Source: Candidatus Endomicrobium procryptotermitis (lineage in GTDB: Bacteria; Elusimicrobiota; Endomicrobiia; Endomicrobiales; Endomicrobiaceae). Taken from it: a stretch of DNA of 64,000 bases. Within the stretch, counting starts at the first letter, position 1; the number at the start of each line of letters is the position of its first letter. The DNA lies in NCBI GenBank assembly GCA_031279415.1, contig JAITIP010000018.1, forward strand, positions 1-64,000, read 5' to 3'. This document shows positions 1 through 64,000 of this stretch, piece after piece. The translations under genes and the position numbers were made by a program. The notes beneath the pieces are model-generated. The model searched no databases and was not told where the DNA came from. It was given only the letters and a program-made list of their open reading frames with translations.

Positions 1-119
1 ATATAACGATGGAGATAGAGTTGATAATGCCTGTGGCGATGGAGCCGCAGTTAAGGTTTGCAATAAGGGAAGGCGGGAGAACTGTGGGGTCAGGCGTAGT
101 TACTGAAATTATAAAGTAA
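1..119 (+). CDS. tuf: Elongation factor Tu, C-terminal end (partial)
   Basis: Only the last 38 codons are inside the window (frame begins at base 3, stop TAA 117-119). The translation reads [20 protein letters not shown] and then [13 protein letters not shown], the conserved C-terminus of the third beta-barrel domain of EF-Tu, the GTPase that brings aminoacyl-tRNA to the ribosome. Its place upstream of rpmG, tRNA-Trp, secE and nusG is the classical bacterial arrangement. The gene begins before the window. Confidence 0.97.
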
Positions 120-139
120 AAAACTGGAGAATTATCAAG

Positions 140-292
140 ATGGCTGAAAGATTTATTATAACTATGGCTTGCAGCATATGTAAAAACAGAAACTATTATT
201 TTGACAGAGGGAAAAAGCAGGAAGGAAAACTTGCTTTGAAGAAATTTTGTAAAAACTGTGGCAAGCGTACTGAACATAAAGAAACAAAATGA
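140..292 (+). CDS. rpmG: Ribosomal protein L33
   Basis: This 50-residue protein is a component of the large ribosomal subunit. It starts MAERFIITMACSICKNRNY and ends with a second cysteine pair, CKNCGKRTEHKE. The two CxxC pairs identify the zinc-binding form of L33, and the length is normal for the family. The ATG at 140 lies 20 bases after the tuf stop with GGAGA just upstream. It sits between tuf and tRNA-Trp/secE, as in many bacteria. Confidence 0.96.
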   Translation: MAERFIITMACSICKNRNYYFDRGKKQEGKLALKKFCKNCGKRTEHKETK

Positions 293-361
293 TTTTTGAG
301 ATAAAAACTTAAAATATTTTGGCATATATTCTTTTATTCGTAAAATGCCGTAATAATTTTG

Positions 362-390
362 TTGACATCAGCATAGATTTTAAACATAAA
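362..390 (+). promoter_or_regulatory. Possible sigma-70 promoter for tRNA-Trp-secE-nusG
   Basis: A perfect -35 hexamer TTGACA (362-367) is followed after 17 bases by CATAAA (385-390), which matches four of six -10 positions. It is located about 45 bases before the tRNA-Trp gene, a sensible distance for a tRNA leader. The -10 is weak, so this is a moderate call. Confidence 0.45.
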
Positions 391-435
391 AAAAGAAGCG
401 CGGTCTCTGTAATGATTATTGAACAATAGAAGTTT

Positions 436-506
436 GGGGGCATAAGCTAACGGTAAACTGTTGGTCTCCAAAACCAGCTTTGGAGGTTCAAATCCTTCTG
501 CCCCCG
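436..506 (+). tRNA. trnW: tRNA-Trp (anticodon CCA)
   Basis: A 71-nt cloverleaf: the acceptor GGGGGCA (436-442) pairs with TGCCCCC (499-505), with discriminator G506. The anticodon stem TTGGT/ACCAG encloses CTCCAAA, giving anticodon CCA. The T-arm GGAGG-TTCAAAT-CCTTC is complete. The D-stem has one mismatch. CCA is not encoded. It lies directly before secE, as commonly seen. Confidence 0.95.
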
Positions 507-534
507 CTTCTCAATATAATTTTGAAGGTGTAAT

Positions 535-723
535 ATGAATTTAATAAAGAATGTTATACAGTTTTTCAGAGAAGCATATTATGAGCTTACGAAAGTTACA
601 TGGCTTGGCAAAAAAGAAGTTGCAGGCACCACGTTTGTAGTTGTGATATTTGTGATTATAATGTCTATTTTTGTAAGCATAGTTGATATAATTCTCGGCA
701 GAATTTTAGGTTTTATATTATAA
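535..723 (+). CDS. secE: Preprotein translocase subunit SecE
   Basis: This 62-residue single-span form of SecE is the essential partner of SecY in the Sec translocon of the inner membrane. An amphipathic N-terminal segment (about residues 4-28, including FFREAYYELTKVTWLGKKE) precedes one hydrophobic helix (about 32-55). The family signature 'EL.KVTWP' appears as ELTKVTWLGKKE. It lies between tRNA-Trp and nusG and is presumably cotranscribed with them. Confidence 0.95.
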   Translation: MNLIKNVIQFFREAYYELTKVTWLGKKEVAGTTFVVVIFVIIMSIFVSIVDIILGRILGFIL

Positions 724-737
724 GTTTGAGGTAAAAA

Positions 738-1268
738 ATGGCTAATCAATGGTATGTTGTACATACATATTCTGGACATGAGGATAAAGTAAAAAAGAGT
801 TTGGAAATGTCCGTCGCAAATTTAGGCATGCAGGATATTATTTCACAGATTCTTGTCCCAACTGAAGACGTAATTGAAGTAAAACAAAATAAAAAAAGAA
901 TAAAAAAGAGAAAATTTTATCCGGGTTATGTTTTTGTCGAGATGACTGTCAATAATAGTACATATTGGCTTATCAGAAACACTGCCGGAGTTACCGGTTT
1001 TCTAGGCGGTGTAAAACCTGTTCCGATGGCACAAAACGAAGTGGCAAGCCTATTGAACATTATCATCAACCCTGATGTTTCTAAACCTAGACCGGCCGTT
1101 TCGTTTGATAGAGAAGAGAACGTGCGTATTATTGAAGGACCGTTCAAACATTTTATCGGCATTGTCGAAGAGATTAATCAGGAAAGAGGTAAACTAAAAG
1201 TCATGGTAATGATTTTCGGAAGGCCTACTCCGGTTGAACTCGATTTTTTACAGGTTGAAAAAATATAA
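738..1268 (+). CDS. nusG: Transcription termination/antitermination protein NusG
   Basis: NusG (176 residues) binds RNA polymerase and couples elongation to Rho and to the leading ribosome. The NGN domain starts with QWYVVHTYSGHEDKVKKSL, includes the FYPGYVFVEM segment (about residues 61-70), and is followed by a C-terminal KOW domain around VRIIEGPFKHFIGIVEEIN. The length is typical for the family. The start ATG at 738 is preceded by TTGAGGT. Downstream rplK begins 23 bases later, the usual secE-nusG-rplK-rplA order. Confidence 0.97.
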   Translation: MANQWYVVHTYSGHEDKVKKSLEMSVANLGMQDIISQILVPTEDVIEVKQNKKRIKKRKFYPGYVFVEMTVNNSTYWLIRNTAGVTGFLGGVKPVPMAQNEVASLLNIIINPDVSKPRPAVSFDREENVRIIEGPFKHFIGIVEEINQERGKLKVMVMIFGRPTPVELDFLQVEKI

Positions 1269-1291
1269 ATTAGTTTATAGGAGTAAATAAA

Positions 1292-1726
1292 ATGGCGCCA
1301 AAAAAAGTAAAAGCAATGATTAAACTTCAGATTCCGGCAGGCGGAGCAAATCCCGCGCCTCCAGTGGGACCTGCATTAGGCCAGCAGGGTGTAAATATAA
1401 TGGATTTTTGCAAACAGTTCAATGAAAGAACGAAAAAAATGGAACAGGGCATGACAATTCCGGTAGTTATAACCATTTATGAGGACAGATCGTTTACGTT
1501 TATAACAAAAATGCCTCCAGTGTCAGCGCTTGTAAAAAAAGCGGCAGGTGTTGCAAAAGCTTCCGGGGTTCCTAACAGAAATAAAGTCGGTAAAATTACT
1601 ACAGCTCAGGTTGAAGAAATAGCGAAACAGAAAATGCCAGATTTAAACGCAAACGATGATATAAATGCCGCTAAACTTATGGTTGAAGGCACTGCCAGAA
1701 GCATGGGCATTGAAATAGTAAAATAA
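1292..1726 (+). CDS. rplK: Ribosomal protein L11
   Basis: L11 (144 residues) forms the GTPase-associated stalk base of the 50S subunit with 23S rRNA. The N-terminal domain has the proline-rich [20 protein letters not shown] signature (about residues 15-34), and the C-terminal RNA-binding domain contains the [18 protein letters not shown] helix. The start ATG 1292 has TAGGAG upstream. It lies between nusG and rplA. Confidence 0.98.
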
Positions 1727-1783
1727 TAAGAAAATGAGAATGTGGGAGCAAATTAAATGTGCATAAAACCACGGGAGAAAGAA

Positions 1784-2461
1784 ATGGGAAAAAGACTTAA
1801 AGAAGTTTCAAAATTGGTGGATAAAAGCAAGTTGTACACTTTAGATGAGGCTGTTAGTTTGGTAAAGCAGATTGCAAACGCTAAATTTGACGAAACCGTA
1901 GAACTTCACATTAAACTTGGAATCGATCCAAAACAGAGCGATCAGATAGTCAGAGGAACCGTAACTCTTCCGCACGGGATAGGGAAAACAAGAAAAGTGG
2001 CCGTTATAACGAAAGGCGAAAAACAAAAAGAAGCTCATGACGCTGGTGCCGATTTGGTCGGCGGAGACGATTTGATAGAAGACATATCTAAGGGTGTCCT
2101 CGATTTTGACATTTTAGTTGCAACTCCCGACATCATGAAAGATTTAAGTAAAGTCGCAAAAATTTTAGGGCCTAAAGGGCTTATGCCTAATCCTAAAGCA
2201 GGTACCGTAACTTTTGAAGTCGGAGAAACGGTAAAAGAGCTTAAAAAAGGCAGAGTCGAATATAAAAATGATTCGTACGGCATTATTCACTGTTCGGTAG
2301 GCAAGGTTTCTTTTGATAAAGAAAAACTTGCGGATAATATTAAAGTATTATTTGAAGTAATTTTAAAAGCCAAACCTTCAAGTTCAAAAGGTCAATATAT
2401 AAAAAGTATCTCGATTTCCTCTACAATGGGACCTGGAGTATATCTCGACCAAAAAATATAA
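1784..2461 (+). CDS. rplA: Ribosomal protein L1
   Basis: L1 forms the mobile L1 stalk of the 50S subunit and in many bacteria represses its own operon. The frame stays open upstream to an ATG at 1757, which also has a Shine-Dalgarno-like GGAGC. The ATG at 1784 (GGGAGA upstream) gives MGKRLKEVSKLVDK, the usual L1 N-terminus, and was chosen; the product is 225 residues. The segment GPKGLMPNPKAGTVT and the C-terminal SSSKGQYIKSISISSTMGPG are diagnostic. Its end is followed by a strong terminator. Confidence 0.96.
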   Translation: MGKRLKEVSKLVDKSKLYTLDEAVSLVKQIANAKFDETVELHIKLGIDPKQSDQIVRGTVTLPHGIGKTRKVAVITKGEKQKEAHDAGADLVGGDDLIEDISKGVLDFDILVATPDIMKDLSKVAKILGPKGLMPNPKAGTVTFEVGETVKELKKGRVEYKNDSYGIIHCSVGKVSFDKEKLADNIKVLFEVILKAKPSSSKGQYIKSISISSTMGPGVYLDQKI

Positions 2462-2487
2462 TACGAAATCATAAACAACCGACAATG

Positions 2488-2521
2488 AAACCCGCCGTAT
2501 TTTTTATACGGCGGGTTTTTT
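2488..2521 (+). terminator. Rho-independent terminator after rplA
   Basis: CCCGCCGTAT (2491-2500) pairs perfectly with ATACGGCGGG (2506-2515) around a T5 loop. The stem is extended by AAA/TTT and followed by a T-run. It closes the secE-nusG-rplK-rplA transcription unit and separates it from anything downstream. Confidence 0.93.
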
Positions 2522-2765
2522 GTATTGATATGGAAAGTACCATACAGGACTTTGACCACTCTTTACTGCTGTAAAAACTTTTTTAATTTTGTTTTGAGCT
2601 TTTAACACTGCCAAAACGTAGCGGATTTAAGTTTATTGATTTGTTCATTATATTTTGTCGTATAATTTGCATTGCTGTAAAATTGCAAAATAACCGCCTT
2701 TTCGACTGCATAATATAATCTGCACAAAGAAAATTTTATATAGGAGATAAGTATATACCTAAAAA
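2522..2765. other. Intergenic, no gene seen
   Basis: About 240 AT-rich bases lie between the rplA terminator and the 3' end of the minus-strand ankyrin gene. No open frame with a ribosome-binding site and no tRNA or other RNA structure was recognised. In many bacteria rplJ would start here; nothing like it is present. Confidence 0.6.
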
Positions 2766-3701
2766 TCATTTATCGGATGAAAGAAGTTCCACTAAAGCGG
2801 GTTGATTGAACGTTTTTGCATAATCTAGTGCCGTCAGTCCGTCAGGAGCTGTTTTTTTTCTGTTTGCACCGAGTTTAAGAAGGGTTTTTACCGTATTATA
2901 GTCGCCTTTTTTCGCCGCTGACATAAGCGGAGTCATGCTCAAAGAGTTGATGTGATCAATATTTGCTTTTTCCGATGATAGATATTCCATCATGTCTGTA
3001 TCTCCTGCAGACATCGCGTAAAATATTGGAGTATTGCTTTCCGAGTCTCCCAAATTGACGTCGGCGCCTTTTGAAATAAGGAGCCGTGCGATTTCTTTGT
3101 TTTTTAGTTTTACGGCGGCGATCAGCGGGGTTATGCCATTTTTGTCAGAGAGATTTATAAGCGCTCCTTCGTTTAAAAGAATTGCAGATATTTCATCCGA
3201 TGATGCTTCAACAGCTGTCAAAAGAGGAGTTTTCCCTGATTTGCTTTGGGCATTTATGTCTGAACTATATTTCAAAAGCATAATGACGTTTTCCATTTTT
3301 GCATTTGCACAGGCATGAATCAGGGCAGATTTTCCATCGATGTTAACTTTATTTACATCTGCCGATTCACACATAAGATATTGGGCTATTTCAAAATTGC
3401 TTTTTGATGATGCTATCATAAGCGGAGAGTTTCCATATTTGTCAGTTTTATTTATATCCGCGCCGTTTTTGACAAGAAATTTCACGATTTCAAAATTTTC
3501 TGCACTCACGGCCGCCATAAGCGGAGTTGAAGAATCGTAAAAAGGTTTGTCAGTGTCTGCACCTTTTTTGATAAGTTTTTTGACGGTTTTGTAATCATTT
3601 CTCTCGATCGCATAATGCAAATCGTATTCGTCGGCATTGAGAAAACGAATAAAAACTAAGAATACGGTTAATGATAAAAATAATGAGGTAAGTATTTTCA
3701 T
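2766..3701 (-). CDS. Secreted ankyrin-repeat protein
   Basis: This 311-residue protein starts with a cleavable-looking signal peptide (MKILTSLFLSLTVFLVFIRF, with likely cleavage near LNA-DE at about 24). About nine ankyrin repeats fill the rest, recognisable by the recurring TPLMAA/SPLMIA/TPLLTA segments and GADINK/GADVNL turns spaced by about 33 residues. Ankyrin repeats bind other proteins; the target cannot be read from sequence. The product should be periplasmic or exported. It stands alone on the minus strand, divergent from the OmpA/TpsB remnants. Function in envelope or host interaction is only inference. Confidence 0.88.
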   Translation of the reverse strand: MKILTSLFLSLTVFLVFIRFLNADEYDLHYAIERNDYKTVKKLIKKGADTDKPFYDSSTPLMAAVSAENFEIVKFLVKNGADINKTDKYGNSPLMIASSKSNFEIAQYLMCESADVNKVNIDGKSALIHACANAKMENVIMLLKYSSDINAQSKSGKTPLLTAVEASSDEISAILLNEGALINLSDKNGITPLIAAVKLKNKEIARLLISKGADVNLGDSESNTPIFYAMSAGDTDMMEYLSSEKANIDHINSLSMTPLMSAAKKGDYNTVKTLLKLGANRKKTAPDGLTALDYAKTFNQPALVELLSSDK

Positions 3702-3744
3702 ATATTAACACAATACCATAAAAATATTAATTTTTCAAAAATAC

Positions 3745-3957
3745 GTGTCGGCAAAACAAAGGGGTATTTGTCGTATTTATTCCGCTTTTGAGAAAAGAAG
3801 CGGCGGGCATAGCATGACAGAATATTTATTTTATTTCATTATTGTTAAAGAAGACGTTATAAATATTTCTTACTTTGGAGATTCTGTTCCTGCCGATAAC
3901 GGCGAAACTCTGGAATCTTACGCAAAAAACAGAAGAGTTGAAATAATTATAAAATAG
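3745..3957 (+). pseudogene. Remnant of an OmpA-domain protein (C-terminus only)
   Basis: The frame encodes 70 residues, of which only the second half is recognisable. The segment HSMTEYLFYFIIVKEDVINI, then GDSVPADNGETLESYAKNRR and VEI, matches the end of the OmpA-like peptidoglycan-binding domain ('..GR..NRRVEI'). The N-terminal two thirds of such a domain and any signal peptide are missing, so this is most likely a truncated gene. It lies 21 bases before the TpsB remnant with an SD-like AGGAGA between them, which suggests a former operon. Confidence 0.6.
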
Positions 3958-3978
3958 CTGTCTAGGAGATATGATTTT

Positions 3979-4809
3979 ATGCCGACAACATTTAAAAAAA
4001 CTTGGCTCTTTTTATGCGTTTTTTTTCTTTTTGCATGTACAAGCAATGCGCAGATGTGGATTTCAGAGAGATTTAAGGATGACGTTGAAATTCGCCAAAG
4101 AAGCATAGAACTTGAAAATTTATCAAAAGAACGGGAAGAGAAAGAAGTTTCGCAAAGAAGCGCAGACGGTCTAGAAGATAAAAATGACAAAAAAATAATA
4201 AATCTTCAAGAAATTAATTTTTCTCACAGCGATGTTTTAAGCCGTGAATTTTTTGAAAATTTAAGAAAAAAATATCTCAATATAAATTTAAGCGCCAACG
4301 ACATATTTTCTCTTGTGGAAACGATAAATCAAGAGTATATGCAAAAAGGCTATATAGCTTCGCGGGCATATTTAAAGGAGTAGGATATTTCAAGCGGAAA
4401 ACTTTTTGTTTCTCTGGTTGAGGGCATGATACTTTCCGTAAACGTCAAAGGCAATAAAACGACATCTGAAAACTATCTTCAAAGATATTTATTTTTAGGA
4501 AATGCAGGCACATTTAACGCCGATATTACAAATCAAAATATACTTAATTTCAACGCCTCAAACGACGCGCGCATGCGCATAGCGCTTTCTCCGGGGGAAG
4601 TTTTCGGAACATCCATAGTGGATATTGTCGTTGACGAGCCAAACAGATATTCATTCAGCGCGTTTATTGATAATTACGAGCAGAAAGAGACGGGAAAAAT
4701 CAGGTACGGGGGATATGCTGCGGTAAGAAGTCTCACGGGGTATAGGGATATATTGAATGCAGGTGGAGTTTTTTCATTATTAACCCTATACCTGTGGGGA
4801 ATAACTTAG
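3979..4809 (+). pseudogene. Broken TpsB (FhaC/ShlB-type) two-partner-secretion transporter
   Basis: The N-terminus has a signal peptide (FLCVFFLFACTSNAQ), a charged linker, and the POTRA region with the family-typical YMQKGYIASRAYLKE. The next codon is TAG (4381-4383), and the same frame continues DISSGKLFVSLVEGMILSVN. Family members have Gln-Asp at this point, so a CAG to TAG change is likely. The frame then reaches the first beta-strand region (RYSFSAFIDNYEQKETGK, YGGYAAVRSLTGYRD) and stops at 4809, with most of the 16-strand barrel absent. TpsB proteins export filamentous adhesins or contact toxins; no TpsA partner is seen. It is non-functional as it stands. Confidence 0.85.
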
Positions 4810-4810
4810 T

Positions 4811-4836
4811 CGTCATTCCCGTGAAAGCGGGAATCC
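4811..4836. repeat. REP/dRS3-like palindromic repeat
   Basis: ATTCCCG (4815-4821) and CGGGAAT (4828-4834) form a perfect stem with loop TGAAAG inside the context CGTCATTCCCGTGAAAGCGG. This motif closely resembles the ATTCCC...GGGAAT palindromes scattered in many bacterial genomes (for example Neisseria dRS3). It lies exactly at the truncated end of the TpsB pseudogene. Only one copy was noticed in this window. Confidence 0.7.
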
Positions 4837-4915
4837 AACAAGTTTAAAATTGAGTTTTTAGAGAAAATTCTTCAAAAATAAAAAGCAGCAAAAAAATAAA
4901 AGGGAGGAAGTAAAG

Positions 4916-5251
4916 ATGAAGAAAGTAATTTTGTTTGTAGTATGGTATGTTTGAGTGCATGTGGTAAGGATGAAAAAGTAACCGGTGGTTCAGGATTGCC
5001 AGCTGGGTGGAACGCTAGCTTGGAGTCAAATATTCCATCTTTCACTAGTTGGCATGTAGGAACAGAATCAAGTTGAGTCTAGTTATGATACTTCTTCAAC
5101 ACAATGGTGGGTAGAACAAGAAGGTAATATAGTAACGCTTAGTGATACTAAAGGCATAAATACACAAATTACAGCACAAAATTCTGGTCATTTTGTATTA
5201 CATATGAGGTTTAAAGGTTCAAATCCTTATCAGGATTTACAATTTCATTAA
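4916..5251 (+). pseudogene. Frameshifted lipoprotein gene
   Basis: A good SD (GGGAGGAAG) precedes ATG 4916, giving MKKVILFVVWYV and then a stop. One frame over, the text continues CLSACGKDEKVTGGSGLP with a clear lipobox (LSAC) until a stop after GTESS. A third frame carries QVESSYDTSSTQWWVEQEGN to GSNPYQDLQFH and the stop at 5249-5251. Two small indels therefore broke one gene of about 110 codons. The downstream intact lipoprotein is similar in plan (lipobox, then a W-x-G and T-rich domain). Domain family not recognised. Confidence 0.72.
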
Positions 5252-5260
5252 GAGGTATAG

Positions 5261-5734
5261 ATGAAAAAAGCATTGTTATTAGGGATATTGTTTAGCTTAG
5301 TTATATTCTTTGGAGGTTGCGGAAAAAGCGGCGCTGGGAAGAAAAACCCGGTAACGCATAATACGGTTAACGGGAGGCAGTTATATTTTACGCCAGCGAG
5401 TAATTATTCGAACGTGGATTCCGATGAAAACAATCTGATTTTAGTATCAGGGCAGAAATATGACTTTAAAGCATACGTGGATAAATATGATTCTGAAAGC
5501 GGTTATTGGGAATCTGATAATGAATACAATTGTTCAGAGACATTATGGACGATAAGAGGTATAGGGTATTTTGGAAGAGAGGGAGTAACATCGATATCTG
5601 GAGAAACGGTAACAATAACAATAAAATGCATCGGCAAATACGAGTGGAAGTTTAAAACTGGAACTAGACGGCATGATATTTTCTTTTCCTGTGAAAGTGG
5701 TAGAGAGTTTGTAAATAATAAAAATATGCAATAG
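5261..5734 (+). CDS. Small lipoprotein of unknown function
   Basis: This 157-residue protein has a type II signal peptide: MKKALLLGILFSLVIFFGGC with the lipobox FGGC, so Cys20 should be lipidated. It is preceded by AGAGGTATAG. The mature part is hydrophilic, with a putative beta-rich domain containing ETLWTIRGIGYFGREGV and GETVTITIKC. I do not recognise a family. It appears related to the broken lipoprotein just upstream. The envelope location is supported, the role is not. Confidence 0.75.
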   Translation: MKKALLLGILFSLVIFFGGCGKSGAGKKNPVTHNTVNGRQLYFTPASNYSNVDSDENNLILVSGQKYDFKAYVDKYDSESGYWESDNEYNCSETLWTIRGIGYFGREGVTSISGETVTITIKCIGKYEWKFKTGTRRHDIFFSCESGREFVNNKNMQ

Positions 5735-5778
5735 TATATGCATAATGAGGATATATGATGACAGCGTTAATATAAAAA

Positions 5779-5803
5779 AAAGAGTGGAGAGGGAACACTC
5801 TTT
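5779..5803. terminator. Possible bidirectional hairpin terminator
   Basis: AAAGAGTG (5779-5786) pairs with CACTCTTT (5796-5803). On the minus strand the stem is followed by a T-run; on the plus strand only an interrupted T-rich stretch follows. It lies 45 bases after the lipoprotein stop. Confidence 0.4.
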
Positions 5804-5843
5804 CTGCTCTTTGTTTTTTGCATAAACTTATCAAACATCTATT

Positions 5844-5872
5844 TTGCAAATTAACTCCACTTGTGCTATATT
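5844..5872 (+). promoter_or_regulatory. Promoter for the coiled-coil OmpA gene
   Basis: TTGCAA (5844-5849) and TATATT (5867-5872) are separated by 17 bases and lie about 40 bases before the chosen ATG at 5912. Both hexamers are close to the sigma-70 consensus. Confidence 0.5.
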
Positions 5873-5911
5873 TTATGTGAAATATTTATGAATCATTTTG
5901 AAAAGGAAACA

Positions 5912-8590
5912 ATGAAAAATACTGTATTTGTTTTGATTTTGGCATTAATTTTTATATTTTCTTCTGTATTCTCGGCATACGCCGATGAAGGAAATGTTAT
6001 ATATAGGACGCAAAGAAATTCAAGGGTAAAGAAGAAAGTTGTTCTTACCGATGAAGAATTGTTTCAAGAAAAGCAGGAAGCTTTGGCTGCAAAATTAAAA
6101 GAGCTTGAAGAAGCAAAGGCTGTGGCAGAGGCAAGAAGAATGGATGAAGAAGCTAAAGCGCAGAAAGAAGCGGAAAAGGCTGAACAGGAAAGAATTAAAA
6201 AAGAGGCGAGAGAACAGGCAGAAAAAGAAAGGCTTGAATTTGAAGCGGCAAAAAAGGCAGCAGAAGAGGAAAAGAAAAGAATTGAAGGGGAAAAGCGAGC
6301 GATAGAAGAAGAAAGAATAAGATTGGAAAAAGAAAGGAAAAAATATGAGTTGCAGGAAAAGGCCAGGGTTGAGCAGGAAGCCAAAGCAGCTGAGGTTGCC
6401 AGAAAGCAGGCAGAAGAGGAAGAAAGAGCAAGAATAAATAAAGAGAAAAAAGAAGCAGCGGAAGCTAAAAAGATGGCTAAGGAAGAAGAAAAGCGTAGAA
6501 AATTGGAAGAGGCAGAAAAGCAGGCTCAGGCTAAAGAGAGAGCAAGGATAGAAAAAGAAAAAGCGGAAAGAGTCGAGCGTGAGAAGATAATAAAAGAGGA
6601 AGCTGCAAGAAAAGAAGCCGAAAGAGAAGAAAAAGAAAGGCAAAGAATTGAATTTGAAAAAATATTGAAAGCTGAAGAAGAGGCAAAAACTGCGGAAATT
6701 GCCAGAATAAAAGCCGAAGCTGAAGAAAAGTTGCGTATAGAAAAAGAAAAAAGCGAAAGAGAAAGGCGCGAAGAAGAAGTCACTAAAAAAAGAGCAGAAG
6801 AAGAAGCAAAAATTGCGCAGAAAGTAGAAAAAGAAATGCAGAAGTTTCTTGAGAGAGAAAAAAGAGAAGCACAAAAGACTGAGGTTGTGACACTTGAGTC
6901 TGCCAAACTTGCCAGAAAGCAGACAGAAATCGAAGAAAAAGAAATCGCCGCAAGACAGAAACGCGAAACTGAACTTGAAAAGAAAAGAGCTAAAAAGGAA
7001 ACAAAAACTGCACAGAAAATAGAAAGGGAAAAACAGCAATTTCTTGAAACTGAAAGAAAAAAGGCGGAGAAAACCGCAAAACGCGAAGCCGAAGAGCTGG
7101 CAAGACAAAATGCCGAATATGAAGCCGAAATTTTGCAGCAGCAGGTTATTCAAAAACGTTTGGAAAAAGAAATTTCCAAAAAAACCGCAGCTGAACAAAA
7201 GATGCGTGAAGCGGAAGAGAAACGCAGGGTTGAAACCGAAATCAAGCTTGAAGCCGAAAGGCAAAAGGAAGCCGCAAAGAGAGAAAAGGAAGAAACCAAA
7301 AGAATTACGGCCGAAAGGAAATTGAAAGAGGCACAGGAAAAGAGATTGGCTCAAGAGGAAGAAAAAAGATTAAAAAAAGAAGAAAAGTTAAGAAAAATAG
7401 AAGAGCGCAAAATAGCCGAAGAAGAAGCAAAGCTGCTTGAAGAGCAGAAAAAGAGAGATGCTGAAGAAAAAATCATTAGCGAAAAAGAAGCTGCGCGTAT
7501 TGCCGAAGAAAAAAGATTGCAGGAAATTGAAGAGAGAAGAATAGCCATTGAAGCGGAAAAACAAAGAAGGCAGAAGATAGAAGCCGAAATAGCTGAATTT
7601 GAAGCAAAATTGGCCGAAGAACAGCGCAAGAAAGAAGAGAAAGTCAAAATCATCGAAGAAAGAGAAGCTGCAAAAAAAGCCGCCGAAGAGCAAAAACGGC
7701 TGGATGAAATTAAGGCATACGAAATGAAACTTGCCGAAGAAAAAAGGTTAGAAGAGGAAGCTGAAAGAAAAGCTGCAATTGAGGCCAGAATGAAAGCCGA
7801 GCAGGAAGCCAAAGCAGCCGAGCTTGCCAGAAAGCAGGCAGAAGAAGAAGAAAAGAAGAGAATAGCCGAAGAAAAACAAAGAGCAAAAGAATTAAAAATA
7901 AAGCAAAAGGAAGGGCTTAGAGCTAAAAAAGAAGAAGAAAAATATCGTAAGCAAAAAGCCAAGGAAGAGGCGGCTGCTAAAAAAGCGGCAGAAAAAGCCG
8001 AACAGGCAAGGCTAAAAAAAGAAAAAAAGGAAGAGTCCAAACGGGAACCCAAACAAAAAATATCCGATACGGAGAATGAAAAACTTCCGACTAAACTGCC
8101 ACAGGAAACTTCTGTACAGAAAAAGCCTGTGCCTACAGTTAAGCCGCAGCCGGACGCTACTGATAAAAAGCCTGTTGCCACCCGGCCTCCTGCGGATATG
8201 TTGAAGTCGGGGGAACAACTTAAACTCAGTTTTGTATTAACGCAGGACAAATTGTTTGCAAGCAGTTCTAAGTTTGAACTTTCTGACAATGGAATGAAAG
8301 AAGTTGAGAAAGCTGCACTTGCGATAAAAAGGTATATGACGGCTAACAAAAATAGAAAATATAAAATCTACGTTGAGGGATATTCAGACTCCACCGGAGG
8401 CAGAGAGATTAATAGGAAGTACTCTTTAAGAAGAGCGGCCGTCGTGGCAAATGAGCTTTCGGAAAATGATGTGGATTATGAAATTATTGAACCGAAAGGA
8501 TTGGGTGCGATGAATTTCATAAACAAAAGAAATACCTCAGCTCCCGAAAACAGAAGAGTTGAGATAAAAGTGGTAATAATTGCCAAATAG
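5912..8590 (+). CDS. Long coiled-coil envelope protein with C-terminal OmpA domain
   Basis: The frame is open from 5861, but ATG 5912 follows AAAAGGAAAC and starts a signal peptide (MKNTVFVLILALIFIFSSVF ... AYADE). This gives 892 residues. About residues 35-720 are an uninterrupted K/E/A/R-rich coiled coil, TolA-like in composition. A proline-rich linker follows (KPVPTVKPQPDATDKKP), and then an OmpA-like domain (about 780-892) with VEGYSDSTGGREINRKYSLR and ENRRVEIKV. OmpA domains bind peptidoglycan non-covalently, so the rod probably spans the periplasm or projects from the cell wall. A near-identical 52-bp in-frame repeat (6371-6422 and 7799-7850) lies within the rod. A hairpin terminator follows the gene. 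Confidence 0.85.
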   Translation: MKNTVFVLILALIFIFSSVFSAYADEGNVIYRTQRNSRVKKKVVLTDEELFQEKQEALAAKLKELEEAKAVAEARRMDEEAKAQKEAEKAEQERIKKEAREQAEKERLEFEAAKKAAEEEKKRIEGEKRAIEEERIRLEKERKKYELQEKARVEQEAKAAEVARKQAEEEERARINKEKKEAAEAKKMAKEEEKRRKLEEAEKQAQAKERARIEKEKAERVEREKIIKEEAARKEAEREEKERQRIEFEKILKAEEEAKTAEIARIKAEAEEKLRIEKEKSERERREEEVTKKRAEEEAKIAQKVEKEMQKFLEREKREAQKTEVVTLESAKLARKQTEIEEKEIAARQKRETELEKKRAKKETKTAQKIEREKQQFLETERKKAEKTAKREAEELARQNAEYEAEILQQQVIQKRLEKEISKKTAAEQKMREAEEKRRVETEIKLEAERQKEAAKREKEETKRITAERKLKEAQEKRLAQEEEKRLKKEEKLRKIEERKIAEEEAKLLEEQKKRDAEEKIISEKEAARIAEEKRLQEIEERRIAIEAEKQRRQKIEAEIAEFEAKLAEEQRKKEEKVKIIEEREAAKKAAEEQKRLDEIKAYEMKLAEEKRLEEEAERKAAIEARMKAEQEAKAAELARKQAEEEEKKRIAEEKQRAKELKIKQKEGLRAKKEEEKYRKQKAKEEAAAKKAAEKAEQARLKKEKKEESKREPKQKISDTENEKLPTKLPQETSVQKKPVPTVKPQPDATDKKPVATRPPADMLKSGEQLKLSFVLTQDKLFASSSKFELSDNGMKEVEKAALAIKRYMTANKNRKYKIYVEGYSDSTGGREINRKYSLRRAAVVANELSENDVDYEIIEPKGLGAMNFINKRNTSAPENRRVEIKVVIIAK

Positions 8591-8618
8591 AAATCAGTTT
8601 TTAAAAGTGTCAAATTAT

Positions 8619-8655
8619 ATCTTCCGGCAAATATAATCCGGAGGATTTTCTTTTG
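8619..8655 (+). terminator. Terminator after the coiled-coil OmpA gene
   Basis: ATCTTCCGG (8619-8627) pairs with CCGGAGGAT (8638-8646) with one G-T pair and a 10-base loop, followed by TTTCTTTT. Confidence 0.7.
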
Positions 8656-8687
8656 CAGTTTGATAATTTTTAAAATAATCTAAAATA

Positions 8688-8696
8688 TGCTATAAT
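8688..8696 (+). promoter_or_regulatory. Extended -10 promoter of the yggS-to-rluD operon
   Basis: TGCTATAAT (8688-8696) is a perfect extended -10 element 25 bases before the yggS ATG. No good -35 hexamer is present at 17 bases, which is tolerated by extended -10 promoters. Confidence 0.5.
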
Positions 8697-8721
8697 TACT
8701 GTTAATTTTAAAGTTAAATTT

Positions 8722-9414
8722 ATGGATAAAATACGTGAAAACATTATTTATATAAAAGAAAACATAGAATCTTTAAAAAAGGTGGACAATGTTGAAATTG
8801 TTGCCGTTACAAAAACCTTTCCATATCAAGACGTTTTACAAGTTTTGGAATGCGGTGTCAAACATATAGGAGAAAGCAAAATTCAGGAAGCATTGCCTAA
8901 GTTTGAACAAATAGGAAACGGTTTGAAAGGTGTTATCAAGCATTTTATAGGACATCTGCAGTCGAATAAAGCTAAAAAGGCAGTAGAAAATTTTGATTTA
9001 ATTCATTCTTTAGACAGCCTTGGTTTGGCAAAAGAAATATCAAAATATGCTCACAATACTGCAAAAACACAAAACTGCCTAATTGAAGTCAAAGTTTCAC
9101 AGGAAGAGACTAAAACTGGTATAAAGCCTGAAGAGGTAAAAGATTTCTGTTTTCAATGTCTTGAAATGCCAAACATTTCTATTAAAGGATTGATGGTAAT
9201 CACGCCTTTAAGCTGCAATCCCGAAGATTCGCGTCCTTATTTCAAACAAATTTACGATCTATTTACCGATATGCAAAACTCTTTTGGAAAAGATGATTTC
9301 AATATTTTGTCTATGGGGATGTCCGATGATTATAAAATTGCCGTTGAAGAAGGTTCAAATATGGTTCGAATAGGTTCGGCAATTTTCGGAAACAGGTATT
9401 ATGGGAATAAATAA
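8722..9414 (+). CDS. yggS: PLP homeostasis protein (YggS/PLPBP family)
   Basis: This 230-residue single-domain TIM-barrel protein binds pyridoxal phosphate and buffers it in the cytoplasm; no enzymatic reaction is established. The PLP lysine lies in VEIVAVTKTFP (Lys31). HFIGHLQSNKAKKAVENFD, the phosphate-binding end LSMGMSDDYKIAVEEGSNMV, and RIGSAIFG are family signatures. It is the first gene of a seven-gene operon and overlaps proC by 14 bases. The yggS-proC pairing is very common in bacteria. Confidence 0.95.
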   Translation: MDKIRENIIYIKENIESLKKVDNVEIVAVTKTFPYQDVLQVLECGVKHIGESKIQEALPKFEQIGNGLKGVIKHFIGHLQSNKAKKAVENFDLIHSLDSLGLAKEISKYAHNTAKTQNCLIEVKVSQEETKTGIKPEEVKDFCFQCLEMPNISIKGLMVITPLSCNPEDSRPYFKQIYDLFTDMQNSFGKDDFNILSMGMSDDYKIAVEEGSNMVRIGSAIFGNRYYGNK

Positions 9415-10216
9415 TAAAACTATAGTTTTTGTCGGTTCGGGAAATATGGCGCAATCGATAATAGCCGTCATGATAAAAGCCGCAATCGTAAATCCTGAAA
9501 ACATAATATGCAATGACATTGTTCAAATCAAACTTGACTTGCTCAAAGAAAAGTACGGCGTTTTAGTTTCTTCCGATAAAAGAGAGTCCGTTTCGAAAGC
9601 CGATATGATATTTCTTGCCGTTAAGCCTCAAAATATGCCGCAGCTGCTTGAAGAAGTTAAACCTTTCATAAAGCTGGGAGCTTTGGTAATATCAATAGCG
9701 GCAGGAATAAGCACGAAATATATTGAGGAAACTCTTGGTGGGAAAGTGTCTGTAGTAAGAGTAATGCCGAACACTCCGGTTCTGGTTGGCTGTGGTGCGT
9801 CAGCTCTGTGCGGTGGAAAATTCGCTTGTGATGAAAATTTAAAAGATGTTAAAGATATTTTTGAAGGGGCGGGGATAGCGCGCATTATGTCCGAAGATAA
9901 GTTTGATGCCATTACTGCTCTTTCGGGTTCGGGTCCGGCTTATGTGTTTTATTTATGCGAACTGATGCGTGAAGCAGGCGCAAAGCTCGGTCTTGATGTG
10001 GAAATTGCTGCTGATTTTGCTGTTCAAACCGTTTTTGGCGCAGGACAAATGCTTGCGCAAACCTCTATTGACGCGGCCGATTTAAGACGGAATGTTACGT
10101 CACCGAACGGAACGACTCAGGCGGCTTTAGAATATTTTAAATCTCAGAATCTTTCGGATATCGTATTTGCTGCAATGCAGGCAGCAGTGCGCAGGTCCAA
10201 AGAATTTGGCAGATAG
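9401..10216 (+). CDS. proC: Pyrroline-5-carboxylate reductase
   Basis: ProC reduces pyrroline-5-carboxylate to proline with NAD(P)H, the last step of proline synthesis. The Rossmann motif is FVGSGNMAQSI near the N-terminus. VRVMPNTPVLVGCGASAL is the conserved 'MPNTP' segment, and the C-terminal dimer domain has ALSGSGPAYVF and VTSPNGTTQAAL. The 271-residue length is normal. It overlaps yggS by 14 bases and is followed by yggU after 11 bases. Confidence 0.96.
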   Translation: MGINNKTIVFVGSGNMAQSIIAVMIKAAIVNPENIICNDIVQIKLDLLKEKYGVLVSSDKRESVSKADMIFLAVKPQNMPQLLEEVKPFIKLGALVISIAAGISTKYIEETLGGKVSVVRVMPNTPVLVGCGASALCGGKFACDENLKDVKDIFEGAGIARIMSEDKFDAITALSGSGPAYVFYLCELMREAGAKLGLDVEIAADFAVQTVFGAGQMLAQTSIDAADLRRNVTSPNGTTQAALEYFKSQNLSDIVFAAMQAAVRRSKEFGR

Positions 10217-10227
10217 GAGGATCGGAA

Positions 10228-10491
10228 ATGATCATAAAAGTAAGAGTGATACCTAATTCTAAGAGAAATGAGGTAGTAAGCAGGATAGGATCTATTTTAA
10301 GAGTAAAAATTTCCGCTCCGGCAGTAGAAGGTAAGGCTAATGAAGAACTATGCGAATATTTGTCGGATTTTTTTGATGTAAAAAGGTCTATGGTGTATTT
10401 AAGAAAAGGTGAACGCGGAAGAGAGAAAACAATCGAAATTTGCGGCCGCTCGGAAGAAGAGCTTGATAAAGTGCTGGATACGATACCGTAA
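10228..10491 (+). CDS. yggU: YggU/DUF167 family protein
   Basis: This 87-residue member of the DUF167 family begins MIIKVRVIPNSKRNEVVSRI and has the conserved KISAPAVEGKANEELCEYLS segment (about residues 28-47) followed by GERGREKTIEI. The biochemical role of the family is not known. It often sits beside yggS, proC and similar genes, as here. The SD is GGAGG, 6 bases before ATG 10228. Confidence 0.9.
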   Translation: MIIKVRVIPNSKRNEVVSRIGSILRVKISAPAVEGKANEELCEYLSDFFDVKRSMVYLRKGERGREKTIEICGRSEEELDKVLDTIP

Positions 10492-10529
10492 AAGTCAAAT
10501 TAATCGTTTAGACAGAGGCATATAAACAA

Positions 10530-13322
10530 ATGGATAAAACGAACAAAAAAGATTACTCTAAAACCGTAATTTTACCAAAAACCGATTTTCAGATGAAAGC
10601 AAATCTCGCGCAGAGAGAGCCGGCTTTTATTGAAGAATGGGAAAAGAATAAAGTTTATTTCCACATATGCGAAAAAAATAAAGGCAAAGAAAAATTCATT
10701 TTTCACGATGGACCTCCTTATGCCAACGGGCATATACATACAGGAACGGCTTTAAACAAAATACTTAAAGATTTTGTGATAAAATATCGCTCAATGTCCG
10801 GCAATTATGTTCCTTTTACTCCGGGCTGGGATTGCCATGGTCTGCCTATAGAAACGCAGGTGTTGAAAGAACTTAAAACCGATAAGAATAAAGTTGACAG
10901 GCTTGTTTTCAGAAAACAGGCGGCAGATTTTGCGATGAGGTTTGTTGAAATACAAAAAGCGGAATTTAAAAGGCTAGGAGTTTTGGCAGATTGGGAAAAT
11001 CCGTATTTGACGTTAGACCCTAAATATGAATCCTCGATAGTAAAAGTTTTCGGACAGCTTACTGAAAAAGGACACATATACCGCAAAAGGAAACCGGTTT
11101 ACTGGTGTCCTTCATGTGAAACGGCTTTGGCGGACGCAGAAGTAGAGTATGCGGACCATTCTTCCGATTCCATCTTTGTTAAATTTCGGATAAAAGAACT
11201 TCCAGCAGCTTTAAAAAATAAAGAATCAAAGTTGAAAGATTATTCCATTCTCATATGGACGACCACTCCGTGGACATTGCCTTCAAATGCTGCTTTGGCT
11301 TTCAACGGGGAGGCTGGATACATTGCAGCGGTATTTGATTTTGAAGACGACAGACGGGAAAAAATAATAGTTGCCGAAGCTTTGGCCGAAAACGTAAGAG
11401 AAAAAATAAAAGCGAAAAGTTTTACGAAAGAAATTGAAGCTAAAGGTGTTGATTTCGTAAATATAAAATGTCAAAACCCTGTCGTTGACAGACGTTCAGA
11501 AGGAATACTTGCGGACTTTGTCAGCATGGAAGACGGAACGGGAATAGTTCATATAGCTCCCGGTCATGGGCAGGAAGATTATCATGCTGGGCTTGAATAC
11601 GGACTGGAAATAATATCTCCTTTAAATGACAGAGGGCAGTTTACGAAAGAAGTTCCAGAATTCGAAGGGCAGAATGTTTTTAAAGCCAATTCTTTGATAA
11701 TAGAAAAACTTGAGAAACAAGGAAAACTGCTTGCCAAACTGCAGATAGAGCATTCTTATCCGCATTGCTGGAGATGTAAAAAGCCCGTAATTTTCCGCGC
11801 TACGCCTCAATGGTTTTTAGGTATTGAACATGAAGGTTTAAGAAAAAAACTTTTGCAGTCTGTTAAAGACGTAAACTGGATACCGAAATACGGAGAAAAT
11901 AGAATTTCCGGCATGCTTGAAAGCCGTCCGGACTGGTGTCTAAGCCGTCAGCGCTTGTGGGGAGTGCCGATACCGGTATTTTACTGCAAAGATTGTGGCG
12001 AAGCACTGCTTGATTTGAAAATAATTTACAGGATTTCAGAAATATTTAAAGAAAAAGGTTCGGATGCATGGTTTGACATGAGTGTAGAAAAACTGCTTGA
12101 AGGCACGCGGGCAAAATGCCCTTCGTGTTCTGGCATAAATTTCAGAAAAGAAGAAGATATTTTAGATGTTTGGTTTGATTCAGGAGTCTCTTGTGAAGCT
12201 GTTTTATCAAGTGGAAATTATAAAGATTTAGCATTTCCTGCGGATTTATATCTCGAAGGAAGTGACCAGCATCGCGGCTGGTTTCAAACTTCACTGATTC
12301 CGTCTGCAGCCATAAAAGATACCGCTCCCTATCATAATGTTTTAACGCACGGATTCGTTGTGGACGGTCAGGGCAAAAAAATGTCCAAATCCGTAGGCAA
12401 TACGATTGCTCCAGAAAAAATAATATCCAAATATGGTGCAGACATCTTAAGGCTTTGGGTGGCTTCAAGCGATTACAGGGAAGATATAAGAATATCAGAT
12501 GAAATACTTAAAGGTTTAAGCGATTCATACAGAAAAATAAGAAACACGGTGCGCTTTTTGCTGGGTAATATCGGAGGTTTTGATGCTTCGAAAACTTTAT
12601 CTTTTAAAAATATGTGCGAAATAGACAAATATGCTTTAAGTCGTCTTCAAGGTTTAATTAATGGGTCCATAGCTGCTTATGAAAGTTATGAATTTCATAA
12701 AGCGGTTAATTCCATAAATAATTTCTGCGTGGTGTTTTTGAGCGGATTTTATCTTGACGCGTTAAAAGACACTCTTTACTGCGACAGTTTGAATTCCAAA
12801 GCCAGAATAAGCGCACAGTCGGCAATGCTTGAAATTTGTTCAGTTCTCATAAGGCTTGTTTCTCCTGTGCTTTCGTTTACTGCTGAAGAAGCGTGGAAAG
12901 AAATTGTTAAAATTTTGCAGCAATCGCCGCAATCGGTTTTTCTTGCCGATTTTCCACAGACTAACAGCAAATATATTCTTGAAGCCGAAATACTTGAAAA
13001 ATGGGACATGTTGCTTGAAATAAGGCAGGCCGTAATGGCTGAAAATGAAAAATTGAGGCAGGAAAAAATAATAGGTTCGAATCTCGAAGTCAGGTTACAT
13101 ATTTCTTACGGCGAAAAATATTTTAAAGTTTTTGAAGATGCGGATTTGGCGAATTTGGTTTTCAGCAGTTGGGACATAAATTTTTCAAAAACTGAAGTCG
13201 AAAATGAGCTTTTTATAAAAGCCGAAAAATCCGGATTTGCAAAATGTGACAGGTGTTGGAGACATATTGACGGCATAGACGAAAACGGTATATGCCGCAG
13301 GTGTGCAGAGGCTTTAAAATAA
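10530..13322 (+). CDS. ileS: Isoleucyl-tRNA synthetase
   Basis: This class I synthetase (930 residues) charges tRNA-Ile and edits misactivated valine. The HIGH motif is in GPPYANGHIHTGTALNK, the WCPSCETALADAEVEY segment lies near the start of the editing insertion, and the KMSKS loop is GQGKKMSKSVGNTI. The C-terminus has a zinc finger, CDRCWRHIDGIDENGICRRC, as in the bacterial IleS type. It overlaps lspA by one base (TAATG). The ileS-lspA-lgt-rluD order supports joint expression with lipoprotein-processing genes. Confidence 0.97.
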   Translation: MDKTNKKDYSKTVILPKTDFQMKANLAQREPAFIEEWEKNKVYFHICEKNKGKEKFIFHDGPPYANGHIHTGTALNKILKDFVIKYRSMSGNYVPFTPGWDCHGLPIETQVLKELKTDKNKVDRLVFRKQAADFAMRFVEIQKAEFKRLGVLADWENPYLTLDPKYESSIVKVFGQLTEKGHIYRKRKPVYWCPSCETALADAEVEYADHSSDSIFVKFRIKELPAALKNKESKLKDYSILIWTTTPWTLPSNAALAFNGEAGYIAAVFDFEDDRREKIIVAEALAENVREKIKAKSFTKEIEAKGVDFVNIKCQNPVVDRRSEGILADFVSMEDGTGIVHIAPGHGQEDYHAGLEYGLEIISPLNDRGQFTKEVPEFEGQNVFKANSLIIEKLEKQGKLLAKLQIEHSYPHCWRCKKPVIFRATPQWFLGIEHEGLRKKLLQSVKDVNWIPKYGENRISGMLESRPDWCLSRQRLWGVPIPVFYCKDCGEALLDLKIIYRISEIFKEKGSDAWFDMSVEKLLEGTRAKCPSCSGINFRKEEDILDVWFDSGVSCEAVLSSGNYKDLAFPADLYLEGSDQHRGWFQTSLIPSAAIKDTAPYHNVLTHGFVVDGQGKKMSKSVGNTIAPEKIISKYGADILRLWVASSDYREDIRISDEILKGLSDSYRKIRNTVRFLLGNIGGFDASKTLSFKNMCEIDKYALSRLQGLINGSIAAYESYEFHKAVNSINNFCVVFLSGFYLDALKDTLYCDSLNSKARISAQSAMLEICSVLIRLVSPVLSFTAEEAWKEIVKILQQSPQSVFLADFPQTNSKYILEAEILEKWDMLLEIRQAVMAENEKLRQEKIIGSNLEVRLHISYGEKYFKVFEDADLANLVFSSWDINFSKTEVENELFIKAEKSGFAKCDRCWRHIDGIDENGICRRCAEALK

Positions 13323-13795
13323 TGAAAAAACCGGTGGTTCTGGCAGCCGCTCTTTTAATATTTGATCAGATTTCAAAATATTTTATTGACGTTTTTGTCA
13401 TTTATGGGAGTTCAATAAAAGTTATTTCGCATTTTGATTTTTTTAATATAACAAACGTGCGCAATACAGGAGTGGCTTTTAGCTTTTTTCAGGACAGAAA
13501 TTTAATGCTTGCCGTTCTTTCCGCCGCGGTGCTTGTGTTATTTTGCGTATGGCTTTATAAAAATGGGAAAACTCTTTCAAAAGTTCAGCTATATGCTTTT
13601 TGTATCATAATAGCCGGCGGAACGGGAAATGTGATTGACAGGATTTTCAGAGGCGCAGTGGTGGATTTTTTGGATTTCGGAATAAACTCGTTAAGATGGC
13701 CTTCTTTTAACGTTGCTGACTCATCCATATGTATTGGCGCGTTTTTAATAATATTGGATTTAATCAAGCCTGTTTTTAAAAATAAAAAGGTATGA
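13322..13795 (+). CDS. lspA: Lipoprotein signal peptidase (signal peptidase II)
   Basis: LspA cleaves signal peptides ahead of the lipidated cysteine in the inner membrane. The frame is open from 13292, but ATG 13322, in a TAATG junction with ileS, gives MKKPVVLAAALLIFDQISKY, the normal N-terminus (157 residues). The two catalytic Asp regions are GGTGNVIDRIFRGAVVDFLD and SFNVADSSICIGAF. Four hydrophobic segments are visible. It acts after Lgt, encoded next; the substrates include the lipoproteins of this window. Confidence 0.95.
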   Translation: MKKPVVLAAALLIFDQISKYFIDVFVIYGSSIKVISHFDFFNITNVRNTGVAFSFFQDRNLMLAVLSAAVLVLFCVWLYKNGKTLSKVQLYAFCIIIAGGTGNVIDRIFRGAVVDFLDFGINSLRWPSFNVADSSICIGAFLIILDLIKPVFKNKKV

Positions 13796-13799
13796 AATT

Positions 13800-14552
13800 A
13801 TGCATCCTATACTCTTAAGTTTCGGTGGATTTACAATTTATACATATGGTCTTTTTGTGGCTGTCGGCTTTTTTTTGGCGGCTTTATATGTTTCTAAAAA
13901 CATTAAAAGCGATATTATTTCACAGGATGATATTTACTCTCTGTTTCTATATGCAATAATATCGTCTATAATCGGTGCGCGGCTGTTGTATGTTTTAACA
14001 GAAATGCAGGATTTTATGAAATCTCCGCTGGACATTTTTAAAATATGGAACGGCGGTCTTATTTTTTACGGAGGTTTTATCATTGCTGTTACATATATAG
14101 TGTGGTATACAAAAAGAAAAAAAATCCCTTTAGCACGTTTAAGCGACATTATGGCGCCGGCGCTGGGGCTGGGTCATTTTTTCGGGCGCATAGGCTGTTT
14201 TTTTGCGGGCTGCTGTTATGGAAAAACTTCCAATATGCCATGGTCGGTAGTTTTTAATAATACCGATACTTTAGCTGTCAAAGGCATTCATATTCATCCT
14301 ACTCAGCTTTATGAAGCTTTCGGAAATCTTGCGATATTTACGATACTTCATTTTTATAATAAAAAAGAACACGCCGCAGGCAAAACTTTTGCTTTATATC
14401 TCATAATTTACGCCATTCTAAGATTTACCGTAGAATTTTTTAGAGGAGATTACAGAGGAGCAGAACTCGCTGGCCTTTCCGTTTCACAGATAATTTCGGT
14501 TTTTCTCTTTTCCGCAGGATTATTTATCATTTATAAAACTGGTAAAAAATGA
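13800..14552 (+). CDS. lgt: Prolipoprotein diacylglyceryl transferase
   Basis: Lgt (250 residues) transfers diacylglycerol from phosphatidylglycerol to the lipobox cysteine. The protein is a multi-pass membrane protein with the signature GHFFGRIGCFFAGCCYGK (about residues 118-135) and an essential Arg region FTVEFFRGD. HPTQLYEAFGN is also conserved. It overlaps rluD by 4 bases (ATGA). A PG-rich outer leaflet substrate and periplasmic face are known for the family. Confidence 0.95.
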   Translation: MHPILLSFGGFTIYTYGLFVAVGFFLAALYVSKNIKSDIISQDDIYSLFLYAIISSIIGARLLYVLTEMQDFMKSPLDIFKIWNGGLIFYGGFIIAVTYIVWYTKRKKIPLARLSDIMAPALGLGHFFGRIGCFFAGCCYGKTSNMPWSVVFNNTDTLAVKGIHIHPTQLYEAFGNLAIFTILHFYNKKEHAAGKTFALYLIIYAILRFTVEFFRGDYRGAELAGLSVSQIISVFLFSAGLFIIYKTGKK

Positions 14553-15436
14553 AAGAAAAAATAACTTATAATAAAGTTGAAAGAGAAAGAATAGATTTTT
14601 TTCTGGCTTGCGTTTATAAAGATTATTCACGTTCATACTTTCAAAGGATTACCGAAAAAAATAAAGTGTTTGTAAACGGCAAATCCGTTCTTTCAAGCCA
14701 TAGATTAAAATCCGGTGATGAAATAACCGTAGAATTTGAAAAAGAAAAAATTTCCAATGAAATAAAACCGGAAAAAATAAATATAGACATTATATATGAA
14801 GATGACGATATTATTTTGATAAATAAGCGTCCAGGAATAGTCGTTCATCCTTCCTACGGACATCTCTCAGGCACTCTTTTAAACGCATTGAAATATCATT
14901 CTAAAGGAAAATATGTTCCTTATATGGTGCACAGGCTTGACAAAGATACTTCTGGTATAATAGTTTTTGCAAAAAACGAGAAAGCAAAAATCAGCCTTTC
15001 AAAACAGCTTCAAAAAAGAACGGTAAAAAAGACATATTATGCCGCTGTAAAAGGAACGATAGTTGAAAACAGGGGAAGAATAGAGGCGCCTTTGGGAAGG
15101 TCAAAAGAAAACAGAAAGCTGATGTCGGTGAATTCGGCGGCAAAAAAAATGGCTGTAACGGAATTTAAAGTCATGGAAAGAAAAGGCGATTTCACACTTG
15201 TTGAAATAAGAATCATCACAGGAAGAACTCATCAGATAAGGAGCCATATGAAATATATAAATCATCCTGTAGTAGGCGATACCCAATACGGAGGACCTGA
15301 AACGATTGACGGAAAAGAATTTAAAAGACAAATGCTCCACGCATATGCCGTAACGTTTACCCATCCAAAAACTTCAAAACCTGTAGAATTTAAAGCACCT
15401 CTTTTAGACGATATGAAAGAAATCTTCAAAATCTGA
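14549..15436 (+). CDS. rluD: RluA/RluD-family 23S rRNA pseudouridine synthase
   Basis: This 295-residue enzyme has an N-terminal S4 RNA-binding domain (about residues 10-75, with VFVNGKSVLSSHRLKSGDEI) and a pseudouridine synthase domain. The catalytic Asp is in MVHRLDKDTSGIIVFAKNE, and GRTHQIRSHMKYINHPVVGD is the second conserved motif. S4 plus this motif set fits RluD, which modifies helix 69 of 23S rRNA. RluC or RluA-type specificity cannot be excluded from sequence alone. It is the last gene of the yggS operon. Confidence 0.88.
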   Translation: MKEKITYNKVERERIDFFLACVYKDYSRSYFQRITEKNKVFVNGKSVLSSHRLKSGDEITVEFEKEKISNEIKPEKINIDIIYEDDDIILINKRPGIVVHPSYGHLSGTLLNALKYHSKGKYVPYMVHRLDKDTSGIIVFAKNEKAKISLSKQLQKRTVKKTYYAAVKGTIVENRGRIEAPLGRSKENRKLMSVNSAAKKMAVTEFKVMERKGDFTLVEIRIITGRTHQIRSHMKYINHPVVGDTQYGGPETIDGKEFKRQMLHAYAVTFTHPKTSKPVEFKAPLLDDMKEIFKI

Positions 15437-15635
15437 CTGTTTGTAAAAGCCGTAAAATTGAACCCTATAGAATTCTAAAATATGGATAAAATTGCCGGTA
15501 AATATTAATAGTTTGAAGGATATTTTTGAAATACAAATTTATCTATTCGCCAAACTTTTCAATTTTAGCGGCAACACCCCTTTATGTCGTTATTATACCA
15601 CTAAATCAGGAATATTTTTATTTGGATAATTTATA

Positions 15636-15664
15636 TTGAAAAAAATAAATAAATATAGTAATAT
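15636..15664 (+). promoter_or_regulatory. Promoter for DUF3793-flavodoxin operon
   Basis: TTGAAA (15636-15641) and TAATAT (15659-15664) are 17 bases apart. The -10 is imperfect. The palindrome at 15670-15687 would cover the transcription start. Confidence 0.45.
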
Positions 15665-15669
15665 CTTAA

Positions 15670-15687
15670 TTAGTTAGATTAAACTAA
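15670..15687. promoter_or_regulatory. Palindromic operator resembling DtxR/MntR sites
   Basis: TTAGTTAGATTAAACTAA has perfect TTAGTT/AACTAA arms around six bases. It resembles the metal-dependent repressor consensus TTAGGTTAG..CTAACCTAA. Placed just after the -10, it would block transcription of a flavodoxin operon, which would make sense for iron control. Inferred from sequence only; no repressor gene is in the window. Confidence 0.45.
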
Positions 15688-15731
15688 ATAAATTATATCT
15701 ATAAAATAAAATTTAAAATTACAAAACAAAT

Positions 15732-16322
15732 ATGGAATTTTATACAATCCCTGAAATAAATAAAGTATTAATAGAATATTGTGCGCCTGTACTTTTGCGC
15801 CGAAAACCTGCGGCTCTTTTTACTTTGCCGTCCAAACAATATTTGTCTTTACTAAAACAAACTATAAAAAATGCGCTTAATATTAAAGTGCTGCGCATCT
15901 ATCAAAAAGGTATTTTAGTAATGATATACGATTATATTTTGCTTGAATCATTGCTTTTAAAAAATGAGAGCATACATGACGCTCTGCTTTTATTTGGATA
16001 TAGCTCATATACAGATATTGATGACTATTTATGTCATTTGAAAAATAAATTTCAAAATGGCAGCATTTTTCCTCATGAGATAGGTTTATTTTTGGGCTAC
16101 CCTCCGGAAGATGTTTTTGCTTTTATACACAATAAAGGGCAGGCATACAAATATTGCGGTATTTGGAAAGTTTATAGCGATGAAGAATATTCGCGCAAAT
16201 GTTTTGAAGAATATAAATATTGCGCAGAATGCCTGCGCAAACATCTTTCAAACGGCGGCAGGATTGAAAATTTTAAAACTATTTATGGAATACAAAAAAC
16301 GGGAGGAAGCATTTATGAGTAA
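15732..16322 (+). CDS. DUF3793 family protein
   Basis: This 196-residue protein is recognised as DUF3793 by its plan: LRRKPAALFTLP near residue 22, an internal PHEIGLFLGYPPEDVFAFI (about residue 117), and the C-terminal KYCGIWKVYSDEE segment followed by cysteine-containing helices. Its function is unknown. In anaerobes it is typically encoded next to flavodoxin, as here, where the flavodoxin ATG lies inside its last codons (8-base overlap). A role in iron or flavin supply is only suggested by context. Confidence 0.75.
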   Translation: MEFYTIPEINKVLIEYCAPVLLRRKPAALFTLPSKQYLSLLKQTIKNALNIKVLRIYQKGILVMIYDYILLESLLLKNESIHDALLLFGYSSYTDIDDYLCHLKNKFQNGSIFPHEIGLFLGYPPEDVFAFIHNKGQAYKYCGIWKVYSDEEYSRKCFEEYKYCAECLRKHLSNGGRIENFKTIYGIQKTGGSIYE

Positions 16323-16731
16323 AGTTGCGGTTATTTATTGGAGCGGGACGGGCAATACCGAGGCGATGGCCAAAAGTATTGAAAAAGGTTTGAAAGAAAA
16401 AAGCGCCGAAGCCGATGTTTTTGAGGTTGGTTCAGCTCCGGCAAATTTAGATGCTTATGAAAAAGTAGCTTTCGGTTGTCCTTCAATGGGTGCCGAAGTT
16501 TTGGAAGAAAACACTTTTGAGCCTTATTTTACATCGGTTGAGAAATCTCTTAAAGGTAAAAAAGTCGCATTATTTGGTTCTTACGGCTGGGGAGACGGTC
16601 AGTGGATGAGAGATTGGGTCGAGCGGACGCGGTCCGCGGAAGCCTTGCTTGTTGATGACGGATTCATACAGAATGAAGCTCCGAATACAGACGAATGCGA
16701 GTCATTTGGAAAAAAGTTTGCGGATTTTTAA
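16315..16731 (+). CDS. Flavodoxin
   Basis: This 138-residue FMN-binding electron carrier can replace ferredoxin. ATG 16315 with a strong GGGAGG SD gives MSKVAVIYWSGTGNTEAMAK, whose SGTGNTE loop binds the FMN phosphate. The segment FGCPSMGAEVLEE and the GSYGWGDGQWMRDW loop are the other FMN contacts. The frame is open further upstream, but those codons lie inside the DUF3793 gene. It is translationally coupled to that gene and followed by a terminator. Confidence 0.95.
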   Translation: MSKVAVIYWSGTGNTEAMAKSIEKGLKEKSAEADVFEVGSAPANLDAYEKVAFGCPSMGAEVLEENTFEPYFTSVEKSLKGKKVALFGSYGWGDGQWMRDWVERTRSAEALLVDDGFIQNEAPNTDECESFGKKFADF

Positions 16732-16759
16732 TAATATCCTAAAAGTTTATTAAATTTAT

Positions 16760-16797
16760 AAACCGGCGGCATATTGAATACCGCCGGTTTTTCTTTT
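16760..16797 (+). terminator. Terminator after flavodoxin
   Basis: AACCGGCGG (16761-16769) pairs with CCGCCGGTT (16781-16789), followed by TTTCTTTTT. It separates the flavodoxin operon from the heat-shock promoter. Confidence 0.9.
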
Positions 16798-16822
16798 TGC
16801 CTAGAAAAATCATAAAGAACTA

Positions 16823-16851
16823 TTGACAAAAAATTAACTTAGTGGTAAAAT
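16823..16851 (+). promoter_or_regulatory. Heat-shock operon promoter
   Basis: TTGACA (16823-16828) and TAAAAT (16846-16851) are separated by exactly 17 bases, a near-perfect sigma-70 promoter. The CIRCE element begins inside the -10, so repressor binding would exclude RNA polymerase. Confidence 0.85.
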
Positions 16852-16876
16852 AGCACTTGATTAAAACAAGCGCTAA
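16850..16876. promoter_or_regulatory. CIRCE operator (HrcA site)
   Basis: ATAGCACTT (16850-16858), nine bases, and AAGCGCTAA (16868-16876) match the CIRCE consensus TTAGCACTC-N9-GAGTGCTAA with a few changes. HrcA, encoded immediately downstream, binds this element and represses heat-shock genes until it is inactivated by stress. A further half-site GAGCGCTAA follows at 16885-16893. Confidence 0.88.
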
Positions 16877-16947
16877 ATATATGGGAGCGCTAAAAAGTGA
16901 TTAAAATATGTTTAACTACATAGTATCATAAACAAAAAGAGGATTTA

Positions 16948-17982
16948 ATGCGCCACGTGTCAGTAGGAGTTCTCCATGAAAGAAAAGCAAAAATATTAAA
17001 TGCTGTAATACATCATTTTATTAAGACGGGCAATCCTGTCGGTTCGAATATATTGACAGACGAATACGGCATTAAACTTTCGACTGCAACGGTAAGAAAT
17101 CTTATGGCGGAACTTGAAAAAGAAGGTTTTTTAACACAGCCGCATACTTCGGCTGGAAGGGTTCCTACTGATAAAGGGTACAGAGCTTATGTGGATTCAC
17201 TTATCAATCTGCAAAAATTTGCTATTGAAGAAGAGGAAAGAATAAGAAAAGAGTATGAGCGTAAAAGTAAAGAAATAGAGAGTTTTTTATCGGAAACTTC
17301 AAAAATACTTTCGTGTTTATCGCATTATACAGGATTTGTTCTTGCTCCGAAAACGCAGTACAATGAGATTGTAAATGTGGAGCTTGTACAGATTGCACGT
17401 GAACAGCTTTTAATAGTTCTTTTGACTCATACGGGAATTTTAAAACACAGAACCGTTAACGCTTCTCTCGGACAGTCGGAACTTTTAAGACTTAAAAATT
17501 TTTTAAATCAAAACTTAAGAGGGGTTACTCTGGCGCAGGCAAATTCAAAAATTGTGAGTAGAATAAGAGAATTTCAAAATAATGAAAAAAACATATATAA
17601 CATTATAGGACAAATAAGCGATGTGCTTTTCGGAATTCAGGATGATTTGTACATAGGTGGGACGTCAAACGCCATATCAATTCCGGAATTTAACGATTTT
17701 GAACCTATTAAATCCATGATAAAGTTGAATGAAGATAAAGAAAAACTTATGTGCATAATAAATGACGACTTGGACAGTAAAGGGATAAACGTAAAAATCG
17801 GCTCGGAAAATCCTCAGGAAGAGTTGAGGGATTTGAGTATAATCACCAAAGTTTACAGTGACGGCGATAAAGCTGTTGGAGTCTTAGGCATAATAGGCCC
17901 GAAACGTATGCATTATGACAAAATGATGTCTTTGGTCGGAGCTGTTTCAAAATTATTAAATGATTTTTTTAAAAAGAGTTAG
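16948..17982 (+). CDS. hrcA: Heat-inducible transcription repressor HrcA
   Basis: HrcA (344 residues) is the CIRCE-binding repressor whose activity depends on GroEL in studied bacteria. The N-terminal winged helix has the conserved LSTATVRNLMAELEKEGFLT and QPHTSAGRVPTDKGYRAYVD motifs (about residues 48-84). The GAF-like central part and C-terminal GPKRMHYDKMMSLVGAVSKL are also typical. It is the first gene of hrcA-grpE-dnaK and therefore autoregulated. ATG 16948 has AAGAGGA upstream. Confidence 0.97.
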   Translation: MRHVSVGVLHERKAKILNAVIHHFIKTGNPVGSNILTDEYGIKLSTATVRNLMAELEKEGFLTQPHTSAGRVPTDKGYRAYVDSLINLQKFAIEEEERIRKEYERKSKEIESFLSETSKILSCLSHYTGFVLAPKTQYNEIVNVELVQIAREQLLIVLLTHTGILKHRTVNASLGQSELLRLKNFLNQNLRGVTLAQANSKIVSRIREFQNNEKNIYNIIGQISDVLFGIQDDLYIGGTSNAISIPEFNDFEPIKSMIKLNEDKEKLMCIINDDLDSKGINVKIGSENPQEELRDLSIITKVYSDGDKAVGVLGIIGPKRMHYDKMMSLVGAVSKLLNDFFKKS

Positions 17983-18000
17983 TGAGGAGGATGAGTATAA

Positions 18001-18558
18001 GTGGCCGAGAACATAAAAAAACAACTAGAGCAAAATTGCACTTGCGAAGAAGATGCGCGCGAAGAAAAACTTTCGGAATTGGAAATTCTAAAACAGTCTT
18101 TTGACGAGAAGAAAAAGGAAGCCGAACAATATTACGACCAGCTTTTAAGACTTAAAGCCGATTTTGAAAATTACCGTCGCCGTGTGGAAAAAGAGAAAAA
18201 AGATTATCTGGACTGGGGAAAAGAAAAAATTCTTTTAAAACAAATTTCGATGGACGATATTTTGCAGCAGGCATTGAAAAGTGCAAAGAGCGGTGGAAAA
18301 GTTGAAGATATAATAACCGGTTTGGATATGGTAAACAGAGAGTTTGAAAAAATGCTTAGAGAAGAAGGTGTCGAAGAAGTAGTATGCGATAAATTTGACC
18401 CTAATTTCTGCGAGGCATTGGATACAGTTGACAGTGGTGAAGAAGAAGGGACAATTTTGGATGTTTATCAAAAAGGTTATAAAATGAACGGAAGGCTCAT
18501 AAGGACGGCAAAAGTGAAAGTTGCAAAAAAGCAAGAGGGTGACGGCATAAAACCGTAG
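18001..18558 (+). CDS. grpE: Nucleotide exchange factor GrpE
   Basis: GrpE (185 residues) releases ADP from DnaK. The start is GTG 18001 with GGAGGA upstream. A long N-terminal coiled coil ([20 protein letters not shown]) leads to [20 protein letters not shown], the family core. The C-terminal beta domain contains [20 protein letters not shown], the standard ending. It lies between hrcA and dnaK in the CIRCE-controlled operon. Confidence 0.96.
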
Positions 18559-18601
18559 TAAAATTAAAATTAAGTTAAAAATAAAATCGGAGGAAAATAA
18601 A

Positions 18602-20470
18602 ATGGCTAAGATTATAGGGATAGATTTAGGAACGTCAAATTCTGCTGCAGCAATTATGGAAGGAGGCAAAACTACTCTTATACCGTCGGCAGAAGGCACT
18701 ACTCTTGGGGGAAAAGCTTTTCCTTCATACGTGGCTTTCACCAAAGATGGACAGTTGCTTGTCGGCGAGCCAGCCAGAAGGCAGGCGGTTACAAATCCTG
18801 AAGGCACGATAAGCGCTTTCAAAAGAAAAATGGGAACAGATTATAAATATAAAATCAATGATAAAGAGTTTACGCCGCAGCAGCTTTCGGCTTTTATTTT
18901 GCAGAAAATTAAAAAAGATGTCGAGTCATATCTTGGAGAAAAAATAGAGAAAGCCGTTATAACGGTTCCCGCATATTTCAATGACAATCAGAGGCAGGCT
19001 ACAAAAGATGCAGGTGCGATTGCTGGTCTTGAAGTTGTAAGGCTCGTAAATGAGCCGACGGCGGCTTCGCTTGCTTACGGTATCGATAAAGTCGGCAGGG
19101 AGCAGAAGATACTCGTTTTTGATCTCGGCGGTGGAACTCTCGATGTGACAATTATGGAAATGGGCGCAGAAGGCACGTTCGAAGTTCTTTCGACTTCCGG
19201 CGATACGCAGCTTGGCGGAACGGATATGGACAATGCTTTAATAAATTATATAGCCGAAGATTTTAAAAGAACAAACGGTATAGATTTAAGAAACGACAAA
19301 ATGGCGGTTCAGCGTTTAAAAGAAGCAGCGGAAAAAGCCAAAATAGAACTTTCAAGCGTTTTGGAAACAGACATAAATCTTCCGTTTATAACGGCTGACG
19401 CTTCAGGTCCAAAACATCTTACAATGAAATTTACCAGAGCTACTCTTGAAAATCTGGTAAGACCTATAGTTGAAAGATGTAAAACTTCAATAGACACAGC
19501 CATTAAAGATGCCAAATTGCCTGTAGATGGAATCACAAAAATAATTCTTGTGGGAGGTCCAACGAGAATGCCGATAGTGCAAAAATTCGTGGAAGAGCAT
19601 GTCGGCAAGAAAGTTGAACGAGGAATAGACCCTATGGAATGCGTTTGTTTCGGCGCAGCTGTACAAGCGGCCGTATTGACCGGAGACGTCAAAGACATTC
19701 TCCTGCTTGACGTAACTCCGCTTACTCTAGGCATTGAAACGGCGGGAGGAATAAGAACTGCTTTAATAGACAGAAATACTACGGTTCCAGCAAAACGGTC
19801 TCAGATATTTTCAACTTATTCGGACAATCAGTCCGCGGTTACAGTTAACATTCTACAGGGAGAAAGACCTATGGCGAAGGATAATCTGTCGCTTGGACAG
19901 TTTACTCTTGACGGCATAGTTCCCGCTCCCAGAGGCGTACCACAGATAGAAGTTACTTTTGACATAGACGCAAATGGAATTTTACACGTAAGTGCCAAAG
20001 ACAAAGGAACAGGTAAGGAACAGTCGATTAAAATATCGTCTTCAACAAAACTTTCTAAAAACGATATAGACAAATACATTAAAGAAGCCGAACAATACTC
20101 TTCCGAAGACGAAAAAAGAAAGGAAGAAATAGAAGTAAGAAACGAAGCTGACAATCTGATTTATTCAGTTGAAAAAAGCCTCAAAGAACACGGCGACAAA
20201 ATAAGTGGCGATGAAAGACTTAACATAGATAGAACTTTAGCCGATGCAAAAGAAGCTTTAAAAGGAAACGACATAGAAAAAATAAAATCTACGAAAGAAG
20301 CGTTGACATCTGCAAGCCATAAATTAGCCGAAGCGATATATAAGGCAAGTCAGGCACAGGGCGCACAGCAACAACAACCATCCGGTCAGGATGCAGGTTC
20401 AAACTCAAACTCTCAATCTGACGGAGACAATGTCGTAGAAGCTGAAGTTGTCGATGAAGATAAAAAGTAA
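18602..20470 (+). CDS. dnaK: Chaperone DnaK (Hsp70)
   Basis: This 622-residue Hsp70 folds nascent and stress-damaged proteins with ATP. The ATPase domain starts [20 protein letters not shown] and includes [17 protein letters not shown] and [16 protein letters not shown]. The substrate domain has [14 protein letters not shown] and ends in a Gln/Ser-rich tail with [19 protein letters not shown] precedes ATG 18602. It follows grpE after 43 bases; a hairpin terminator follows at about 200 bases. Confidence 0.98.
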
Positions 20471-20526
20471 TTGTGCCGCAGGGACGTTGTTTTTGGCACA
20501 AAATTAAATAAGCTGTAGAATATTTT

Positions 20527-20670
20527 ATGGAAAAAATATCAAGGAAAGAAGACAGCGGGAAATATTTTCATATAATGCCGCAGGTAATTGCAAAGGAAAA
20601 TATTTTTCATGATGATAATTCAAAAGGTTATTATTTATTATTTAAATTGCTTGAGAGATTCAAAAAGTAA
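20527..20670 (+). CDS. Small 47-residue ORF after dnaK
   Basis: The frame ATG 20527 to TAA 20668-20670 encodes MEKISRKEDSGKYFHIMPQV and ends YYLLFKLLERFKK. Its stop sits directly at the hairpin terminator, which could mean it belongs to the dnaK transcript. No clear SD is visible, and the text may instead be the start of a lost larger gene (remnants follow). No family recognised. Confidence 0.3.
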   Translation: MEKISRKEDSGKYFHIMPQVIAKENIFHDDNSKGYYLLFKLLERFKK

Positions 20671-20697
20671 AGCAAATATTTTTATATTTGCTTTTTG
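20669..20697 (+). terminator. Hairpin terminator after dnaK
   Basis: AAAGCAAATAT (20669-20679) pairs perfectly with ATATTTGCTTT (20684-20694) around a T4 loop and is followed by TTGCTTT. It probably ends the hrcA-grpE-dnaK transcript, leaving dnaJ to another promoter. Confidence 0.65.
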
Positions 20698-21002
20698 CTT
20701 TATGGATAACCAAGCACCCCTTTTGCTTGAAGCTGAAAATATATCAAAATGATCTTCTTTTGTGGACAGCGTAAAGACAAAATATTGACTATTGCTCAAT
20801 ATAAAATCGTCTGAGAAAACAGTCTTTAAATGGCTTGAACATGATGATATTGTTTATGAGTCTTTTGAAGAAGAATTGGCAAAAAGATACAATATTCAAA
20901 AGATTTATTAAATAGTTAATAAAGGAAGCTATTCAAGAATTGATAGAGCATAGCGGAATAAGTTTGAGGAAAGCGGCAAATTTACTTGAAATAAAGAAAT
21001 AA
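20698..21002 (+). pseudogene. Degraded coding remnants between dnaK and dnaJ
   Basis: Several short frames carry protein-like text without an intact gene: KTVFKWLEHDDIVYESFEEE (about 20820-20890) and EAIQELIEHSGISLRKAANL (20925 to TAA 21000-21002). The latter looks like the helix-turn-helix tail found at the end of some transposases. The order suggests one or more decayed insertions in an ancestral dnaK-dnaJ spacer. Identification is weak; only the decayed state is well supported. Confidence 0.35.
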
Positions 21003-21090
21003 ATATCCAAAAAAAAGGTCTATAAGTAATTGCTTATGTCAAAAACAGCGTTCCTGCGACACTGTGGACATATAAGGAAAGGAAATAGTA

Positions 21091-22224
21091 ATGGCAAAGA
21101 GAGATTATTATGAAGTTTTGGGAGTTACAAAAACGGCTTCTGTCGATGAAATAAAGTCTGCTTACAGAAAGCTGGCTTTAAAGTATCATCCGGACAAAAA
21201 TCCCGGAAATAAAGAAGCCGAAGAAAAATTTAAAGAGATAAACGAGGCCTACGAGGTGCTTTCGGATGCACAGAAAAAGCAGCACTACGATGCTTTCGGA
21301 CATGATGCCGCAAATGGCGGTAGTCCTTTCGGCGCGGGCGGGCAGGGCGGATTTCAATATTCCGACGACGTGGGAGATATTTTAGGGGATATATTTGGCA
21401 ATATTTTCGGAGGCAGTTCAAAAAGGGGCGGCAGAACGTCGCGGAGAAGAGGTGAAGATTTAAGAGCTGACATTGAAGTTTCATATTTAGATGTAATGAA
21501 AGGCAGAGAAGTTTCGATAGAAGTTCCAAGAAAAGAAACGTGTTCGCTTTGTCAAGGAACGGGAAGTAAAGATGGGAAAAAACCGAAACAATGTCCCCAA
21601 TGTAAAGGTTCAGGAAGTATAAGATATTCACAGGGATTTTTTTCTTTTCAGCAGGAATGTCCCCAGTGCAAAGGCTCGGGAAGCATTATAGAAAATCCGT
21701 GTCCCCAGTGCAGAGGCGGAGGAACGGTTAAGACAAAAAAAACCATAAAAGTAAAAATTCCAGCAGGTGTAGATGAAGGAACTTCTTTGAAAGTCACCGG
21801 TTCTGGAAACGCCGGCTCAAATGGATATCCGTCGGGTGATTTGTATGTTGTCGTTCATTTGAAACGAGACCCTCATTTCCACAGGGATGGAGATAATATT
21901 TATACAGAAATAAAAGTTTCGTTTCCGCAGGCGGCTATAGGCACTGAATTTGAAGTTCCCGTAATTGAAGGAACGGTAAAAGTAAAAATTCCGGCAGGCA
22001 CTCAGCCGGGAACGACTTTAAGAGTTAGAGAGCAGGGATTTCCGCGTCTCGGCATAAGAAACGCGCGCGGCGACTTGTATGTTAAAATAGACATAGAAGT
22101 TCCGAAATCTATGAATACTGAGCAGAAAAAAGCTCTTTTTGAATACGCGAAATCCATGGGAGAAGTTTCTGTAGATGCAGTTTATCAAGATGATAGTTTT
22201 TTCAGAAAAATTTTCGGCAAATAA
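21091..22224 (+). CDS. dnaJ: Co-chaperone DnaJ (Hsp40)
   Basis: DnaJ (377 residues) delivers substrates to DnaK and triggers its ATPase. The J domain has the HPD motif in [14 protein letters not shown] Gly/Phe-rich linker (about residues 70-115) precedes the zinc region with four CxxCxGxG repeats: [18 protein letters not shown] twice, and CPQCRGGGT. The C-terminal substrate domains follow. AAGGAAAGGAA precedes ATG 21091. It is separated from dnaK by about 620 bases of degraded DNA. Confidence 0.98.
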
Positions 22225-22273
22225 ATGAAAGAACGGCATAAAGAAATTTCTAAAATTTCTTATTTCAAACTGT

Positions 22274-22963
22274 ATGAACAATTTAATATATGCTGTCGAC
22301 GATGAAGAAGACATATTGGAGCTTATAGAGATTAACCTTAGAAAGAATTTTTTTAAAGTTAAAACTTTTAGCAGTTCTTCTTTTTTTTTGAAAGCTTTAG
22401 AAAAACAAAAGCCTGATTTAGCCATAATTGACATAATGATGCCTTATCCCGATGGTATCGAACTTTCAAAAATCATGAAAACCAGTGAAGAATTTTCCGG
22501 TATTCCCATAATATTTTTAAGTGCTAAAAGCGATGAAAGTGACAAAATTATAGGGCTGGAAATGGGCGCAGACGATTACATTACAAAACCCTTTTCAGTT
22601 AAAGAACTTATTGCCAGAATTAAAACCATACTCAGAAGAATATCTGCCGTAAACACAAATGTGCATGAAAAGAAACTTTCACAACCGCATAAAATAAAAA
22701 TAGACAAAGAAAAGTTTAGAGTTTCCGCAGCCGGCGAAGATATTGAACTTACAGTTACGGAATTTAAAATTTTGGAATTGTTTTTGTCAAAGCCGGGCGC
22801 TGTTTTTTCAAGAGATAAAATACTTGATTATCTTTGGGGCGATGATAAACTTGTAATAGACAGGACCGTAGATGTGCATATAAAAAATTTGAGGGAAAAA
22901 CTTGGAAAATACGCGTCGATGATAAAAAATATACGCGGTCTTGGATACAAAATTGAAGAATAG
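22274..22963 (+). CDS. OmpR/PhoB-family response regulator
   Basis: This 229-residue protein has an N-terminal receiver domain with acidic pocket (VDDEED), phospho-acceptor Asp53 in LAIIDIMMP, Ser83 and Lys105 (DYITKPFSV). The C-terminal winged helix ends VDVHIKNLREKLGKYASMIK then IRGLGYKIEE. It overlaps the histidine kinase gene by about 23 bases. The kinase's PhoR-like layout and the pst-phoU operon 12 kb away suggest a PhoB role in phosphate control. That role is inference; SD is not obvious at ATG 22274. Confidence 0.9.
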   Translation: MNNLIYAVDDEEDILELIEINLRKNFFKVKTFSSSSFFLKALEKQKPDLAIIDIMMPYPDGIELSKIMKTSEEFSGIPIIFLSAKSDESDKIIGLEMGADDYITKPFSVKELIARIKTILRRISAVNTNVHEKKLSQPHKIKIDKEKFRVSAAGEDIELTVTEFKILELFLSKPGAVFSRDKILDYLWGDDKLVIDRTVDVHIKNLREKLGKYASMIKNIRGLGYKIEE

Positions 22964-24698
22964 AAAGACTTTGTTTAAGACGCTGTTTATGTTATTTATA
23001 ATAAAGTACGCCATTTTGGCCGTACTTTTTTTTGCATGTGCCAAAAAATATGTCTATCGGGCAAATATGGAACTTTTCATCCATGAGCTTGGCAGTAATG
23101 CAAGGCTCATAATGCCTTTGATAAAGGGTACTCTTTCAGTAGGCGATTATGCTTCTTTAAATAATATGATACGCAATGTGTCGGACGATTCGAGCAAAAG
23201 AATAACGATTATTGATGTTTATGGAAATGTTTTAGCCGATTCGCAAAATGATGTGTCTGCTATGACTAATCATATCAACAGAGATGAAATAAGAGAAGTT
23301 ATGGCAGGAAACCCTTATGGAAAATCGCTCAGATACAGCGCCACGCTTCAGGAGAATATGCTTTATTTGGCGCTTCCGGTAAAGGACGGCACAAAAATTT
23401 CAGCGATTTTACGAATGAGCGTTCCGATAAAAAGAATAAGCGTGTTTACAAATACAATATTTAAAAATATGGCGGCGGCTTTTATTTTTATTGCAGTATT
23501 GGCATTGACTGCGGCATACGCGATATCTCAAAAGATTTCATCGGGAATTTCGCGGCTGAGCAAAGCTGCTTTAGAGATGTCACATGGAAATCTTGGGGTT
23601 AAAGTTGACATAAATGGCGATGACGAAATCTCAGGGCTTGCCGAAACATTTAACAAAATGTCCAGCGAAATAAGAGTTTTGTTTGAAGAAGTTAGCAAAG
23701 GCAGAGAAATGCTTGATAAAGTTATAGCTTCTGTTTCCGATGGAATTTTGCTCATGGATAAAAATGGGAAAATTCTTTTGTTTAACGAAGCGTTTAAAAA
23801 GATGTTTGAAGGTGCACAGACGGAAAGATATTTCTGGGAATTACTAAGAGGCAAAGAGATTGAAAATGCATTTGAAAACGCCAAAGACGGTTGCCTTCAT
23901 ACCTCTTTGTCAGGTGAGTTTTTCTCGGGAGAAATGTATTTTTCTTATGTTTTTTCAAAAGTAAAAAATGAAGATAAATTTGTAATATCTTTTAAAGATA
24001 TTACAAATTTAAAACAGCTGGATAATTTTAAAAAAGATTTTGTAACAAATGCTTCGCATGAATTAAAAACGCCCGTAACAACCATAATAGGTTTTTGCGA
24101 AACTCTTGAATCTGAAAATCTCCCACAGGAAAGCAGGCATTATATCGACATAATAAAAAAACAGGCTCAGCGTCTGTCAAATATAATAAATGATTTGCTT
24201 TCTGTTTCATCTTTTGAAAATATGAAAGAACCGGAAAAAAGTGAAGTCAACATTGCTAAAATAATAGATACTGTGACCGGTTTTTATAAGAAAAAAGCTT
24301 TGGATAAAGGCATAAAAATAAGCGTGCGTATATGGGAAGGGCTGAAGAACATTTTTGCAAATGAATTCAATATGGAACAGTTGTTGACAAATCTTGTTGA
24401 CAATGCTGTAAAATATACGGAAAAAGGAGAGATTGTCGTAGAAGCCAAAAATTATGGCGATTTTGTCTTATTGACCGTTTCTGACACAGGTATAGGAATA
24501 GCAAGAAAATATCTTTCAAGACTTTTCGAAAGGTTTTATGTCGTAGACAAATCACGTTCTCGTAAAAGTGGTGGCACTGGGCTTGGACTTTCGATTGTAA
24601 AACATATAGTACAGTCGCATGGAGGAACGGTTTCACTTGAAAGCATCGAGGGGGTAGGCAGTCGATTCATGATAAAACTTCCTGCAATTATTAAATAG
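22941..24698 (+). CDS. Membrane sensor histidine kinase, PhoR-like
   Basis: Two transmembrane helices (about residues 17-37 and 178-197) flank a periplasmic domain of about 140 residues. HAMP (198-250), PAS (about 258-355) and kinase domains follow. The phospho-accepting His373 is in FVTNASHELKTPVTTIIGF. The ATPase boxes are NLVDNAVKYTEKGE (N), SDTGIGIARKYL (G1), FERFYVVDKSRS (F) and GGTGLGLSIVKHI (G2). TTG 22941 opens the longest frame, but no SD is clear and ATG 22989 is an alternative, leaving the start uncertain. It pairs with the preceding regulator. Confidence 0.9.
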   Translation: MDTKLKNRKTLFKTLFMLFIIKYAILAVLFFACAKKYVYRANMELFIHELGSNARLIMPLIKGTLSVGDYASLNNMIRNVSDDSSKRITIIDVYGNVLADSQNDVSAMTNHINRDEIREVMAGNPYGKSLRYSATLQENMLYLALPVKDGTKISAILRMSVPIKRISVFTNTIFKNMAAAFIFIAVLALTAAYAISQKISSGISRLSKAALEMSHGNLGVKVDINGDDEISGLAETFNKMSSEIRVLFEEVSKGREMLDKVIASVSDGILLMDKNGKILLFNEAFKKMFEGAQTERYFWELLRGKEIENAFENAKDGCLHTSLSGEFFSGEMYFSYVFSKVKNEDKFVISFKDITNLKQLDNFKKDFVTNASHELKTPVTTIIGFCETLESENLPQESRHYIDIIKKQAQRLSNIINDLLSVSSFENMKEPEKSEVNIAKIIDTVTGFYKKKALDKGIKISVRIWEGLKNIFANEFNMEQLLTNLVDNAVKYTEKGEIVVEAKNYGDFVLLTVSDTGIGIARKYLSRLFERFYVVDKSRSRKSGGTGLGLSIVKHIVQSHGGTVSLESIEGVGSRFMIKLPAIIK

Positions 24699-24737
24699 TA
24701 TAAAATGTAAACAGTTATATATTGTTTACATTTTATA
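24699..24737. terminator. AT-rich hairpin after the kinase gene
   Basis: A perfect 14-bp inverted repeat TATAAAATGTAAAC (24699-24712) / GTTTACATTTTATA (24724-24737) begins at the kinase stop codon. No T-run follows directly, so it may act as a weak terminator or a protein-binding site. Confidence 0.5.
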
Positions 24738-24740
24738 AAG

Positions 24741-24769
24741 TTGAAAATTTTAATATTTTTTGTTATTAT
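24741..24769 (+). promoter_or_regulatory. Promoter before the 98-residue ORF
   Basis: TTGAAA (24741-24746) and TATTAT (24764-24769) are 17 bases apart and about 45 bases before ATG 24815. A TATAAT also overlaps at 24767-24772 with longer spacing. Confidence 0.45.
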
Positions 24770-24814
24770 AATAGTCATTCGATTGAAACTGAAAATAATA
24801 AAGGAAGTTGAAAA

Positions 24815-25111
24815 ATGAATAATGATAAAAAGAAAGTAAAACCTCAGACAATGCAGTTGAGAAAGAAAAAATTTCTGCTTCTTGCACAAAGGTCACTCGA
24901 ACAAATAAACTGCGAAATAAAAAATCCTCAAAAGCATAAAAAAGATAATATGCATTATATAGAAGAAGAAATAGAAAAAATGAAAGAAGCTCTTTCGACA
25001 ATGATATTCCAGCCTACTTATCCTCTGCATATAGTCGATCATTGGCACCCAAAAGATAAATTTGGTGATTTGTTGCTTGATCTGTACTATGCCTATCTTG
25101 ATTTAGAGTAA
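24815..25111 (+). CDS. Hypothetical 98-residue protein
   Basis: The frame has its own plausible promoter and an AAAGGAAG SD before ATG 24815. The N-terminal half is very basic (MNNDKKKVKPQTMQLRKKKF), followed by a charged helix and a C-terminal motif PLHIVDHWHPKDKFGDLLLD. No signal peptide or membrane segment is visible, so it is likely cytoplasmic and possibly nucleic-acid binding. I do not recognise a family. It converges on the giant gene, 18 bases away. Confidence 0.6.
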   Translation: MNNDKKKVKPQTMQLRKKKFLLLAQRSLEQINCEIKNPQKHKKDNMHYIEEEIEKMKEALSTMIFQPTYPLHIVDHWHPKDKFGDLLLDLYYAYLDLE

Positions 25112-25129
25112 ATCAACCCGATATTTTTC

Positions 25130-28100
25130 TTATGCTGCAAACAGTATGTTTTTTACTGCTCTCAATGAGCCGTTATAATTATTTTTTTCAAAATTTATTT
25201 TAATTCTCCTTTCGTTATATATTTTAAATATCATTGCGAAATATGCAGCTGAAACTCTGCCTCTATATTCCCCTCCTTTTGCAAAACCTTCTTTTTTGAC
25301 AAAAAATTCCGGAAGAGTGAGATTATCCTCCAGATATAAAATTAAAGTTTCAAGCAGTGTTTTTCTTTCCGAATGCGATACGTGCATAAGATAATAGTAC
25401 AGATAAAACGGGTATGCGCTGCCTTTTTTGATTGCACCGTATTCTGTTAACGCATATTTTTTGAATTTTGCAGCGGACTTTTTTATATATGTGTTAAAAT
25501 CATCTATATTTATCAAAGCACTTAAAGAGAAAAGCATAAGAATGTCAGGTGAATAATAATTTTCTATGGTATTTTCAAAATATTTTTCTTTTATCGAATT
25601 TTTTGTCAGGTATATTTCATCTTCCAGATAGTCCGCACGCGCTGAATGTCCGACGATTTTATTCGCGGACGAACAAATTATCAAAGCGTTTAAATACAAA
25701 GCTTCGGACTCAAGAGAATCTATTTCGTTATATCTGCATTTTTCGACAATATTGTCTAAATAAGGGATTATTTTTTTTGTAAGCTCGTATTTTTCTTCAG
25801 CATATAAATCGTTACAAAATAATGAAAATTGTTCTATAAGCCATAACAATAATACCGTATTGCTTCCGTTATCTGAGATGGTTTGCCAGTTTTTAAAATA
25901 TTTATAAAGTTTTGAGGCAAAAGCGTTTTTGTTTCCGCCTCCTAAATATAAACCGTATAAAGACATTATATCGCTTGTCTGTGGAATATAATTTATAAAG
26001 TTATCTTTTATAAAAAACGAGTCGGCAAAAGCAGATACCTTAGACGGAAGCTCTTCGTTTACAGATTTATATTTGCCGTCGATAAGTCCATTCACGAAAC
26101 CGATCAGCTGCATAGTGTAAAGGTGTTTATTTTCTGCGATTGTGTGATTGTTTTTTAATTCGAGAACGTCTATATAACGCATTACGGGGGAAGTGCTGTC
26201 AAAATTGCTTAAATATTTTCTTGCGATTTGAAAAAGAGAACTGCCTTCAGAAATATAAGCAAAAAACTCTTCGCCTTCTTTTCCGTTAGTTTTTATATAC
26301 GAATAAATAGCGTTGAAAATAAGAATGCCCTTTGCTTTGATTTTATATACGACCTTTTCTTCATCGGATATAATTATTTTCCCTGCTTCTGCCGATAATG
26401 TTTTATTTCTCTTTGCTTCTCTGTATCCCAGCATATAATATTGCAGCTGGTCAGAATAAAAAGATTTTTTCATTTCTCTTTTACTGCGGCTTATGTTTTC
26501 CAGCTTTATTGCAGCATCGGAGAAAAAAGATAACGTGAAATTTATATGGTCAAAACCGCAGTTTTTTATCGTATACAGCATTTCTTCAACACCGGTAGAA
26601 TCGCTTATGCCTGTTTTGTATATGGCGTTTTGAACATTTTTTGAAGTTAACGCATAAGTGTTTTCTTTCCCCTGATATATCTCGGTATCGTTGTCCTCAT
26701 ATATAAGAATCGTTTTATCATTTAAACCATTTTGAAGTTTTTTGCGAAGATATTCACAGATATGTCGTTTGTCTTTATAGGAATCTATATTTGTTATGAG
26801 AAATCCGTCAAAAGAAATGCTCTCTTTTAAAAAATTTAATTTCTCTATAACTGCGAATTCTTTTGAAATTCCGTTATACTGTGCAAATAATATTTTTTCA
26901 CCGTTGTTGCAGCTTTCGAGAAAACCATCGCTTGAACCTGCGGATTGTGCTAAAGTCATCAAGTTTACTTTGACAAAAAGTTTTATTCCCTTTTCTTTTA
27001 ATTTTTTGCAGGACTCTCTAAGCTGATTGAAAACCATATATTCCATATATTTGATTTGTTCGATGGCATTATCCCATTTATGCGCGTATGCGGATTTTAC
27101 TGCGACAATTTCTTCATCGGTCAAAAAATTTTTTCCGCTTAATATTAAAGCTGCCATATATTCAAACCCTTTCTCTGAATTTGTAATAAAATTCGTTTTT
27201 TTAAATTTTTCAAATTCTGAAACTTCTTTCGGTTTTGTTTTCAAATATGACAACAATATTCCTGCTGCATAAAATCTTGATGGAACATTCTTCCAAGATT
27301 TAAGCTCGGCTTTTTCTTCAAACATAAGCCCGAGAAAACTGTTGTCTTTATATCCTATTCTGTTCATTTCCATTTTCAAATCGGCCAGCATGGGATTAAA
27401 AATATTTCCTATTACTGAACCTTTATCCGTCTCGGCATATAAATTTGAAATAATCGCCGAATTGATAACTGCTGGGTCAGCAAGCTTGTTGAGCACAAGA
27501 ATATCCGATACAATGTTTAAATTTAATGATGGAATTATTCTCTGAGTCGTATTTTCCGTAGAGGTTTCTATGTTTTCTTCGCCATTTTTTGGTGTTAAAG
27601 CACTTATCACATCAAATAAAGAATTTATGTATTTTTTTGCATCGGTATAAAAAATGTTTTTATCGAGCTTTACAAGCTTATAATCCTGTGAATCTATTTC
27701 CGCGTTTATGCTGCGCCCGAAATTTAATATGAAAGCTGCTTTGGAAAACAATGCCGATATAAGCCCGAGACAAATGGTTTTTTCTGCGATAATATTAAAG
27801 TTTTCGGCTTCCTGTGGGAGCTTTAACGGTATTTTTTCTTCCGGAGGAAAAACTATAATATCTTCACTTATGTTTTTATTTATATAAATACTGCAGAAAT
27901 TTATTTTATTAAGTGTTTCGTCGTTAAAAAATATGTCGTCTATGGTTTGAGGATTGGCAAAAACGCCGGCACCGTCTATCGATATCAGCGAAATCAGATT
28001 ATTCTGCAATGACTGCTTTGTAATACCTTTAAAATTAGCTGATTGTTTTCCCGAGGATAAAGACTCTTTTAAAAATGCCAACATACCTCTTCCTAGAAAA

Positions 28101-31100
28101 ACTCTTTTTCTTAACGCATCTATGCCATTGTCATATTCCTGCGACAATATACTGTTTATTATTTCGCATTCTTTTTCACTGAGAGTTCCGCTGTATAAAG
28201 GTGCGAAAGTTAAGATAGGACAATCATCGGCAAGTTTTTTTATTATGACTTTTGCCGAAACTTCTGTGTCTTCAATGGGAATATTGATAATCGTTCCATC
28301 TTCTCCAAAATTTTCGATGTTGTTTTCCAAAACCGCGCTTATGGAATTTATTCCGGCTTGTCGTGAAACCTGAGCGTGCCGTTTATAATCCGGATTTAAG
28401 TTCGGAGACAAAAAAATACATATCTTTTGAGTGTGCGAAATATTTTGTGTTACTTCATTTGCGAGTTTATTTGATGTGGATATAGGGTTTAACGTATGTT
28501 TTATGGAAGCTAAGCAGGGTGTAAGGATTGACGAACGTTCAACTTTTTGCAGATCATCGTCAAATTCTTTTTTATCCTCATATCTTTCCAAAAATGATTT
28601 TATAAAATTATAATATTCATTTGTCGGGTCAGCTTTGCTCAACATAGTTTCGGGCGATTGTACGATATTTATTTTTAGCGGTCTCTCGGAATTGATATAA
28701 AATTCTTTATGCAAAGCAAATATCCTAGAAAAAAAGTCATAATACTGCTTTCTTGTTCCACGGTTGGATATAGAAGCTGCCATCTTGGACAGATATACGT
28801 CTGCCGATTCTCCGTTGTTTAACATAATGTAAGGTATCATGATATGGTGAAAAAAATCTATCGGAAATTTAGTTCCTTCATAGTTTTCGACAAAATTTCT
28901 TAAAGCGTCTATGTAATGTGCAAAACCTTCAGCTTTGACTCCGCTGAGGGATATTGACATAAGCCCGGAAAACGTTGATACTTGTTCTTCGCTACCCTGC
29001 TTTTTTATGATATTTTCTAAAGTCTTTCTGAGCATATTGTCTGGAATTTGTTCTGGTTCAAAAGTTTTATATATTTTTTTTATAAGACTCTGTCCAGGTA
29101 TTTCTTCGCCTATTTCTCCTGCTATAAATAAAGGAAGATTTTGCGATCGTATCTGCTCATAACTTGCCTGCGCGCTTAAAAGCATTATGTCTCCGGACTG
29201 TTTTAAATTTCCCAAATACACATAAGAAGGATCTGCAATTACTAGTGAACCTTTTTTCACATTGTTTTGAATAAGTCCTACGGAGTTAAGCAAGGATATT
29301 TCGAGCGGTGTCGTCTTTTCCGAATTTATCGCAAAAGCGATTTCATCTAAAATATTTTTATGATTTGAGTTTCCGATATTTAAAATTATTGCTTCAATTT
29401 CCGATATATCTTTATCCGCTGTTTCGGGATATTTTATTTTAAGTTCTCCTGAGTTTATATAAGAAAGAATCTCTATCAAAACATTTGTGTCCGACGGACC
29501 AGAATTTATTATAAATTCAATTTTTACATTTTTTAAGTTTCCTTTTGACATTATCTTTTTAATCGCTTCCTTTATTTCATTTATACCGACGTTATCAGAA
29601 CTTATTGAGATAAAAAGTACATCGGGAACTCTTCCGTAACGGACTTTTGACAGCTGAGAGGCTTTGCTTTTTATTATTTCATTTCTTGGATGCTCCGATG
29701 TTGGTTTTTCATTTTTTATTCCGTAAATTATATTTGACACTTTAGTGTAAAGCAAGCCATAAACTATTGAAATCCAATGCATAACTATGGAAACTCCGAC
29801 TCCTGTTATAAAAACCATAAAAAACCTATAAGGACTTTCATAAAAACCGTTCCCGATGGAGTTTATTAGAAAAAACATAAGCGGAAACAATCTTGTCAGC
29901 ATTTTTCTGAATTTCCACGGCTCGTTAATCCCTATGTCAAATTTTTTCGGGTGGCTTTTGGCATACAGATATTGTTCGGAAAAAGATATGATTTTTTCAT
30001 TATCATATAATCCGGGTACAAGAGCGTTGCCGATATTTATTAAATTATGCATAGACTTTAAAAATCCTTTTTGTGAAGCATAAATGCCAAAATTTATTCC
30101 CATTACGTATCTTACTGCCGCAAGTATCTTAAGTTTTTCAAGAAAAAACAATTTTGTGTTTTTTGATATTCTGTAACCGTTTAAAATGTCCGCATTCATG
30201 GCATAACTGAGAGCTTTATAATACGATTGTGCATATTTTCCAATTTCTTCAAAGCTTTTTATTTCAAGAACGGCGCTTTCTTTTTCTAAATCTGTCATAT
30301 TCTTGATTTTATCCATAGAAGCGTTATAAAGCAGGCTGAAATCTTGTATTATCGAAATAATCTGTTCTTTGTTTTCTGGTATAAAAATATCTTTGTTAAA
30401 GACTGTGATTTTGATAATTTGTAAAGCATATTTTCTCATTATTTCAAGCGTATTGACGTTTAGATCGCCGGAATATAATACGCCATGCCATTTTAATAAA
30501 TAGTTTTGGGAGGCATTTACTATGTCTTTTTGTGGCATTGAAGAGGCAAGATTTTGCATTGAGTTTTCCGAAGGAAGAACGAGATTTTGAAAATATATGT
30601 TTGAATAAAATGCTTTATATTGAGCATTTCCATCTATTTCAGTGAGTATGTTTGAAAGTTCTTCTCTTATTTGCGAAAGAGTACGTTTGTCTCCTTCTTT
30701 AAAATATAATTGTACTTTTTCTTCGGCTTTGTGAATTTTTTTCAAAAGTCCAGAATTGTCTTTTGATACGGCATTTTTCAAGTCTTCTAAATCTTTTGAT
30801 ATTTCTATAAGCAGTGTATCTTCATCCGAGATGTACTTGAGCTTTTTGAAATATGCTTCGTCAGTTTTTGAAAAATTTTTAATTTTTTCCAAATAGAATT
30901 TATTACGTTTGCCGATAAAAATCATAAATCTGTGCAAAAATACGGATAATCCAAGTCCCGTACAAAGTGAAAAGATGATAGTGCCTATTACGCCCGTCTG
31001 CCCTATCAGCAGCAAATTGCCGTGTACGCTTGCAAGTGCGGCTATAAAAGCGTATGCAAGAGATTGTATGGTCAAAAATATCGACAATATTCGCTGTATG

Positions 31101-34100
31101 GCTTTTCTATCTCCCCATCTTTTTTCTATGCCCAAATATGTTTTTTCTGCAGGATGTTCTTTTTCAATAATAAATGTATTTACATCGTATAAAAGAGCGT
31201 AATAGTCATACATGGAACCACTTATAGAGTTGCCTAATGCGCAAAGTTTAAAAATTTGTTTTCTGAGAGACTCTTTCTCTTTTTGGAAATTTGTATGCAT
31301 GCCGAATATCATTCTGTTAAAATGCATTATCTTTGAACGTTCAAATATCGATGATTTAGGAAATATGTATCCGCCGAATATCGATATATTCTCAAAACTG
31401 TCCAAGATTCTTAAATATTCGAGCGAATAATATCCGGACAATATAAATAGTTTTTTGAGATTTTTAAGAGTTTGTGCGTCATTGGGAGGTATTCCGCTGT
31501 TTTCAGCGATATATTTGTCGATTAACTCTATATTTGTTTCACATTTTTTGACCATGTCTTTGTAGATTAAAACACTTTTTCTTCTTTGAGTATCGTAACT
31601 CTTCTTTTTCAATCTCGTATTGATGATTGTTTGGAAAAGCTGATTGTATGAATGTTCTATGGAATTTATAAAAGTGTTATCGCTCGCTTTTTGCAAAAAA
31701 TCAGAAGCAGGGGTATATTCATATTCAATAAAATCCTGCGGTAAAATTGTTTCTTCCAGACTGACATAAAGAGAATGGGGTTGTTTATAAGTGCTTATAT
31801 TTATGTTTTCTATAATGTTTTGAAAATTTGGATTCAGTAGCGAATCAAAAAATGACGAATAATTTTCATAAAATTCACCAAACTCTTTATCTATGCTCAT
31901 TTTCACGAAATACGATAAAGAATCTTCATGATTTTTCATTCTTAAAACAGGTATGAGAATATGCTGTATGAAATCAAGCGCAGGCGGGAAATTTGCCGCG
32001 TTTTCATTTCCATAAATATAGCTGTAGAGTTTTGATATATGTTCCCAAAATGACAGATAAATATTTTCATCTTCAAATCTGAATAAAATATTGCCGGTGG
32101 TGGTTTCGAATTGTCTGATTTCCCTATTGTCAAGATAGGAAGCTTTTTCCAGAAGGCTCTTTCTTTCAAGTTTGTCACCTATTTTTTCAATGTCGAAGTT
32201 ATAGTATATTTTAGGAATATTTTTTTTACCAGTTTCGTCTTTCATTATCCACGGCATTTTGTAATTCAATATTTCGTTGTAACTTGCCATTGAAGATATT
32301 ATTGTTATTTCGCTTTCGGGTTTCATATTTCCGATATAGACATTTCCTGGATTCATGAGAGCGATTCCACCTTTACCGCCGAATGACTGACACGCTCTTA
32401 CCCCGTTTAAAATGCTTAATTCAAGCGAAGTTATTTTTCTTGCGTTAAAGTTGAATGGCAGTTCTCTGCATACCGCCGATTTGTCTAAACCGTCTATATT
32501 AATCGCGCATATTTTTAAATCCGACCATTGCTTGTATTTTATATTTTTAAATCTTATGCGCTTTTTTAACGATTTTATATATTGTGCTATTCCTACAAAA
32601 GACGCTCCCGTGCCGTTATCGCTGACATGAATAAATTTAAAATTGACTTTTCCGAGAGGAGTTAAAGATTTCAATTTTTTAAGAGCGTTTTTATAGTATT
32701 TTATGTCGTCTTTGTTTTTAACGCATATAAGTACAATGTCTGGCATGGCACCATTTAAAGAATCCAAAGTTTTTGAATATTCGTTCATGATAACGGATTC
32801 TCTTGTTGAGTAATTTCTAATAATATTTTGCTTTTGCTTCTGCTTATTAAAAATTTTGACAAGAAGATTTCTTATTGGATTTAAAAAACTTTTTAGCTTT
32901 GTTTCTTGCTTATTTTCAATATTATTTATGATTATTCTCTTATTCTTATCTATGGCGGCTTTTAATGGAATTTTTCTTTTGGAAAACCAGTCGTTTACGG
33001 CTTTAATCGTTTTTTGCGAGTAGATATTGTCAAAACCTGCCCAAAAATCGATTAAAGCTTTAAAATTATTTCCCTCTAAGCCTATACTTATGAGCGGTGG
33101 TGCCAGTGCTGAAGAAACTGACGCGGCGGATATTTGAATAACGCTTTTATATAAATTTTGCGAAGTTTCACATACAGTAGGCATTAAAGATATATAGGAT
33201 AAATCATCTTTAATCAAATCGACAGTTGTCCCGTGGAAACCGCCTATTACCGCCACATTGACGCTTTTATACGATTTATTGTTAAAAATAATATTATTTT
33301 TTGGGGTTTCGCCTGCAAGCGTCCTTTGGATATTTTTATAAAAAATGCTGTTACGTAAAATATTGTTTTCATAGTATTTGACTATTTCGTCGTCGGATAA
33401 TATCTCGGATATTTTGAGATAATCTTCTTTGTTTAAATATTTGAAACAAGTTTTCAAAATCGAACTTTTATTTTCCAAAACATAATAAAATTCTTTTTCC
33501 GACACAGTAAGGGTTTTGTATTTATCCAAAATATCCATAAGAAAATATAAATATACATCTGCATCCGCATATGAAGAGCTGATTATGCCGTCCTGCAATA
33601 TTTCTGTTTGCAATATGAGCTTGTTTGGGTTTAAAGAGTTTTTAAGCTCATTGAGGTATAACAACCTGGCCAAATTTGGAAACTGTATTAGGATATCATT
33701 GAAACGGGTATTTAATAGTGCATATAAATCCGACAGAAATTTGCCGCTTCCGCTTTTTGATGGTTCTTCTGTCAACTTAACAAATTCTGAATATGGAATA
33801 TTCTTTTTCAAAAATTCCCATACAGAATATATATCTTTGTAAGCATTTTTTTCATTCAAAGATTCTTTTAATTGAGCTATTGTTAAATATTTGTTTATTT
33901 CATCATAATATTTTAAATCTATGGAAAAATCTCCGAAGATGCTTCCGGTTTTGCGTATAGATCTTCCCGTGTTTTTGTCAGGATTTTTTACTTCTTCTAT
34001 GGTTTTTATAATGCCGCGGCTTTTTTTGCCGGCGCCGTAATATAATCTTTCTTTCATGGCTGACAGGAAGCTTTCATTGTTTTCATGTTTTTTGGAGGCT

Positions 34101-34561
34101 GTCTTTAAGTTGTCTACATATATAGCCCAATCTTCCAGTCCGTAAATGTTTCTAAAATCATTATTTACGGCAAAAACTTCGGCGCCGCTGGCAAGTCCTG
34201 AAAAAAGAAATATATCCATGATTTTTTTCTTTCCATCATCTTTGCCGTCAATATTTGAAATATCTATTTTACCATGCGGCGCTCCTTCTGCAAAAACATA
34301 ATTTAAAACACCGCAGTCATGTAATTTTGAAAGCAGATTGAATATTAGTTTTTGAATATCTGGATTTGTGTGCATATCGTTTACGAATATTATGAGAGGA
34401 GTGTCGTACTTATATGATGAATCGACAACTGTAAATCCGCTGAAAATGTCGGATACGACATTTTTATTGTTTGTGGTAAAAGCGTGGCATATATCTGAAG
34501 ATGCCATTAAAAAAATACATAAAGAAATCGTTAGAGTTATAATTTTTTTTGAGATAGTCAT
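25130..34561 (-). CDS. Giant 3,143-residue exported/membrane protein with duplicated module
   Basis: A single uninterrupted frame starts at ATG 34561 with an AAAGGAG SD. Residues 1-28 form a signal peptide or anchor (LTISLCIFLMASSDICHAF). Residues about 55-445 look like a ChaN/TraB-type fold: IIFVNDMHTNPDIQ (His64, Gln70), VFAEGAPHG (Glu92), FAVNNDFRNIYGLEDW and the closing VAVIGGFHGTTVDLI (about 434-448). An alpha/beta plus helical module then occurs twice, about 1,040 residues apart: MPDIVLICVKNK...VYIGNMK...FIQHILIPVL (about 605-880) and VPDVLFISISSD...VYLGNLK...FFHHIMIPYI (about 1642-1900). Two hydrophobic hairpins lie near 1155-1235 and 1555-1615. The last 1,200 residues are largely helical and unrecognised. 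Catalysis and substrate are unknown. Confidence 0.85.
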   Translation of the reverse strand: MTISKKIITLTISLCIFLMASSDICHAFTTNNKNVVSDIFSGFTVVDSSYKYDTPLIIFVNDMHTNPDIQKLIFNLLSKLHDCGVLNYVFAEGAPHGKIDISNIDGKDDGKKKIMDIFLFSGLASGAEVFAVNNDFRNIYGLEDWAIYVDNLKTASKKHENNESFLSAMKERLYYGAGKKSRGIIKTIEEVKNPDKNTGRSIRKTGSIFGDFSIDLKYYDEINKYLTIAQLKESLNEKNAYKDIYSVWEFLKKNIPYSEFVKLTEEPSKSGSGKFLSDLYALLNTRFNDILIQFPNLARLLYLNELKNSLNPNKLILQTEILQDGIISSSYADADVYLYFLMDILDKYKTLTVSEKEFYYVLENKSSILKTCFKYLNKEDYLKISEILSDDEIVKYYENNILRNSIFYKNIQRTLAGETPKNNIIFNNKSYKSVNVAVIGGFHGTTVDLIKDDLSYISLMPTVCETSQNLYKSVIQISAASVSSALAPPLISIGLEGNNFKALIDFWAGFDNIYSQKTIKAVNDWFSKRKIPLKAAIDKNKRIIINNIENKQETKLKSFLNPIRNLLVKIFNKQKQKQNIIRNYSTRESVIMNEYSKTLDSLNGAMPDIVLICVKNKDDIKYYKNALKKLKSLTPLGKVNFKFIHVSDNGTGASFVGIAQYIKSLKKRIRFKNIKYKQWSDLKICAINIDGLDKSAVCRELPFNFNARKITSLELSILNGVRACQSFGGKGGIALMNPGNVYIGNMKPESEITIISSMASYNEILNYKMPWIMKDETGKKNIPKIYYNFDIEKIGDKLERKSLLEKASYLDNREIRQFETTTGNILFRFEDENIYLSFWEHISKLYSYIYGNENAANFPPALDFIQHILIPVLRMKNHEDSLSYFVKMSIDKEFGEFYENYSSFFDSLLNPNFQNIIENINISTYKQPHSLYVSLEETILPQDFIEYEYTPASDFLQKASDNTFINSIEHSYNQLFQTIINTRLKKKSYDTQRRKSVLIYKDMVKKCETNIELIDKYIAENSGIPPNDAQTLKNLKKLFILSGYYSLEYLRILDSFENISIFGGYIFPKSSIFERSKIMHFNRMIFGMHTNFQKEKESLRKQIFKLCALGNSISGSMYDYYALLYDVNTFIIEKEHPAEKTYLGIEKRWGDRKAIQRILSIFLTIQSLAYAFIAALASVHGNLLLIGQTGVIGTIIFSLCTGLGLSVFLHRFMIFIGKRNKFYLEKIKNFSKTDEAYFKKLKYISDEDTLLIEISKDLEDLKNAVSKDNSGLLKKIHKAEEKVQLYFKEGDKRTLSQIREELSNILTEIDGNAQYKAFYSNIYFQNLVLPSENSMQNLASSMPQKDIVNASQNYLLKWHGVLYSGDLNVNTLEIMRKYALQIIKITVFNKDIFIPENKEQIISIIQDFSLLYNASMDKIKNMTDLEKESAVLEIKSFEEIGKYAQSYYKALSYAMNADILNGYRISKNTKLFFLEKLKILAAVRYVMGINFGIYASQKGFLKSMHNLINIGNALVPGLYDNEKIISFSEQYLYAKSHPKKFDIGINEPWKFRKMLTRLFPLMFFLINSIGNGFYESPYRFFMVFITGVGVSIVMHWISIVYGLLYTKVSNIIYGIKNEKPTSEHPRNEIIKSKASQLSKVRYGRVPDVLFISISSDNVGINEIKEAIKKIMSKGNLKNVKIEFIINSGPSDTNVLIEILSYINSGELKIKYPETADKDISEIEAIILNIGNSNHKNILDEIAFAINSEKTTPLEISLLNSVGLIQNNVKKGSLVIADPSYVYLGNLKQSGDIMLLSAQASYEQIRSQNLPLFIAGEIGEEIPGQSLIKKIYKTFEPEQIPDNMLRKTLENIIKKQGSEEQVSTFSGLMSISLSGVKAEGFAHYIDALRNFVENYEGTKFPIDFFHHIMIPYIMLNNGESADVYLSKMAASISNRGTRKQYYDFFSRIFALHKEFYINSERPLKINIVQSPETMLSKADPTNEYYNFIKSFLERYEDKKEFDDDLQKVERSSILTPCLASIKHTLNPISTSNKLANEVTQNISHTQKICIFLSPNLNPDYKRHAQVSRQAGINSISAVLENNIENFGEDGTIINIPIEDTEVSAKVIIKKLADDCPILTFAPLYSGTLSEKECEIINSILSQEYDNGIDALRKRVFLGRGMLAFLKESLSSGKQSANFKGITKQSLQNNLISLISIDGAGVFANPQTIDDIFFNDETLNKINFCSIYINKNISEDIIVFPPEEKIPLKLPQEAENFNIIAEKTICLGLISALFSKAAFILNFGRSINAEIDSQDYKLVKLDKNIFYTDAKKYINSLFDVISALTPKNGEENIETSTENTTQRIIPSLNLNIVSDILVLNKLADPAVINSAIISNLYAETDKGSVIGNIFNPMLADLKMEMNRIGYKDNSFLGLMFEEKAELKSWKNVPSRFYAAGILLSYLKTKPKEVSEFEKFKKTNFITNSEKGFEYMAALILSGKNFLTDEEIVAVKSAYAHKWDNAIEQIKYMEYMVFNQLRESCKKLKEKGIKLFVKVNLMTLAQSAGSSDGFLESCNNGEKILFAQYNGISKEFAVIEKLNFLKESISFDGFLITNIDSYKDKRHICEYLRKKLQNGLNDKTILIYEDNDTEIYQGKENTYALTSKNVQNAIYKTGISDSTGVEEMLYTIKNCGFDHINFTLSFFSDAAIKLENISRSKREMKKSFYSDQLQYYMLGYREAKRNKTLSAEAGKIIISDEEKVVYKIKAKGILIFNAIYSYIKTNGKEGEEFFAYISEGSSLFQIARKYLSNFDSTSPVMRYIDVLELKNNHTIAENKHLYTMQLIGFVNGLIDGKYKSVNEELPSKVSAFADSFFIKDNFINYIPQTSDIMSLYGLYLGGGNKNAFASKLYKYFKNWQTISDNGSNTVLLLWLIEQFSLFCNDLYAEEKYELTKKIIPYLDNIVEKCRYNEIDSLESEALYLNALIICSSANKIVGHSARADYLEDEIYLTKNSIKEKYFENTIENYYSPDILMLFSLSALINIDDFNTYIKKSAAKFKKYALTEYGAIKKGSAYPFYLYYYLMHVSHSERKTLLETLILYLEDNLTLPEFFVKKEGFAKGGEYRGRVSAAYFAMIFKIYNERRIKINFEKNNYNGSLRAVKNILFAA

Positions 34562-34888
34562 GATGTAAATCTCCTTTTTGTCATATGATAAGAAACAGAA
34601 ATTAAGAACTTATAAATGTTTTGTTAAAAATGGGTTAAAAATATTTGATGGAATTTAAAAGCGATGTGACTGGCTGAAAATGCTGTTATTTTATGCTGTG
34701 ACAAAGGACAAGCATGCGCAAAGTTGGTGAGCGTTTTTTATGAATAGTTTATTGCTAACGAAAAATTAACAATTCCTTTATTTTCTCTTAATTTACGTTT
34801 TGTATTATTTTGTTGTGAAGAGACAAAATCCGAAGCGGAGTCTTTGAATAACGGACTTGAAATGTCCGCAAAAAAGGGAGGAAAAGGA
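34562..34888. promoter_or_regulatory. Divergent regulatory region, giant gene / porin-pst operon
   Basis: About 325 bases separate the two divergent genes. GCTGTTATTTTATGCTGTGA (34682-34701) contains two CTGT half-sites reminiscent of a Pho box, but the half-sites start 13 rather than 11 bases apart. No convincing sigma-70 pair was chosen. A small CGGAC/GTCCG hairpin (34853-34869) precedes the porin SD. Phosphate control from here is expected from the downstream genes, not proved. Confidence 0.3.
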
Positions 34889-36115
34889 ATGAAGTTTTCA
34901 AAAGTGGTATCGGTTTTAGTGGCTGCGGCATTTTTATCAGGAACATCTTTTGCCGGAGAAGTTGACAAGCTTGCAAATATGCTTGCTGAAAAAGGTCTTA
35001 TTTCATACGGGGAGGCGCAGCAAGTTGTTACGGAAACAAAAGAATCTACAAGGCAGCTCACTGCAAGTGGTTTGAATCCTACGCTTCCTGCGTGGATACA
35101 GAATATGTCTATTAAAGGGGATATAAGGGTAAGGCACCAAGTCGATTGGGACGGTGCAAATACAAGAAACAGAGAAAGATTAAGACTTCGTTTTGGAATC
35201 GAAACAAGGCCTGTTGAAAGCATTAAAGCGGCGTTTGGAATCGCCAGCGGAGCTCTCGGAGGAAGTGGAGACAAAAATCCTACATCGACAAATCACACTT
35301 TTCAATCATTTAATAAAGTACCATTATTTATAGATTATGCATATTTGCAATATGATCCCGTGAGTTGCCTTAAAATAAGCGGCGGTAAAGTCAAAGGAGG
35401 AACGCATCTGTGGAATCCCACAGATTTAATCTGGGATACCGATATTAATCCCGACGGTTTTGCTGTCAATTTTAACAAAAGCGCTGGTTCAAAAATAAAT
35501 ATTTTTGCCAATGCGGGCTGGTATATTTTAAATGAAGGCAGAAACGGAAGAATAATGCCCGACACATATATTATTCAGCCTGGAATTTCTTTTGCTACTG
35601 GAAATTTCAGCGCGAAGTTTGGTCTTTCTTATCAGCAGTTTAATATGAAAGATAGAGAAGTTGTTTCAAACGAGTCAGGCTCTTATTTGCTGCCCAACGA
35701 TTCGGATTTCAGATGTATTAATCCGGGCATAGAACTTAAGTTGAAAGAAGTCATCGCGGGCTTAACTTTAGGTATTTTCGGCGATTATGTCAAAAATACC
35801 GATGATACCGTTCACAAAAATAATCTTGAAGGCCGCGTTTTTGGTTTTCAATTCGGAAGTGATAAGATTGCGGAATTTGGAACATGGCAGATTAAAGCTA
35901 TGAACAGATATTTGGAAGAATATGCCGTTCCTTTGGGATTGGGTGATTCAGATGCTTATGGAGGAAAAGGAAACAGTAAAGGCTATGAAGTCATATTGAC
36001 TTTGGGCATTGCCAAAAATCTGTCGTTTGGGTTCGACTATTATCAAATGGAACAGATTGATGGGTCGAAAAATCCTAAAAGTCTTGCCCAGTTCGACTTA
36101 AATTATAAATTTTAA
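34889..36115 (+). CDS. Outer-membrane porin at the head of the pst operon
   Basis: ATG 34889 with AAAGGGAGG starts MKFSKVVSVLVAAAFLSGTS and a signal peptide ending SFAGE (408 residues); the frame is open from 34844 without support. A short coiled region (VDKLANMLAEKGLISYGEAQ) resembles the periplasmic segment of putative porins. Alternating beta strands then run to the C-terminal aromatic LAQFDLNYKF, the usual outer-membrane barrel end. RNRERLRLRFGIETRP and the SGGKVKGGTHLWNPTDLIWD strand pair are typical. Its position 25 bases before pstS suggests phosphate or phosphoester entry through the outer membrane (inference). Confidence 0.82.
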   Translation: MKFSKVVSVLVAAAFLSGTSFAGEVDKLANMLAEKGLISYGEAQQVVTETKESTRQLTASGLNPTLPAWIQNMSIKGDIRVRHQVDWDGANTRNRERLRLRFGIETRPVESIKAAFGIASGALGGSGDKNPTSTNHTFQSFNKVPLFIDYAYLQYDPVSCLKISGGKVKGGTHLWNPTDLIWDTDINPDGFAVNFNKSAGSKINIFANAGWYILNEGRNGRIMPDTYIIQPGISFATGNFSAKFGLSYQQFNMKDREVVSNESGSYLLPNDSDFRCINPGIELKLKEVIAGLTLGIFGDYVKNTDDTVHKNNLEGRVFGFQFGSDKIAEFGTWQIKAMNRYLEEYAVPLGLGDSDAYGGKGNSKGYEVILTLGIAKNLSFGFDYYQMEQIDGSKNPKSLAQFDLNYKF

Positions 36116-36140
36116 AATTTAAAACAAGGAGAAAAAATAA

Positions 36141-36944
36141 ATGAAAAAATTAATAATCGCAGCTTTGGCGTTTATTTTATGTGCTGGCAACTTGTCAGCC
36201 GCAAGGATTGTTGTTGAAGGTTCCACGACGGTTCTTCCGATAGCGCAAAGAGCAGCAGAAGAATATATGGACGCAAACTCTTCCGCAGATATCACGGTAA
36301 GAGGCGGCGGTTCTGGAGTGGGAATAAATTCATTAATTTCAGGAACGTGCAATATAGCAAATTCATCAAGAGAGATTAAAGACAACGAACTTCAGTCCGC
36401 CGCGTCGAAAAAAGTAAAGCCAAAAGCTTTTGTCATAGCCATGGATGGAATTGCAGTTATAGTGAATAAAAATAATAGCATATCCGCGCTCTCCAAAAAA
36501 CAAATAGCGGACATTTATACTGGAAAAATAACAAATTGGTCTCAGGTTGGCGGAAAAAATGAGAAAATAGTTGTAATTTCAAGAGATTCGGCAAGCGGAA
36601 CTTTTGAATCTTTCAGTGAGCTAGCTTTAAACAAACAAAAAGTCGTAAGCGGTGCTCTGATGCAGGCTTCAAATCAAGCTATAGCAACTTCGGTTTCGAC
36701 GACTCCCGGAGCAATAGGATATGTAGGTTTGGGTTATGTAACATCTTCAGTTAAATCTGTAGCTGTTGATGGCATTGAAGCAAGTGTGGAAGCAGTTTTG
36801 AAAAGCAAATACGCTTATTCAAGACCTTTATATATGTACACTAACGGCGAGCCAAAAGGAGAAACAAAAAATTTCATAGATTTTATTTTAAGCGATGACG
36901 GACAGACCATAGTGACAGAGGAAGGTTTTGTGTCGTTGAAATAA
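36141..36944 (+). CDS. pstS: Phosphate ABC transporter substrate-binding protein
   Basis: This 267-residue periplasmic protein captures phosphate for PstCAB. It has a signal peptide (MKKLIIAALAFILCAGNLSA) and begins the mature domain with RIVVEGSTTVLPIAQRAAEE. The phosphate-binding loops are GGGSGVGINSLISGTCNIAN and ISRDSASGTFESFSEL. It is a short PstS with the GAIGYVGLGYV segment near the C-terminus. It follows the porin by 25 bases and is separated from pstC by a GC-rich hairpin. Confidence 0.96.
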   Translation: MKKLIIAALAFILCAGNLSAARIVVEGSTTVLPIAQRAAEEYMDANSSADITVRGGGSGVGINSLISGTCNIANSSREIKDNELQSAASKKVKPKAFVIAMDGIAVIVNKNNSISALSKKQIADIYTGKITNWSQVGGKNEKIVVISRDSASGTFESFSELALNKQKVVSGALMQASNQAIATSVSTTPGAIGYVGLGYVTSSVKSVAVDGIEASVEAVLKSKYAYSRPLYMYTNGEPKGETKNFIDFILSDDGQTIVTEEGFVSLK

Positions 36945-36968
36945 ATATCCGATGGCGCTTTACGAATT

Positions 36969-36993
36969 GGGGCGGCACATACCCCGCCGCCCC
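36969..36993 (+). promoter_or_regulatory. GC-rich hairpin between pstS and pstC
   Basis: GGGGCGGC (36969-36976) pairs perfectly with GCCGCCCC (36986-36993) with a 9-base loop, without a following T-run. In such operons a hairpin after the binding-protein gene commonly stabilises its mRNA or limits readthrough, so PstS is made in excess. That role here is inferred. Confidence 0.6.
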
Positions 36994-37016
36994 GCCGCAC
37001 ATTATAAAGGAAACGA

Positions 37017-37901
37017 ATGAATAATTTTAAAGAAAAATCAATTAAAATGCTTTTCGCAATTTTGGCTTTTGCTTCATTGTTCTTTTTATTGGGAATAATT
37101 TTCGTTTTATTTAAAGAAAGTGTTCCCGTTATAGCAGAAATCAATATATTAAAATTTTTATCTGGTAACCAATGGTATCCGACTCACGAACCTGCAGAAT
37201 TCGGAATTTTGCCTTTAATAATGGCGTCTTTATGGGTTACGGCTGGTGCGATGTTTGTATGTGTTCCGCTGGGCATAGGAACGGCTTTGTATATAAATGA
37301 ACTGTCGTCAATCAAGCAAAAACATTTTTTAAAGCCTCTTATAGAAATTTTAGCTGGCATACCGTCGATAGTATATGGTTTTTTCGGAATGCTTATAGTG
37401 GCTCCACTGATACAAAAAAGTTTTGCCATACCCACGGGATTATGCGCTTTTACAGCGAGTTTAGTGCTCGGCATAATGGCAATCCCGACGATAGCAAGTA
37501 TATCGGAAGATGCTTTAAGCTTTGTGCCGAAAAGTTTTAAGGAAGCTTCTTTCGCTTTAGGTGCAAACAGATGGCAGACGCTTATAAAAGTTACCATACC
37601 TGCGGCCGCGTCTGGAATTTCTACTTCCGTGATATTGGGGGTAAGCAGAATTGTCGGTGAAACGATGACGGTCTTAATGGTTTCCGGAGGAGCGGCGGTT
37701 ATACCTAAATCTTTTTTTGACCCTGTCCGTCCGATGACATCAACCATCGCCGCGGAAATGGGAGAAGCCGCAGTAGGAAGCATACATTACCATTCGCTTT
37801 TTGCAATAGGTTTAATATTATTTTTGATAACTCTTATTTTTAACGCCACAGCTGAAATAATAAGCAGAAAATACAGAATAAAGTTAGGTTTAGATAGATG
37901 A
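37017..37901 (+). CDS. pstC: Phosphate ABC transporter permease PstC
   Basis: PstC (294 residues) is one of two inner-membrane channel subunits. Six or so transmembrane segments are visible, starting at residues 11-34. The EAA-like coupling loop is [20 protein letters not shown] (about residues 168-190). AGIPSIVYGFFGMLIVAPLI and SRIVGETMTVLMVSGG are family signatures. ATG 37017 follows AAAGGAAA. It overlaps pstA by 4 bases (ATGA). Confidence 0.96.
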   Translation: MNNFKEKSIKMLFAILAFASLFFLLGIIFVLFKESVPVIAEINILKFLSGNQWYPTHEPAEFGILPLIMASLWVTAGAMFVCVPLGIGTALYINELSSIKQKHFLKPLIEILAGIPSIVYGFFGMLIVAPLIQKSFAIPTGLCAFTASLVLGIMAIPTIASISEDALSFVPKSFKEASFALGANRWQTLIKVTIPAAASGISTSVILGVSRIVGETMTVLMVSGGAAVIPKSFFDPVRPMTSTIAAEMGEAAVGSIHYHSLFAIGLILFLITLIFNATAEIISRKYRIKLGLDR

Positions 37902-38749
37902 AAAATAAAATAGCTCAAATTTTAGGATTTTCTTTAATAACGGCAAGTATTGTAATAACACTGATATTTCTAGTCACTATAATTTATCTTATTGCTTCAA
38001 GAGGTCTTCCAGTAATATCTTGGGAATTTTTAACGTCTGTTCCGAGAAAAGGAATGACAGCTGGAGGCGTAGCGCCGGCGATTATAGGAACTTTTTATTT
38101 GACGATCGGAGCTATAATTTTCGCTTTGCCTTTCGGACTGGCCTGTGCCGTATATTTAAATGAGTACAGTTCCAAAGGTTATATGGTAAACATTATAAGA
38201 ATGAGCATAAACAACCTGGCGGGCGTTCCTTCCGTAGTTTTTGGACTGTTTGGGTTGGCTGTTTTTGTCAAGTTTTTCGGTTTTGGAATTTCGATTTTAT
38301 CGGGAAGTCTTACACTTGGAATATTGATTCTTCCTGCAGTCATTTCTGCATCGCAAGAAGCGTTGATGGCTGTTCCATACTCTATAAGAGAAGCCTCTTT
38401 TGCGCTTGGAGCAACGCAGTGGCAGACTATACGGAAAGCTGTAATTCCTGCAGCCATTCCGGGAATTATGACAGGAGTTATTTTAAGCATAGGAAGAGCT
38501 GCTGGCGAAACCGCGCCGATACTTTTTACTGCGGCAACTTTTTATAAAAGAGGTTATCCCGATTCGATTTTTTCTGAAGTTATGGCGCTGCCTTATCATA
38601 TATATGCGCTTATGACCGAAGGGACAAAACCGGAACAGCAGGTTGTCATAGCTTACGGCTGCGCTCTTATACTTTTGATTGTGGTGCTTATGATTTCATC
38701 CATTGCGATATTTCTTAGAAATAAATATGGGAGTTCTTATGTCAATTGA
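37898..38749 (+). CDS. pstA: Phosphate ABC transporter permease PstA
   Basis: PstA (283 residues) is the second channel subunit. It has six predicted membrane helices, a [18 protein letters not shown] segment, [20 protein letters not shown], and the coupling loop [34 protein letters not shown] is the conserved C-terminal signature. Its end overlaps the pstB start by 11 bases. Confidence 0.96.
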
Positions 38750-39506
38750 ACAAAATATCAGAATAGAAGCAGCATGTGTAAACTTTTATTATGGTGACAA
38801 AAAAGCCATAAAAAATATGAGCATTAATTTTTACGATAGAAAAGTTACAGCTTTAATCGGACCTTCGGGCTGTGGCAAATCGACTTTTATTAGACTGCTC
38901 AATAAAATGAACGATTTGGTACCAAATACCAAAGTCGAAGGAAACATTTATTTTGACGGCGGAGATATTTTAGACAAAAAATCCGATGTCGTAAAAATAA
39001 GAAGAAAAATAGGGATGGTTTTTCAGAAACCCAATCCTTTTCCCAAAAGCATATTTCAAAATATAAGCTACGGTTTGGAAATAAACGGCGGAAAAAGTAA
39101 AAAGGCCGTAACTGAAACCGTTGAAAAATCTTTGAGAAAAGCAGCTTTATGGGATGAAGTTAAAGACAGACTTCATGAAAATGCTTTAAAACTTTCTGGA
39201 GGGCAACAACAGAGATTGTGCATAGCGAGATGTCTTGCCGTAGAACCGGAAGTCATTCTTTTTGACGAACCCTGTGCCAGCCTTGACCCTATCTCTACAA
39301 ATAAAATAGAAGAACTTATTTTGGAGTTAAGAAAAAATTACACAATCGCCATCGTCACGCACAATATGCAGCAGGCGGCAAGAGTTTCAGCTTATACGGC
39401 TTTTATGTATTTAGGTGAGCTTATAGAATTTAATTCTACAGATAAAATGTTTATAGCGCCGAAAAAAAAGAAAACCGAAGAATATCTGTCGGGAAAGTTT
39501 GGTTAA
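38739..39506 (+). CDS. pstB: Phosphate ABC transporter ATPase PstB
   Basis: PstB (255 residues) hydrolyses ATP to drive phosphate import. ATG 38739 with GGGAG upstream was chosen; the frame is open from 38703 inside pstA. The Walker A is [19 protein letters not shown], the Q-loop [20 protein letters not shown], the signature [16 protein letters not shown], Walker [14 protein letters not shown], and the switch His lies in [14 protein letters not shown]. All are intact. Confidence 0.97.
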
Positions 39507-39573
39507 GTCGCTGCCTCTTTTAAAAAATTTAAAAGCAAGAAAATGTAAAATAAAAAATTTATGGAGAGAAAAA

Positions 39574-40230
39574 ATGTTTTCAGAAAAAATTGTCCTGTTG
39601 AAAAAAGGCATAATTGATTATGCTGAACACGTTGAAAAAATGATTGTTGAAAGCCTTGAGCGGACAATGAAAAGGGACGAAGCCGTCCTGCACAATATAA
39701 TAGAAAAAGAAGAAGCCGTTGCAAACAGATATGAAATTGAATTTGACGAAATCTGTGTAAATTATATTGCAAGATACCAACCGGCCGGAAAAAATCTGAG
39801 AATGATAATAAGCGCCATAAAAATGAGCAACGATTTAGAAAGAATGGCGGATCATGCGGTAAATATAGCTCAGAACGGCTTATTTTTAATTTCACATCCT
39901 TTCGTGAAGCCTTTTATAGATATACCGAAAATGAGCGAGATAACTGTCAGCATGCTCAAAAACGCGATAAAATCTTTTGTAGATGAGGACATGCATCTTG
40001 CAAAAAAAGTTTTGGAAAATGACGGGGAAGTTGACAGTTTAAAAATAAAAACCGTTGACGAAATTACCTACATTATGAGTGAAGAACCTAAAACCGTAAG
40101 CAGAGCGTTAAAAATTATAAACATAGTTTCAAATCTTGAAAGAGTAGCCGATTTGGCGACAAATATTTGTGAAGATGTCATATATCTCACTGATGGCATG
40201 ATAGTCAAACATCATCAGGCGGATGCTTAA
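39574..40230 (+). CDS. phoU: Phosphate-specific regulatory protein PhoU
   Basis: PhoU (218 residues) links the Pst transporter to the PhoR sensor and prevents phosphate overload. ATG 39574 follows GGAGAG; the frame is open from 39499 without an SD. Two three-helix PhoU repeats are present, each with the metal-binding E/D-x3-D pattern: IKMSNDLERMADHAVNIA and INIVSNLERVADLATNICED. It is the last gene of the operon. Together with the nearby PhoB/PhoR-like pair this forms a complete phosphate sensing and uptake set. Confidence 0.95.
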   Translation: MFSEKIVLLKKGIIDYAEHVEKMIVESLERTMKRDEAVLHNIIEKEEAVANRYEIEFDEICVNYIARYQPAGKNLRMIISAIKMSNDLERMADHAVNIAQNGLFLISHPFVKPFIDIPKMSEITVSMLKNAIKSFVDEDMHLAKKVLENDGEVDSLKIKTVDEITYIMSEEPKTVSRALKIINIVSNLERVADLATNICEDVIYLTDGMIVKHHQADA

Positions 40231-40557
40231 AGTGTTTAAAAAATATGAAAATTTGTCTGAGACGTTCTATATCTTTAATAAGGATTTAATATCGAAACCA
40301 TTGCTTCTGTTTTTGTTGTTTTCTCTCTTTGTGAATAAGATTGTCTAACTGTGGAAAAGTGGACAAGACAAGCAAAGAATCAAAGATATGTTTAATCAAA
40401 TCCAGCAAATAGAATATTGGCTCAACAACATACCAACAGAATGCCTCAACTATTTTACCCTTCAAGATGTCTTTACTTCAACTCTACTGTTGCATTAGCA
40501 GCTTGAATTCGTCAATTTTTTTGATTTTATTTTAAGGATTTAATAAAATACGATATT
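40231..40557. other. Gene-free spacer with 12-bp direct repeats
   Basis: No intact gene is seen between phoU and gmk. A short frame reads DMFNQIQQIEYWLNNIPTEC (about 40387-40450) but has no start signal. AAGGATTTAATA occurs at 40280-40291 and 40534-40545, bracketing about 240 bases. This could be the scar of a lost element or chance in AT-rich DNA. Confidence 0.4.
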
Positions 40558-41166
40558 ATGTCAAAAACTATAAAAAAGTTGCAAAAAGGCAGTATCATAG
40601 TTGTTTCGGCGCCGTCAGGAGCGGGAAAAACCAGTATATGCGATGCAATTATAAAAGAAGATAAAAATACAATTTACTCCATTTCAGCTACGACCAGACT
40701 TCCCAGATCACATGAAAAAAATGGCATTGAATATTTTTTTGTCAGTGAAACTAAATTTAAAACAATGATAAAAGAAGAAAAATTTGCTGAATGGGCCAAA
40801 GTTCACGGCAATTATTATGGAACTCTGAAATCTTTTCTTGATAAAACTTTAAAAAGCGGTAAAAACATTTTGCTTGACATAGACGTGCAAGGTGGGATAA
40901 ATATTAAAAGGCAGTACCCTCAGGCATGCATGATTTTTATAATGGCTCCCGATTTGAAAACTATCGAGAAAAGGCTTAGATACAGAAATACAGACAGTGA
41001 TAAAGTTATAAAAGAAAGGATTAAAAATGCCAAAAAAGAGCTTAAATCGTTTCCAAAATACGAATATTTAGTAATAAATGACAATTTTGAAAAGGCCGTG
41101 AAATCCGTATCAACAATAATAAAATCTTTGGAATATAAGATAAAAAAAGGAAAAAAATATTTTTAG
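40558..41166 (+). CDS. gmk: Guanylate kinase
   Basis: Gmk (202 residues) phosphorylates GMP to GDP. The P-loop is VSAPSGAGKTSICDAI (about residues 16-31). SATTRLPRSHEKNGIEYFFV is the GMP-binding segment, and DIDVQGGINIKRQYPQACMI lies in the core. The gmk-rpoZ-coaBC-priA order is widespread. The RBS before ATG 40558 is weak (TTAAGGATTTAATAAAATACG). Confidence 0.96.
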   Translation: MSKTIKKLQKGSIIVVSAPSGAGKTSICDAIIKEDKNTIYSISATTRLPRSHEKNGIEYFFVSETKFKTMIKEEKFAEWAKVHGNYYGTLKSFLDKTLKSGKNILLDIDVQGGINIKRQYPQACMIFIMAPDLKTIEKRLRYRNTDSDKVIKERIKNAKKELKSFPKYEYLVINDNFEKAVKSVSTIIKSLEYKIKKGKKYF

Positions 41167-41176
41167 GAGAATTAAA

Positions 41177-41440
41177 ATGCTACAGGCAAAACCTTTGGAA
41201 CAAGCCGTATTTGAATCAAAAATGGGAAGATATGAAGTCGTTAAGCTTGCATTGGAATGGATTGAAATAAAAAAACATGAAGACAATTATAGAAAATTAA
41301 GTCAGGCCGGACTCATAACAAAGGCTTTAGATGAAGTTCTAGATGGTACTGCGACTGCTGAAAAAATAAAAGAACTTAAGAAAAAAATAAAAATAAAAGA
41401 AACTAAAGCCGAATCGGAGTCCGAATCGACTAAGGCATAA
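41177..41440 (+). CDS. rpoZ: RNA polymerase omega subunit
   Basis: This 87-residue protein assists assembly of the beta' subunit. It has ESKMGRYEVVKLALEWIEIK (about residues 13-32), corresponding to the conserved 'N.Y..V..A..RA' helix, and a KALDEVLDGTATAEKIKEL segment. The C-terminus is a Lys/Glu/Ser tail. The family is weakly conserved, but position between gmk and coaC supports the call. AGGAG precedes ATG 41177. Confidence 0.85.
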   Translation: MLQAKPLEQAVFESKMGRYEVVKLALEWIEIKKHEDNYRKLSQAGLITKALDEVLDGTATAEKIKELKKKIKIKETKAESESESTKA

Positions 41441-41442
41441 TT

Positions 41443-42009
41443 ATGGATTTAAAAAATAAAAACGTAATAATGGGCATCTGCGGAGGAATAGCCGCATATA
41501 AAGCCTGCGATATAATACGCGGGCTTGTTAAGCTTGGCGCTAATGTAGAATGCATTCTTACATGCGGCGGCTCAAAATTTATAACTGCTTTGACTTTGCA
41601 GACTTTATCTAAAAACAGAGTTTACGTTGGAATGTTTGATGAGCCTGCCGTATGGGAAATAGAGCATATATCTCTGGCAAAAAAAGCCAATATGATTGTT
41701 ATTGTTCCTGCGACGGCCGATATAATATCAAAGCTGGCATGCGGCAGAGCGGACGATTTGCTGTGTGCGACCGTCCTTGCTTCAAAATCAAAAATACTTG
41801 TCTGTCCTGCCATGAACGTTAATATGTTCAGACATAAAGCCGTTCAGACAAATATTCGCACTTTAAAAAGCTACGGATATGATTTTGTCATGCCTGAAAA
41901 GGGTGAACTTGCTTGCGGTGACATAGGAGACGGAAGGCTTGCCGGTAGTGAAAATATCATTTCGGAAATTATCAAGGGGCTTTCCAAAAAATGTCCAAAA
42001 AAAATCTGA
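41443..42009 (+). CDS. coaC: Phosphopantothenoylcysteine decarboxylase (CoaC, separate subunit)
   Basis: This 188-residue flavoprotein decarboxylates phosphopantothenoylcysteine in coenzyme A synthesis. It has the FMN-binding GICGGIAAYKACDIIRGLVK start, the active-site His in WEIEHISLAKKAN, and the substrate clamp CPAMNVNMFRH. It covers only the CoaC half; the CoaB half follows as a separate gene overlapping by 19 bases. Most bacteria have one fused CoaBC protein. Confidence 0.93.
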   Translation: MDLKNKNVIMGICGGIAAYKACDIIRGLVKLGANVECILTCGGSKFITALTLQTLSKNRVYVGMFDEPAVWEIEHISLAKKANMIVIVPATADIISKLACGRADDLLCATVLASKSKILVCPAMNVNMFRHKAVQTNIRTLKSYGYDFVMPEKGELACGDIGDGRLAGSENIISEIIKGLSKKCPKKI

Positions 42010-42653
42010 TATTTTTAATAACATCAGGTTCAACGAAAGAATATATCGATCCTGTGAGATTTATAAGCAATGATTCTTCCGGGAAAATGGGTGTGGCTCT
42101 TGCAAAACAGGCTTTGGCAAAACAAAATAAAGTTATTTTCATATGTGGAAGAAGTGAAGTTCTGCCGCCGAAAAAAGTAAAACTTATAAATGTAGTAAGC
42201 GCTTTGGATATGTTTAATGCGGTTAAAGAAAATCTGGATAAAGCAGACATAGTGATAGGTGCAGCCGCTGTAGCCGATTTTGCGCCGGTTTCACTTAAAA
42301 ATCAAAAGATAAAAAAAGCTGCAAAAATTCCTGTAATAAAACTAAAAAAGAACCCTGATATAATAGCTTATTGCGGCAAAAATAAAAAAAACCAGATAGT
42401 TGCAGGCTTTGCTCTTGAAACGGAAAAGTTTCTTGAAAATGCTGAAAAAAAACTGAAATCCAAAGCTCTTGACTTAATAATAGCCAACGGCAAAGAATCT
42501 ATGGGAGCTGATAAAACTTCGGTCAATATAATTAACAAAGACGGAACTGTTATCAAAATAAATAATTCGGATAAAAATGCAATAGCGGGAAAAATAATAG
42601 ATGAAACAATCGGAATATTCTCAAATAATAAAGCTGGCAAAAAGGTCCCTTGA
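41991..42653 (+). CDS. coaB: Phosphopantothenate-cysteine ligase (CoaB, separate subunit)
   Basis: This 220-residue enzyme joins cysteine to phosphopantothenate using a nucleotide triphosphate. Signatures are TSGSTKEYIDPVRFISNDSS-GKMG, GAAAVADFAPVSLKNQKIKK and the catalytic-loop region VIKLKKNPDII. FALETEKFLENAEKKLKSKA is also conserved. It lies directly after coaC in a different frame (19-base overlap), and overlaps the udg gene by 53 bases at its end. The family can be free-standing, as here. Confidence 0.92.
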   Translation: MSKKNLIFLITSGSTKEYIDPVRFISNDSSGKMGVALAKQALAKQNKVIFICGRSEVLPPKKVKLINVVSALDMFNAVKENLDKADIVIGAAAVADFAPVSLKNQKIKKAAKIPVIKLKKNPDIIAYCGKNKKNQIVAGFALETEKFLENAEKKLKSKALDLIIANGKESMGADKTSVNIINKDGTVIKINNSDKNAIAGKIIDETIGIFSNNKAGKKVP

Positions 42654-43362
42654 AGAGTATCAAAACTGGGACGAAGACGAAATTTATAAGGATCCAGTGA
42701 TAAAACCCGCGACTGATAAAAGTTTGGAAAAAAATATTGGTGAAAGCAGCTTTTTTGTGAAAAAAGCAGGACCAGCACAGGAACTTGCGGCGTTAAAAGC
42801 TGAAACCGATAAATGCGGTAAATGTCCGCTTGGTTCAAGCAGGCTAAACTGCGTTTTTGGAGTAGGAGCAGCCGACGCGGATTTAATGTTTGTCGGTGAG
42901 GGACCTGGTTTTGATGAAGACCATAAAGGAGAACCTTTTATAGGAAGGGCAGGCCAGCTTTTAACAAAAATAATCGAAGCGATGGGTTATACACGCGAAA
43001 CAGTGTATATAGCAAATATAGTAAAATGCCATCCGATGAAAGACCCTTCCGATCCAGAACTGCGTTCTAATGACAGACCCCCCACTCAGGAAGAAATGGA
43101 CGACTGCCGTCCTTATCTTGACAAACAGCTTGAAATAATACGACCTAAAATTATCGTAACTCTCGGAGCATCTTCGACGAGAGGGCTTCTTGGAAGCGAA
43201 GAATCCATAAGCACTATACGCGGAAGCGTGAGAGAATATAACGGCATAAAACTTATGCCTACGTATCATCCGGCGGCATTACTTAGAAATCCGAGTCTTA
43301 AAAAAGTTGTTTGGGATGACATGAAAATAGTCACGAAATTTCTCAAAACAGGCAAAATATGA
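42601..43362 (+). CDS. udg: Type 4 uracil-DNA glycosylase
   Basis: This 253-residue DNA-repair enzyme removes uracil from deaminated cytosines. It belongs to the iron-sulfur class: cysteines lie in DKCGKCPLGSSRLNCVFG, NIVKCHPMKDP and EMDDCRPYLDKQ. The active-site GEGPGFDEDHKGEPFIGRAG and the C-terminal MPTYHPAALLRNPSLK are diagnostic. The first about 60 residues are a poorly conserved extension. A start further in, for example before the AAKLTELA-type core, cannot be excluded, as the given start lies 53 bases inside coaB. It overlaps priA by 4 bases. Confidence 0.93.
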   Translation: MKQSEYSQIIKLAKRSLEEYQNWDEDEIYKDPVIKPATDKSLEKNIGESSFFVKKAGPAQELAALKAETDKCGKCPLGSSRLNCVFGVGAADADLMFVGEGPGFDEDHKGEPFIGRAGQLLTKIIEAMGYTRETVYIANIVKCHPMKDPSDPELRSNDRPPTQEEMDDCRPYLDKQLEIIRPKIIVTLGASSTRGLLGSEESISTIRGSVREYNGIKLMPTYHPAALLRNPSLKKVVWDDMKIVTKFLKTGKI

Positions 43363-45344
43363 AAGTTCTCGAGGTTGCCGTTGCCGTACCTTTAAATAAA
43401 GCATTCTACTACCTTCCTCCGGAAAATATTGCTGCAGAAAATGTTGTGGGAAAAAGAGTAAAAGTTCAGTTCGGAAAAAGAAATTTGACAGCTTATGCTT
43501 TGTCCGTATGCGAAACAAAAGAAAATAAATTCAAATTGAAAACTGTTACAGAAATTCTGGATAGCAATCCTATAATTACTAAAGAGTCGGTTGAGCTTGC
43601 AAAATATATAAGTGCAAATTATGTGTGTTCTTTGGGGGAAGCGCTTGCGTCCATAATTCCACCATCCATAAAAGCTTCCCCAAAAAAATCTGGAAAACTG
43701 TTTGTGAGTGAAGATAATGTTTATGGCGCAAGGCATTTGCTTAATACAGGGCAGCAAAACGCCGTTGATTTAATCAATAACGGCATATTAGAGCAAACCT
43801 CAGGGAAATTTCTTCTCTTTGGAATAACCGCTTCCGGAAAAACCGAAATATATTTAAATAATATTGAATATGCTTTGAAACTTGGCAAAAGCGCGATAAT
43901 GCTTATTCCTGAAATTTCCCTCACGGCGCAGTTTGTGGACATTGTCACAAAAAGATTTATTGGTAAAGTCGGCGTCTGGCACAGCTCCGTAAGCAATATT
44001 GAAAAATATAAATTATATATGAAGGCTAAAAACAGCGAAATAAAAATTATGCTCGGGGCACGCTCTGCGGTTTTTGCTCCTTTTGAAAATCTTGGCTTAA
44101 TAATTATTGATGAGGAGCATGAACATACGTATAAGCAGGAACAAAAACCGTCTTATGATGCCAGAGAAGTGGCGTTTTGGAGAGGGAAATACCATAAAGC
44201 CGCAGTTGTTTTGGGATCTGCCACTCCTTCTTTGGAAAGTTACAAAGATGCGCTTGAAAATAAACTTACGTTGATTACGCTTCAGGAAAGAATCGATAAA
44301 AAGCAGATGCCCGAAGTGAAAGTTCTTTCTTTAAAAAACAGGCTTTATCTCAGAAGCATTCTCATGACGGAAACGATAGAAGCGATTTCAGACGCATTAA
44401 GCAGAAAAGAGCAGATAATCGTTTTTTTAAACAGGAGAGGTTATTCTCCTTCCATAATGTGCCGTAATTGTGGAAACGTTTACCAATGTCCGAACTGTTC
44501 TATATCGATGGTTTTTCACAGAAACCCGGATTTGCTGAAATGCCATTATTGCGCAGAGACAAAAGAACTTCCTATAACCTGTCCGATATGCAAAAGCAAA
44601 GAAATATCCGTTTTCGGTACGGGAACACAAAAAGTTGAAGATGAATTAAAAAAAATGTTTCCAAAAGCAAAAATATTCAGACTTGATGGAGACACGGCGT
44701 CTTCAAAAGAAGTTTATCTTAACGCTTACAAGGGAATAAAAAATGACAAATACGACATTTTGCTTGGGACTCAAATGATTGCGAAAGGTTTTGATTTTCC
44801 GCGCGTTAGCCTCGTCTGTGTTATTGACGCTGATACATCCTTATATCTTCCAGATTTTAAGTCGGCTGAAAAAACTTTTCAGATGATTACGCAGGTTGCC
44901 GGTCGTTGCGGCAGAGGCGATATGCAGGGTAATGTGATAGTTCAGACGGCGCACCCCGAACATTATGCCATAGAACATGCCAAAAAACACGATTTCGAAT
45001 CTTTTTATAAAGTGGAGACCGAGCATAGAAAAAAGCTTTTTTATCCGCCTTACTGCGATGTAGCCAAAATAGCTGTACGGAATAAAGACGAAAAAAAAGC
45101 CATACATGATTCCGAGCAGCTTCTAATGTTAATCGAAAATATTGCAAAAAGTCTCGCCCTTCCAGTAAAAATTTTAGGGCCGTCTCCCGCTTATATTGCA
45201 AAATTGCATAACACTTATAGAAGGCATATAATTATTAAAGGCAAGAAAGAAGACATTTTAAAAGCTGTTCCTTTAATAAGCGAATACAAGAAGTCTACAG
45301 GAACACAGGTCAGCATAGAAATTATGCCGTCGGATTTAATATGA
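43359..45344 (+). CDS. priA: Primosomal protein N' (PriA helicase)
   Basis: PriA (661 residues) restarts stalled replication forks. An N-terminal 3'-DNA-binding domain begins VLEVAVAVPLNKAFYYLPPE. The helicase core has Walker A GITASGKTEIYLNNIEYALK and the DEEH box in LIIIDEEHEHTYKQEQKPSY. Eight cysteines form two zinc sites (CRNCGNVYQCPNCSIS and CHYCAETKELPITCPIC). GTQMIAKGFDFPRVSLVCVI is motif V. It overlaps udg and crcB by 4 bases each. Confidence 0.97.
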   Translation: MKVLEVAVAVPLNKAFYYLPPENIAAENVVGKRVKVQFGKRNLTAYALSVCETKENKFKLKTVTEILDSNPIITKESVELAKYISANYVCSLGEALASIIPPSIKASPKKSGKLFVSEDNVYGARHLLNTGQQNAVDLINNGILEQTSGKFLLFGITASGKTEIYLNNIEYALKLGKSAIMLIPEISLTAQFVDIVTKRFIGKVGVWHSSVSNIEKYKLYMKAKNSEIKIMLGARSAVFAPFENLGLIIIDEEHEHTYKQEQKPSYDAREVAFWRGKYHKAAVVLGSATPSLESYKDALENKLTLITLQERIDKKQMPEVKVLSLKNRLYLRSILMTETIEAISDALSRKEQIIVFLNRRGYSPSIMCRNCGNVYQCPNCSISMVFHRNPDLLKCHYCAETKELPITCPICKSKEISVFGTGTQKVEDELKKMFPKAKIFRLDGDTASSKEVYLNAYKGIKNDKYDILLGTQMIAKGFDFPRVSLVCVIDADTSLYLPDFKSAEKTFQMITQVAGRCGRGDMQGNVIVQTAHPEHYAIEHAKKHDFESFYKVETEHRKKLFYPPYCDVAKIAVRNKDEKKAIHDSEQLLMLIENIAKSLALPVKILGPSPAYIAKLHNTYRRHIIIKGKKEDILKAVPLISEYKKSTGTQVSIEIMPSDLI

Positions 45345-45715
45345 TAGGAAATATATTAGCAGTATTTTTTGGAGGTGCGCTCGGTGCATTGTTTAGATTT
45401 CTGATTTCGGAATTTTTACCCGTAATCAGATGGGGAATACCTTTTACAATAATAATTGTAAACTTTACAGGCTGCTTCATTATGGGTTTTGCCGATTCTT
45501 TTTATGAAAGTAAAATTGTTGATTCTTATATAAGATATTTTCTTACGGTAGGACTGCTTGGCGGGTTTACGACTTTTTCGACATTTTCTCTGGAATTTTA
45601 TGGTTTGATAAAAAGCGGGAATATTGCAGGATCGTTTATATATTTGTTTATTTCAGTTTTTATGTCACTTGCTGGATTTATTGCTGGGTATACAGCTGCA
45701 CGACTGTTAAAATAA
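45341..45715 (+). CDS. crcB: Fluoride ion channel CrcB/Fluc
   Basis: This 124-residue four-helix membrane protein exports fluoride as an antiparallel dimer. The signatures GGALGALFRFLISEFLP, IIVNFTGCFIMGF and the pore-lining GLLGGFTTFSTFSLEFYGLI are all present, including the two Phe-box residues. No fluoride riboswitch is near because it is translated from the priA overlap. It is the last gene before the tRNA-Asp island. Confidence 0.95.
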   Translation: MIGNILAVFFGGALGALFRFLISEFLPVIRWGIPFTIIIVNFTGCFIMGFADSFYESKIVDSYIRYFLTVGLLGGFTTFSTFSLEFYGLIKSGNIAGSFIYLFISVFMSLAGFIAGYTAARLLK

Positions 45716-45782
45716 TTTTGTTTTGAAATGCGGAGACAAAGAAAGTGGGAAATAAAGAAAAATTTGATAATATATAAAAAAT

Positions 45783-45811
45783 TTGACATTGAAAATACTT
45801 TCTGGTATAAT
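45783..45811 (+). promoter_or_regulatory. Consensus promoter for tRNA-Asp
   Basis: TTGACA (45783-45788) and TATAAT (45806-45811) are both perfect and exactly 17 bases apart, with the tRNA starting 16 bases after the -10. Confidence 0.95.
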
Positions 45812-45827
45812 TTCCGACATTGTTATT

Positions 45828-45903
45828 GGGAACGTGGTGTAGCCTGGTTTAACACACTGCCCTGTCAAGGCAGAGACCGCGGGTTCAAATCCCGTCGTTC
45901 CCG
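45828..45903 (+). tRNA. trnD: tRNA-Asp (anticodon GTC)
   Basis: A 76-nt cloverleaf: GGGAACG (45828-45834) pairs with CGTTCCC (45896-45902), with discriminator G45903 and an encoded CCA at 45904-45906. The anticodon stem CTGCC/GGCAG encloses CTGTCAA, giving GTC. The T-arm contains GGTTCAAATCC. Recombinase remnants begin directly downstream, so its 3' end is a likely integration site. Confidence 0.97.
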
Positions 45904-46114
45904 CCAAGTATATCGTTACAACTTGATATACATGGCGAAGAAGACAATGAAGAAGCCGCTTGTCCGGTTATGGAATCGGATTTTGGCGGCTTTCGCATTT
46001 CTCCAGCTAAACTTTCCTTAATATCTACAAAATAGTTAAAAGGCTGTCTGTAAATAATTTTAACAGTTTTGCCTTCAAGAATACTCCCAAAAACCTTAAA
46101 ATATGGGATTTTTC
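45885..46114 (-). pseudogene. 3' remnant of a large serine recombinase (copy 1)
   Basis: On the minus strand the frame reads NRKIPYFKVFGSILEGKTVK, then IIYRQPFNYFVDIKESL, and runs on to a stop inside the tRNA-Asp gene (45885-45887). The YRQPFNYFVDIKES segment matches copy 3 near 54.3 kb (YRQPFKYFVYIKKS), and 65 bases are identical to copy 2 at 48940-49004. These texts resemble the C-terminal coiled-coil part of Tn4451/phage-type large serine recombinases. The catalytic and zinc-ribbon domains are missing here. Confidence 0.55.
46050..46114. repeat. 65-bp direct repeat, copy A
   Basis: GTAAATAATTTTAACAGTTT through the end TGGGATTTTTC is identical to 48940-49004. It encodes part of the recombinase C-terminus. 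Just outside, copy B lacks the 12 bases AAAAGGCTGTCT present before copy A. The two copies bracket the GHKL-nuclease gene. Confidence 0.92.
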
Positions 46115-46140
46115 TATTCTGCTTTATTTCAGCTTTAATT

Positions 46141-46206
46141 TTAAATCATAGATACTGCCGTGTCTGACACTTCTGTTCCACATTCCATGCATTTAGTCAA
46201 AGCCAT
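46141..46206 (-). pseudogene. Truncated zinc-ribbon protein start
   Basis: An SD (AAGGAG) precedes a minus-strand ATG at 46206, giving MALTKCMECGTEVSDTAVSM and a stop at 46141. This is the start of a common small zinc-ribbon protein ('KC.ECG.E.SD.A..CP.CG') cut before its second cysteine pair. Confidence 0.5.
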
Positions 46207-46587
46207 TGTATAACTCCTTTTATTATATGTTTTTTGTTAGGTGTCTTGAAATCGGTAAAATAAAAAGGCGGCAAATTATATGAGCCACTTAGATAACCCT
46301 ATAATCTCCGTCTCTGCCTGTTTCCGAAGAAACAGGTTAAAAACAAACGATTATTTGAGGCTCTAAGTGTGTCAAATAAGGTTTTTTATCTTATCCAGCT
46401 CAGCACAGTCTTTCTCTGCACTTCCAACAAATAATCAATATTAAGTTTTAATAAACCTTTTGGCTTACGTATACGACAAATGCTCCTAAATCTAACTTTC
46501 TTGTATTATATAAAACCAATTCCGGGATTACAAACCATTTAAAATTAAAGATTTTTTTTGATATAATTCTAGAGTCGGTTCTTATCG
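46207..46587. other. Spacer before the GHKL gene
   Basis: No intact gene is seen. CCTGTTTC (46317-46324) and GAAACAGG (46329-46336) form a perfect 8-bp hairpin with loop CGAA but without a T-run. A minus-strand frame near 46385-46500 reads RIRKPKGLLKLNIDYLLEVQ without a start and may be another remnant. A TGATATAAT extended -10 (46559-46567) and a TATAAT (46588-46593) are promoter candidates for the next gene. Confidence 0.4.
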
Positions 46588-46607
46588 TATAATCTGGATA
46601 TTTCAAT

Positions 46608-48680
46608 TTGGAGAGTATTGGAATGTTGTTGCAGACAGATATTAACGATTTAATAAAACATTACGAATTAACAAATCAAGAGGGTTTTTTGTTTTGCTTG
46701 TTTGAAGCAATATCAAATGCCCTTTATTCTTCTATTGAAAATACCGATGTAAAAATCAAAGTAAATTTTACGAGACAATACAAGGCAAATGAGATAATAG
46801 AAGATAAAGATAATTATATTAAATCTTTTATCATAACAGATAATGGCACTGGTTTTAACGATGTCAACTTTGATAGTTTTACAAGAAAAGCATATAAAAC
46901 AAATCACGCTTGCGGAAAGGGTTTAGGAAGAATGGCATTTCTTAAAGTTTTTCAAGATGTTAGCATAGACAGTTATTTTGAAGAAAATTCAAAGTTATTT
47001 CATAGAAGTTTTGTTTTTGATACATCTGAAATAAAAGACAATAAAGAAAAAGTGAAAGAATCACATAATATTGAAACATCTATTTTATTCAACAATATTA
47101 AACCTCAATATCAAAAAAGCACCTTAATTAGCATAGATGATTATCACAAGGAAATACTTAATCATTTTTATATCTTTCTATACTATTTAATAGAAGAAAA
47201 TAAAACTTTTGAGATTAAATTAACGGATGATAGCGGGAAGGTCTCCGAGAGAATAATCAATACTGAAAATTTAAAAAGTGATAAAGTCAAAAAGGAAAGT
47301 ATTAGTATTACTGATACTTCTGCATTAGGCGGAATTGATAGTAAAGTTGATTTTGAAATCCTGCATATTAAAACTAAAAATATTGAAGAAAATAAAGCCT
47401 TTTACATCGTTGATGAAAGAGCAGCTGGAACAATAAATAATCTTAATTTGCCGCCAAACGTCTTAGAGGATAAGAATGGCTTTAGATACTTTTACAATGT
47501 CTATTTAAAGTCTTCGTATTTGAATAGATTTTTGAATGAGTCAAGAACACAGTTGTCCATTCCTACTGATAAGAAGAATCCCAATAAGAGCTTTGTAACT
47601 TCCGATAAAATAGAAGCATTGTTAAAGGATAAAGTTGATAAATTTTTAAATTATGAAATTGGAGTTTTAGAGAAGAAAAATGAAGATAGAGTTAGAAAGG
47701 TGTTAACTGATAGCGAATATAATAAAATTTCAAATAATAAAGCATATTTATATTTATTGGCAGATGAAGAAACTAAAAAATCATTACTTGGTTCAATTAG
47801 ATATAATGATTCAAAGAATAGTATTGTTTCAAAGATTAAAGTTTTTCACGAGGAATTGCAGATTAAAACGATTGAAAAAATCAATAGCCTTGTTGAGAAT
47901 ATAAAAGATGTAAAAGGTGATGTTGACTTAAAAAAATTAGAGGAAGAAATAAATGATTTATCTATAAAAGTTAACCTTGAAAATTCTGTTAATCTTTCAA
48001 GTTATATTATGTATAGAAAATATGTTTTAAGTTTGTTTAACAATGCTTTGGAGTTATATAAAAATAATAAAAGTCAAAATGAAGCATTATTCCACAATTT
48101 ATTACTGCCAAAGAAAGCCAACAATAATATTGATTCAAATTTATGGCTGCTTGATGAATTATTTTTGTATTTTGACGGGGCAAGTGAGCAATCTATATCA
48201 GATATTAAAATAAAAGGTTCCAAGATAATTAGGGATTTATCTGAAGAAGAAGAGCGGCAATTGAATGAATTTAATGAAAAAAGATTAAACAAACGAATGG
48301 ATTTACTGTTTTTTCCAGAGGAAAGGAAATGTATTATTATAGAGCTTAAAGATCCAAAAATAGGGGTAAATGAAAATGCAGGGCAAATGGACAAATATGT
48401 GGAATTGTTGGCAAATTTTGTAAAGCCTGAGTTTGCAATAGAACATTTTTACACTTATTTGATAACAGATAATTTCAACAAATATGATAAACCGTCAGGC
48501 TATAGAAAAATATATAACATTGATGGTTTTGTAAGAGATTCTGCTGATATTAAAAATTTTGAAAATGATTTAACTATAGCCAACCAGTATTCAGAAATAA
48601 TAAAATATACAGATATATATACAAGAGCAAACAAACGTAATGAAATATTTTTTAATAAACTAAACATTCTATTGAATTAA
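46608..48680 (+). CDS. GHKL ATPase with C-terminal PD-(D/E)XK-like nuclease domain
   Basis: The longest frame begins at TTG 46608. ATG 46623, 8 bases after GGAGAG, is the likely start (685 residues). The N-terminus shows a Bergerat ATP-binding fold: N box FEAISNALY (Glu28, Asn32), G1 ITDNGTGFN (Asp73) and G2 CGKGLGRMAFLKVF (about 97-110). Helical, partly coiled regions fill the middle. The C-terminus has RMDLLFFPEERKCIIIELKD (Asp about 560, Glu-x-Lys about 574), the D...ExK pattern of restriction-like nucleases. An ATP-gated nuclease fits an anti-phage or anti-plasmid role, but no activity is established. It lies between recombinase remnants in an AT-richer island. Confidence 0.8.
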   Translation: MESIGMLLQTDINDLIKHYELTNQEGFLFCLFEAISNALYSSIENTDVKIKVNFTRQYKANEIIEDKDNYIKSFIITDNGTGFNDVNFDSFTRKAYKTNHACGKGLGRMAFLKVFQDVSIDSYFEENSKLFHRSFVFDTSEIKDNKEKVKESHNIETSILFNNIKPQYQKSTLISIDDYHKEILNHFYIFLYYLIEENKTFEIKLTDDSGKVSERIINTENLKSDKVKKESISITDTSALGGIDSKVDFEILHIKTKNIEENKAFYIVDERAAGTINNLNLPPNVLEDKNGFRYFYNVYLKSSYLNRFLNESRTQLSIPTDKKNPNKSFVTSDKIEALLKDKVDKFLNYEIGVLEKKNEDRVRKVLTDSEYNKISNNKAYLYLLADEETKKSLLGSIRYNDSKNSIVSKIKVFHEELQIKTIEKINSLVENIKDVKGDVDLKKLEEEINDLSIKVNLENSVNLSSYIMYRKYVLSLFNNALELYKNNKSQNEALFHNLLLPKKANNNIDSNLWLLDELFLYFDGASEQSISDIKIKGSKIIRDLSEEEERQLNEFNEKRLNKRMDLLFFPEERKCIIIELKDPKIGVNENAGQMDKYVELLANFVKPEFAIEHFYTYLITDNFNKYDKPSGYRKIYNIDGFVRDSADIKNFENDLTIANQYSEIIKYTDIYTRANKRNEIFFNKLNILLN

Positions 48681-48751
48681 ACTGTTATTTTTATTTGTAA
48701 AATGATATGTTCATAATGATAGTTTGCTTTTAAAGTAAGGAGGAAATAAAA

Positions 48752-48868
48752 ATGGCAAAAACAGTAAAAGCTTCAAGAAGTGCAGTTACGGGTAAGTTTG
48801 TTTCTAAACAATATTCTCAGCAACATCCTAAAACAACAGTTAGAGAAACAATTAAAAAGAAGAAATAA
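48752..48868 (+). CDS. Small basic 38-residue protein
   Basis: A very strong SD (AAGGAGG) precedes ATG 48752. The product starts MAKTVKASRSAVTGKFVSKQ and ends in RETIKKKK. Small proteins of the form '..TGRFVSK.YA..HP.TTV.E' are known from many bacteria without an established function. It follows the GHKL-nuclease gene after 71 bases on the same strand and may be its partner or an independent gene. Confidence 0.7.
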   Translation: MAKTVKASRSAVTGKFVSKQYSQQHPKTTVRETIKKKK

Positions 48869-48902
48869 AAGGTCTTATCGTATATTTTCTATATGATGTT
48901 AT

Positions 48903-49535
48903 CTAAGTGAACGGGTATAGTAGAGAATGCAAAATAGTTGTAAATAATTTTAACAGTTTTGCCTTCAAGAATACTCCCAAAAACCTTAAAATATGGGATT
49001 TTTCACGGTTATCTGCTGTTCTATAACGTAATTCAAGGTTATTTACTATATTTAGCATTCTATGGGCATTTTGGAGCACTTTTTGGCTATCTGCTTCACA
49101 ATAACTTAACTTGCTTTTGAGTGTAGCAAGCTCTTCTGTCAATTCCTTTTCCTTTATACTGAATATTTCTTCATTTTTTATACCATCTAAACGCATATCA
49201 TATAAGTTATGAGGAGTTCTTTTTTGTTTGTTTTTAAGTGTTCTTGCTGTTTTGATATTTCTTTTATACCTTTTTCAATCCAAGAAACAATAACATCTGG
49301 TGTAGATACTGATTTTATAACAGGCAAAAATAATTCAGGCATATTTTCTTCTCTGATATACCCGCTGTGTTTATGCTGTCCTTTTGAAAAACTGCAGCGA
49401 TAATATATATATTTCTTTTTTGCATTTTGTCCGATAATGGTACAATCGCATTTTCCGCATACTAATAACCCTCTGTATGCAAAGTCTTTTTTGCTATACA
49501 TGGTCTATGAATGTTTTGCAGGGCTTTTTAGGCAT
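48903..49535 (-). pseudogene. Serine recombinase remnant (copy 2), cut by an IS
   Basis: Minus-strand text in shifting frames reads LQNIHRP, then SKKDFAYRGLLVCGKCDC (zinc-ribbon start), IYYRCSFSKGQHKHSGYIRE, then RLDGIKNEEIFSIKEKELTE and NLELRYRTADNR. This is the recombinase zinc-ribbon and coiled-coil region of large serine recombinases. At least two frameshifts and a 12-bp in-frame deletion relative to copy 1 are present. The 5' part (catalytic domain) is removed at the IS border at 49536. Confidence 0.8.
48940..49004. repeat. 65-bp direct repeat, copy B
   Basis: Identical to 46050-46114 over 65 bases and in the same orientation; 2,890 bases separate equivalent positions. It belongs to the recombinase remnant (copy 2). 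Confidence 0.92.
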
Positions 49536-49612
49536 TGACCTTTCCCCAAAAAACACATCCATTTGTAAGTTAGTACAGAAATAAGCAAAATATAAGCAAA
49601 TGGAGGAGGTTT

Positions 49613-49879
49613 ATGGGAAAGAAGAAATTTAGCGAAGAGCAAATAATCGGGATATTGAAAGAGGCGGAAAGCGGTGTGAAGATAGTGGATTTATGCAGGA
49701 AGCACGGAATGAGTGATGCGGCATATTACAATTGGAAAACAAAGTATTCGGGCTTAACAGTAAGTGAATTAAGACGGCTTAAAGCATTGGAAGAAGAAAA
49801 CAGGCGGCTAAAAAATATAGTAGCAGAACAGGCGCTGGATATAAGGGCATTAAAGGAAATAAACGAAAAAAACTTTTAA
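49613..49879 (+). CDS. IS3-family transposase OrfA
   Basis: This 88-residue protein has a helix-turn-helix (MGKKKFSEEQIIGILKEAES, VDLCRKHGMSDAAYYNWKTK) and a leucine zipper (LRRLKALEEENRRLKNIV). It binds the IS ends. At its end the heptamer A AAA AAC (49867-49873) would shift ribosomes -1 into orfB to make the full transposase. A GGAGG SD precedes ATG 49613. The protein itself looks intact. Confidence 0.92.
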   Translation: MGKKKFSEEQIIGILKEAESGVKIVDLCRKHGMSDAAYYNWKTKYSGLTVSELRRLKALEEENRRLKNIVAEQALDIRALKEINEKNF

Positions 49880-50718
49880 AGCCTGAGGCGAGAAGGAAGG
49901 CAGTAGAGCATTTGAAAGGAAGTCTTGGGCTGAGTGAAAGGCGAGCATGTAAAATAGCAGGCATAGACAGAAGCAGCAAGAGATATAAGAGCAGAAAAAA
50001 TGATGAGGTGATAAGAGAAAAGCTTATAGGGTTGGCACAGGAGAAAAGGCGATATGGAAGCCCGAGGCTGCATATACTGTTAAGACGGGAAGGATATGTG
50101 ATAAATCACAAAAGGACGGAGAGAATATATAAAGAAGCGGGTTTATCGTTGAGAAAAAGAAGGCGTAAAAAACAGATATCAGTGATAAGAAAACCGTTGG
50201 AAACGGCAAAAGAAGCTAATGAGCAGTGGACGATGGATTTTGTGTTTGAAAGTTTATGGAGTGAAAGAAGGATAAAGATATTGACGATAATTGATAAGTA
50301 TACGAGAGAATGTCCGTATTTAGAAGTTGATACATCGATAAACGGCAGAAAGATAGTAGAAGTATTGGAACGGATAAGGGATGTAAGAAATTTGCCGCAA
50401 GTGATCACGTTAGATAATGGACCTGAGTTTACGGGAAAGATATTGGACGAATGGGCATATAGGAATCAAATAAGGTTGGATTTTATAAGACCGGGGAAGC
50501 CTGTAGAAAACGGTTATATTGAAAGTTTTAATGGAAAATTAAGAGATGAATGTTTGAATGAGAACAGATTTTTGAATATCAGAGAAGCGAAAAAAAATAG
50601 AAGAATGGCGTAAAGATTACAATGAAACAAGACCACATAGTTCTTTAAACGGTTTAAGTCCGAGTGAATTTATGAAAAAACAAGCAGAAATTACAGCTTC
50701 AAAAACGGCTTTTCACTA
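49873..50718 (+). pseudogene. IS3-family transposase OrfB, frameshifted
   Basis: The -1 frame continues from the slippery site with LLKPEARRKAVEHLKGSLGL and contains the DDE integrase domain: QWTMDFVFESLW (first Asp), VITLDNGPEFTGKIL (second Asp) and ENGYIESFNGKLRDECLNEN (Glu). At 50590-50597 a run of eight A bases replaces the seven needed for IEEWRKDYNETRPHSSLNGL, so the frame ends early at about 50613. The lost C-terminus is readable to TAA 50716-50718. Without correction by slippage the transposase is dead. Confidence 0.88.
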
Positions 50719-50751
50719 ACTTGCAAGTGGATGAACTTTTGGGGAAAGGTC

Positions 50752-50802
50752 ACTCCACCAAAAAAGCATCAATATTAAGTTGTTTTAGGTTGTGTAAAAC
50801 AC
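50752..50802 (-). pseudogene. Possible 5' fragment of a serine recombinase
   Basis: Directly beyond the IS right end the minus strand reads SVLHNLKQLNIDAFLVE. This resembles the 'L..LK..NI.V.FE.E' helix-strand of the serine recombinase catalytic domain. If so, it is the upstream part of copy 2, and the section between it and the zinc ribbon was deleted with the IS event. Confidence 0.35.
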
Positions 50803-50942
50803 TCCCTATAAGTATTATATAAAAATACAACAATTATTTATATGAAAGAAAATAATATAAAACAAATTATAGAAATACAAATATCGTATCTAGTTTTCTA
50901 AGCTATTTGTTTTTACTATAATTTAGTCACATTGGGGGGGAT

Positions 50943-52546
50943 ATGAGAATTAAAAAAGCAATCATAAAAAATTATAAAACTTTTAAACATTTTGAAATCT
51001 CATTTAATGAAGATATCAATATAATTATAGGTAATAACGAGGCAGGAAAAACCACATTGCTTGAAGCGTTGCATTTAGCCCTGACATGTCAAATACATGG
51101 TAGAAATTTAAAATATGAACTTTCTCCTTATTTTTTTAATCTTGATATAGTTAATGAATATATTGCTAATTTACAAATAAATTCACAAACTCCATTGCCA
51201 GAAATAAAAATTGAGATATTTTTTCATGAATCGGATAAGTTGAAAGATACTATTTTTTCTGGCAGAAATAATTCTTTACTGGAAGATGCTTATGGTGTAT
51301 CTTTGACAATAGCTTTTGACTCTGAATTTCAAAATGCCTACACAAGCTATATTGCAGAACCTGCAAAGGTGAAAAACATACCTATAGAGTATTATGAAGT
51401 TAAATGGTACACCTTTTCTAATGCGCCTTTTAAATTTACACAACTTCCTTTTAAGAGTTTATTTTAACAAATATTGAAAGCAAGTATTTAAACACAGCAG
51501 ATAGGCATATTTCTGATATTATAGATAACTATTTAATGGATAAAGAAAATGCCAACCTTTCGCTAATGTACAGGAAATTGAAAGAGTCATTTGGTGATGA
51601 AGAAAGTATTAAAAATATTAATAAAAAACTTGTAGAGTCCAGTTCCTCAGTAACAGATAAAAAACTTGCATTATCAGTTGATATTTCTACAAAGAATACA
51701 TGGGAAACAAACCTAACTCTTTACCTTGATGATGTTCCATTTAAATATATTGGTAAAGGGGAACAAAATGCTATTAAAACAAAGCTTGCTATACAAAATA
51801 ATTTATCAAAAACAAGTATAGTTATGATTGAAGAACCCGAAACAAGTCTTTCTTTCGGCAATATGCATAAATTGTTAAAAAACATTACAGAAAATTGTTC
51901 CAATAAACAAATTTTTGTAAGTACGCATAGCTCTTTTATATTGAATAAAATAGGTGTTGAAAAAGCTATCTTTATTCATAATAATAATGCCATGTCAATG
52001 AAGGATATTTCTCCAAAAACACAAGATTATTTCAAAAAATTACCTGGCTACGATACCCTAAGGGTTGTTTTATCAAGTAAAAGCATTCTTGTTGAAGGTC
52101 CATCAGATGAGTTGATAGTGCAACGGGCGTATCTTGATACTCATAGCAAACTTCCTATACAGGATGACATTGATGTTATGTCTGTTTCTATGGGTTTTAA
52201 GCGTTTTTTGGAAATAGCTAAAAAATTACAAAAAAATATAGTTGTTGTAACGGATAATGATGGAGATATTCCCGCATTGCAAAGCAAATATTCTGATTAT
52301 CAAAGTGAATCAAATATTAAGATATGCTACTCAAAAGATCAATCTTTAAATACCTTGGAAACAAATATTGTGGCTGTGAATGATTTGGAAGTATTAAATT
52401 CAATTCTTGGTCAAAGTTATTCGGATAAAAAATCTCTTTTAACTTATATGATAAAAAGTAAAAATAAAACAAAATGTGCGCTACTAATATTTGAAAGTAC
52501 ACATAAAATTACAATGCCTCAATACATTTTAGATGCTATCCAATGA
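50943..52546 (+). pseudogene. gajA: Gabija-like OLD nuclease GajA, one-base frameshift
   Basis: The first part (50943-51467) has an ABC-type ATPase start, MRIKKAIIKNYKTFKHFEIS, and Walker A IIIGNNEAGKTTLLEAL. The second part continues TNIESKYLNTADRHISDIID (in frame from about 51464) with ABC signature KGEQN, Walker B VMIEEPETSLSFG, STHSSFIL, and a TOPRIM domain (ILVEGPSDELIVQRAYLD, VVVTDNDGD). Restoring one T in the T-run at 51462-51465 gives a 534-residue protein, close to known GajA sizes. GajA is a nucleotide-sensing DNA nickase that acts with GajB. As read, the gene is broken; a sequencing error in a homopolymer cannot be excluded. Confidence 0.8.
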
Positions 52547-53634
52547 CTGTAAAAAATAATCGTTTTATTTTTGCGGCAGCGGGAACGGGAAAAACAACTC
52601 AAATCGTTTCCCAAGCCTTATCTATACCAGAAAAAGAAATATTAATGACTACATACACAATAGAAAACACTAACAATATAATTGATGAAATTATAAGAAA
52701 AAACGGATATATTCCTCCAAATATAACTATCTTATCTTGGTTTTCTTTTCTGCTTACTGACCTTATACGCCCATATCAAACATTTCTTTATGATAAAGAA
52801 CGAATATCAGAAATGGTTTTTTCTAATAAAATTTCAAATCTTTACACTAATAAAACCGATGTTGATAAATACTATTTTAGACGTAATTCTTCAGCTATAT
52901 ATAGCGATAAAATGTCTGCATTTGCCTATGAATGTAATAAAATAGGGGATAATGCAAGTGTAAAAAGACTTGCCAAAAGATACCACTATATATTCATTGA
53001 CGAAACACAGGATTTAAGTGGTTGGGATTTAGAAGTTATGGAGGATATATTAAATTCTGATATAAACGTTGTTATGGTTGGAGATTCGAGACAAACAACA
53101 TATAAGACCCATCAGACAAGAAAGAATTTAGCTTATGTGGACATTTATACGTGGTTTGAATATTTGGTTAAGAGAAATTTAGGAAAATTAGTTGTAATGG
53201 ATAAATCTTATAGATGTAAACAGGAAATTTGTGATTTGGCAGATAGCTTATATCCAAATTTGCCAAAAACAACATCTTTGAATAGTGATACTGTGGAACA
53301 TTGTGGATTATTTTATATAGCCACATCGGATTTAGCTACATACTATCAAAAATATAAGAAACCATTAATTCTTGTATATGACAGAACTTCACATTCTAAA
53401 GCTGGAGGTTTACCTACAATTAATTTCGGGAAAGCAAAAGGTCTTACTACGCATAGAAGCATAATAATACCAAATGGACCTATTGCGAAATTTTTAAAAA
53501 CTGGAGAGCATTCTCATATAGCAAAAAGTATTGATAAGTTTTATGTGGCGATAACAAGAGCTAAATATAGTGTCGCTTTTGTTACTGATGACACTGTCGT
53601 TTTGCCATTAGTAACAAAATATTCAATATTCTGA
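52543..53634 (+). CDS. gajB: Gabija-like UvrD-family helicase GajB
   Basis: This 363-residue superfamily 1 helicase overlaps gajA by 4 bases (ATGA). Motif I is FAAAGTGKTTQIVSQAL, motif II IFIDETQDLSGWDLEVME, motif III VVMVGDSRQTTYKTH, motif IV near DKSYRCKQEICDLAD, and motif VI FYVAITRAKYSVAFV. It lacks the large 2B domains of UvrD, as GajB does, and is shorter than well-studied GajB proteins. Its frame is intact although its partner gene is frameshifted. The OLD/UvrD pairing defines class 2 OLD systems, including Gabija defence. Confidence 0.82.
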   Translation: MTVKNNRFIFAAAGTGKTTQIVSQALSIPEKEILMTTYTIENTNNIIDEIIRKNGYIPPNITILSWFSFLLTDLIRPYQTFLYDKERISEMVFSNKISNLYTNKTDVDKYYFRRNSSAIYSDKMSAFAYECNKIGDNASVKRLAKRYHYIFIDETQDLSGWDLEVMEDILNSDINVVMVGDSRQTTYKTHQTRKNLAYVDIYTWFEYLVKRNLGKLVVMDKSYRCKQEICDLADSLYPNLPKTTSLNSDTVEHCGLFYIATSDLATYYQKYKKPLILVYDRTSHSKAGGLPTINFGKAKGLTTHRSIIIPNGPIAKFLKTGEHSHIAKSIDKFYVAITRAKYSVAFVTDDTVVLPLVTKYSIF

Positions 53635-53666
53635 TATAGCTATTTCAAAAAGTTAAATATTACTTA

Positions 53667-53846
53667 CTATTTGACTTTTACCCATTGAGTTTTGTCTTGA
53701 TTTAACGAGTAAGTTTCATTGCTAGTATTATAATGTAGTATATTTCTTTTTTGAAGCGATTTCAGACATTCTCTTGTTGTGAGAACGTAAAGGTCTGCTC
53801 TTTCATCAACAAGTTGCCAATCTGCAAGAGCTTTATTATAGATATA
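53667..53846 (-). pseudogene. Minus-strand coding fragment of unknown origin
   Basis: The frame reads NKALADWQLVDERADLYVLT, TRECLKSLQKRNILHYNTSN and ends TQWVKVK at a stop (53667-53669). No start codon or SD is found upstream, so this is the C-terminal end of a lost gene. Family not recognised. Confidence 0.35.
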
Positions 53847-53855
53847 TAGAATGAT

Positions 53856-54035
53856 ATGAGAAAATATACAAAAGAAGAAAAGAAATCACAAACAATATCT
53901 ATGCATGCACTTGAAGTATGGCGAGGTAATAAGAAATGGTTTGATGCAGCCGGAAAACCATTAAATTGTACTGAATGCCAAAAAATCTATAAGAAAGTAT
54001 ATGGTCATATTAAAACATATTTATATCATCATTAA
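53856..54035 (+). CDS. Hypothetical 59-residue protein
   Basis: The frame from ATG 53856 gives MRKYTKEEKKSQTISMHALE, WFDAAGKPLNCTECQKIYKK and ends HIKTYLYHH. One CxxC pair suggests a half zinc ribbon. The SD is weak. It could be a small island gene or a remnant; a further 29-codon frame (54046-54135) follows. Confidence 0.35.
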   Translation: MRKYTKEEKKSQTISMHALEVWRGNKKWFDAAGKPLNCTECQKIYKKVYGHIKTYLYHH

Positions 54036-54241
54036 TATATAAAGAAATGAAAGAAAAGGGGTATTTAGAAGAAAGATATAAGACTGTTGACCCAGTTAAA
54101 CGCTCAAAATCTTTTCCTGTTTTGCCCAATTTATAGCTTTTATGTTAGATAATTGTTCAAAAATCAATAGTATAAAATGCAAGAAAGCTATTCAACTCCT
54201 ACATTTTACCCCGTATTACGTATTAGTAGATGCTTAGAACT

Positions 54242-54433
54242 TTATAAATAATTAAGAGCCTTGAAGTCTTGATTTTTTAACGGATTTTGAGGTTTTTCTT
54301 TTTCCGCATAATCAATGCTTTTCTTAATATATACAAAGTATTTAAAAGGCTGTCTATAAGCGGCTTCAGAGATGTAATTCATGCCTGAAGGTATTAAATT
54401 TTGGTTATTTGATTGTTTATAGCGTAATTCAAG
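54242..54433 (-). pseudogene. 3' remnant of a serine recombinase (copy 3)
   Basis: The minus strand reads LELRYKQSNNQNLIPSGMNY, ISEAAYRQPFKYFVYIKKSI, then a charged tail ending LKNQDFKALNYL at TAA 54242. YRQPFKYFVYIKK matches copy 1, and LELRY matches copy 2. Upstream sequence does not continue in frame, so only the C-terminus survives. It closes the island before mnmG. Confidence 0.6.
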
Positions 54434-54547
54434 GGTGGGTTATTGTGTTAATAATTATTATATATAATTACAAAATGATATTTATCCAGTTTGCATTTGG
54501 GATTTCAAAGATGTAAAATTTTCAATATTTGTAAGGAGGGTTTGGTT

Positions 54548-56335
54548 ATGGAAAACAAATACGATGTAATAGTTATCGGAGCGGGACATGCCGGCTGCGA
54601 GGCCTGTCTTGCGACCGCAAGAATGGGTTTTAAAACTCTTATAATTACTTTAAATGTCGATTCTATAGCAAGAATGCCTTGCAACCCTGCCGTCGGTGGC
54701 ATTGCAAAAGGGCAGATGGTAAGAGAAATAGACGCTATGGGCGGAGAAATGGCATGGGCAACAGACCATGCGGGGATACAATTTAAAATATTAAACAGTT
54801 CAAGAGGCCCTGCGGTTTGGTCGCCGAGAGCTCAGTGCGATAAAGAATTGTATTCCGTGTTAATGTCGAAAACGCTTCAAAATACGAAAAATCTCGATAT
54901 TTTGCAGTCTGAAGCGACTTCGTTAATCGTAAAAAATGGTAAAGTCTGCGGAGTTAAAATACTTACGGGAGAAAGAATTGAAGCAAAATCCGTAGTCGTC
55001 ACTACAGGAACGTTCTTGAGAGGAACTATACATCTTGGTAAGATGTTTTTTAATGGTGGCAGATTTAACGAAAGAGAAGCCGCTCATCTGTCAAAATCGT
55101 TAATTGAAGACTGCGGGCTTAAACTCGAGAGATTTAAAACTACCACTACTCCGCGTATCAACTCAAATTCAATAGATTATTCAAAAATGAGCGAACAGCC
55201 GGGAGACGTAAATCCCAAACCCTTTTCGCATTTCACAGAGATGGAAAGGTGGAGAAAAAATTTAAAACAAGTCTCATGTTGGCTTACTTACACAAATCCC
55301 ATAACGCATAAAATAGTCGGAGATAATATAGATTTATCATCGATACCGATAAGTAACGGTGACAGTAAAAGTCCGCGCTACTGTCCTGCCATAGAAGAAA
55401 AAATCGAAAGGTATCCGCAAAAGACAAGTCATCATATTTTTGTGGAACCCGAAGGATATAATACGAATGAAATTTACCTCAACGGCTTATACACCGGACT
55501 GCCTTTCAATTTACAGCAGCAGATGATAAACTCTATAGCCGGACTTGAACATGCAAAAGTTATCAGATACGCTTATGCTATAGAATACGATTATTCAAGT
55601 CCTTTGCAGATAAAAAAGAGTTTGGAAACAAAAACCGTAGAAAATATTTTTCTCGGAGGCCAGATTAACGGGACAACCGGATATGAAGAAGCCGCTGCAC
55701 AGGGGTTTATCGCAGGAGTAAACGCAGGCCTTAAGATTTTAGGCAGGCTTCCCTTAATACTCGGAAGAAACGAATCTTACATAGGAATTCTCATAGATGA
55801 TATAACCACAAAAGGTATGGACGAACCTTACAGGATGTTTACATCACGTGCGGAATACAGGCTTTCAATAAGAAATGACAATGCGGATTTGCGGCTTATG
55901 GACATAGGCCGTTCAATAGGGCTTATTTCTGACGCTATGTACAAAAAGTTTGAATTGTACAAAAAAACTCTAACGGATATTTATGAAGGAAACGAAGAAA
56001 ATATTCCTACAGATGAAGAACTGGCACCTTGGTCGCTTGAAAAAGTTAAGGAAGAGCTTTATATACACAAAAAATATGAAGGGTATATTGAAATACAAGA
56101 TAAAATGGCTGCAAAAATGAAAAAAAGTGAAGACCGTAGAATTCCAGACGATTTCGATTATAGTAAACTCGTTTCTCTTTCTGCAGAAACCAAGCAGAGA
56201 CTTTTTGAAGTGAAACCTCAAACTCTTGGACAAGCCGCAAGAATACATGCCATAAAACCTTCAGATATTGCCATTTTGACGGTTTATCTCGAAAAAGAAA
56301 GAAAACGGAGAAAAAATGAAAAACAAATCCATTGA
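54548..56335 (+). CDS. mnmG: tRNA uridine-34 modification enzyme MnmG (GidA)
   Basis: MnmG (595 residues) with MnmE installs carboxymethylaminomethyl at wobble U34. ATG 54548 with a GGAGGG SD gives MENKYDVIVIGAGHAGCEAC, the FAD-binding start; the frame is open from 54491. Other signatures are MPCNPAVGGIAKGQMVREID, GTFLRGTIHLGKMFFNGGRF, and GQINGTTGYEEAAAQGFIAG. C-terminal helices including YEGYIEIQDKMAAKMKKSED bind MnmE and tRNA. It is the first housekeeping gene after the island. Confidence 0.97.
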   Translation: MENKYDVIVIGAGHAGCEACLATARMGFKTLIITLNVDSIARMPCNPAVGGIAKGQMVREIDAMGGEMAWATDHAGIQFKILNSSRGPAVWSPRAQCDKELYSVLMSKTLQNTKNLDILQSEATSLIVKNGKVCGVKILTGERIEAKSVVVTTGTFLRGTIHLGKMFFNGGRFNEREAAHLSKSLIEDCGLKLERFKTTTTPRINSNSIDYSKMSEQPGDVNPKPFSHFTEMERWRKNLKQVSCWLTYTNPITHKIVGDNIDLSSIPISNGDSKSPRYCPAIEEKIERYPQKTSHHIFVEPEGYNTNEIYLNGLYTGLPFNLQQQMINSIAGLEHAKVIRYAYAIEYDYSSPLQIKKSLETKTVENIFLGGQINGTTGYEEAAAQGFIAGVNAGLKILGRLPLILGRNESYIGILIDDITTKGMDEPYRMFTSRAEYRLSIRNDNADLRLMDIGRSIGLISDAMYKKFELYKKTLTDIYEGNEENIPTDEELAPWSLEKVKEELYIHKKYEGYIEIQDKMAAKMKKSEDRRIPDDFDYSKLVSLSAETKQRLFEVKPQTLGQAARIHAIKPSDIAILTVYLEKERKRRKNEKQIH

Positions 56336-56414
56336 TATTTATTTTTTTGGCGGAACAGGAAGCATCTATCTGTCCGCTAAAAAAATTGTGGAAATATTTC
56401 ATAAAGACGAATGA
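56316..56414 (+). pseudogene. Flavodoxin-like N-terminal remnant
   Basis: ATG 56316 overlaps the mnmG end and has GGAG upstream. The 32 residues include DIYFFGGTGSIYLSAKKIVE, resembling the 'YFSGTGN....AK.I' FMN loop of EFR1/flavodoxin-like proteins. It stops at 56412-56414, so a longer gene was probably truncated. Confidence 0.4.
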
Positions 56415-56468
56415 ACTGTAAATATTATCCACCCTATCTCTTTGTTTAGCATTACTATAATTTAATTT

Positions 56469-56729
56469 TTAATTTGTTTGTATTTTTTCATTCCTGCTTT
56501 TTACAAACTTATCCCTGTTATTCACATCAAACTGGATTTGTCTGCAAAAAGAAAAAGAATCAAAAAGAGAATTAACGACATGCCCTGCCTCAACTTCTTT
56601 TCCTTCTTTAAAAAACAAATGGCAACTATCAGAAATAACAAAAATATCAACTTTGTTTTTGCAAATAACTTCAGATGCTGTGTTTAACATAGTGAACTTG
56701 GTAAATATAAAAACAGATTGAAAGTTCAT
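56469..56729 (-). CDS. Uncertain 86-residue minus-strand ORF
   Basis: An open frame reads MNFQSVFIFTKFTMLNTASE, CKNKVDIFVISDSCHLFFKE and KEVEAGHVVNSLFDSFSFCR. The middle is protein-like, and this is the only substantial frame in the mnmG-tpiA spacer. No SD is visible and its start overlaps the tpiA promoter. It may be a remnant. Family not recognised. Confidence 0.3.
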   Translation of the reverse strand: MNFQSVFIFTKFTMLNTASEVICKNKVDIFVISDSCHLFFKEGKEVEAGHVVNSLFDSFSFCRQIQFDVNNRDKFVKSRNEKIQTN

Positions 56730-56746
56730 TTAGAATCTGGTAAAAT
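56718..56746 (+). promoter_or_regulatory. Promoter of the tpiA-pduL-rpiB operon
   Basis: TTGAAA (56718-56723) and TAAAAT (56741-56746) are 17 bases apart, each one base from consensus, 41 bases before the tpiA ATG. Confidence 0.7.
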
Positions 56747-56786
56747 TTTACTCTATAAATAATATGACAAAAAGGAGAAAGCAGTC

Positions 56787-57542
56787 ATGAGAAAGCCGTT
56801 GATGGCAGGAAACTGGAAGATGAACAAAACAGTTGAAGAAGCGGTAAGCATGGTAAAGGCTTTGAAAAAAGCAGTATCGGATATTGAAGATGTAGAAATT
56901 TTAATTTGTCCTGCGTTCACCGCTCTTTACGCGGTAAATAATGAAATTAAAGGCACTAATATAAATTTGGGTGCACAAAATCTTTTCTGGGAAGCAAAAG
57001 GCGCGTTCACTGGAGAAATTTCTCCGTACATGGTAAAAGATGCGGGCTGTTCTTATGTGATAATAGGACATTCGGAAAGAAGGCAGTATTTCGCCGAAAC
57101 CGATGAGACGGTAAACAAAAGAGTAAAAGCCGCTTTTTCAGCCGATCTCATTCCGGTCGTATGCGTCGGAGAAACTCTTGAAGAAAGAGAAAAAAACATG
57201 ACTTTTAAAGTTATCGAAACACAGATAAGAGGTGGTTTGGCGAATTTGAGTGAGGAAGAAGCCTCAGCAATAGTCATAGCTTATGAGCCTGTTTGGGCTA
57301 TAGGCACAGGAAAAACTGCAACGCCGCTGCAAGCTCAGGAAGTGCACGACTATATAAGAAAACTCTATAAAGAAATATATAAAGATGCTGCTGCTGACAA
57401 AATAAGGATTCTTTATGGAGGTTCGGTAAATCCAAAAAACGTTTCCGACCTTATGAAACAGCCGGATATAGACGGCGGTTTGGTAGGCGGAGCAAGCCTT
57501 GAAGCTGAATCATTCTCGCAATTAGTAAAATATTCAAAATGA
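56787..57542 (+). CDS. tpiA: Triosephosphate isomerase
   Basis: TpiA (251 residues) interconverts dihydroxyacetone phosphate and glyceraldehyde-3-phosphate. The catalytic Lys11 is in MAGNWKMNKT, His in IIGHSERRQYFAETDE, and Glu in VIAYEPVWAIGTGKTATPLQ. The phosphate loop is RILYGGSVNPKNV. ATG 56787 has AAAGGAG upstream. It overlaps pduL by 4 bases. Confidence 0.98.
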   Translation: MRKPLMAGNWKMNKTVEEAVSMVKALKKAVSDIEDVEILICPAFTALYAVNNEIKGTNINLGAQNLFWEAKGAFTGEISPYMVKDAGCSYVIIGHSERRQYFAETDETVNKRVKAAFSADLIPVVCVGETLEEREKNMTFKVIETQIRGGLANLSEEEASAIVIAYEPVWAIGTGKTATPLQAQEVHDYIRKLYKEIYKDAAADKIRILYGGSVNPKNVSDLMKQPDIDGGLVGGASLEAESFSQLVKYSK

Positions 57543-58120
57543 AAAACAAAAAATTCATAACCGTAAATGTGTCTAACAGGCACATTCATTTGACCAGAGA
57601 GCATGTCGAAGCTCTTTTCGGAGAAGGTTACAGACTCAGCGTAAAGAAAGTTCTTATGCAGCCCCAGCAGTTTTCCGCTAATGAAGTCGTTGACGTTTTG
57701 GGACCGAAAGCCGCTCTTGAAAATGTTAGAATCGTAGGACCCGAAAGAATTCAGACACAGGTAGAAATTACCGCGGCAGAAGCAAGAAAAATAGGCGTTG
57801 AGACTTTTGTCAGATTGTCCGGCGATTTGAAAGGAACAGCCGGAGTTATTTTAAAAAGTGCAAAAGGCGCAGTCGAACTTAAAGAAGGCTGCATAGTGGC
57901 AAAAAGGCATCTGCATTTTCCGCCACGAGATGCGGCGGAAATGAAACTTAAAAATGGAGATGTAGTTTCCGTAAAAGTTTCAGGAGAAAGAGCACTGTCT
58001 TTTGAAAACATGGTAGTAAGAATTGATGAAAAAAACGCTGAAATAGAATGTCATTTGGATATAGATGAAGCCAATGCGGCATTGATAAAAAGCGGTGATA
58101 AAGTGGAAATAATAAAATGA
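57539..58120 (+). CDS. pduL: PduL-type phosphate acyltransferase
   Basis: This 193-residue zinc enzyme converts acyl-CoA and phosphate to acyl phosphate. The two metal-binding motifs are VSNRHIHLTREHV (His15, His17) and AKRHLHFPPRDAAE. The protein starts almost directly at its first motif, without the N-terminal encapsulation peptide used by microcompartment PduL, and no shell genes are nearby. It therefore probably acts in the cytoplasm as a general phosphotransacetylase (inference). It overlaps tpiA and rpiB by 4 bases each. Confidence 0.93.
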   Translation: MKNKKFITVNVSNRHIHLTREHVEALFGEGYRLSVKKVLMQPQQFSANEVVDVLGPKAALENVRIVGPERIQTQVEITAAEARKIGVETFVRLSGDLKGTAGVILKSAKGAVELKEGCIVAKRHLHFPPRDAAEMKLKNGDVVSVKVSGERALSFENMVVRIDEKNAEIECHLDIDEANAALIKSGDKVEIIK

Positions 58121-58578
58121 AAAAAATAACAAAAGTGGCGTTTGGAAATGATCACGCAGCAGCGGAAGTAAGAAATACAGTTAAACAATATCTGACAAGC
58201 ATAGGATATGAAATAGAAGATTTCGGTTATGAAGGTACCGGAATCTGTGATTATCCTGACTATGCCGAAAAAGTGGCATATGCGGTTCTTCAGGGGAGAG
58301 CCGACAAAGGAGTTCTCATATGCGGTAGCGGAATAGGTATGTGCATTGCTGCCAATAAAGTTAACGGAATAATTGCCGCTCCATGTTGGGACGAAGATAC
58401 GGCCGCTCTGGCAGCGCAGCATAATTGTGCAGATATTTTGTGTCTCGGTTCGAGAAAGGCGACCGTAAGCGAACTTTGCCACAGAATAAAAATATGGCTT
58501 GAAACTTCTTTTGAAGCCCGTCATGAAAAAAGAATAATAAAAATAAAAAAAATTGAGGAAGCACAATGCAAAGTTTAA
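58117..58578 (+). CDS. rpiB: Ribose-5-phosphate isomerase B
   Basis: RpiB (153 residues) interconverts ribose-5-phosphate and ribulose-5-phosphate. VAFGNDHAAAEVRNTVKQYL opens the Rossmann-like domain; VLICGSGIGMCIAANKVNGI holds the active-site region; NCADILCLGSRKAT follows. It is of the RpiB/LacAB family, where allose-6-phosphate isomerase activity is the main alternative. With the transketolase genes 4 kb downstream it fits a non-oxidative pentose phosphate pathway. Confidence 0.93.
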   Translation: MKKITKVAFGNDHAAAEVRNTVKQYLTSIGYEIEDFGYEGTGICDYPDYAEKVAYAVLQGRADKGVLICGSGIGMCIAANKVNGIIAAPCWDEDTAALAAQHNCADILCLGSRKATVSELCHRIKIWLETSFEARHEKRIIKIKKIEEAQCKV

Positions 58579-58691
58579 TTGTGTCTGCCTTTGATATAAA
58601 TATGAAAGAAAATTTATTGTGGCGGCTAAATGCAGTTATGTATACGCTTCCTGACTGGGATATAAGAGACGGCTTGAGGTTTGAAAAATGA
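58566..58691 (+). CDS. Small 41-residue ORF coupled to rpiB
   Basis: ATG 58566 lies 7 bases after GAGGAA, inside the last codons of rpiB. The product is MQSLIVSAFDINMKENLLWR through GLRFEK, and its stop overlaps the next ATG as ATGA. The tight packing on both sides argues that it is translated. No family or motif recognised. Confidence 0.55.
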   Translation: MQSLIVSAFDINMKENLLWRLNAVMYTLPDWDIRDGLRFEK

Positions 58692-59305
58692 TAAAAAAAA
58701 TATTTTTAATGACTGCCTTTTTTCTTGTTTTACAGGCTTGCGCTACTCCGACGGTCATAATAAAGCAGGACTATGATTTTGCTTCGGTAAGAAGCGTAAG
58801 AGTCGGAAAATTTGTTTCGAACACCGATTATTCAAATTCCGGCAGCGTGGTGCAAAACGCTTTTATAAGGCATCTTCTTGCGAAAGGATACAATGTGAAA
58901 GCCGGTCATGATACGCAAAGCGATGTAATTATCAGAGGAAGCGTTACGACATATGTTCCCGATAAAAAATATCTTATCAGGCTTCCGGAAGAAAACAATT
59001 TTTATAACAGAAATTCAAGACATGCGTATACCGTAATTTATGCAAGCGATATTACTGAGATAAGCGGTTCTACGATGTACGATTTGGGTCCTGCTTTAGG
59101 ATTAAACGAGCCGAATAAAATTATGGCAAGCAATGCGACGGTAGGAGTTTATGCATATATGGAAGACAGCGAAACCGGAGAAATAGTTTGGTCGGACTCA
59201 TATACGTATGAAGGGCTGGATTTGTCATCAACGCTTGAAGGCGCTGTAAAATACGTATTAAGGTCTTTGCCTGTTCTTAATCGCAACGATGGAATAATAA
59301 AATGA
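58688..59305 (+). CDS. Putative lipoprotein
   Basis: This 205-residue protein has a type II signal peptide MIKKIFLMTAFFLVLQACAT with lipobox LQAC (Cys18). The mature domain has a beta-alpha plan with FASVRSVRVGKFVSNTDYSN, LAKGYNVKAGHDTQSDVIIR and a late MEDSETGEIVWSDSYTYEG. The last resembles outer-membrane lipoproteins that assemble envelope complexes (for example DUF4136/CsgG-related domains), but I cannot name the family. It is the last gene of the tpiA operon. Confidence 0.75.
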   Translation: MIKKIFLMTAFFLVLQACATPTVIIKQDYDFASVRSVRVGKFVSNTDYSNSGSVVQNAFIRHLLAKGYNVKAGHDTQSDVIIRGSVTTYVPDKKYLIRLPEENNFYNRNSRHAYTVIYASDITEISGSTMYDLGPALGLNEPNKIMASNATVGVYAYMEDSETGEIVWSDSYTYEGLDLSSTLEGAVKYVLRSLPVLNRNDGIIK

Positions 59306-59368
59306 AAACGTTTTTCAGCAGCCACTGAGAAGAATTCGAATTTATTTTTTCCATTACACCATACTGTA

Positions 59369-59374
59369 TATAAT
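59369..59374 (+). promoter_or_regulatory. Possible -10 element before the DUF4139 gene
   Basis: A perfect TATAAT lies 55 bases before ATG 59429. No good -35 hexamer is present at the right distance. Confidence 0.35.
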
Positions 59375-59428
59375 AAATAGCAGCACGTTTAGAAATTAAT
59401 ATTTTAATGGAAATAACAGGGAGGCATA

Positions 59429-60778
59429 ATGAAAAAGTTTTCGACTTTTATTCTGTCATTAGTTTTTTTGTCGGTACAATGCTATGCTGAAGTTGCCGTA
59501 ACTGTATATAACAATAACCGTGCACTTGTAAAGGAAGTAAGGGATGTGTCACTTAAAAAAGGCGCTCAGACGCTTGAGTTTGACAATGTCGCTTCACAGA
59601 TAGACCCAACAAGCGTTCTGCCGAAATTTTTAAGCGACGCTTCAAAAATCAAAATTCTTGAACAGAATTTTGATTACGATTTAGTCAGCACGGAGAAACT
59701 TCTCACAAAATACATAGGCAAGGACATTGAAATTGAAAGAACAGGAGAAGACAAAAGAAGTAAACTTGCCGGTAAGTTATTGTCCGTTTCCGGAGGGCTG
59801 GTCGTTCAATCATCAAATAAAATAGTAATAAATCCGCAGGGCGAAATTTCTCTTTCGAAACTTCCTGAAAATTTGAGATTGAAACCCACGCTTGTATGGC
59901 TTATCGACAGTGAACTTTTTGGAACAAAAAAAATGGAAGTTTCCTATCAAACCGGAGGCATGAGCTGGAATGCTGATTATGTTTTGGTAACCGATGAAAA
60001 AGATACAAAAGCCGATATTACCGGTTGGGTGACTTTGCATAATAACAGCGGCGCAGAATTTAAAGATGCTAAACTTAAACTTATCGCCGGAGACGTAAAT
60101 ATTGTCCGTCCCGCCTTGTCAGGAAGGAGAGAAGTATGGGATTTAAAAATGGACAAAACGGCGAACATTCAGTCATTTCAGGAGAAATCGTTTTTTGAAT
60201 ACCATATTTACGAACTACAAAGAAAATCAACGATTAAAAATAATGAAATAAAGCAGATAGAGTTTATTACCGCTTCAAACGTTCCGGTAAAAAAAGTTTT
60301 TACTTATAACGGTGCGCAAAACGATACTAAAGTAACAGTAAATCTTGACTTTAAAAACTCCAAAGAAAATAATCTTGGAATTCCACTGCCAAAAGGAAGG
60401 ATAAGAGTAAATAAATATGACGGTGATTCAATGGAATTTATAGGAGAAGACAATATCGATCATACAGCAAAAGACGTGAAGCTTTCTATTTATATAGGAA
60501 ACGCTTTTGACATAACAGGAGAAAGAAAGCAGACAAGTTACAAAAACATCTCTTCAAAAAGCGTTGAAGAAAGCTATAAAATAACTTTAAAAAATAGCAA
60601 AAACACGACGGTTGAAGTCAATGTAGTCGAATCTATGTACAGATGGAATAATTGGGAGATAACACAGAAATCGGACGTTTTTACAAAAAAAGATTCCAGA
60701 ACGGTGGAATTTTTGGTAACTGTTCCCGCAAACGGCGAAAAGGAAATTGCTTATACTGTAAAATATTGGTGGAAATAA
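59429..60778 (+). CDS. DUF4139-domain exported protein
   Basis: This 449-residue protein has a signal peptide (MKKFSTFILSLVFLSVQCYA). The mature part begins VAVTVYNNNRALVKEVRDVS and contains TGGMSWNADYVLVTDE and LHNNSGAEFKDAKLKLIAGD, typical of the DUF4139 family. The C-terminus ends with VPANGEKEIAYTVKYWW. The function of the family is unknown; export to periplasm or outer membrane is likely. A decayed tandem copy follows after 11 bases. Confidence 0.85.
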   Translation: MKKFSTFILSLVFLSVQCYAEVAVTVYNNNRALVKEVRDVSLKKGAQTLEFDNVASQIDPTSVLPKFLSDASKIKILEQNFDYDLVSTEKLLTKYIGKDIEIERTGEDKRSKLAGKLLSVSGGLVVQSSNKIVINPQGEISLSKLPENLRLKPTLVWLIDSELFGTKKMEVSYQTGGMSWNADYVLVTDEKDTKADITGWVTLHNNSGAEFKDAKLKLIAGDVNIVRPALSGRREVWDLKMDKTANIQSFQEKSFFEYHIYELQRKSTIKNNEIKQIEFITASNVPVKKVFTYNGAQNDTKVTVNLDFKNSKENNLGIPLPKGRIRVNKYDGDSMEFIGEDNIDHTAKDVKLSIYIGNAFDITGERKQTSYKNISSKSVEESYKITLKNSKNTTVEVNVVESMYRWNNWEITQKSDVFTKKDSRTVEFLVTVPANGEKEIAYTVKYWWK

Positions 60779-60789
60779 AAGGATAGGTT

Positions 60790-61711
60790 ATGAAAAAAAT
60801 ATTTTTCTTATCTATCTTATTGTCTTTTTTTGCCAGATTTGTCTCAGCTGATGTTGCCATAACAGTTTACAATAACAATAAAGCGCTGATAAAAGAAACA
60901 AGAGAAATTATGCTTAAAGAAGGCGTTCAGACTGTTCGGCTGAAAAAGATATAAAAGCCGATATTATAGGCTTGGTAACTTTAAATAATAACAGTGGTGC
61001 AGAATTTAAAGATGCAAAATTAAAACTTGTGGCTGGCGATGTAAAAAATATATCGCCGCCTAAAAATATAGCGCAGGATGAATTAATGGTGTTTAAAACA
61101 GCCGACATTGGGCAGTCTTCCAAATCTTATTTTCAGGAGAAATCGTTTTTTGAATACCATATTTATGAACTGCAAAGAAAATCTGCGATTAAAAATAACG
61201 AAATAAAACAGATAGAGTTCATTTCAGCGAGAAATGTTCCGATAAAAAAAGTTTTCACTTATAATGGCGTACAAAATGGAAACAAAGTAACAGTAACCCT
61301 TGAATTTAAAAATTCCAAAGAAAATAATCTGGGAATTCCATTGCCTAAAGGGAGAGTGCGAGTAAATAAGTATGACGGCAATTCAATGGAATTTATAGGA
61401 GAAGACAATATCGATCATACAGCAAAAGACGCTAAACTTTCGATATAAAGGGAGAAAGGGAACGTACGCATTATACGAACTTTGCCCATAATAAAACTAT
61501 TGAGGAAACCTATAAAATAACTGTAAAAAACAGTAAAAACAACGCTATTAACGTAAATATCGTCGAACCTATGTAGAATCGGAAAGAATGGAAAATCATT
61601 GAAAGCTCTGTGAAATTTAATAAGAAAAATTCGCATACTGTAGAAGTTTTGATAAACGTAGCAGCTAATTCGGAAAAGACAGAGACTTACACGGTAAGAT
61701 ACTCATGGTAA
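60790..61711 (+). pseudogene. Decayed tandem copy of the DUF4139 gene
   Basis: ATG 60790 gives MKKIFFLSILLSFFARFVSA with DVAITVYNNNKALIKETREI, matching the upstream gene, then a deletion of over 100 codons with a frameshift at about 60940. The text resumes as AEKDIKADIIGLVTLNNNSG and runs to 61448, where a second deletion/frameshift occurs. A third block (ERERTHYTNFAHNKTIEETY) contains an in-frame TAG after NIVEPM and ends VRYSW at 61711. Stretches near 61131-61187 and 61380-61431 are almost identical in DNA to the intact copy. Confidence 0.9.
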
Positions 61712-62349
61712 ATGGAATAGAAAAATATATCGATTATACGCTGCTCAAACCCGATACGCCTTTTGACATGTTTGAAAGGCTTTGCGCCGATGCCGAAAAA
61801 TATCGGTTTTATTCTGTTTGTGTTCCTCCTTATGTCGTGAAAGAGTGTAAAAAGTTTCTTAAAAATTCTAAAGTAAAAATTACAACCGTTATAGGTTTTC
61901 CTTTAGGATACAATTCGACGCAGACAAAATTATTTGAAATGCAAAAAGCTATATCCGATGGAGCCGATGAAACAGACATAGTAATGAACGTATCGGCTTT
62001 TAAATCTGGCAGAACCAATTATGTGCTAAACGAGTTAAAAGAACTCAGAAAATCGGCTGGAAAAAGTGTTCTCAAAATCATTATTGAAAGCTGTTGTTTA
62101 AGTAAAGAAGAAATCGCGGCAGTTTGCGCTCTAGTGTCGGAAAGTGGTGCAGATTTTGTTAAAACTTCGACGGGGTTTGGTTCCGGTGGTGCAAAAATCG
62201 GAGATATAAAATTGATAAAAAATTCCATTCCCCGGCATATAAAAATAAAAGCTTCCGGATGTATAAAAACTTTACAGCAAGCGCAGGAGTTTATAAAAGC
62301 AGGAGCTTCAAGAATAGGTACATCGTCACTTTTAAGTGCAGAATTTTAA
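61705..62349 (+). CDS. deoC: Deoxyribose-phosphate aldolase
   Basis: DeoC (214 residues) splits deoxyribose-5-phosphate to acetaldehyde and glyceraldehyde-3-phosphate. Signatures are YIDYTLLKPD at the N-terminus, ITTVIGFPLGYNSTQTKLFE, and the Schiff-base lysine in ADFVKTSTGFGSGGA. IKASGCIKTLQQAQEFIKAG forms the phosphate site. The start ATG 61705 overlaps the last codons of the decayed DUF4139 copy by 7 bases and lacks a strong SD. Its product feeds triose phosphates made by the same region's enzymes. Confidence 0.95.
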   Translation: MVNGIEKYIDYTLLKPDTPFDMFERLCADAEKYRFYSVCVPPYVVKECKKFLKNSKVKITTVIGFPLGYNSTQTKLFEMQKAISDGADETDIVMNVSAFKSGRTNYVLNELKELRKSAGKSVLKIIIESCCLSKEEIAAVCALVSESGADFVKTSTGFGSGGAKIGDIKLIKNSIPRHIKIKASGCIKTLQQAQEFIKAGASRIGTSSLLSAEF

Positions 62350-62472
62350 ATGGGAAATATGGAGATGTAAAGCTGCATTTGAAAAGATATAAGTGATTTT
62401 CTCAAGCGGCTTAATTCCGGCAGTTATGTCAAAAAGATGAAATTTAATAGCATTGTAAAAAAGGAGCTGTAA

Positions 62473-63309
62473 ATGCAGACATCAGATTTGAAAATAATAT
62501 CTGCGGAGGTGCGCAAAGATATTATCAAAATGCTAGGGCTTGCGGGTTCTGGACATCCTGGCGGGAGTTTGTCTTCAGTAGAACTTTTGGTCAGTTTGTA
62601 TTTTAACCATATGAAATTTAATCCTCGCAATCCTGATGATCCGAACAGAGATTATTTTGTCCTTTCGAAAGGGCATGTATGCCCGGTTCTATATGCGGTT
62701 TTAGCCCAGCTTAAATGTATAGACGTAGACGAACTTTGCACTTTAAGGCAGGCGGGGAGCCGTCTTCAAGGACACCCGGCAAAAGACAAAAAACTACCTG
62801 GCATTGAAATTTCAACAGGTTCTTTGGGATACGGGCTTTCTATAGGCGCGGGCATATGCGCAGGCATTAAACAATTAAAAAAAGAAAATAGAGTTTATGT
62901 TTTGATGGGAGACGGCGAACAGCAAGAGGGAAGTGTATGGGAAGCCGCAATGGCCGCGTCGCATTTAAAACTTGACAATTTGTGCGCGATAATCGATGAT
63001 AACGCTTTGCAGATTGACGGGGAAACAAAAAAAGTCATGAACATACAGCCTTTGGCCGAAAAATATAAATCTTTCGGCTGGAACGTAATAGAAATCGATG
63101 GACACGATTTAGATGCAGCAGATAGAGCTTATGCGTCGGCTAAAACTGAAACATGCAGACCTACGGTGATAATAGCAAAAACAATAAAAGGCAAAGGTGT
63201 TTCTTTTATGGAGAATCTTGCGGAATGGCATGGTAAGGCTCCTTCAAAAGAGTTGGTTGTCAAAGCTATTGAAGAAATAGATGCCGCCGCGCTGGATAAA
63301 AAAATTTAA
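62473..63309 (+). CDS. tktN: Transketolase, N-terminal subunit
   Basis: This 278-residue subunit carries the thiamine diphosphate phosphate-binding domain. GLAGSGHPGGSLSSVELLVS, FVLSKGHVCPVLYAVLAQ, STGSLGYGLSIGAGICAGIK and the metal-binding VLMGDGEQQEGSVWEAAMAA are all present. It covers only the first third to half of a fused transketolase; the C-terminal subunit is encoded 25 bases downstream. AAGGAG precedes ATG 62473. Confidence 0.96.
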   Translation: MQTSDLKIISAEVRKDIIKMLGLAGSGHPGGSLSSVELLVSLYFNHMKFNPRNPDDPNRDYFVLSKGHVCPVLYAVLAQLKCIDVDELCTLRQAGSRLQGHPAKDKKLPGIEISTGSLGYGLSIGAGICAGIKQLKKENRVYVLMGDGEQQEGSVWEAAMAASHLKLDNLCAIIDDNALQIDGETKKVMNIQPLAEKYKSFGWNVIEIDGHDLDAADRAYASAKTETCRPTVIIAKTIKGKGVSFMENLAEWHGKAPSKELVVKAIEEIDAAALDKKI

Positions 63310-63334
63310 CATATAAATAAGACTAGGAGATAAT

Positions 63335-64000
63335 ATGGTTGAAGTGTTTGGAAAGAAAGCCACAAGGTTCGGTTTTGGGGAGGCTTTGGTTGCGCTAGGT
63401 GAAAAAGATCCAAAAATATTTGTTTTGGGAGCGGATACTGTTTCTTCAGTGGCAATAAATGATTTTCAGAAAAAATTTCCCGATAGGTTTATAAATGTAG
63501 GGATAGCAGAAACAAATTTGATAGGCATGGCCGCCGGACTTGCCGCAGCAGGTTTTATACCGTTTGCCGCGACTTATGGAGTTTTTGCTTCAGGCAGACC
63601 GTGGGAACAGATAAGAACTACAGTTTGTTATTCGAATTTAAATGTAAAAATAGGTGGTTCTCATTCAGGACTTATGGTAGGTCCAGATGGTGCGACACAT
63701 CAGGCTTTGGAAGAAATTGCAATAATGAGATGTATTCCAAAAATGACTGTAATAGCGCCCTGCGATTTAATCGAAACTAAAAAAGCGACAATGATGTCGG
63801 CATATTTTGACGGTCCTGTGTACATAAGATACGGAAGAGAAAACGTTCCTATTTTTACAAAACAGGAAACACCTTTTGAAATAGGCAAAGCAAATGTTTT
63901 GCGCGATGGAAAAGATGTGGCGATTCTTGCCTGCGGAACAATGGTTTACGAAAGTTTGATGGCGGCTGAAATTTTGGAAAAGAAAGGAATTAAAGCAAGA
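63335..64000 (+). CDS. tktC: Transketolase, C-terminal subunit (partial)
   Basis: ATG 63335 after AGGAGA starts MVEVFGKKATRFGFGEALVA. The pyrimidine-binding domain has FINVGIAETNLIGMAAGLAA (catalytic Glu) and SGLMVGPDGATHQALEEIAI. A further 222 codons are open to the window edge, reaching the start of the third domain (VAILACGTMVYESLMAAEIL). With the N-subunit it forms a two-component transketolase, moving two-carbon units between sugar phosphates. The gene continues beyond the window. Confidence 0.95.
   Translation, partial: MVEVFGKKATRFGFGEALVALGEKDPKIFVLGADTVSSVAINDFQKKFPDRFINVGIAETNLIGMAAGLAAAGFIPFAATYGVFASGRPWEQIRTTVCYSNLNVKIGGSHSGLMVGPDGATHQALEEIAIMRCIPKMTVIAPCDLIETKKATMMSAYFDGPVYIRYGRENVPIFTKQETPFEIGKANVLRDGKDVAILACGTMVYESLMAAEILEKKGIKAR

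Follow-up and report, generated by a model that had tools for sequence, protein, structure and literature searches.

A 3,143-residue exported protein of Candidatus Endomicrobium procryptotermitis with a head and a C-terminal tail shared among giant proteins of Elusimicrobiota

Within the window analyzed here, the 64,000 nucleotides at positions 1 to 64,000 of contig JAITIP010000018.1 of Candidatus Endomicrobium procryptotermitis (an assembly of 2.0 Mb in 46 contigs), a single minus-strand frame at 25130-34561, with its ATG at 34561 and its stop codon at 25130-25132, encodes a protein of 3,143 amino acids (Table 1). The plus strand across the same interval holds 181 stops. The N-terminus, in which KK is followed by a hydrophobic stretch and then by CHA-F, has the form of a signal peptide, confirming the original prediction of an exported 3,143-residue protein from an unbroken 9.4-kb frame. 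In a Pfam scan of the giant protein itself, no family exceeded its cut-off. Its nearest neighbors are intact housekeeping genes (hrcA, grpE, dnaK, dnaJ, phoB/phoR, a porin gene, pst, and phoU), so the wealth of pseudogenes previously ascribed to this region is not evident beside the gene.

Table 1. Features of the giant gene and its product, with positions in the window
Feature	Residues	Positions	Strand	Remarks
Giant gene		25130..34561	-	3,143 aa, ATG to TAA; no internal stops
Shine-Dalgarno AAGGAGAT		34569..34576	-	Read from the sequence; immediately upstream of the ATG
Signal peptide	1-28	34478..34561	-	Hydropathy peak 2.0, AxA-type site; in orthologues too
Head domain, Tiki/TraB/ChaN-like	45-465	33167..34429	-	H64, E92, R403, G440GFH443; PF04187 in relatives
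Module A1, alpha/beta	575-940	31742..32839	-	Possible fold relation to the GDP-fucose pyrophosphorylase portion of FKP; no Pfam family
Module C1, helical	976-1240	30842..31636	-	Membrane hairpin 1157-1217 (30911-31093)
Module C2, copy of C1	1345-1602	29756..30529	-	Hairpin about 1556-1606
Module A2, copy of A1	1616-1977	28631..29716	-	29% identity, E=3e-32
Region with no assigned function	2040-2330	27572..28444	-	Related to the L078 region upstream of its phosphorylase-like part, blastp E=3e-6
Pseudo-4-alpha-glucanotransferase (GH77/GH13-like)	2331-2780	26222..27571	-	RLD -> LIT, SHD segment deleted
Pseudo-GDE_C (amylo-1,6-glucosidase)	2800-3131	25169..26164	-	Retains LPE; the WMD and TPRNGK segments are deleted
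C-terminal tail SLRAVKNILFAA		25133..25168	-	Family signature [IV][KR]x[IVM][LM]x[AS]A-COOH

The relatives compared by name were Endomicrobia and other Elusimicrobia, including termite-gut and rumen metagenome-assembled genomes. Orthologues of the giant gene are intact in three of them (G004, G031, and G023), a fourth (G001) has one that lacks its 5' part because the contig ends there, and in several genomes the frame stays open at about 50-57% identity. Against the G004 orthologue, every folded domain shows a pN of 0.20-0.31 and a pS of 0.62-0.77; purifying selection acts on all folded parts of the protein, which demonstrates directly what the open frame alone had led the original prediction to propose. 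The linker between modules C1 and C2 (residues 1241-1340) evolves fast and is looser than the folded regions, at 24-34% identity. Gene order around the locus varies, with phoBR, the porin gene, and pst here, ppk in the G004 relative, and gyrAB in the rumen species. The search for shared neighbors that had been proposed accordingly returned no gene conserved across the species compared that would name a substrate or partner, and an operon with phoBR/pst or ppk was rejected, as the neighbors differ between species. No Pho-box-like site was found in the promoter region of the giant gene. In G004, a polyphosphate-kinase gene lies directly 3' of the giant gene, and in G001 a frame of similar size to that gene occupies the same side (loci L021:5844-8003 and L040:8711-10867); this is not the case here, the flanks being phoBR and pst.

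Behind the head, two kinds of module are each present twice in the order A1-C1-C2-A2. Residues 560-985 and 1600-1990 can be aligned across 310 aa, 29% of them identical (E=3e-32), with a score of 323 against a shuffle maximum of 67, and the regions around the two C hairpins align at 23% identity over 179 aa (E=9e-11); head/A1 and A1/C1, compared as controls, do no better than shuffles. The predicted internal duplication is therefore real, and the two hydrophobic hairpins are copies of each other as suggested, but the duplicated unit is not 1,040 residues long: it measures about 330 aa for A and 180-260 aa for C, and ~1,040 is the spacing between the A copies. Both hairpins carry K/R on both flanks. 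The same architecture recurs in the orthologues; across the phylum, 19 of 341 genomes have the A-C-C-A core, essentially within a single taxonomic order, and it was not detected in any of the genomes searched of g8, a genus with mostly reduced genomes. Module A, for which no Pfam relative was found, is present once in another giant (G104).

A predicted structure of the head and A1 together (pLDDT 82.6, mostly 75-96 within the head) has FKP, a bifunctional fucokinase/GDP-fucose pyrophosphorylase, as its top Foldseek match, with a probability of 1.00, E=2.4e-3, and an rmsd of 7.4 over 392 columns, the aligned query range not being given; we take the match to lie on A1, because A1 has the alternating alpha/beta order. 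Module A may thus resemble a GDP-fucose pyrophosphorylase by fold only, as a structural lead. FKP needs the motif HxGGxSxRxP(x)5GK, its GTP site (PMC6468028), which the family alignment shows in neither A1 nor A2; A1 does have a conserved G-x-G loop and conserved N-G-[KR] positions. Compared by sequence, module A and an FKP fragment gave a negative result, 91 of 150 shuffles being as good, and the FKP link therefore remains a structural lead. The giant also differs from FKP in having two copies of A and in the nature of its fusion. The FKP chain in the PDB was located with a fragment of human FPGT, used as bait only, and the same fragment found no match when searched against plasmids. A genome search with PF07959 returned incomplete matches covering the latter half of that Pfam model, mostly in ordinary frames of 340-480 aa, and these were read as hexapeptide beta-helix noise.

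The C-terminal 1,200 residues had been described as matching nothing, which proved wrong. Residues 2091-3116 match a relative, L038 (blastp E=5e-19), whose tail matches solved debranching enzymes, and GH77 and GDE_C are carried by family members. L056 and L078, giants at a greater distance, have phosphorylase as well as GH77 and GDE_C and keep RLD, AE[SA]F, SHD, WMD, and TPRNGKPVE. The motifs decay stepwise: L037 and L038 have lost RLD and SHD, with WMT in L038, and the A-C-C-A family has lost the motifs, the 3,143-aa giant having lost or deleted every glucan catalytic motif except a Glu and LPE. The catalytic Asp/Glu/Asp of GH77 is not conserved in it (the nucleophile motif RLD has become LIT, and the SHD segment is gone), and of the GDE_C pair the acid (WMD region) is missing and the base (LPE) present. 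In rumen relatives, the GDE domain is deleted. The C-terminal ~1,150 aa thus descend from a pair of enzymes, a 4-alpha-glucanotransferase and an amylo-1,6-glucosidase, and are catalytically dead. Residues 2331-3131 share domain order and, through L037, L038, L056, and L078, homology with bifunctional glycogen debranching enzymes, from which they differ in lacking the catalytic residues, in being exported, and in being fused to the head. Because pN stays far below pS here too (0.26-0.32 vs 0.67-0.71 against the G004 orthologue), this part is a retained pseudoenzyme, presumably for binding or scaffolding.

The head (residues 45-465) is homologous to the N-termini of many other large proteins. 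Its motifs, given earlier as D-x-H-T-N-P, E-G, and GGFHG, are present as stated, with DxHxNP at 62-67, EGAP at 92-95, and GGFHG at 440-444. Across 37 diverse members, H64, Q70, I73, E92, G93, R403, G440, G441, and H443 are invariant and the pattern D-x-H, E-G-A, R-[ND]-x-x-[FM], GG[FY]H nearly so; the first motif reads [QN]-D-x-H64, and both E92 and the second motif, GGFH443, are invariant. Judged from the alignment, the head would be the sole part of the giant with an invariant constellation of catalytic type. The conserved segment S-S-[AF]-[LF]-[AS]-P-x-L follows the head directly in many giants, here at residues 477-495 (33077-33133).

The Tiki/TraB/ChaN superfamily (PF04187, PF01963) includes the Tiki peptidases, the heme protein ChaN, and PrgY. 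Among the 37 head relatives, PF04187 (ChaN, Tiki superfamily) leads the Pfam families (5 of 37, best 3.5e-7 for an isolated head), and it passes the gathering cut-off, at 31.2 vs 27.7 bits, in the head of a 4,034-aa frame (G107:C43), the one relative above the cut-off, to which the giant's head is linked through the head-family profile (E=1.9e-31 for G107:C43). The predicted order of elements (strand, D-x-H, helix, strand with E-G, long helical insertion, helix with R-N, strand, GGFH) recalls the superfamily in its beta-alpha-beta start with D-x-H, in the Glu on the next strand, and in the R-[ND]-x-x-[FM] helix ahead of a G-x-x-H strand. It differs in that the first motif is [QN]-D-x-H rather than G-x-x-H, that there is a helical insertion of about 250 aa, and that the domain here forms the N-terminal part of giant proteins. 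The giant's own head alone gave no PF04187 match, hhalign of the head against ChaN was weak (probability 2-5%), a PDB sequence search with the head, A, and full-length profiles gave nothing significant, and a first AF2 model (16 alignment rows, pLDDT 67.6) had no significant fold matches. No ChaN, TraB, or Tiki structure was among the 50 matches listed per Foldseek search of the head models, and we therefore call the head Tiki/ChaN-like rather than proven. The ChaN/TraB-like head of the original prediction is thus supported by sequence, through PF04187 and the conserved motifs, and not by Foldseek or profile-profile comparison. The same genome encodes, besides the head giants, a separate ordinary ChaN-family protein at C35:47416-48015 (PF04187 E=1.8e-51).

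Searched with the head profile, the genome yields at least 13 intact copies and one broken copy; the open frames that hold them measure from 696 to 10,988 aa, and several are cut by contig ends. The head and tail counts come from searches. G061 has 18 head copies in frames of up to 12,656 aa, which add up to about 122,000 aa and occupy roughly 11% of that 3.4-Mb genome. Members range from about 1,000 aa upward, the longest head frame in relatives reaches 12,656 aa, and the profile matches 68 of 336 Elusimicrobiota genomes (E<=1e-8). The copies in this genome share a conserved front domain and, where complete, the last ten amino acids, around unrelated middles; over the family as a whole, the middles include dead glucan enzymes and MFS, PPDK/PEP-utilizer, SecA_DEAD, GT2-like, RelA/SpoT, GT5, HD, GGDEF, TIM, and GAPDH regions.

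All eight complete members sampled in the genome end in [ILMV]-[LM]-x-A-A (ILSAA, VLAAA, IMSAA, ILQAA, MLSAA, ILSAA, LLSAA, and, in the 3,143-aa giant, ILFAA). Among the head giants of relatives, the tail is present in 11 of 12 in G013, 4 of 5 in G063, and, in its strict form, 4 of 14 in G061; giants of the distant class in G107 (L221-L230) end instead in ..QQ, ..QQA, or ..SSA, which may be a version of the same tail particular to that class. None of 124 unrelated ORFs carries the motif. In a broader sample, 395 unique non-head ORFs with a length of 200 aa or more, it occurs in 10, and most of these are the C-terminal portions of head giants that a locus edge interrupts. A strict DNA pattern (I-[LMIV]-x-A-A-stop) searched over the genome had 12 matches vs 9 for the reversed control; five of the 12 end long frames, four of which are head giants while the fifth, of 7,511 aa, is open to the start of its contig, and in-frame matches at long-ORF ends in this genome occur only on giants. 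Synonymous codons differ between copies, so conservation of the tail is at the protein level, and the rumen orthologues retain it though the adjacent GDE domain is deleted. Leu occupies position -4 in 27 of 30 tails, which were picked for matching the motif and make this profile descriptive only. The non-polar Ala-Ala end is reminiscent of an ssrA-type degron (LAA-COOH), but with Leu at -4 and not -3 these tails do not end in LAA, and they further differ in being genome-encoded, in carrying Lys/Arg at -7, and in occurring only on exported giants. Together, head and tail support the recognition of a giant-protein family across Elusimicrobiota, and it is for this reason that the "undescribed system" suspected at this locus is upheld in a wider sense, though not as a single-gene orphan.

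In Omnitrophota, giant ORFs that contain numerous membrane segments and few recognized domains have been linked to attachment or predation (PMC10066038), and Elusimicrobiota are enriched in huge proteins (PMC11573180). The proteins described here resemble these in their great length, membrane segments, and few Pfam domains, and differ in their shared N-terminal head and C-terminal tail, neither of which is described in the available parts of the two reports (PMC10066038, PMC11573180). Against the Omnitrophota-type criterion of a frame >20 kb, the giant gene, at 9.4 kb, falls below, and its relatives reach 12,656 aa. The head-tail signature is not described in the papers searched, preprints and the majority of subscription journals aside, and, as far as we found, this architecture, present across much of Elusimicrobiota, has not yet been described. 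The huge proteins of the phylum had been known only as an unannotated statistical excess (PMC11573180); the shared head and C-terminal signature unite many of these giants in a single family that can be tested and that has a search key, and they suggest a new way of exporting or policing very long polypeptides. Enzyme-derived modules are here reused, catalytically dead yet under selection, in exported proteins of gut symbionts.

The reading that we favor, at a probability of roughly 45%, is that of Sec-exported giant envelope proteins composed of a signal peptide, a constant metallohydrolase-like head, an interchangeable middle, and a recognition tail of ~10 residues. It builds on the architecture, duplication, dead glucan-enzyme part, purifying selection, and head-tail association observed above. 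Sec would export the giant, the two C hairpins would hold it in the inner membrane, and the head, the A modules, and the glucan-derived part would sit in the periplasm. The head may be a metal-dependent hydrolase of Tiki/TraB/ChaN type, with H64, E92, and H443 as candidate metal ligands, and is probably a peptidase or amidase whose target is either a component of the envelope or its own polypeptide; the middle would offer a ligand-binding or scaffolding surface, of sugar or glucan type, rather than an enzyme. The tail could be a recognition signal for a periplasmic factor, such as a PDZ/Tsp-type protease, or for the head, and its reader would check or process the finished chain. The main inconsistency with a periplasmic topology is the positive charge on both sides of the hairpins, which would fit cytosolic flanks; the weaker tail in G061 and its absence in G107 also count against this reading, as does the lack of a conserved neighbor that would name a substrate or partner, and the fold matches listed and the hhalign result count against a Tiki-type head. 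A bolder version, which we consider doubtful, is a dedicated Elusimicrobiota export-and-maturation system, in which each cargo has its own Tiki-type metallopeptidase head, the same machinery reads the AA tail, and the interchangeable middles, partly from duplicated central-carbon and glucan enzymes, take up roughly 5-11% of some genomes.

Several other explanations have to be weighed against this one. That the giant is a surface or attachment protein binding host, prey, or polysaccharide, its head merely a folding or export aid, would agree with what is reported of Omnitrophota and Elusimicrobiota giants (PMC10066038, PMC11573180) and with middles that derive from carbohydrate enzymes and are catalytically dead; we regard it as unlikely, as no adhesin domain was found in the 3,143-aa giant or in the other members scanned, and the invariant head constellation argues for more than folding. 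The constant ends around unrelated middles, together with the fast-evolving linker between C1 and C2, are also what a self-cutting polyprotein might look like, in which a head peptidase frees the middle modules and the tail is a cleavage site or completion signal. Peptidases do occur among Tiki-type proteins (RRSP and Tiki), but each protein has a single head, which in frames of 12,000 aa would need a long reach to cut, and we give this account only a slim chance.

The two remaining alternatives bear on the middle. If A1 and A2 were working nucleotidyltransferases of sugar-nucleotide metabolism and the middle faced the cytosol, the FKP match, the conserved G-x-G and N-G-[KR] positions, and the positive flanks of the hairpins would all find an explanation; the missing GTP-site motif and the lack of a sequence-level FKP signal count against activity, as does a signal peptide unaccompanied by a further membrane segment that would return the chain, and we judge such an enzyme improbable. 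Drift of an old enzyme fusion without function is suggested by the lost glucan catalytic residues, the GDE deletion in rumen relatives, and the failure to detect the core family in the reduced g8 genomes searched, yet it is hardly credible, being largely refuted by the selection test, in which pN is far below pS even in the pseudoenzyme part, and by a frame that stays open in several diverged genomes.

Individual head giants show further features. The 4,034-aa, apparently exported giant in G107:C43 (L135) contains a triosephosphate isomerase region with GHSE and YEP kept, as well as a C-terminal part of GAPDH with the Cys of SCTTG kept. A 2,885-aa head protein of the own genome (C37, L071:4850-13504) combines PPDK_N and PEP-utilizer parts, with the motif GGGVLSHAAI, in an order apparently reversed relative to normal PPDK. 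The 10,988-aa giant on C13 (about 9978-42940; L174, L175) ends in IRQILSAA and has a SecA_DEAD-like match, with which the SecA-like domains reportedly described for Omnitrophota giants in a preprint would fit. The head copy at C33:7992-8650 is broken and contains a TGA in frame. Contigs C4, C20, C21, C37, C41, and C43 break within giant genes, and several of these contig ends share near-identical peptide sequence, suggesting recent copying between giants.

Follow-up and report, generated by a model that had tools for sequence, protein, structure and literature searches.

Gene content of the tRNA-Asp island

The window, that is the whole stretch of 64,000 nucleotides analysed, derives from a member of the Endomicrobiaceae (Elusimicrobiota), a bacterium of termite-gut type. 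The interval between tRNA-Asp and mnmG hosts a GHKL-ATPase gene, a Gabija pair, an IS3-like element and remnants of serine recombinase (LSR) genes:

45828..45906, plus strand: tRNA-Asp (GTC), by ARAGORN and Rfam RF00005
45885..46114, minus strand: 3' end of LSR gene A, by translation and 73-76% identity to the 3' end of the LSR located at tRNA-Asp in genome G037
46049..46114: left copy of a 66-bp direct repeat made of LSR sequence, exact match
46141..46206, minus strand: truncated start of a zinc-ribbon ORF (MALTKCMECGTEVSDTAVS), downstream of the structured RNA
46248..46474, minus strand: structured RNA containing a pseudoknot and, at its 3' end, a terminator-like hairpin plus U run, by structure and covariation
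46608..48680 (start at 46608 or 46626), plus strand: GHKL ATPase gene with a C-terminal D...ELK nuclease-like motif, by Pfam and motif conservation
48752..48868, plus strand: gene for a 38-aa basic protein, by sequence
48939..49004: right copy of the 66-bp direct repeat (LSR sequence), exact match
48939..49540, minus strand: middle part of LSR gene A, by Pfam PF13408 (E 6.7e-10) and homology to the G037 LSR
49536..50752, plus strand: IS3-like insertion sequence, by Pfam HTH_Tnp_1 and rve and by matching ends
50943..51467, plus strand: 5' part of gajA (AAA ATPase), PADLOC GajA 7.4e-60
51536..52546, plus strand: 3' part of gajA (OLD-like TOPRIM) in another frame, PADLOC GajA 3.7e-129, PF20469
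52543..53634, plus strand: gajB (UvrD-like helicase), intact, PADLOC GajB 3.2e-111
53856..54035, plus strand: 59-aa ORF from the ORF list, function unassigned
54209..54430, minus strand: 3' end remnant of LSR gene C, by homology to genomes G039 and G037

The island is AT-rich (GC 0.30 versus 0.354 window-wide), decayed and hit by an IS. The two predictors agree on the tRNA-Asp, and all the recombinase remnants lie on the minus strand, as had been claimed from the letters alone. None of the LSRs in the window is complete, and in none is the catalytic domain left. No tyrosine integrase was found among the island proteins scanned with Pfam, and family searches, Pfam and NCBIfam included, gave no confident family for the 59-aa ORF.

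The OLD/UvrD pair described earlier turned out to be Gabija. As in known GajA/GajB systems the two genes, the first encoding the ATPase-TOPRIM protein, are adjacent and both matched by PADLOC models; unlike those systems, the pair is borne on an LSR-tRNA island, and gajA is split into two ORFs by a frameshift near 51467 that leaves its reading frame not intact. Gabija is therefore probably inactive here, barring a sequencing error at the frameshift. The IS3-like element includes orfA (49613-49879) and orfB (49912-50613), the latter frameshifted toward its end. Its ends, at 49536 and 50752, match over 16 bp, and their inspection revealed no target duplication. The recombinase fragment is cut at the IS end (49540), as had been called.

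The segment upstream of the IS was described in the sequence-only reading as a GHKL-nuclease plus a small gene. Much of this stood. The ORF is matched by HATPase_c_3 (E 2.5e-4, short of the curated cut-off), the C-terminal motif D...(PEE.K).IELK is kept in two relatives, and D559...E573-L-K575, which may represent a PD-(D/E)xK nuclease motif, is present in 3/3 sequences; the 38-aa gene is there as well. No curated defence family is matched, however: the GHKL gene has no PADLOC match at 0.1 and no NCBIfam match, and Pfam, PADLOC and NCBIfam searches with the 38-aa protein gave no family. The predicted GHKL structure is a poor model (mean pLDDT 38.6, the C-terminal blocks mostly 63-86), and with it the best PDB fold matches, McrC (E 0.066) and Kpn2I, ranged over E 0.066-0.18, none significant. 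Plasmids carry GHKL relatives in 33 records, every one below 60% identity. We infer that this is a candidate defence gene. The structured RNA nearby shows covariation, scores nothing at the Rfam gathering threshold, and precedes, at another locus (L406), a longer ORF similar to the truncated zinc-ribbon ORF.

The split recombinase gene and the right flank

The open frame of LSR gene A reads ...GKTVKIIYRQPFNYFVDIKES...GGNDGI, and its stop codon (45885-45887) sits within the antisense of tRNA-Asp, for an overlap of 22 bp. The middle part, 73% identical to the G037 LSR across 48972-49540, encodes a zinc ribbon (Zn_ribbon_recom), carries several frameshifts and ends at the IS cut; zinc ribbon and C-terminal part are all that survives of the LSR domains. 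That the remnants are recombinases is borne out by HMM search for the middle part, and by homology to the LSR gene at tRNA-Asp for the two 3' ends.

Three recombinase copies had been counted in the sequence-only reading. The remnants are real, but the first two tile a single LSR gene. Positions 45828-46114 ("copy 1") match 43-325 of one G037 gene region, positions 48972-49540 ("copy 2") match 293-883 of the same region, and the sole sequence that the two share is the direct repeat, 46049-46114 being identical to 48939-49004 and the identity extending no further on either side. The repeats thus flank 46115-48938 inside LSR gene A. As the two fragments overlap only by the repeat, a recombinase gene encloses the GHKL segment, and the window, judged from this alignment, probably holds two recombinase genes, not three.

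One homologous crossover with a circle that bore a 66-bp piece of LSR sequence may have brought the GHKL segment into LSR gene A and left the direct repeats; neither an LSR nor an IS would then have been at work. We regard this as a tentative proposal, with a little less than an even chance of being correct. The exact repeat around the segment fits it, and a relative of the GHKL gene resides in another tRNA-Asp island, that of genome G046, with no detectable LSR; the duplications made by transposases at their targets are usually far shorter than 66 bp. Yet such a circle was not seen, and tandem duplication or two deletions yield the same geometry. The proposal touches the GHKL part only, and is compatible with an island built by LSRs.

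Less probable, though worth considering, is that the three remnants mark three elements, copies 1 and 2 being a tandem of near-identical LSRs, and copy 3 an older one, each later shortened by independent deletions. Same-strand arrays do occur in relatives, and every remnant in the window is on one strand. Two independent deletions would, however, have had to stop at points that left exactly the 66-bp overlap between fragments that otherwise tile one gene, and both fragments diverge from G037 to a similar extent (about 73-76% identity).

The third 3' end reported ahead of mnmG is confirmed by its homology to the G039 and G037 LSRs. This LSR gene C remnant is 78% identical over 130 bp to the LSR remnant of the G039 tRNA-Asp island, and 70% identical to the G037 attL, which begins at the last bases of the G037 tRNA. 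Its att-like junction consists of a CCCC core (54209-54212), then GTATTA and the P' side; this CCCC(GTATTA) junction, fused to LSR C, is typical of tRNA-Asp 3' ends. In all five relatives in which mnmG and gmk are found in one stretch the two genes are close, and the right flank is rearranged here; attR and the flank of the empty site are for this reason not locatable. The mnmG gene of the window genome is 86% identical to that of G014, and only 70-73% to those of genus mates. Its horizontal gain by the island was considered and rejected, since trees place it about as priA predicts, the divergent copies being those of G001 and G004; the gene appears merely relocated.

Recombinase genes at tRNA 3' ends

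Seven tRNA-Asp loci of the family were seen. LSRs are present in three, GHKL cargo alone in one, and three are empty. tRNA-Asp has no LSR in G014, G018 and G004. In G037 it is occupied by an LSR with QatD (Qat cargo), the island also holding a Phage_integrase ORF, and in G039 by an LSR together with AbiEi/AbiEii, a further LSR remnant being present as well; in G046 the start of a GHKL gene, 78% identical to that of the window, was found, and an LSR was not. Empty sites and alternative cassettes, suggested as a check on serial insertion, both occur at tRNA-Asp, and gene content is not fixed among relatives. In G037, G039 and G046 tRNA-Asp comes after a glyA-like gene, not crcB. As the neighbourhood differs, the target must be the tRNA gene itself, and tRNA-Asp (45828..45906) is proposed to be both target gene and attB half in the window. 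An intact recombinase accompanied by the same cargo, also looked for, is found in G082, where LSR and Gabija reside at tRNA-His, and GajA is the closest among 60 relatives. A search of 26,315 bases beyond this element for the final 9 or more bases of tRNA-His turned up no copy, and attR was not identified; the attP arm of G189 is absent from the searched stretches of G082, G119 and G166.

LSR matches occur in 163/340 Elusimicrobiota genomes. Overlaps were counted on a subset of them (30 loci among the matches listed, 40 chosen from them, plus further loci), in which matches reaching the C-terminus were favoured; excluded from this count, as from the GTDB count below, were LSR ORFs with profile matches ending before position 470 or with <100 bp past the stop, and entries repeating the last 120 residues of another. 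Of 72 distinct LSR 3' ends, 60 overlap a convergent tRNA or tmRNA gene, versus 0/311 control ORFs of the same loci. In a named sample from all bacteria in GTDB the figures are 45/72 and 1/488. No overlap with a detected tRNA was found for the remaining 12/72 and 27/72, and an alphaproteobacterial clade (L225, L227, L229, L245, L250, L256) has tRNA overlap in none of its members. More than 10 isotypes and tmRNA are among the targets, and the length of the overlap tracks the isotype, being mostly 11 bp for His, 29 for Glu and about 41 for Asp. Judged by the overlap statistic and the homology to relatives, the features of the island appear real beyond chance.

The domains of an intact relative, L037, are those of an LSR: PF00239 (Resolvase, 5.5e-18), PF07508 (Recombinase, 3.4e-15) and PF13408 (zinc ribbon, 5.5e-10). 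L037, at tRNA-His in G082, and L109, in the G189 array, represent one LSR, with 480 identical residues among the first 490; their DNAs diverge exactly after ATGGGGT, and lead to different C-terminal tails. CCCC is common to the junctions at L109, L165, L166, L043, the G039 remnant and position 54209 of the window. The comparison thus shows LSRs of this group lying head-on to tRNA genes with overlapping 3' ends, and the array junctions place the crossover at the last tRNA bases (CCCC), so that the host tRNA would supply the LSR stop codon. In 6/8 contigs with two LSRs, picked among the matches listed, both matches are on the same strand, leaving aside G007:C96, where two fragments adjoin on a single strand; such arrays support accretion. 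Inverted-repeat symmetry of the predicted attP arms (10/22) is not significant, 1870/2000 shuffles being as good.

A phage origin of the tRNA-overlapping LSRs was also considered. Phage records gave 296 LSR matches, none reaching 60% identity and just 2 spanning 80% of the query. In IMG/VR 47 LSR loci were found; about 30 of them extend 100 bp or more past the ORF, and two of these overlap a tRNA (L311, L314). Overlap is thus rare on viral contigs, the LSRs in question are not mainly viral in IMG/VR, and the idea was rejected. A further case of overlap, L317, is close to a contig end.

Island formation and known systems

We consider it very likely that the region represents a genomic island in decay, assembled by LSRs integrating at the 3' end of tRNA-Asp. 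An element carrying LSR and cargo would occur as a circle, and the LSR would recombine the tRNA 3' end with an attP that shares sequence with the 3' end of the LSR gene. The tRNA would remain whole, the sequence up to the crossover being host DNA, and its antisense strand would give the LSR gene the last codons and the stop. The tRNA end beside the new element would be reusable, and later elements would insert between the tRNA and older ones, which would thereby be displaced from it. In the window the older unit would be LSR C, next to mnmG, and the newer one LSR A with Gabija behind; both are degraded, LSR A having plausibly been split by the GHKL segment between the 66-bp repeats and having lost its N-terminal part past the IS. 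Of the serial insertion of recombinase-borne cassettes envisaged earlier, relatives support that recombinases loaded defence cargo at a single tRNA; the notion of one recombinase per cassette is unsupported, as the first two copies are parts of one gene, inside which the GHKL segment sits.

tRNA islands are classically the product of tyrosine integrases (PMC4383910), and a Phage_integrase ORF is present in the G037 tRNA-Asp island. That such an enzyme made the island, the LSR being mere cargo, is nonetheless highly improbable, because the gene overlapping the tRNA is the LSR, in G037, in G039 and generally, and no tyrosine integrase was found among the island proteins scanned. A static defence locus, whose genes gathered through illegitimate recombination where insertions are tolerated, with unrelated recombinase debris among them, would suit the AT-rich, decayed, IS-hit state of the region, but hardly merits belief, as relatives vary cargo at the same target, with intact or near-intact LSRs and non-homologous neighbourhoods, and the overlap statistic speaks against it.

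A broader scenario, set forth as an improbable speculation, is that serine integrases specialised for tRNA genes are widespread and switch isotype along their phylogeny, while the host tRNA writes their last codons and stop. The tail at the tRNA would differ from that of the circular or array-displaced form; the integration state could regulate the recombinase, leaving just the tRNA-proximal element mobile, and older defence cargo stored behind. tRNA genes are heavily used targets for genomic-island integration. If real, tRNA-targeting serine integrases would change the tyrosine-only rule of PMC4383910, and expose islands missed by searches of that kind. Genome engineering would gain recombinases whose target sites are conserved and portable, and a route would be defined by which little-known gut bacteria and uncultured ones load and stack phage-defence genes.

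By sequence, the serine integrases SPbeta YokA, A118 and TP901-1 rank among the nearest solved structures (9dxh 8e-20, 4kis 1.5e-13, 3bvp 3.1e-15). The targets of these enzymes are protein genes. SCC/SCCmec islands, which bring cargo to rlmH by means of Ccr serine recombinases, are alike in being LSR-driven, in targeting a gene 3' end and in growing by tandem accretion. Unlike them, the elements described here target tRNA genes, of many isotypes, instead of rlmH, and carry a single LSR each; the LSR scores weakly against the Ccr models (CcrB 4.8e-19, far under the cut-off). Islander-type tRNA/tmRNA islands similarly have an integrase gene adjoining the tRNA 3' end, cargo beyond it, and many isotypes plus tmRNA as targets. 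The 2015 island database was limited to tyrosine integrases on the ground that serine integrases do not specify tRNA genes, and its paper states that the latter are not known to target them (PMC4383910). In contrast, the integrase is here an LSR with its stop codon in the tRNA antisense; in the one element tested (G082) the tRNA 3' end (at least 9 bases) is not repeated at the far side, and only a CCCC-type core is shared at LSR-island junctions. A parallel in mechanism is provided by streptococcal rumA ICEs (PMC4701971), in which att resides in the 3' end of the serine integrase gene, and integration swaps the C-terminal codons of the integrase. The target is a protein gene there, whereas the exchanged end would come from the antisense strand of a tRNA here.

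Anatomy of the tRNA-Asp island

The window is contig C18 of an Endomicrobiaceae genome (G000; 2.0 Mb in 46 contigs), probably from a termite gut. In the island, a tRNA-Asp gene comes first, then the 3' end of a large serine recombinase (LSR A), an RNA element and the genes for a GHKL-ATPase and a 38-aa protein. The middle of LSR A and an IS3-like element precede a gajA split in two and gajB; a small ORF, the 3' end of a second recombinase (LSR C) and mnmG complete the series. The two RNA components have these coordinates:

45828-45906, tRNA-Asp
46248-46474, minus strand, pseudoknotted structured RNA, with covariation in a 17-member alignment

The reading frame of LSR A ends 22 bp inside the tRNA-Asp. 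Three recombinase copies had been counted in the sequence-only reading. Yet, copies 1 and 2 align to positions 43-325 and 293-883, respectively, of one region, the LSR residing at tRNA-Asp of the relative G037, and share nothing but a perfect 66-bp repeat (46049-46114 and 48939-49004), bounded on both sides by differing bases. They tile a single gene region, and the recombinases are probably two, not three. In the simplest reading, the GHKL segment (46115-48938) would have been inserted into one LSR gene, leaving the 66-bp direct repeat. The repeat could have arisen when a circle bearing 66 bp of LSR entered by a single crossover, by tandem duplication, or through two deletions in duplicate LSRs. 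Beyond the IS3-like element no match to the G037 LSR was found in 50753-50942, and the element has no visible target duplication, which suggests that this part of LSR A was lost by an IS-associated deletion.

Gabija was named by PADLOC (GajA, 7.4e-60 and 3.7e-129 for the two pieces; GajB, 3.2e-111), and gajA carries a frameshift. The designation of the GHKL protein as a GHKL-nuclease is plausible. It draws on a HATPase_c_3 match below the Pfam cut-off, and on a C-terminal D...ELK motif kept in 3/3 proteins compared. No named family was found among PADLOC or NCBIfam models. The modelled structure is of low quality, and McrC and Kpn2I head a fold search without significant hits.

At the other edge of the island, mnmG (54548-56335) is displaced. 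In G014, G018, G004, G031 and G028 it is divergently oriented close to gmk, on the upstream side of udg-priA; if the gmk-tRNA-Asp block had inverted, with one breakpoint at the island, the relocation would be accounted for. The mnmG genes of the genus mates G001 and G004 (loci L091 and L092) are unusually divergent, 73% identical to each other versus 83% for priA, and may have been accelerated or replaced; G004 mnmG is in the ancestral place.

A structured RNA upstream of accessory genes

In the RNA family alignment, changes on both sides were found in 30 of 45 pairs, including 8/8 of the pseudoknot helix, which is hypervariable yet complementary. Paired cells amount to 95.4%, versus 38.9-50.2% for slid structures, a comparison favoured by derivation of the structure on the same alignment. 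Of 198 Elusimicrobiota genomes tested, 59 contain the RNA, in up to ten copies each, and no Rfam model matches it at the gathering threshold. Its 3' end is a terminator-like hairpin, shortly upstream of varied accessory genes: in 23 of the 27 loci parsed (30 given), an ORF encoding 60 aa or more begins within 250 nt downstream. By eye, 8 of these look prepilin-like, 3 DNA methylase/restriction-like and 3 glycosyltransferase-like. A weak match resides inside the G082 element, directly upstream of the HSDR_N gene. The RNA is a candidate new cis-regulatory RNA. Transposase ORFs very similar to those of the IS3-like element are found directly downstream of another RNA copy (L376, contig C38 of the same genome, G000).

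Islands in relatives and the proposed accretion of elements

Serial insertion of recombinase-carried defence cassettes at one tRNA-Asp site had been proposed, and both alternative cassettes and empty sites do occur in relatives. The tRNA-Asp island hosts AbiEi/AbiEii in G039 (1.3e-67 and 6.2e-99, PADLOC), QatD in G037 (5.1e-65, PADLOC) and, in G046, the first part of a GHKL homologue with 78% identity, 2.3 kb from the tRNA at a contig end; LSRs are absent at tRNA-Asp of G014, G018 and G004. In G082 an intact LSR lies at tRNA-His, and behind it GajA/GajB and an HSDR_N-domain protein; this GajA is the closest to that of the window among 60 relatives (54% identical). The G037 island also holds a tyrosine recombinase ORF beside QatD (L093:9903-13583). 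Similar-looking ORFs of one unknown family, with only weak DrmA matches, recur at or near L093:13803-14627, L099:14117-14659 and L094:410-1150, the L093 copy being followed by a DUF4325 STAS-like protein.

Copy 3 (LSR C) is a genuine recombinase remnant. Over 130 bp, nucleotides 54219-54348 share 78% identity with a remnant at L099 12303-12430, 3.4 kb past the tRNA-Asp of G039, and a CCCC(C)GTATTA junction adjoins both. The tRNA-Asp of G037 and G018 carries CCCCGTATTA at its very end, and the alignment of copy 3 to the G037 sequence starts at the last bases of the G037 tRNA. From alignment and junction, copy 3 resembles the P' side of an older element, its tRNA-side neighbour now being the end of another element.

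Eight contigs with two LSR matches were hand-picked from the listed matches to A1, a profile built from six intact LSR relatives. Both matches are on one strand in 6/8. In G130, G142 and G060 one LSR overlaps tRNA-His and the other no tRNA; in G039 an LSR lies at tRNA-Asp, with a second remnant behind. The window fits this accretion pattern, LSR A lying next to the tRNA and LSR C farther away; LSR C would then be the earlier insertion. The idea of serial insertion holds in substance, with the anatomy corrected.

tRNA genes as probable targets of serine integrases

Profile A1 was searched in 340 Elusimicrobiota genomes, and 163 match at E 1e-20 or better. Among 72 distinct LSRs that could be examined, the 3' end lies within a convergent tRNA or tmRNA in 60, and within 100 bp of one in 1 more; among the other ORFs of these loci that reach 150 aa, 311 in all, none ends in this manner. 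The isotypes overlapped are His (21), Glu (11), Asp (7), Ser (7), Gln (5), Asn (3), Leu (3), Arg (1), one unnamed, and tmRNA (1). Of the Elusimicrobiota LSRs without overlap, L109, L165, L166 and L043 carry a CCCC junction at their end or close to it; the flank of L134, L120 and L169 is a different, shared one that is not tRNA. In the best 80 loci of a named-species scan, partly repeating the Elusimicrobiota set and covering records labelled Patescibacteria, Gastranaerophilales, Planctomycetota, Verrucomicrobia and others, overlap was found in 45/72 LSRs versus 1/488 controls. In a tree of 124 LSRs overlap occurs throughout, near neighbours differ in isotype, and one alphaproteobacterial clade has none. 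Beyond the window, these sequences point to serine integrases specialised on tRNA genes.

According to a 2023 survey, six of 29 M. abscessus attB sites are used by serine integrases, and tRNA/tmRNA sites are credited to tyrosine integrases (PMC10654092). Targeting of tRNA by serine integrases is not described in the accessible portions of PMC12884075, PMC12765450, PMC5704250, PMC11257099, PMC6379469 and PMC8637289, and no report was found in searches of an open-access library; most subscription papers and preprints fell outside this scope, and the claim of novelty is therefore limited.

The LSRs of L037 (tRNA-His, G082) and L109 (array, G189) are identical at 480 of the first 490 residues. Their DNA is the same through ATGGGGT and then diverges: the L037 LSR reads into the antisense of the tRNA and terminates after WGG, whereas that of L109 continues for 23 different residues. 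From the point of divergence, the crossover falls in the terminal bases of the tRNA (ACCCC on the tRNA strand), and the LSR stop codon comes from the host tRNA. Overlap length tracks isotype (mostly His 11 bp, Glu 29, Asp about 41). In contrast to classical tRNA islands, a search on the distal side of the G082 element found no repeat of the tRNA 3' end, and no attR of this element was identified. A comparable exchange of C-terminal codons has been reported for rumA-targeting streptococcal elements (PMC4701971).

Follow-up and report, generated by a model that had tools for sequence, protein, structure and literature searches.

Proteins that join a GHKL ATPase to a nuclease have been described before. 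The paraMORC3 family was defined in 2008 by Iyer, Abhiman and Aravind as combining GHKL, S5 and a conserved C-terminal RE-fold domain with E-D-ExK motifs; its distribution is patchy, some of its genes being standalone and others lying in R-M operons (PMC2292703). In 2025, VcSduA of the Vibrio cholerae VSP-II WASA was reported as a one-gene GHKL ATPase and PD-(D/E)xK nuclease, which defends against Drexlerviridae and vibriophage X29 (PMC12137116). Either E27A or K557A abolishes this defence, the ATPase and the nuclease both being required; VcSduA was assigned to Shedu type I-D, and such proteins had earlier been annotated as paraMORC3 (PMC12137116). The 64,000-nucleotide stretch of Candidatus Endomicrobium procryptotermitis DNA analysed here (the window) carries a gene which, in family and in defence role, very probably constitutes, on its own, a horizontally moving anti-phage nuclease of this paraMORC3 or GHKL-type Shedu kind. 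The initial annotation had proposed a GHKL-nuclease fusion with an anti-phage role, working as a two-gene pair in a system that it did not recognise by name. The fusion and, very probably, the role are retained on the grounds of motifs, fold, context and the tested family of the same architecture (PMC12137116), while the pairing and the novelty are given up, the architecture having already been named paraMORC3 (PMC2292703) and GHKL-type Shedu (PMC12137116). The system is already known in kind, the family having been described in 2008 and its defence shown in V. cholerae in 2025.

The gene lies on the plus strand at 46623..48680, from ATG to stop, and encodes 685 residues in one intact frame, as evident from its ORF, ribosome-binding site, full-length relatives and dN/dS. 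The ORF 46608-48680 counts 690 open codons from a TTG; the ATG at 46623, preceded by GGAG 9 bases upstream, is the better start, as the TTG at 46608 overlaps this likely ribosome-binding site. A candidate promoter at 46538..46567 (plus strand), about 55 nt before the ATG, reads TTTAAA-18-TATAAT, with a TG ahead of the second hexamer; it is a match to consensus only, at 10 of 12 positions. The complete N, G1 and G2 boxes and the D...ExK pattern near residues 560-575 that were initially annotated, along with the intact frame itself, were all confirmed; the former are E28/N32, D73-x-G75-x-G77 and G100-x-G102-R103, and the latter is D560 ... E574-x-K576. In the alignment of 54 full-length relatives, N32, G77, G100, D560, E574 and K576 are invariant (54/54), and conservation is 90% or higher at E28, D73, G75, G102, R103 and T152. 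Judged on sequence, the GHKL and D-ExK motifs are beyond chance. The closest homologues of the protein are two copies in one related genome, with 84 and 80% identity, against which a simple Nei-Gojobori estimate, with synonymous sites near saturation, gives dN/dS values of 0.07 and 0.085. Motif conservation and dN/dS together indicate a genuine gene that evolves under purifying selection.

The AlphaFold2 model of the full protein, built with the 54-sequence alignment, has a mean pLDDT of 86.5. The GHKL (Bergerat) ATPase domain comprises residues 1-160 approximately (46623..47102, plus strand), as assigned from its fold match and from the motifs listed above including T152, and is followed by an S5 or transducer-like domain of about residues 161-348 (47103..47666, plus strand). 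A long helical linker, delineated by DSSP on the model, extends over about residues 349-482 (47667..48068, plus strand). Structure search with the model revealed that residues 1-348, which the matches span, resemble the ATPase modules of Hsp90, MORC, SMCHD1, TopoVI-B and GyrB, the best match having a Z of 18.8 with 276 aligned residues at 4.2 Å. Motifs I-IV of the GHKL ATPase superfamily (N box E/N, G1 DxGxG, G2 GxG and T) are all found in the protein, and Pfam HATPase_c_3 is matched by the ATPase domain at E 2.5e-4, below its gathering score. Sequence search of the PDB with the single protein returned nothing useful, and the family profile returned weak GHKL matches only.

The C-terminal PD-(D/E)XK nuclease domain, approximately residues 483-685 (48069..48677, plus strand), was assigned from AlphaFold2, VIA-align and Pfam HSDR_N matches in relatives. 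Its 203 residues were also modelled alone, with a pLDDT of 85.7. The predicted catalytic hairpin (48300..48350, plus strand) places D560 and E574-x-K576 on or beside adjacent predicted strands, 558-564 and 569-575, by DSSP on the model; the protein thus displays the D ... (D/E)xK on a beta hairpin within the core fold by which the PD-(D/E)XK superfamily is recognised. The leading rows of VIA-align are PD-(D/E)XK nucleases, namely EndoMS/NucS (Z 8.4), E. coli SduA (7.8), McrC (7.2), B. cereus Shedu (7.2) and FokI (6.8), the longest alignment among the top rows being that of DNA-bound E. coli SduA (142). As the Z values are moderate and do not separate these matches from one another, they support the superfamily and not any one family within it. 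Foldseek E-values for the domain are weak, the best being 0.009 for McrC, and profile search of the PDB gave no credible nuclease match for the C-terminus. Pfam finds HSDR_N in 37 of the 54 members, though weakly (best 4.6e-5), and VRR_NUC or NucS_C in others. Taken with the invariance of D560, E574 and K576, the modelled fold bears out the PD-(D/E)XK-like nuclease initially annotated at this end of the protein.

The link to VcSduA rests on residue numbering and architecture, as the VcSduA sequence itself is not in the alignment. In VcSduA-like relatives from plasmids and a temperate phage, the N-box glutamate falls within E27-E38 and the lysine of the ExK within 556-565; the copies on plasmids of Vibrio, Salinivibrio and Acinetobacter show E27 together with K556-558, equal to the VcSduA numbering. 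When the profile of the VcSduA-like relatives was compared with that of the window protein's group by hhalign, 610 columns were aligned at E 3e-59 with the ExK motifs in register. The paraMORC3 definition, compared as published, also describes the window protein, in which GHKL, S5 and a C-terminal RE-fold domain with E-D-ExK are present in one polypeptide. Against the defence reading stand an overall identity of only 21-25% to the VcSduA-like group, the lack of a match to the Pfam signature PF14082 SduA_C (DUF4263), and the lack of one in PADLOC, a search suggested in the initial annotation. NCBIfam likewise leaves the protein unmatched, and in PHROGs it matches phrog_6203 over its full length, which is uninformative. 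SduA_C is matched by one VcSduA-like relative only, at E 0.15; the name Shedu for the window protein is therefore taken from the literature, the signature being absent there and barely present in the VcSduA-like group.

Strong relatives occur in about 8 of the 340 genomes of the phylum. In the tree of relatives, which was made from the quick version of the search, the window protein falls in one fully supported group with proteins of Endomicrobium, Planctomycetaceae, Treponema, Spirochaetaceae, Fusobacteriaceae and Synergistaceae MAGs, probably of termite gut origin to judge from their accession series. This clade holds 10 proteins of the tree from five phyla, with 52-60% identity between phyla, and the mixing of phyla within one supported group points to transfer between them. 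Barring a syntenic Planctomycetaceae pair and a housekeeping PriA match, the large gene alone is common to the closest-clade loci, which suggests that the functional unit is one gene. Two members of the clade have a DpdF-like helicase and an R-M-type methylase as neighbours. Elsewhere, an Acinetobacter plasmid carries a homologue next to CBASS genes, Hymenobacter one next to an AbiE pair and a sewage temperate phage one next to its integrase; others lie downstream of a type I R-M (hsdRMS) operon on a Salinivibrio plasmid and of R-M (hsdRMS) and Shedu on a Vibrio fluvialis plasmid. A raw tally of 72 immediate neighbours of genome relatives includes several that match HsdS, HsdR/EcoEI_R_C, AriA, AbiL and phage integrase. 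The VcSduA-like type was found on 18 IMG/VR contigs by a search with the alignment of VcSduA-like relatives; viral scans queried with the single window protein or a Pseudoalteromonas relative gave nothing. The relatives thus lie in defence neighbourhoods (type I R-M, CBASS, Shedu, AbiE, PARIS), on plasmids and in prophages.

The presence of HsdS and HsdR/EcoEI_R_C matches among these neighbours, and the position of the Vibrio and Salinivibrio plasmid homologues after hsdRMS operons, also fit a protein that would be an accessory subunit of restriction-modification, cooperating with a type I enzyme encoded elsewhere instead of acting as a lone defence, a role proposed for paraMORC families (PMC2292703). 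Families of the HsdR and HsdS type in the neighbour scan suggest a gene order of HsdS, GHKL-nuclease and HsdR at several Bacteroidota and other loci. At several such loci (L052, L058, L059, L060, L074, L081), a paraMORC3-type gene has directly behind it, in the same orientation, a gene of about 790-880 aa. However, no R-M genes adjoin the large gene in the window, the neighbours vary among genomes of its own clade, VcSduA acts alone (PMC12137116) and standalone paraMORC3 genes have been noted (PMC2292703); an accessory role is accordingly considered improbable.

A second gene, at 48752..48868 on the plus strand, encodes a basic peptide of 38 aa and is preceded by AAGGAGG, in agreement with the very strong ribosome-binding site noted initially. 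It lies 71 bp downstream of the large gene on the same strand and inside the same 66-bp repeats, an arrangement that would suit a module of two genes, with the peptide as a regulator or inhibitor of the nuclease, acting as its antitoxin or DNA-mimic partner. The pairing, however, failed on co-occurrence: the small gene is missing near the large gene in all 63 genome relatives, in the two closest copies (84 and 80% identity) and on all 18 viral-contig relatives, and among the 340 phylum genomes the two genes occur in non-overlapping sets apart from the window's genome, the only one with both. Searches of Pfam, NCBIfam, PADLOC and PHROGs with the peptide returned no match. Its relatives are found in Actinobacteria, Proteobacteria and phages, some as two tandem copies, and adjoin unrelated genes, various regulators and defence genes among them, recurring beside HTH/ImmA-IrrE, RloB-like, HsdM-like and CopG genes. 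The module is thus highly improbable, and the 38-aa gene is a neighbour from an unrelated, widespread peptide family rather than a partner conserved with the large gene. Basic peptides of 35-40 aa with the motif SRSAxTGxFVSxxYxxxHPxTTVxET are widespread (e.g. loci L012, L013, L015, L136, L137, L138).

A housekeeping protein of MutL-like DNA repair or of chromosome structure, with no defence role, is suggested by the union of GHKL and nuclease and by the mismatch nuclease EndoMS/NucS as best, though tied, C-terminal fold match, but it is very unlikely given the few phylum genomes with strong relatives, the mixing of phyla in the tree and the placement in defence neighbourhoods and prophages, and the MutL-like repair role was rejected on distribution and context.

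The 66-bp repeats are perfect direct repeats that flank the cassette and enclose both genes. A tRNA-Asp gene lies about 140 bp upstream of the left copy (46049..46114, plus strand), and the right copy (48939..49004, plus strand) lies in the 3' end of a minus-strand serine-recombinase remnant, a disrupted gene recognised by Pfam Zn_ribbon_recom. A multi-copy mobile repeat was rejected, as the 66-bp sequence is confined to these two places in the genome and 40 relatives contain no copy of its full length. Beside the recombinase remnant is inserted an IS3-type element (49525-50763; transposase region about 49613-50720, HTH_Tnp_1 and rve) with near-matching 27-bp inverted ends, the second ORF of which stops early at 50613. 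It is followed at 50943-53634 by a Gabija-like pair, consisting of an OLD/TOPRIM ATPase in two ORFs and a UvrD-like helicase of 363 aa; an apparent frameshift breaks the ATPase near 51467, and the pair is probably inactive. The region around the cassette looks like a worn defence island. Farther off in the window, one minus-strand ORF of 3143 codons (25130-34561) has no Pfam match at E 0.001.

The single-gene defence reading draws on sequence, motifs, fold, conservation and context, and a mechanism may be inferred, for the most part from VcSduA and the GHKL superfamily. The large protein would dimerise, and on ATP binding its GHKL-S5 clamp would close on DNA or on some other cue derived from the phage. 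ATP hydrolysis and the motion of the clamp, transmitted through the helical linker, would then put the two C-terminal PD-(D/E)XK domains in a state able to cut; invading DNA would be cleaved, the host would be spared by the resting protein, and no partner gene would be needed. Such an ATP-driven clamp is plausible in its details and slightly favoured. It is rather doubtful that the window's clade forms a GHKL-nuclease branch of distinct function, one that has an S5 sensor of its own, carries a nuclease closer to HsdR/EndoMS than to canonical Shedu, is exchanged between gut bacteria and senses a phage cue different from that of VcSduA.

An experimentally proven type of GHKL-nuclease defence is hereby extended to Elusimicrobiota and to a clade spanning five phyla, and diverse full-length sequences are now at hand for studying the gating of a nuclease by a MutL/Hsp90-like ATPase. 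The window protein and the eight relatives scanned alongside all go unmatched in PADLOC-DB 2.0.0, which implies that surveys based on it undercount this type.

Comparison with known systems places the protein in paraMORC3, with which it has its architecture in common and from which nothing defining sets it apart; it represents a clade of that family found in MAGs of five phyla. With VcSduA, whose activity is experimentally demonstrated while the window protein is known from sequence and model, it shares the N-terminal GHKL ATPase, a middle domain, the C-terminal PD-(D/E)XK nuclease, standalone organisation and mobile context. The N-box glutamate is E27 in VcSduA and E28 here, and the catalytic lysine K557 and K576, respectively. 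The two belong to different subfamilies: the active site reads ELKDPK in the window protein and EIKRPMRND in the VcSduA type, the insert before it is shorter in the window protein's subfamily, and the C-termini of that subfamily match HSDR_N, unlike those of the VcSduA type. Canonical Shedu SduA (E. coli 8ps5, B. cereus 8ti9) has a similar C-terminal PD-(D/E)XK fold, with the Z values given above, but lacks the GHKL N-terminus; direct profile comparison of the window protein's subfamily with a canonical Shedu sequence gave no link, and that of the VcSduA-like group a weak one (E 0.0038 but probability 9%). MORC ATPases share the fold of the ATPase module (Z about 18); the eukaryotic ones, unlike the window protein, are without a nuclease domain. 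MutL with MutH also couples a GHKL-S5 ATPase to a nuclease; however, MutL-associated nucleases are separate (MutH) or of another fold, in contrast to the fused PD-(D/E)XK domain of the window protein, and MutL is near-universal whereas the window gene is sporadic.
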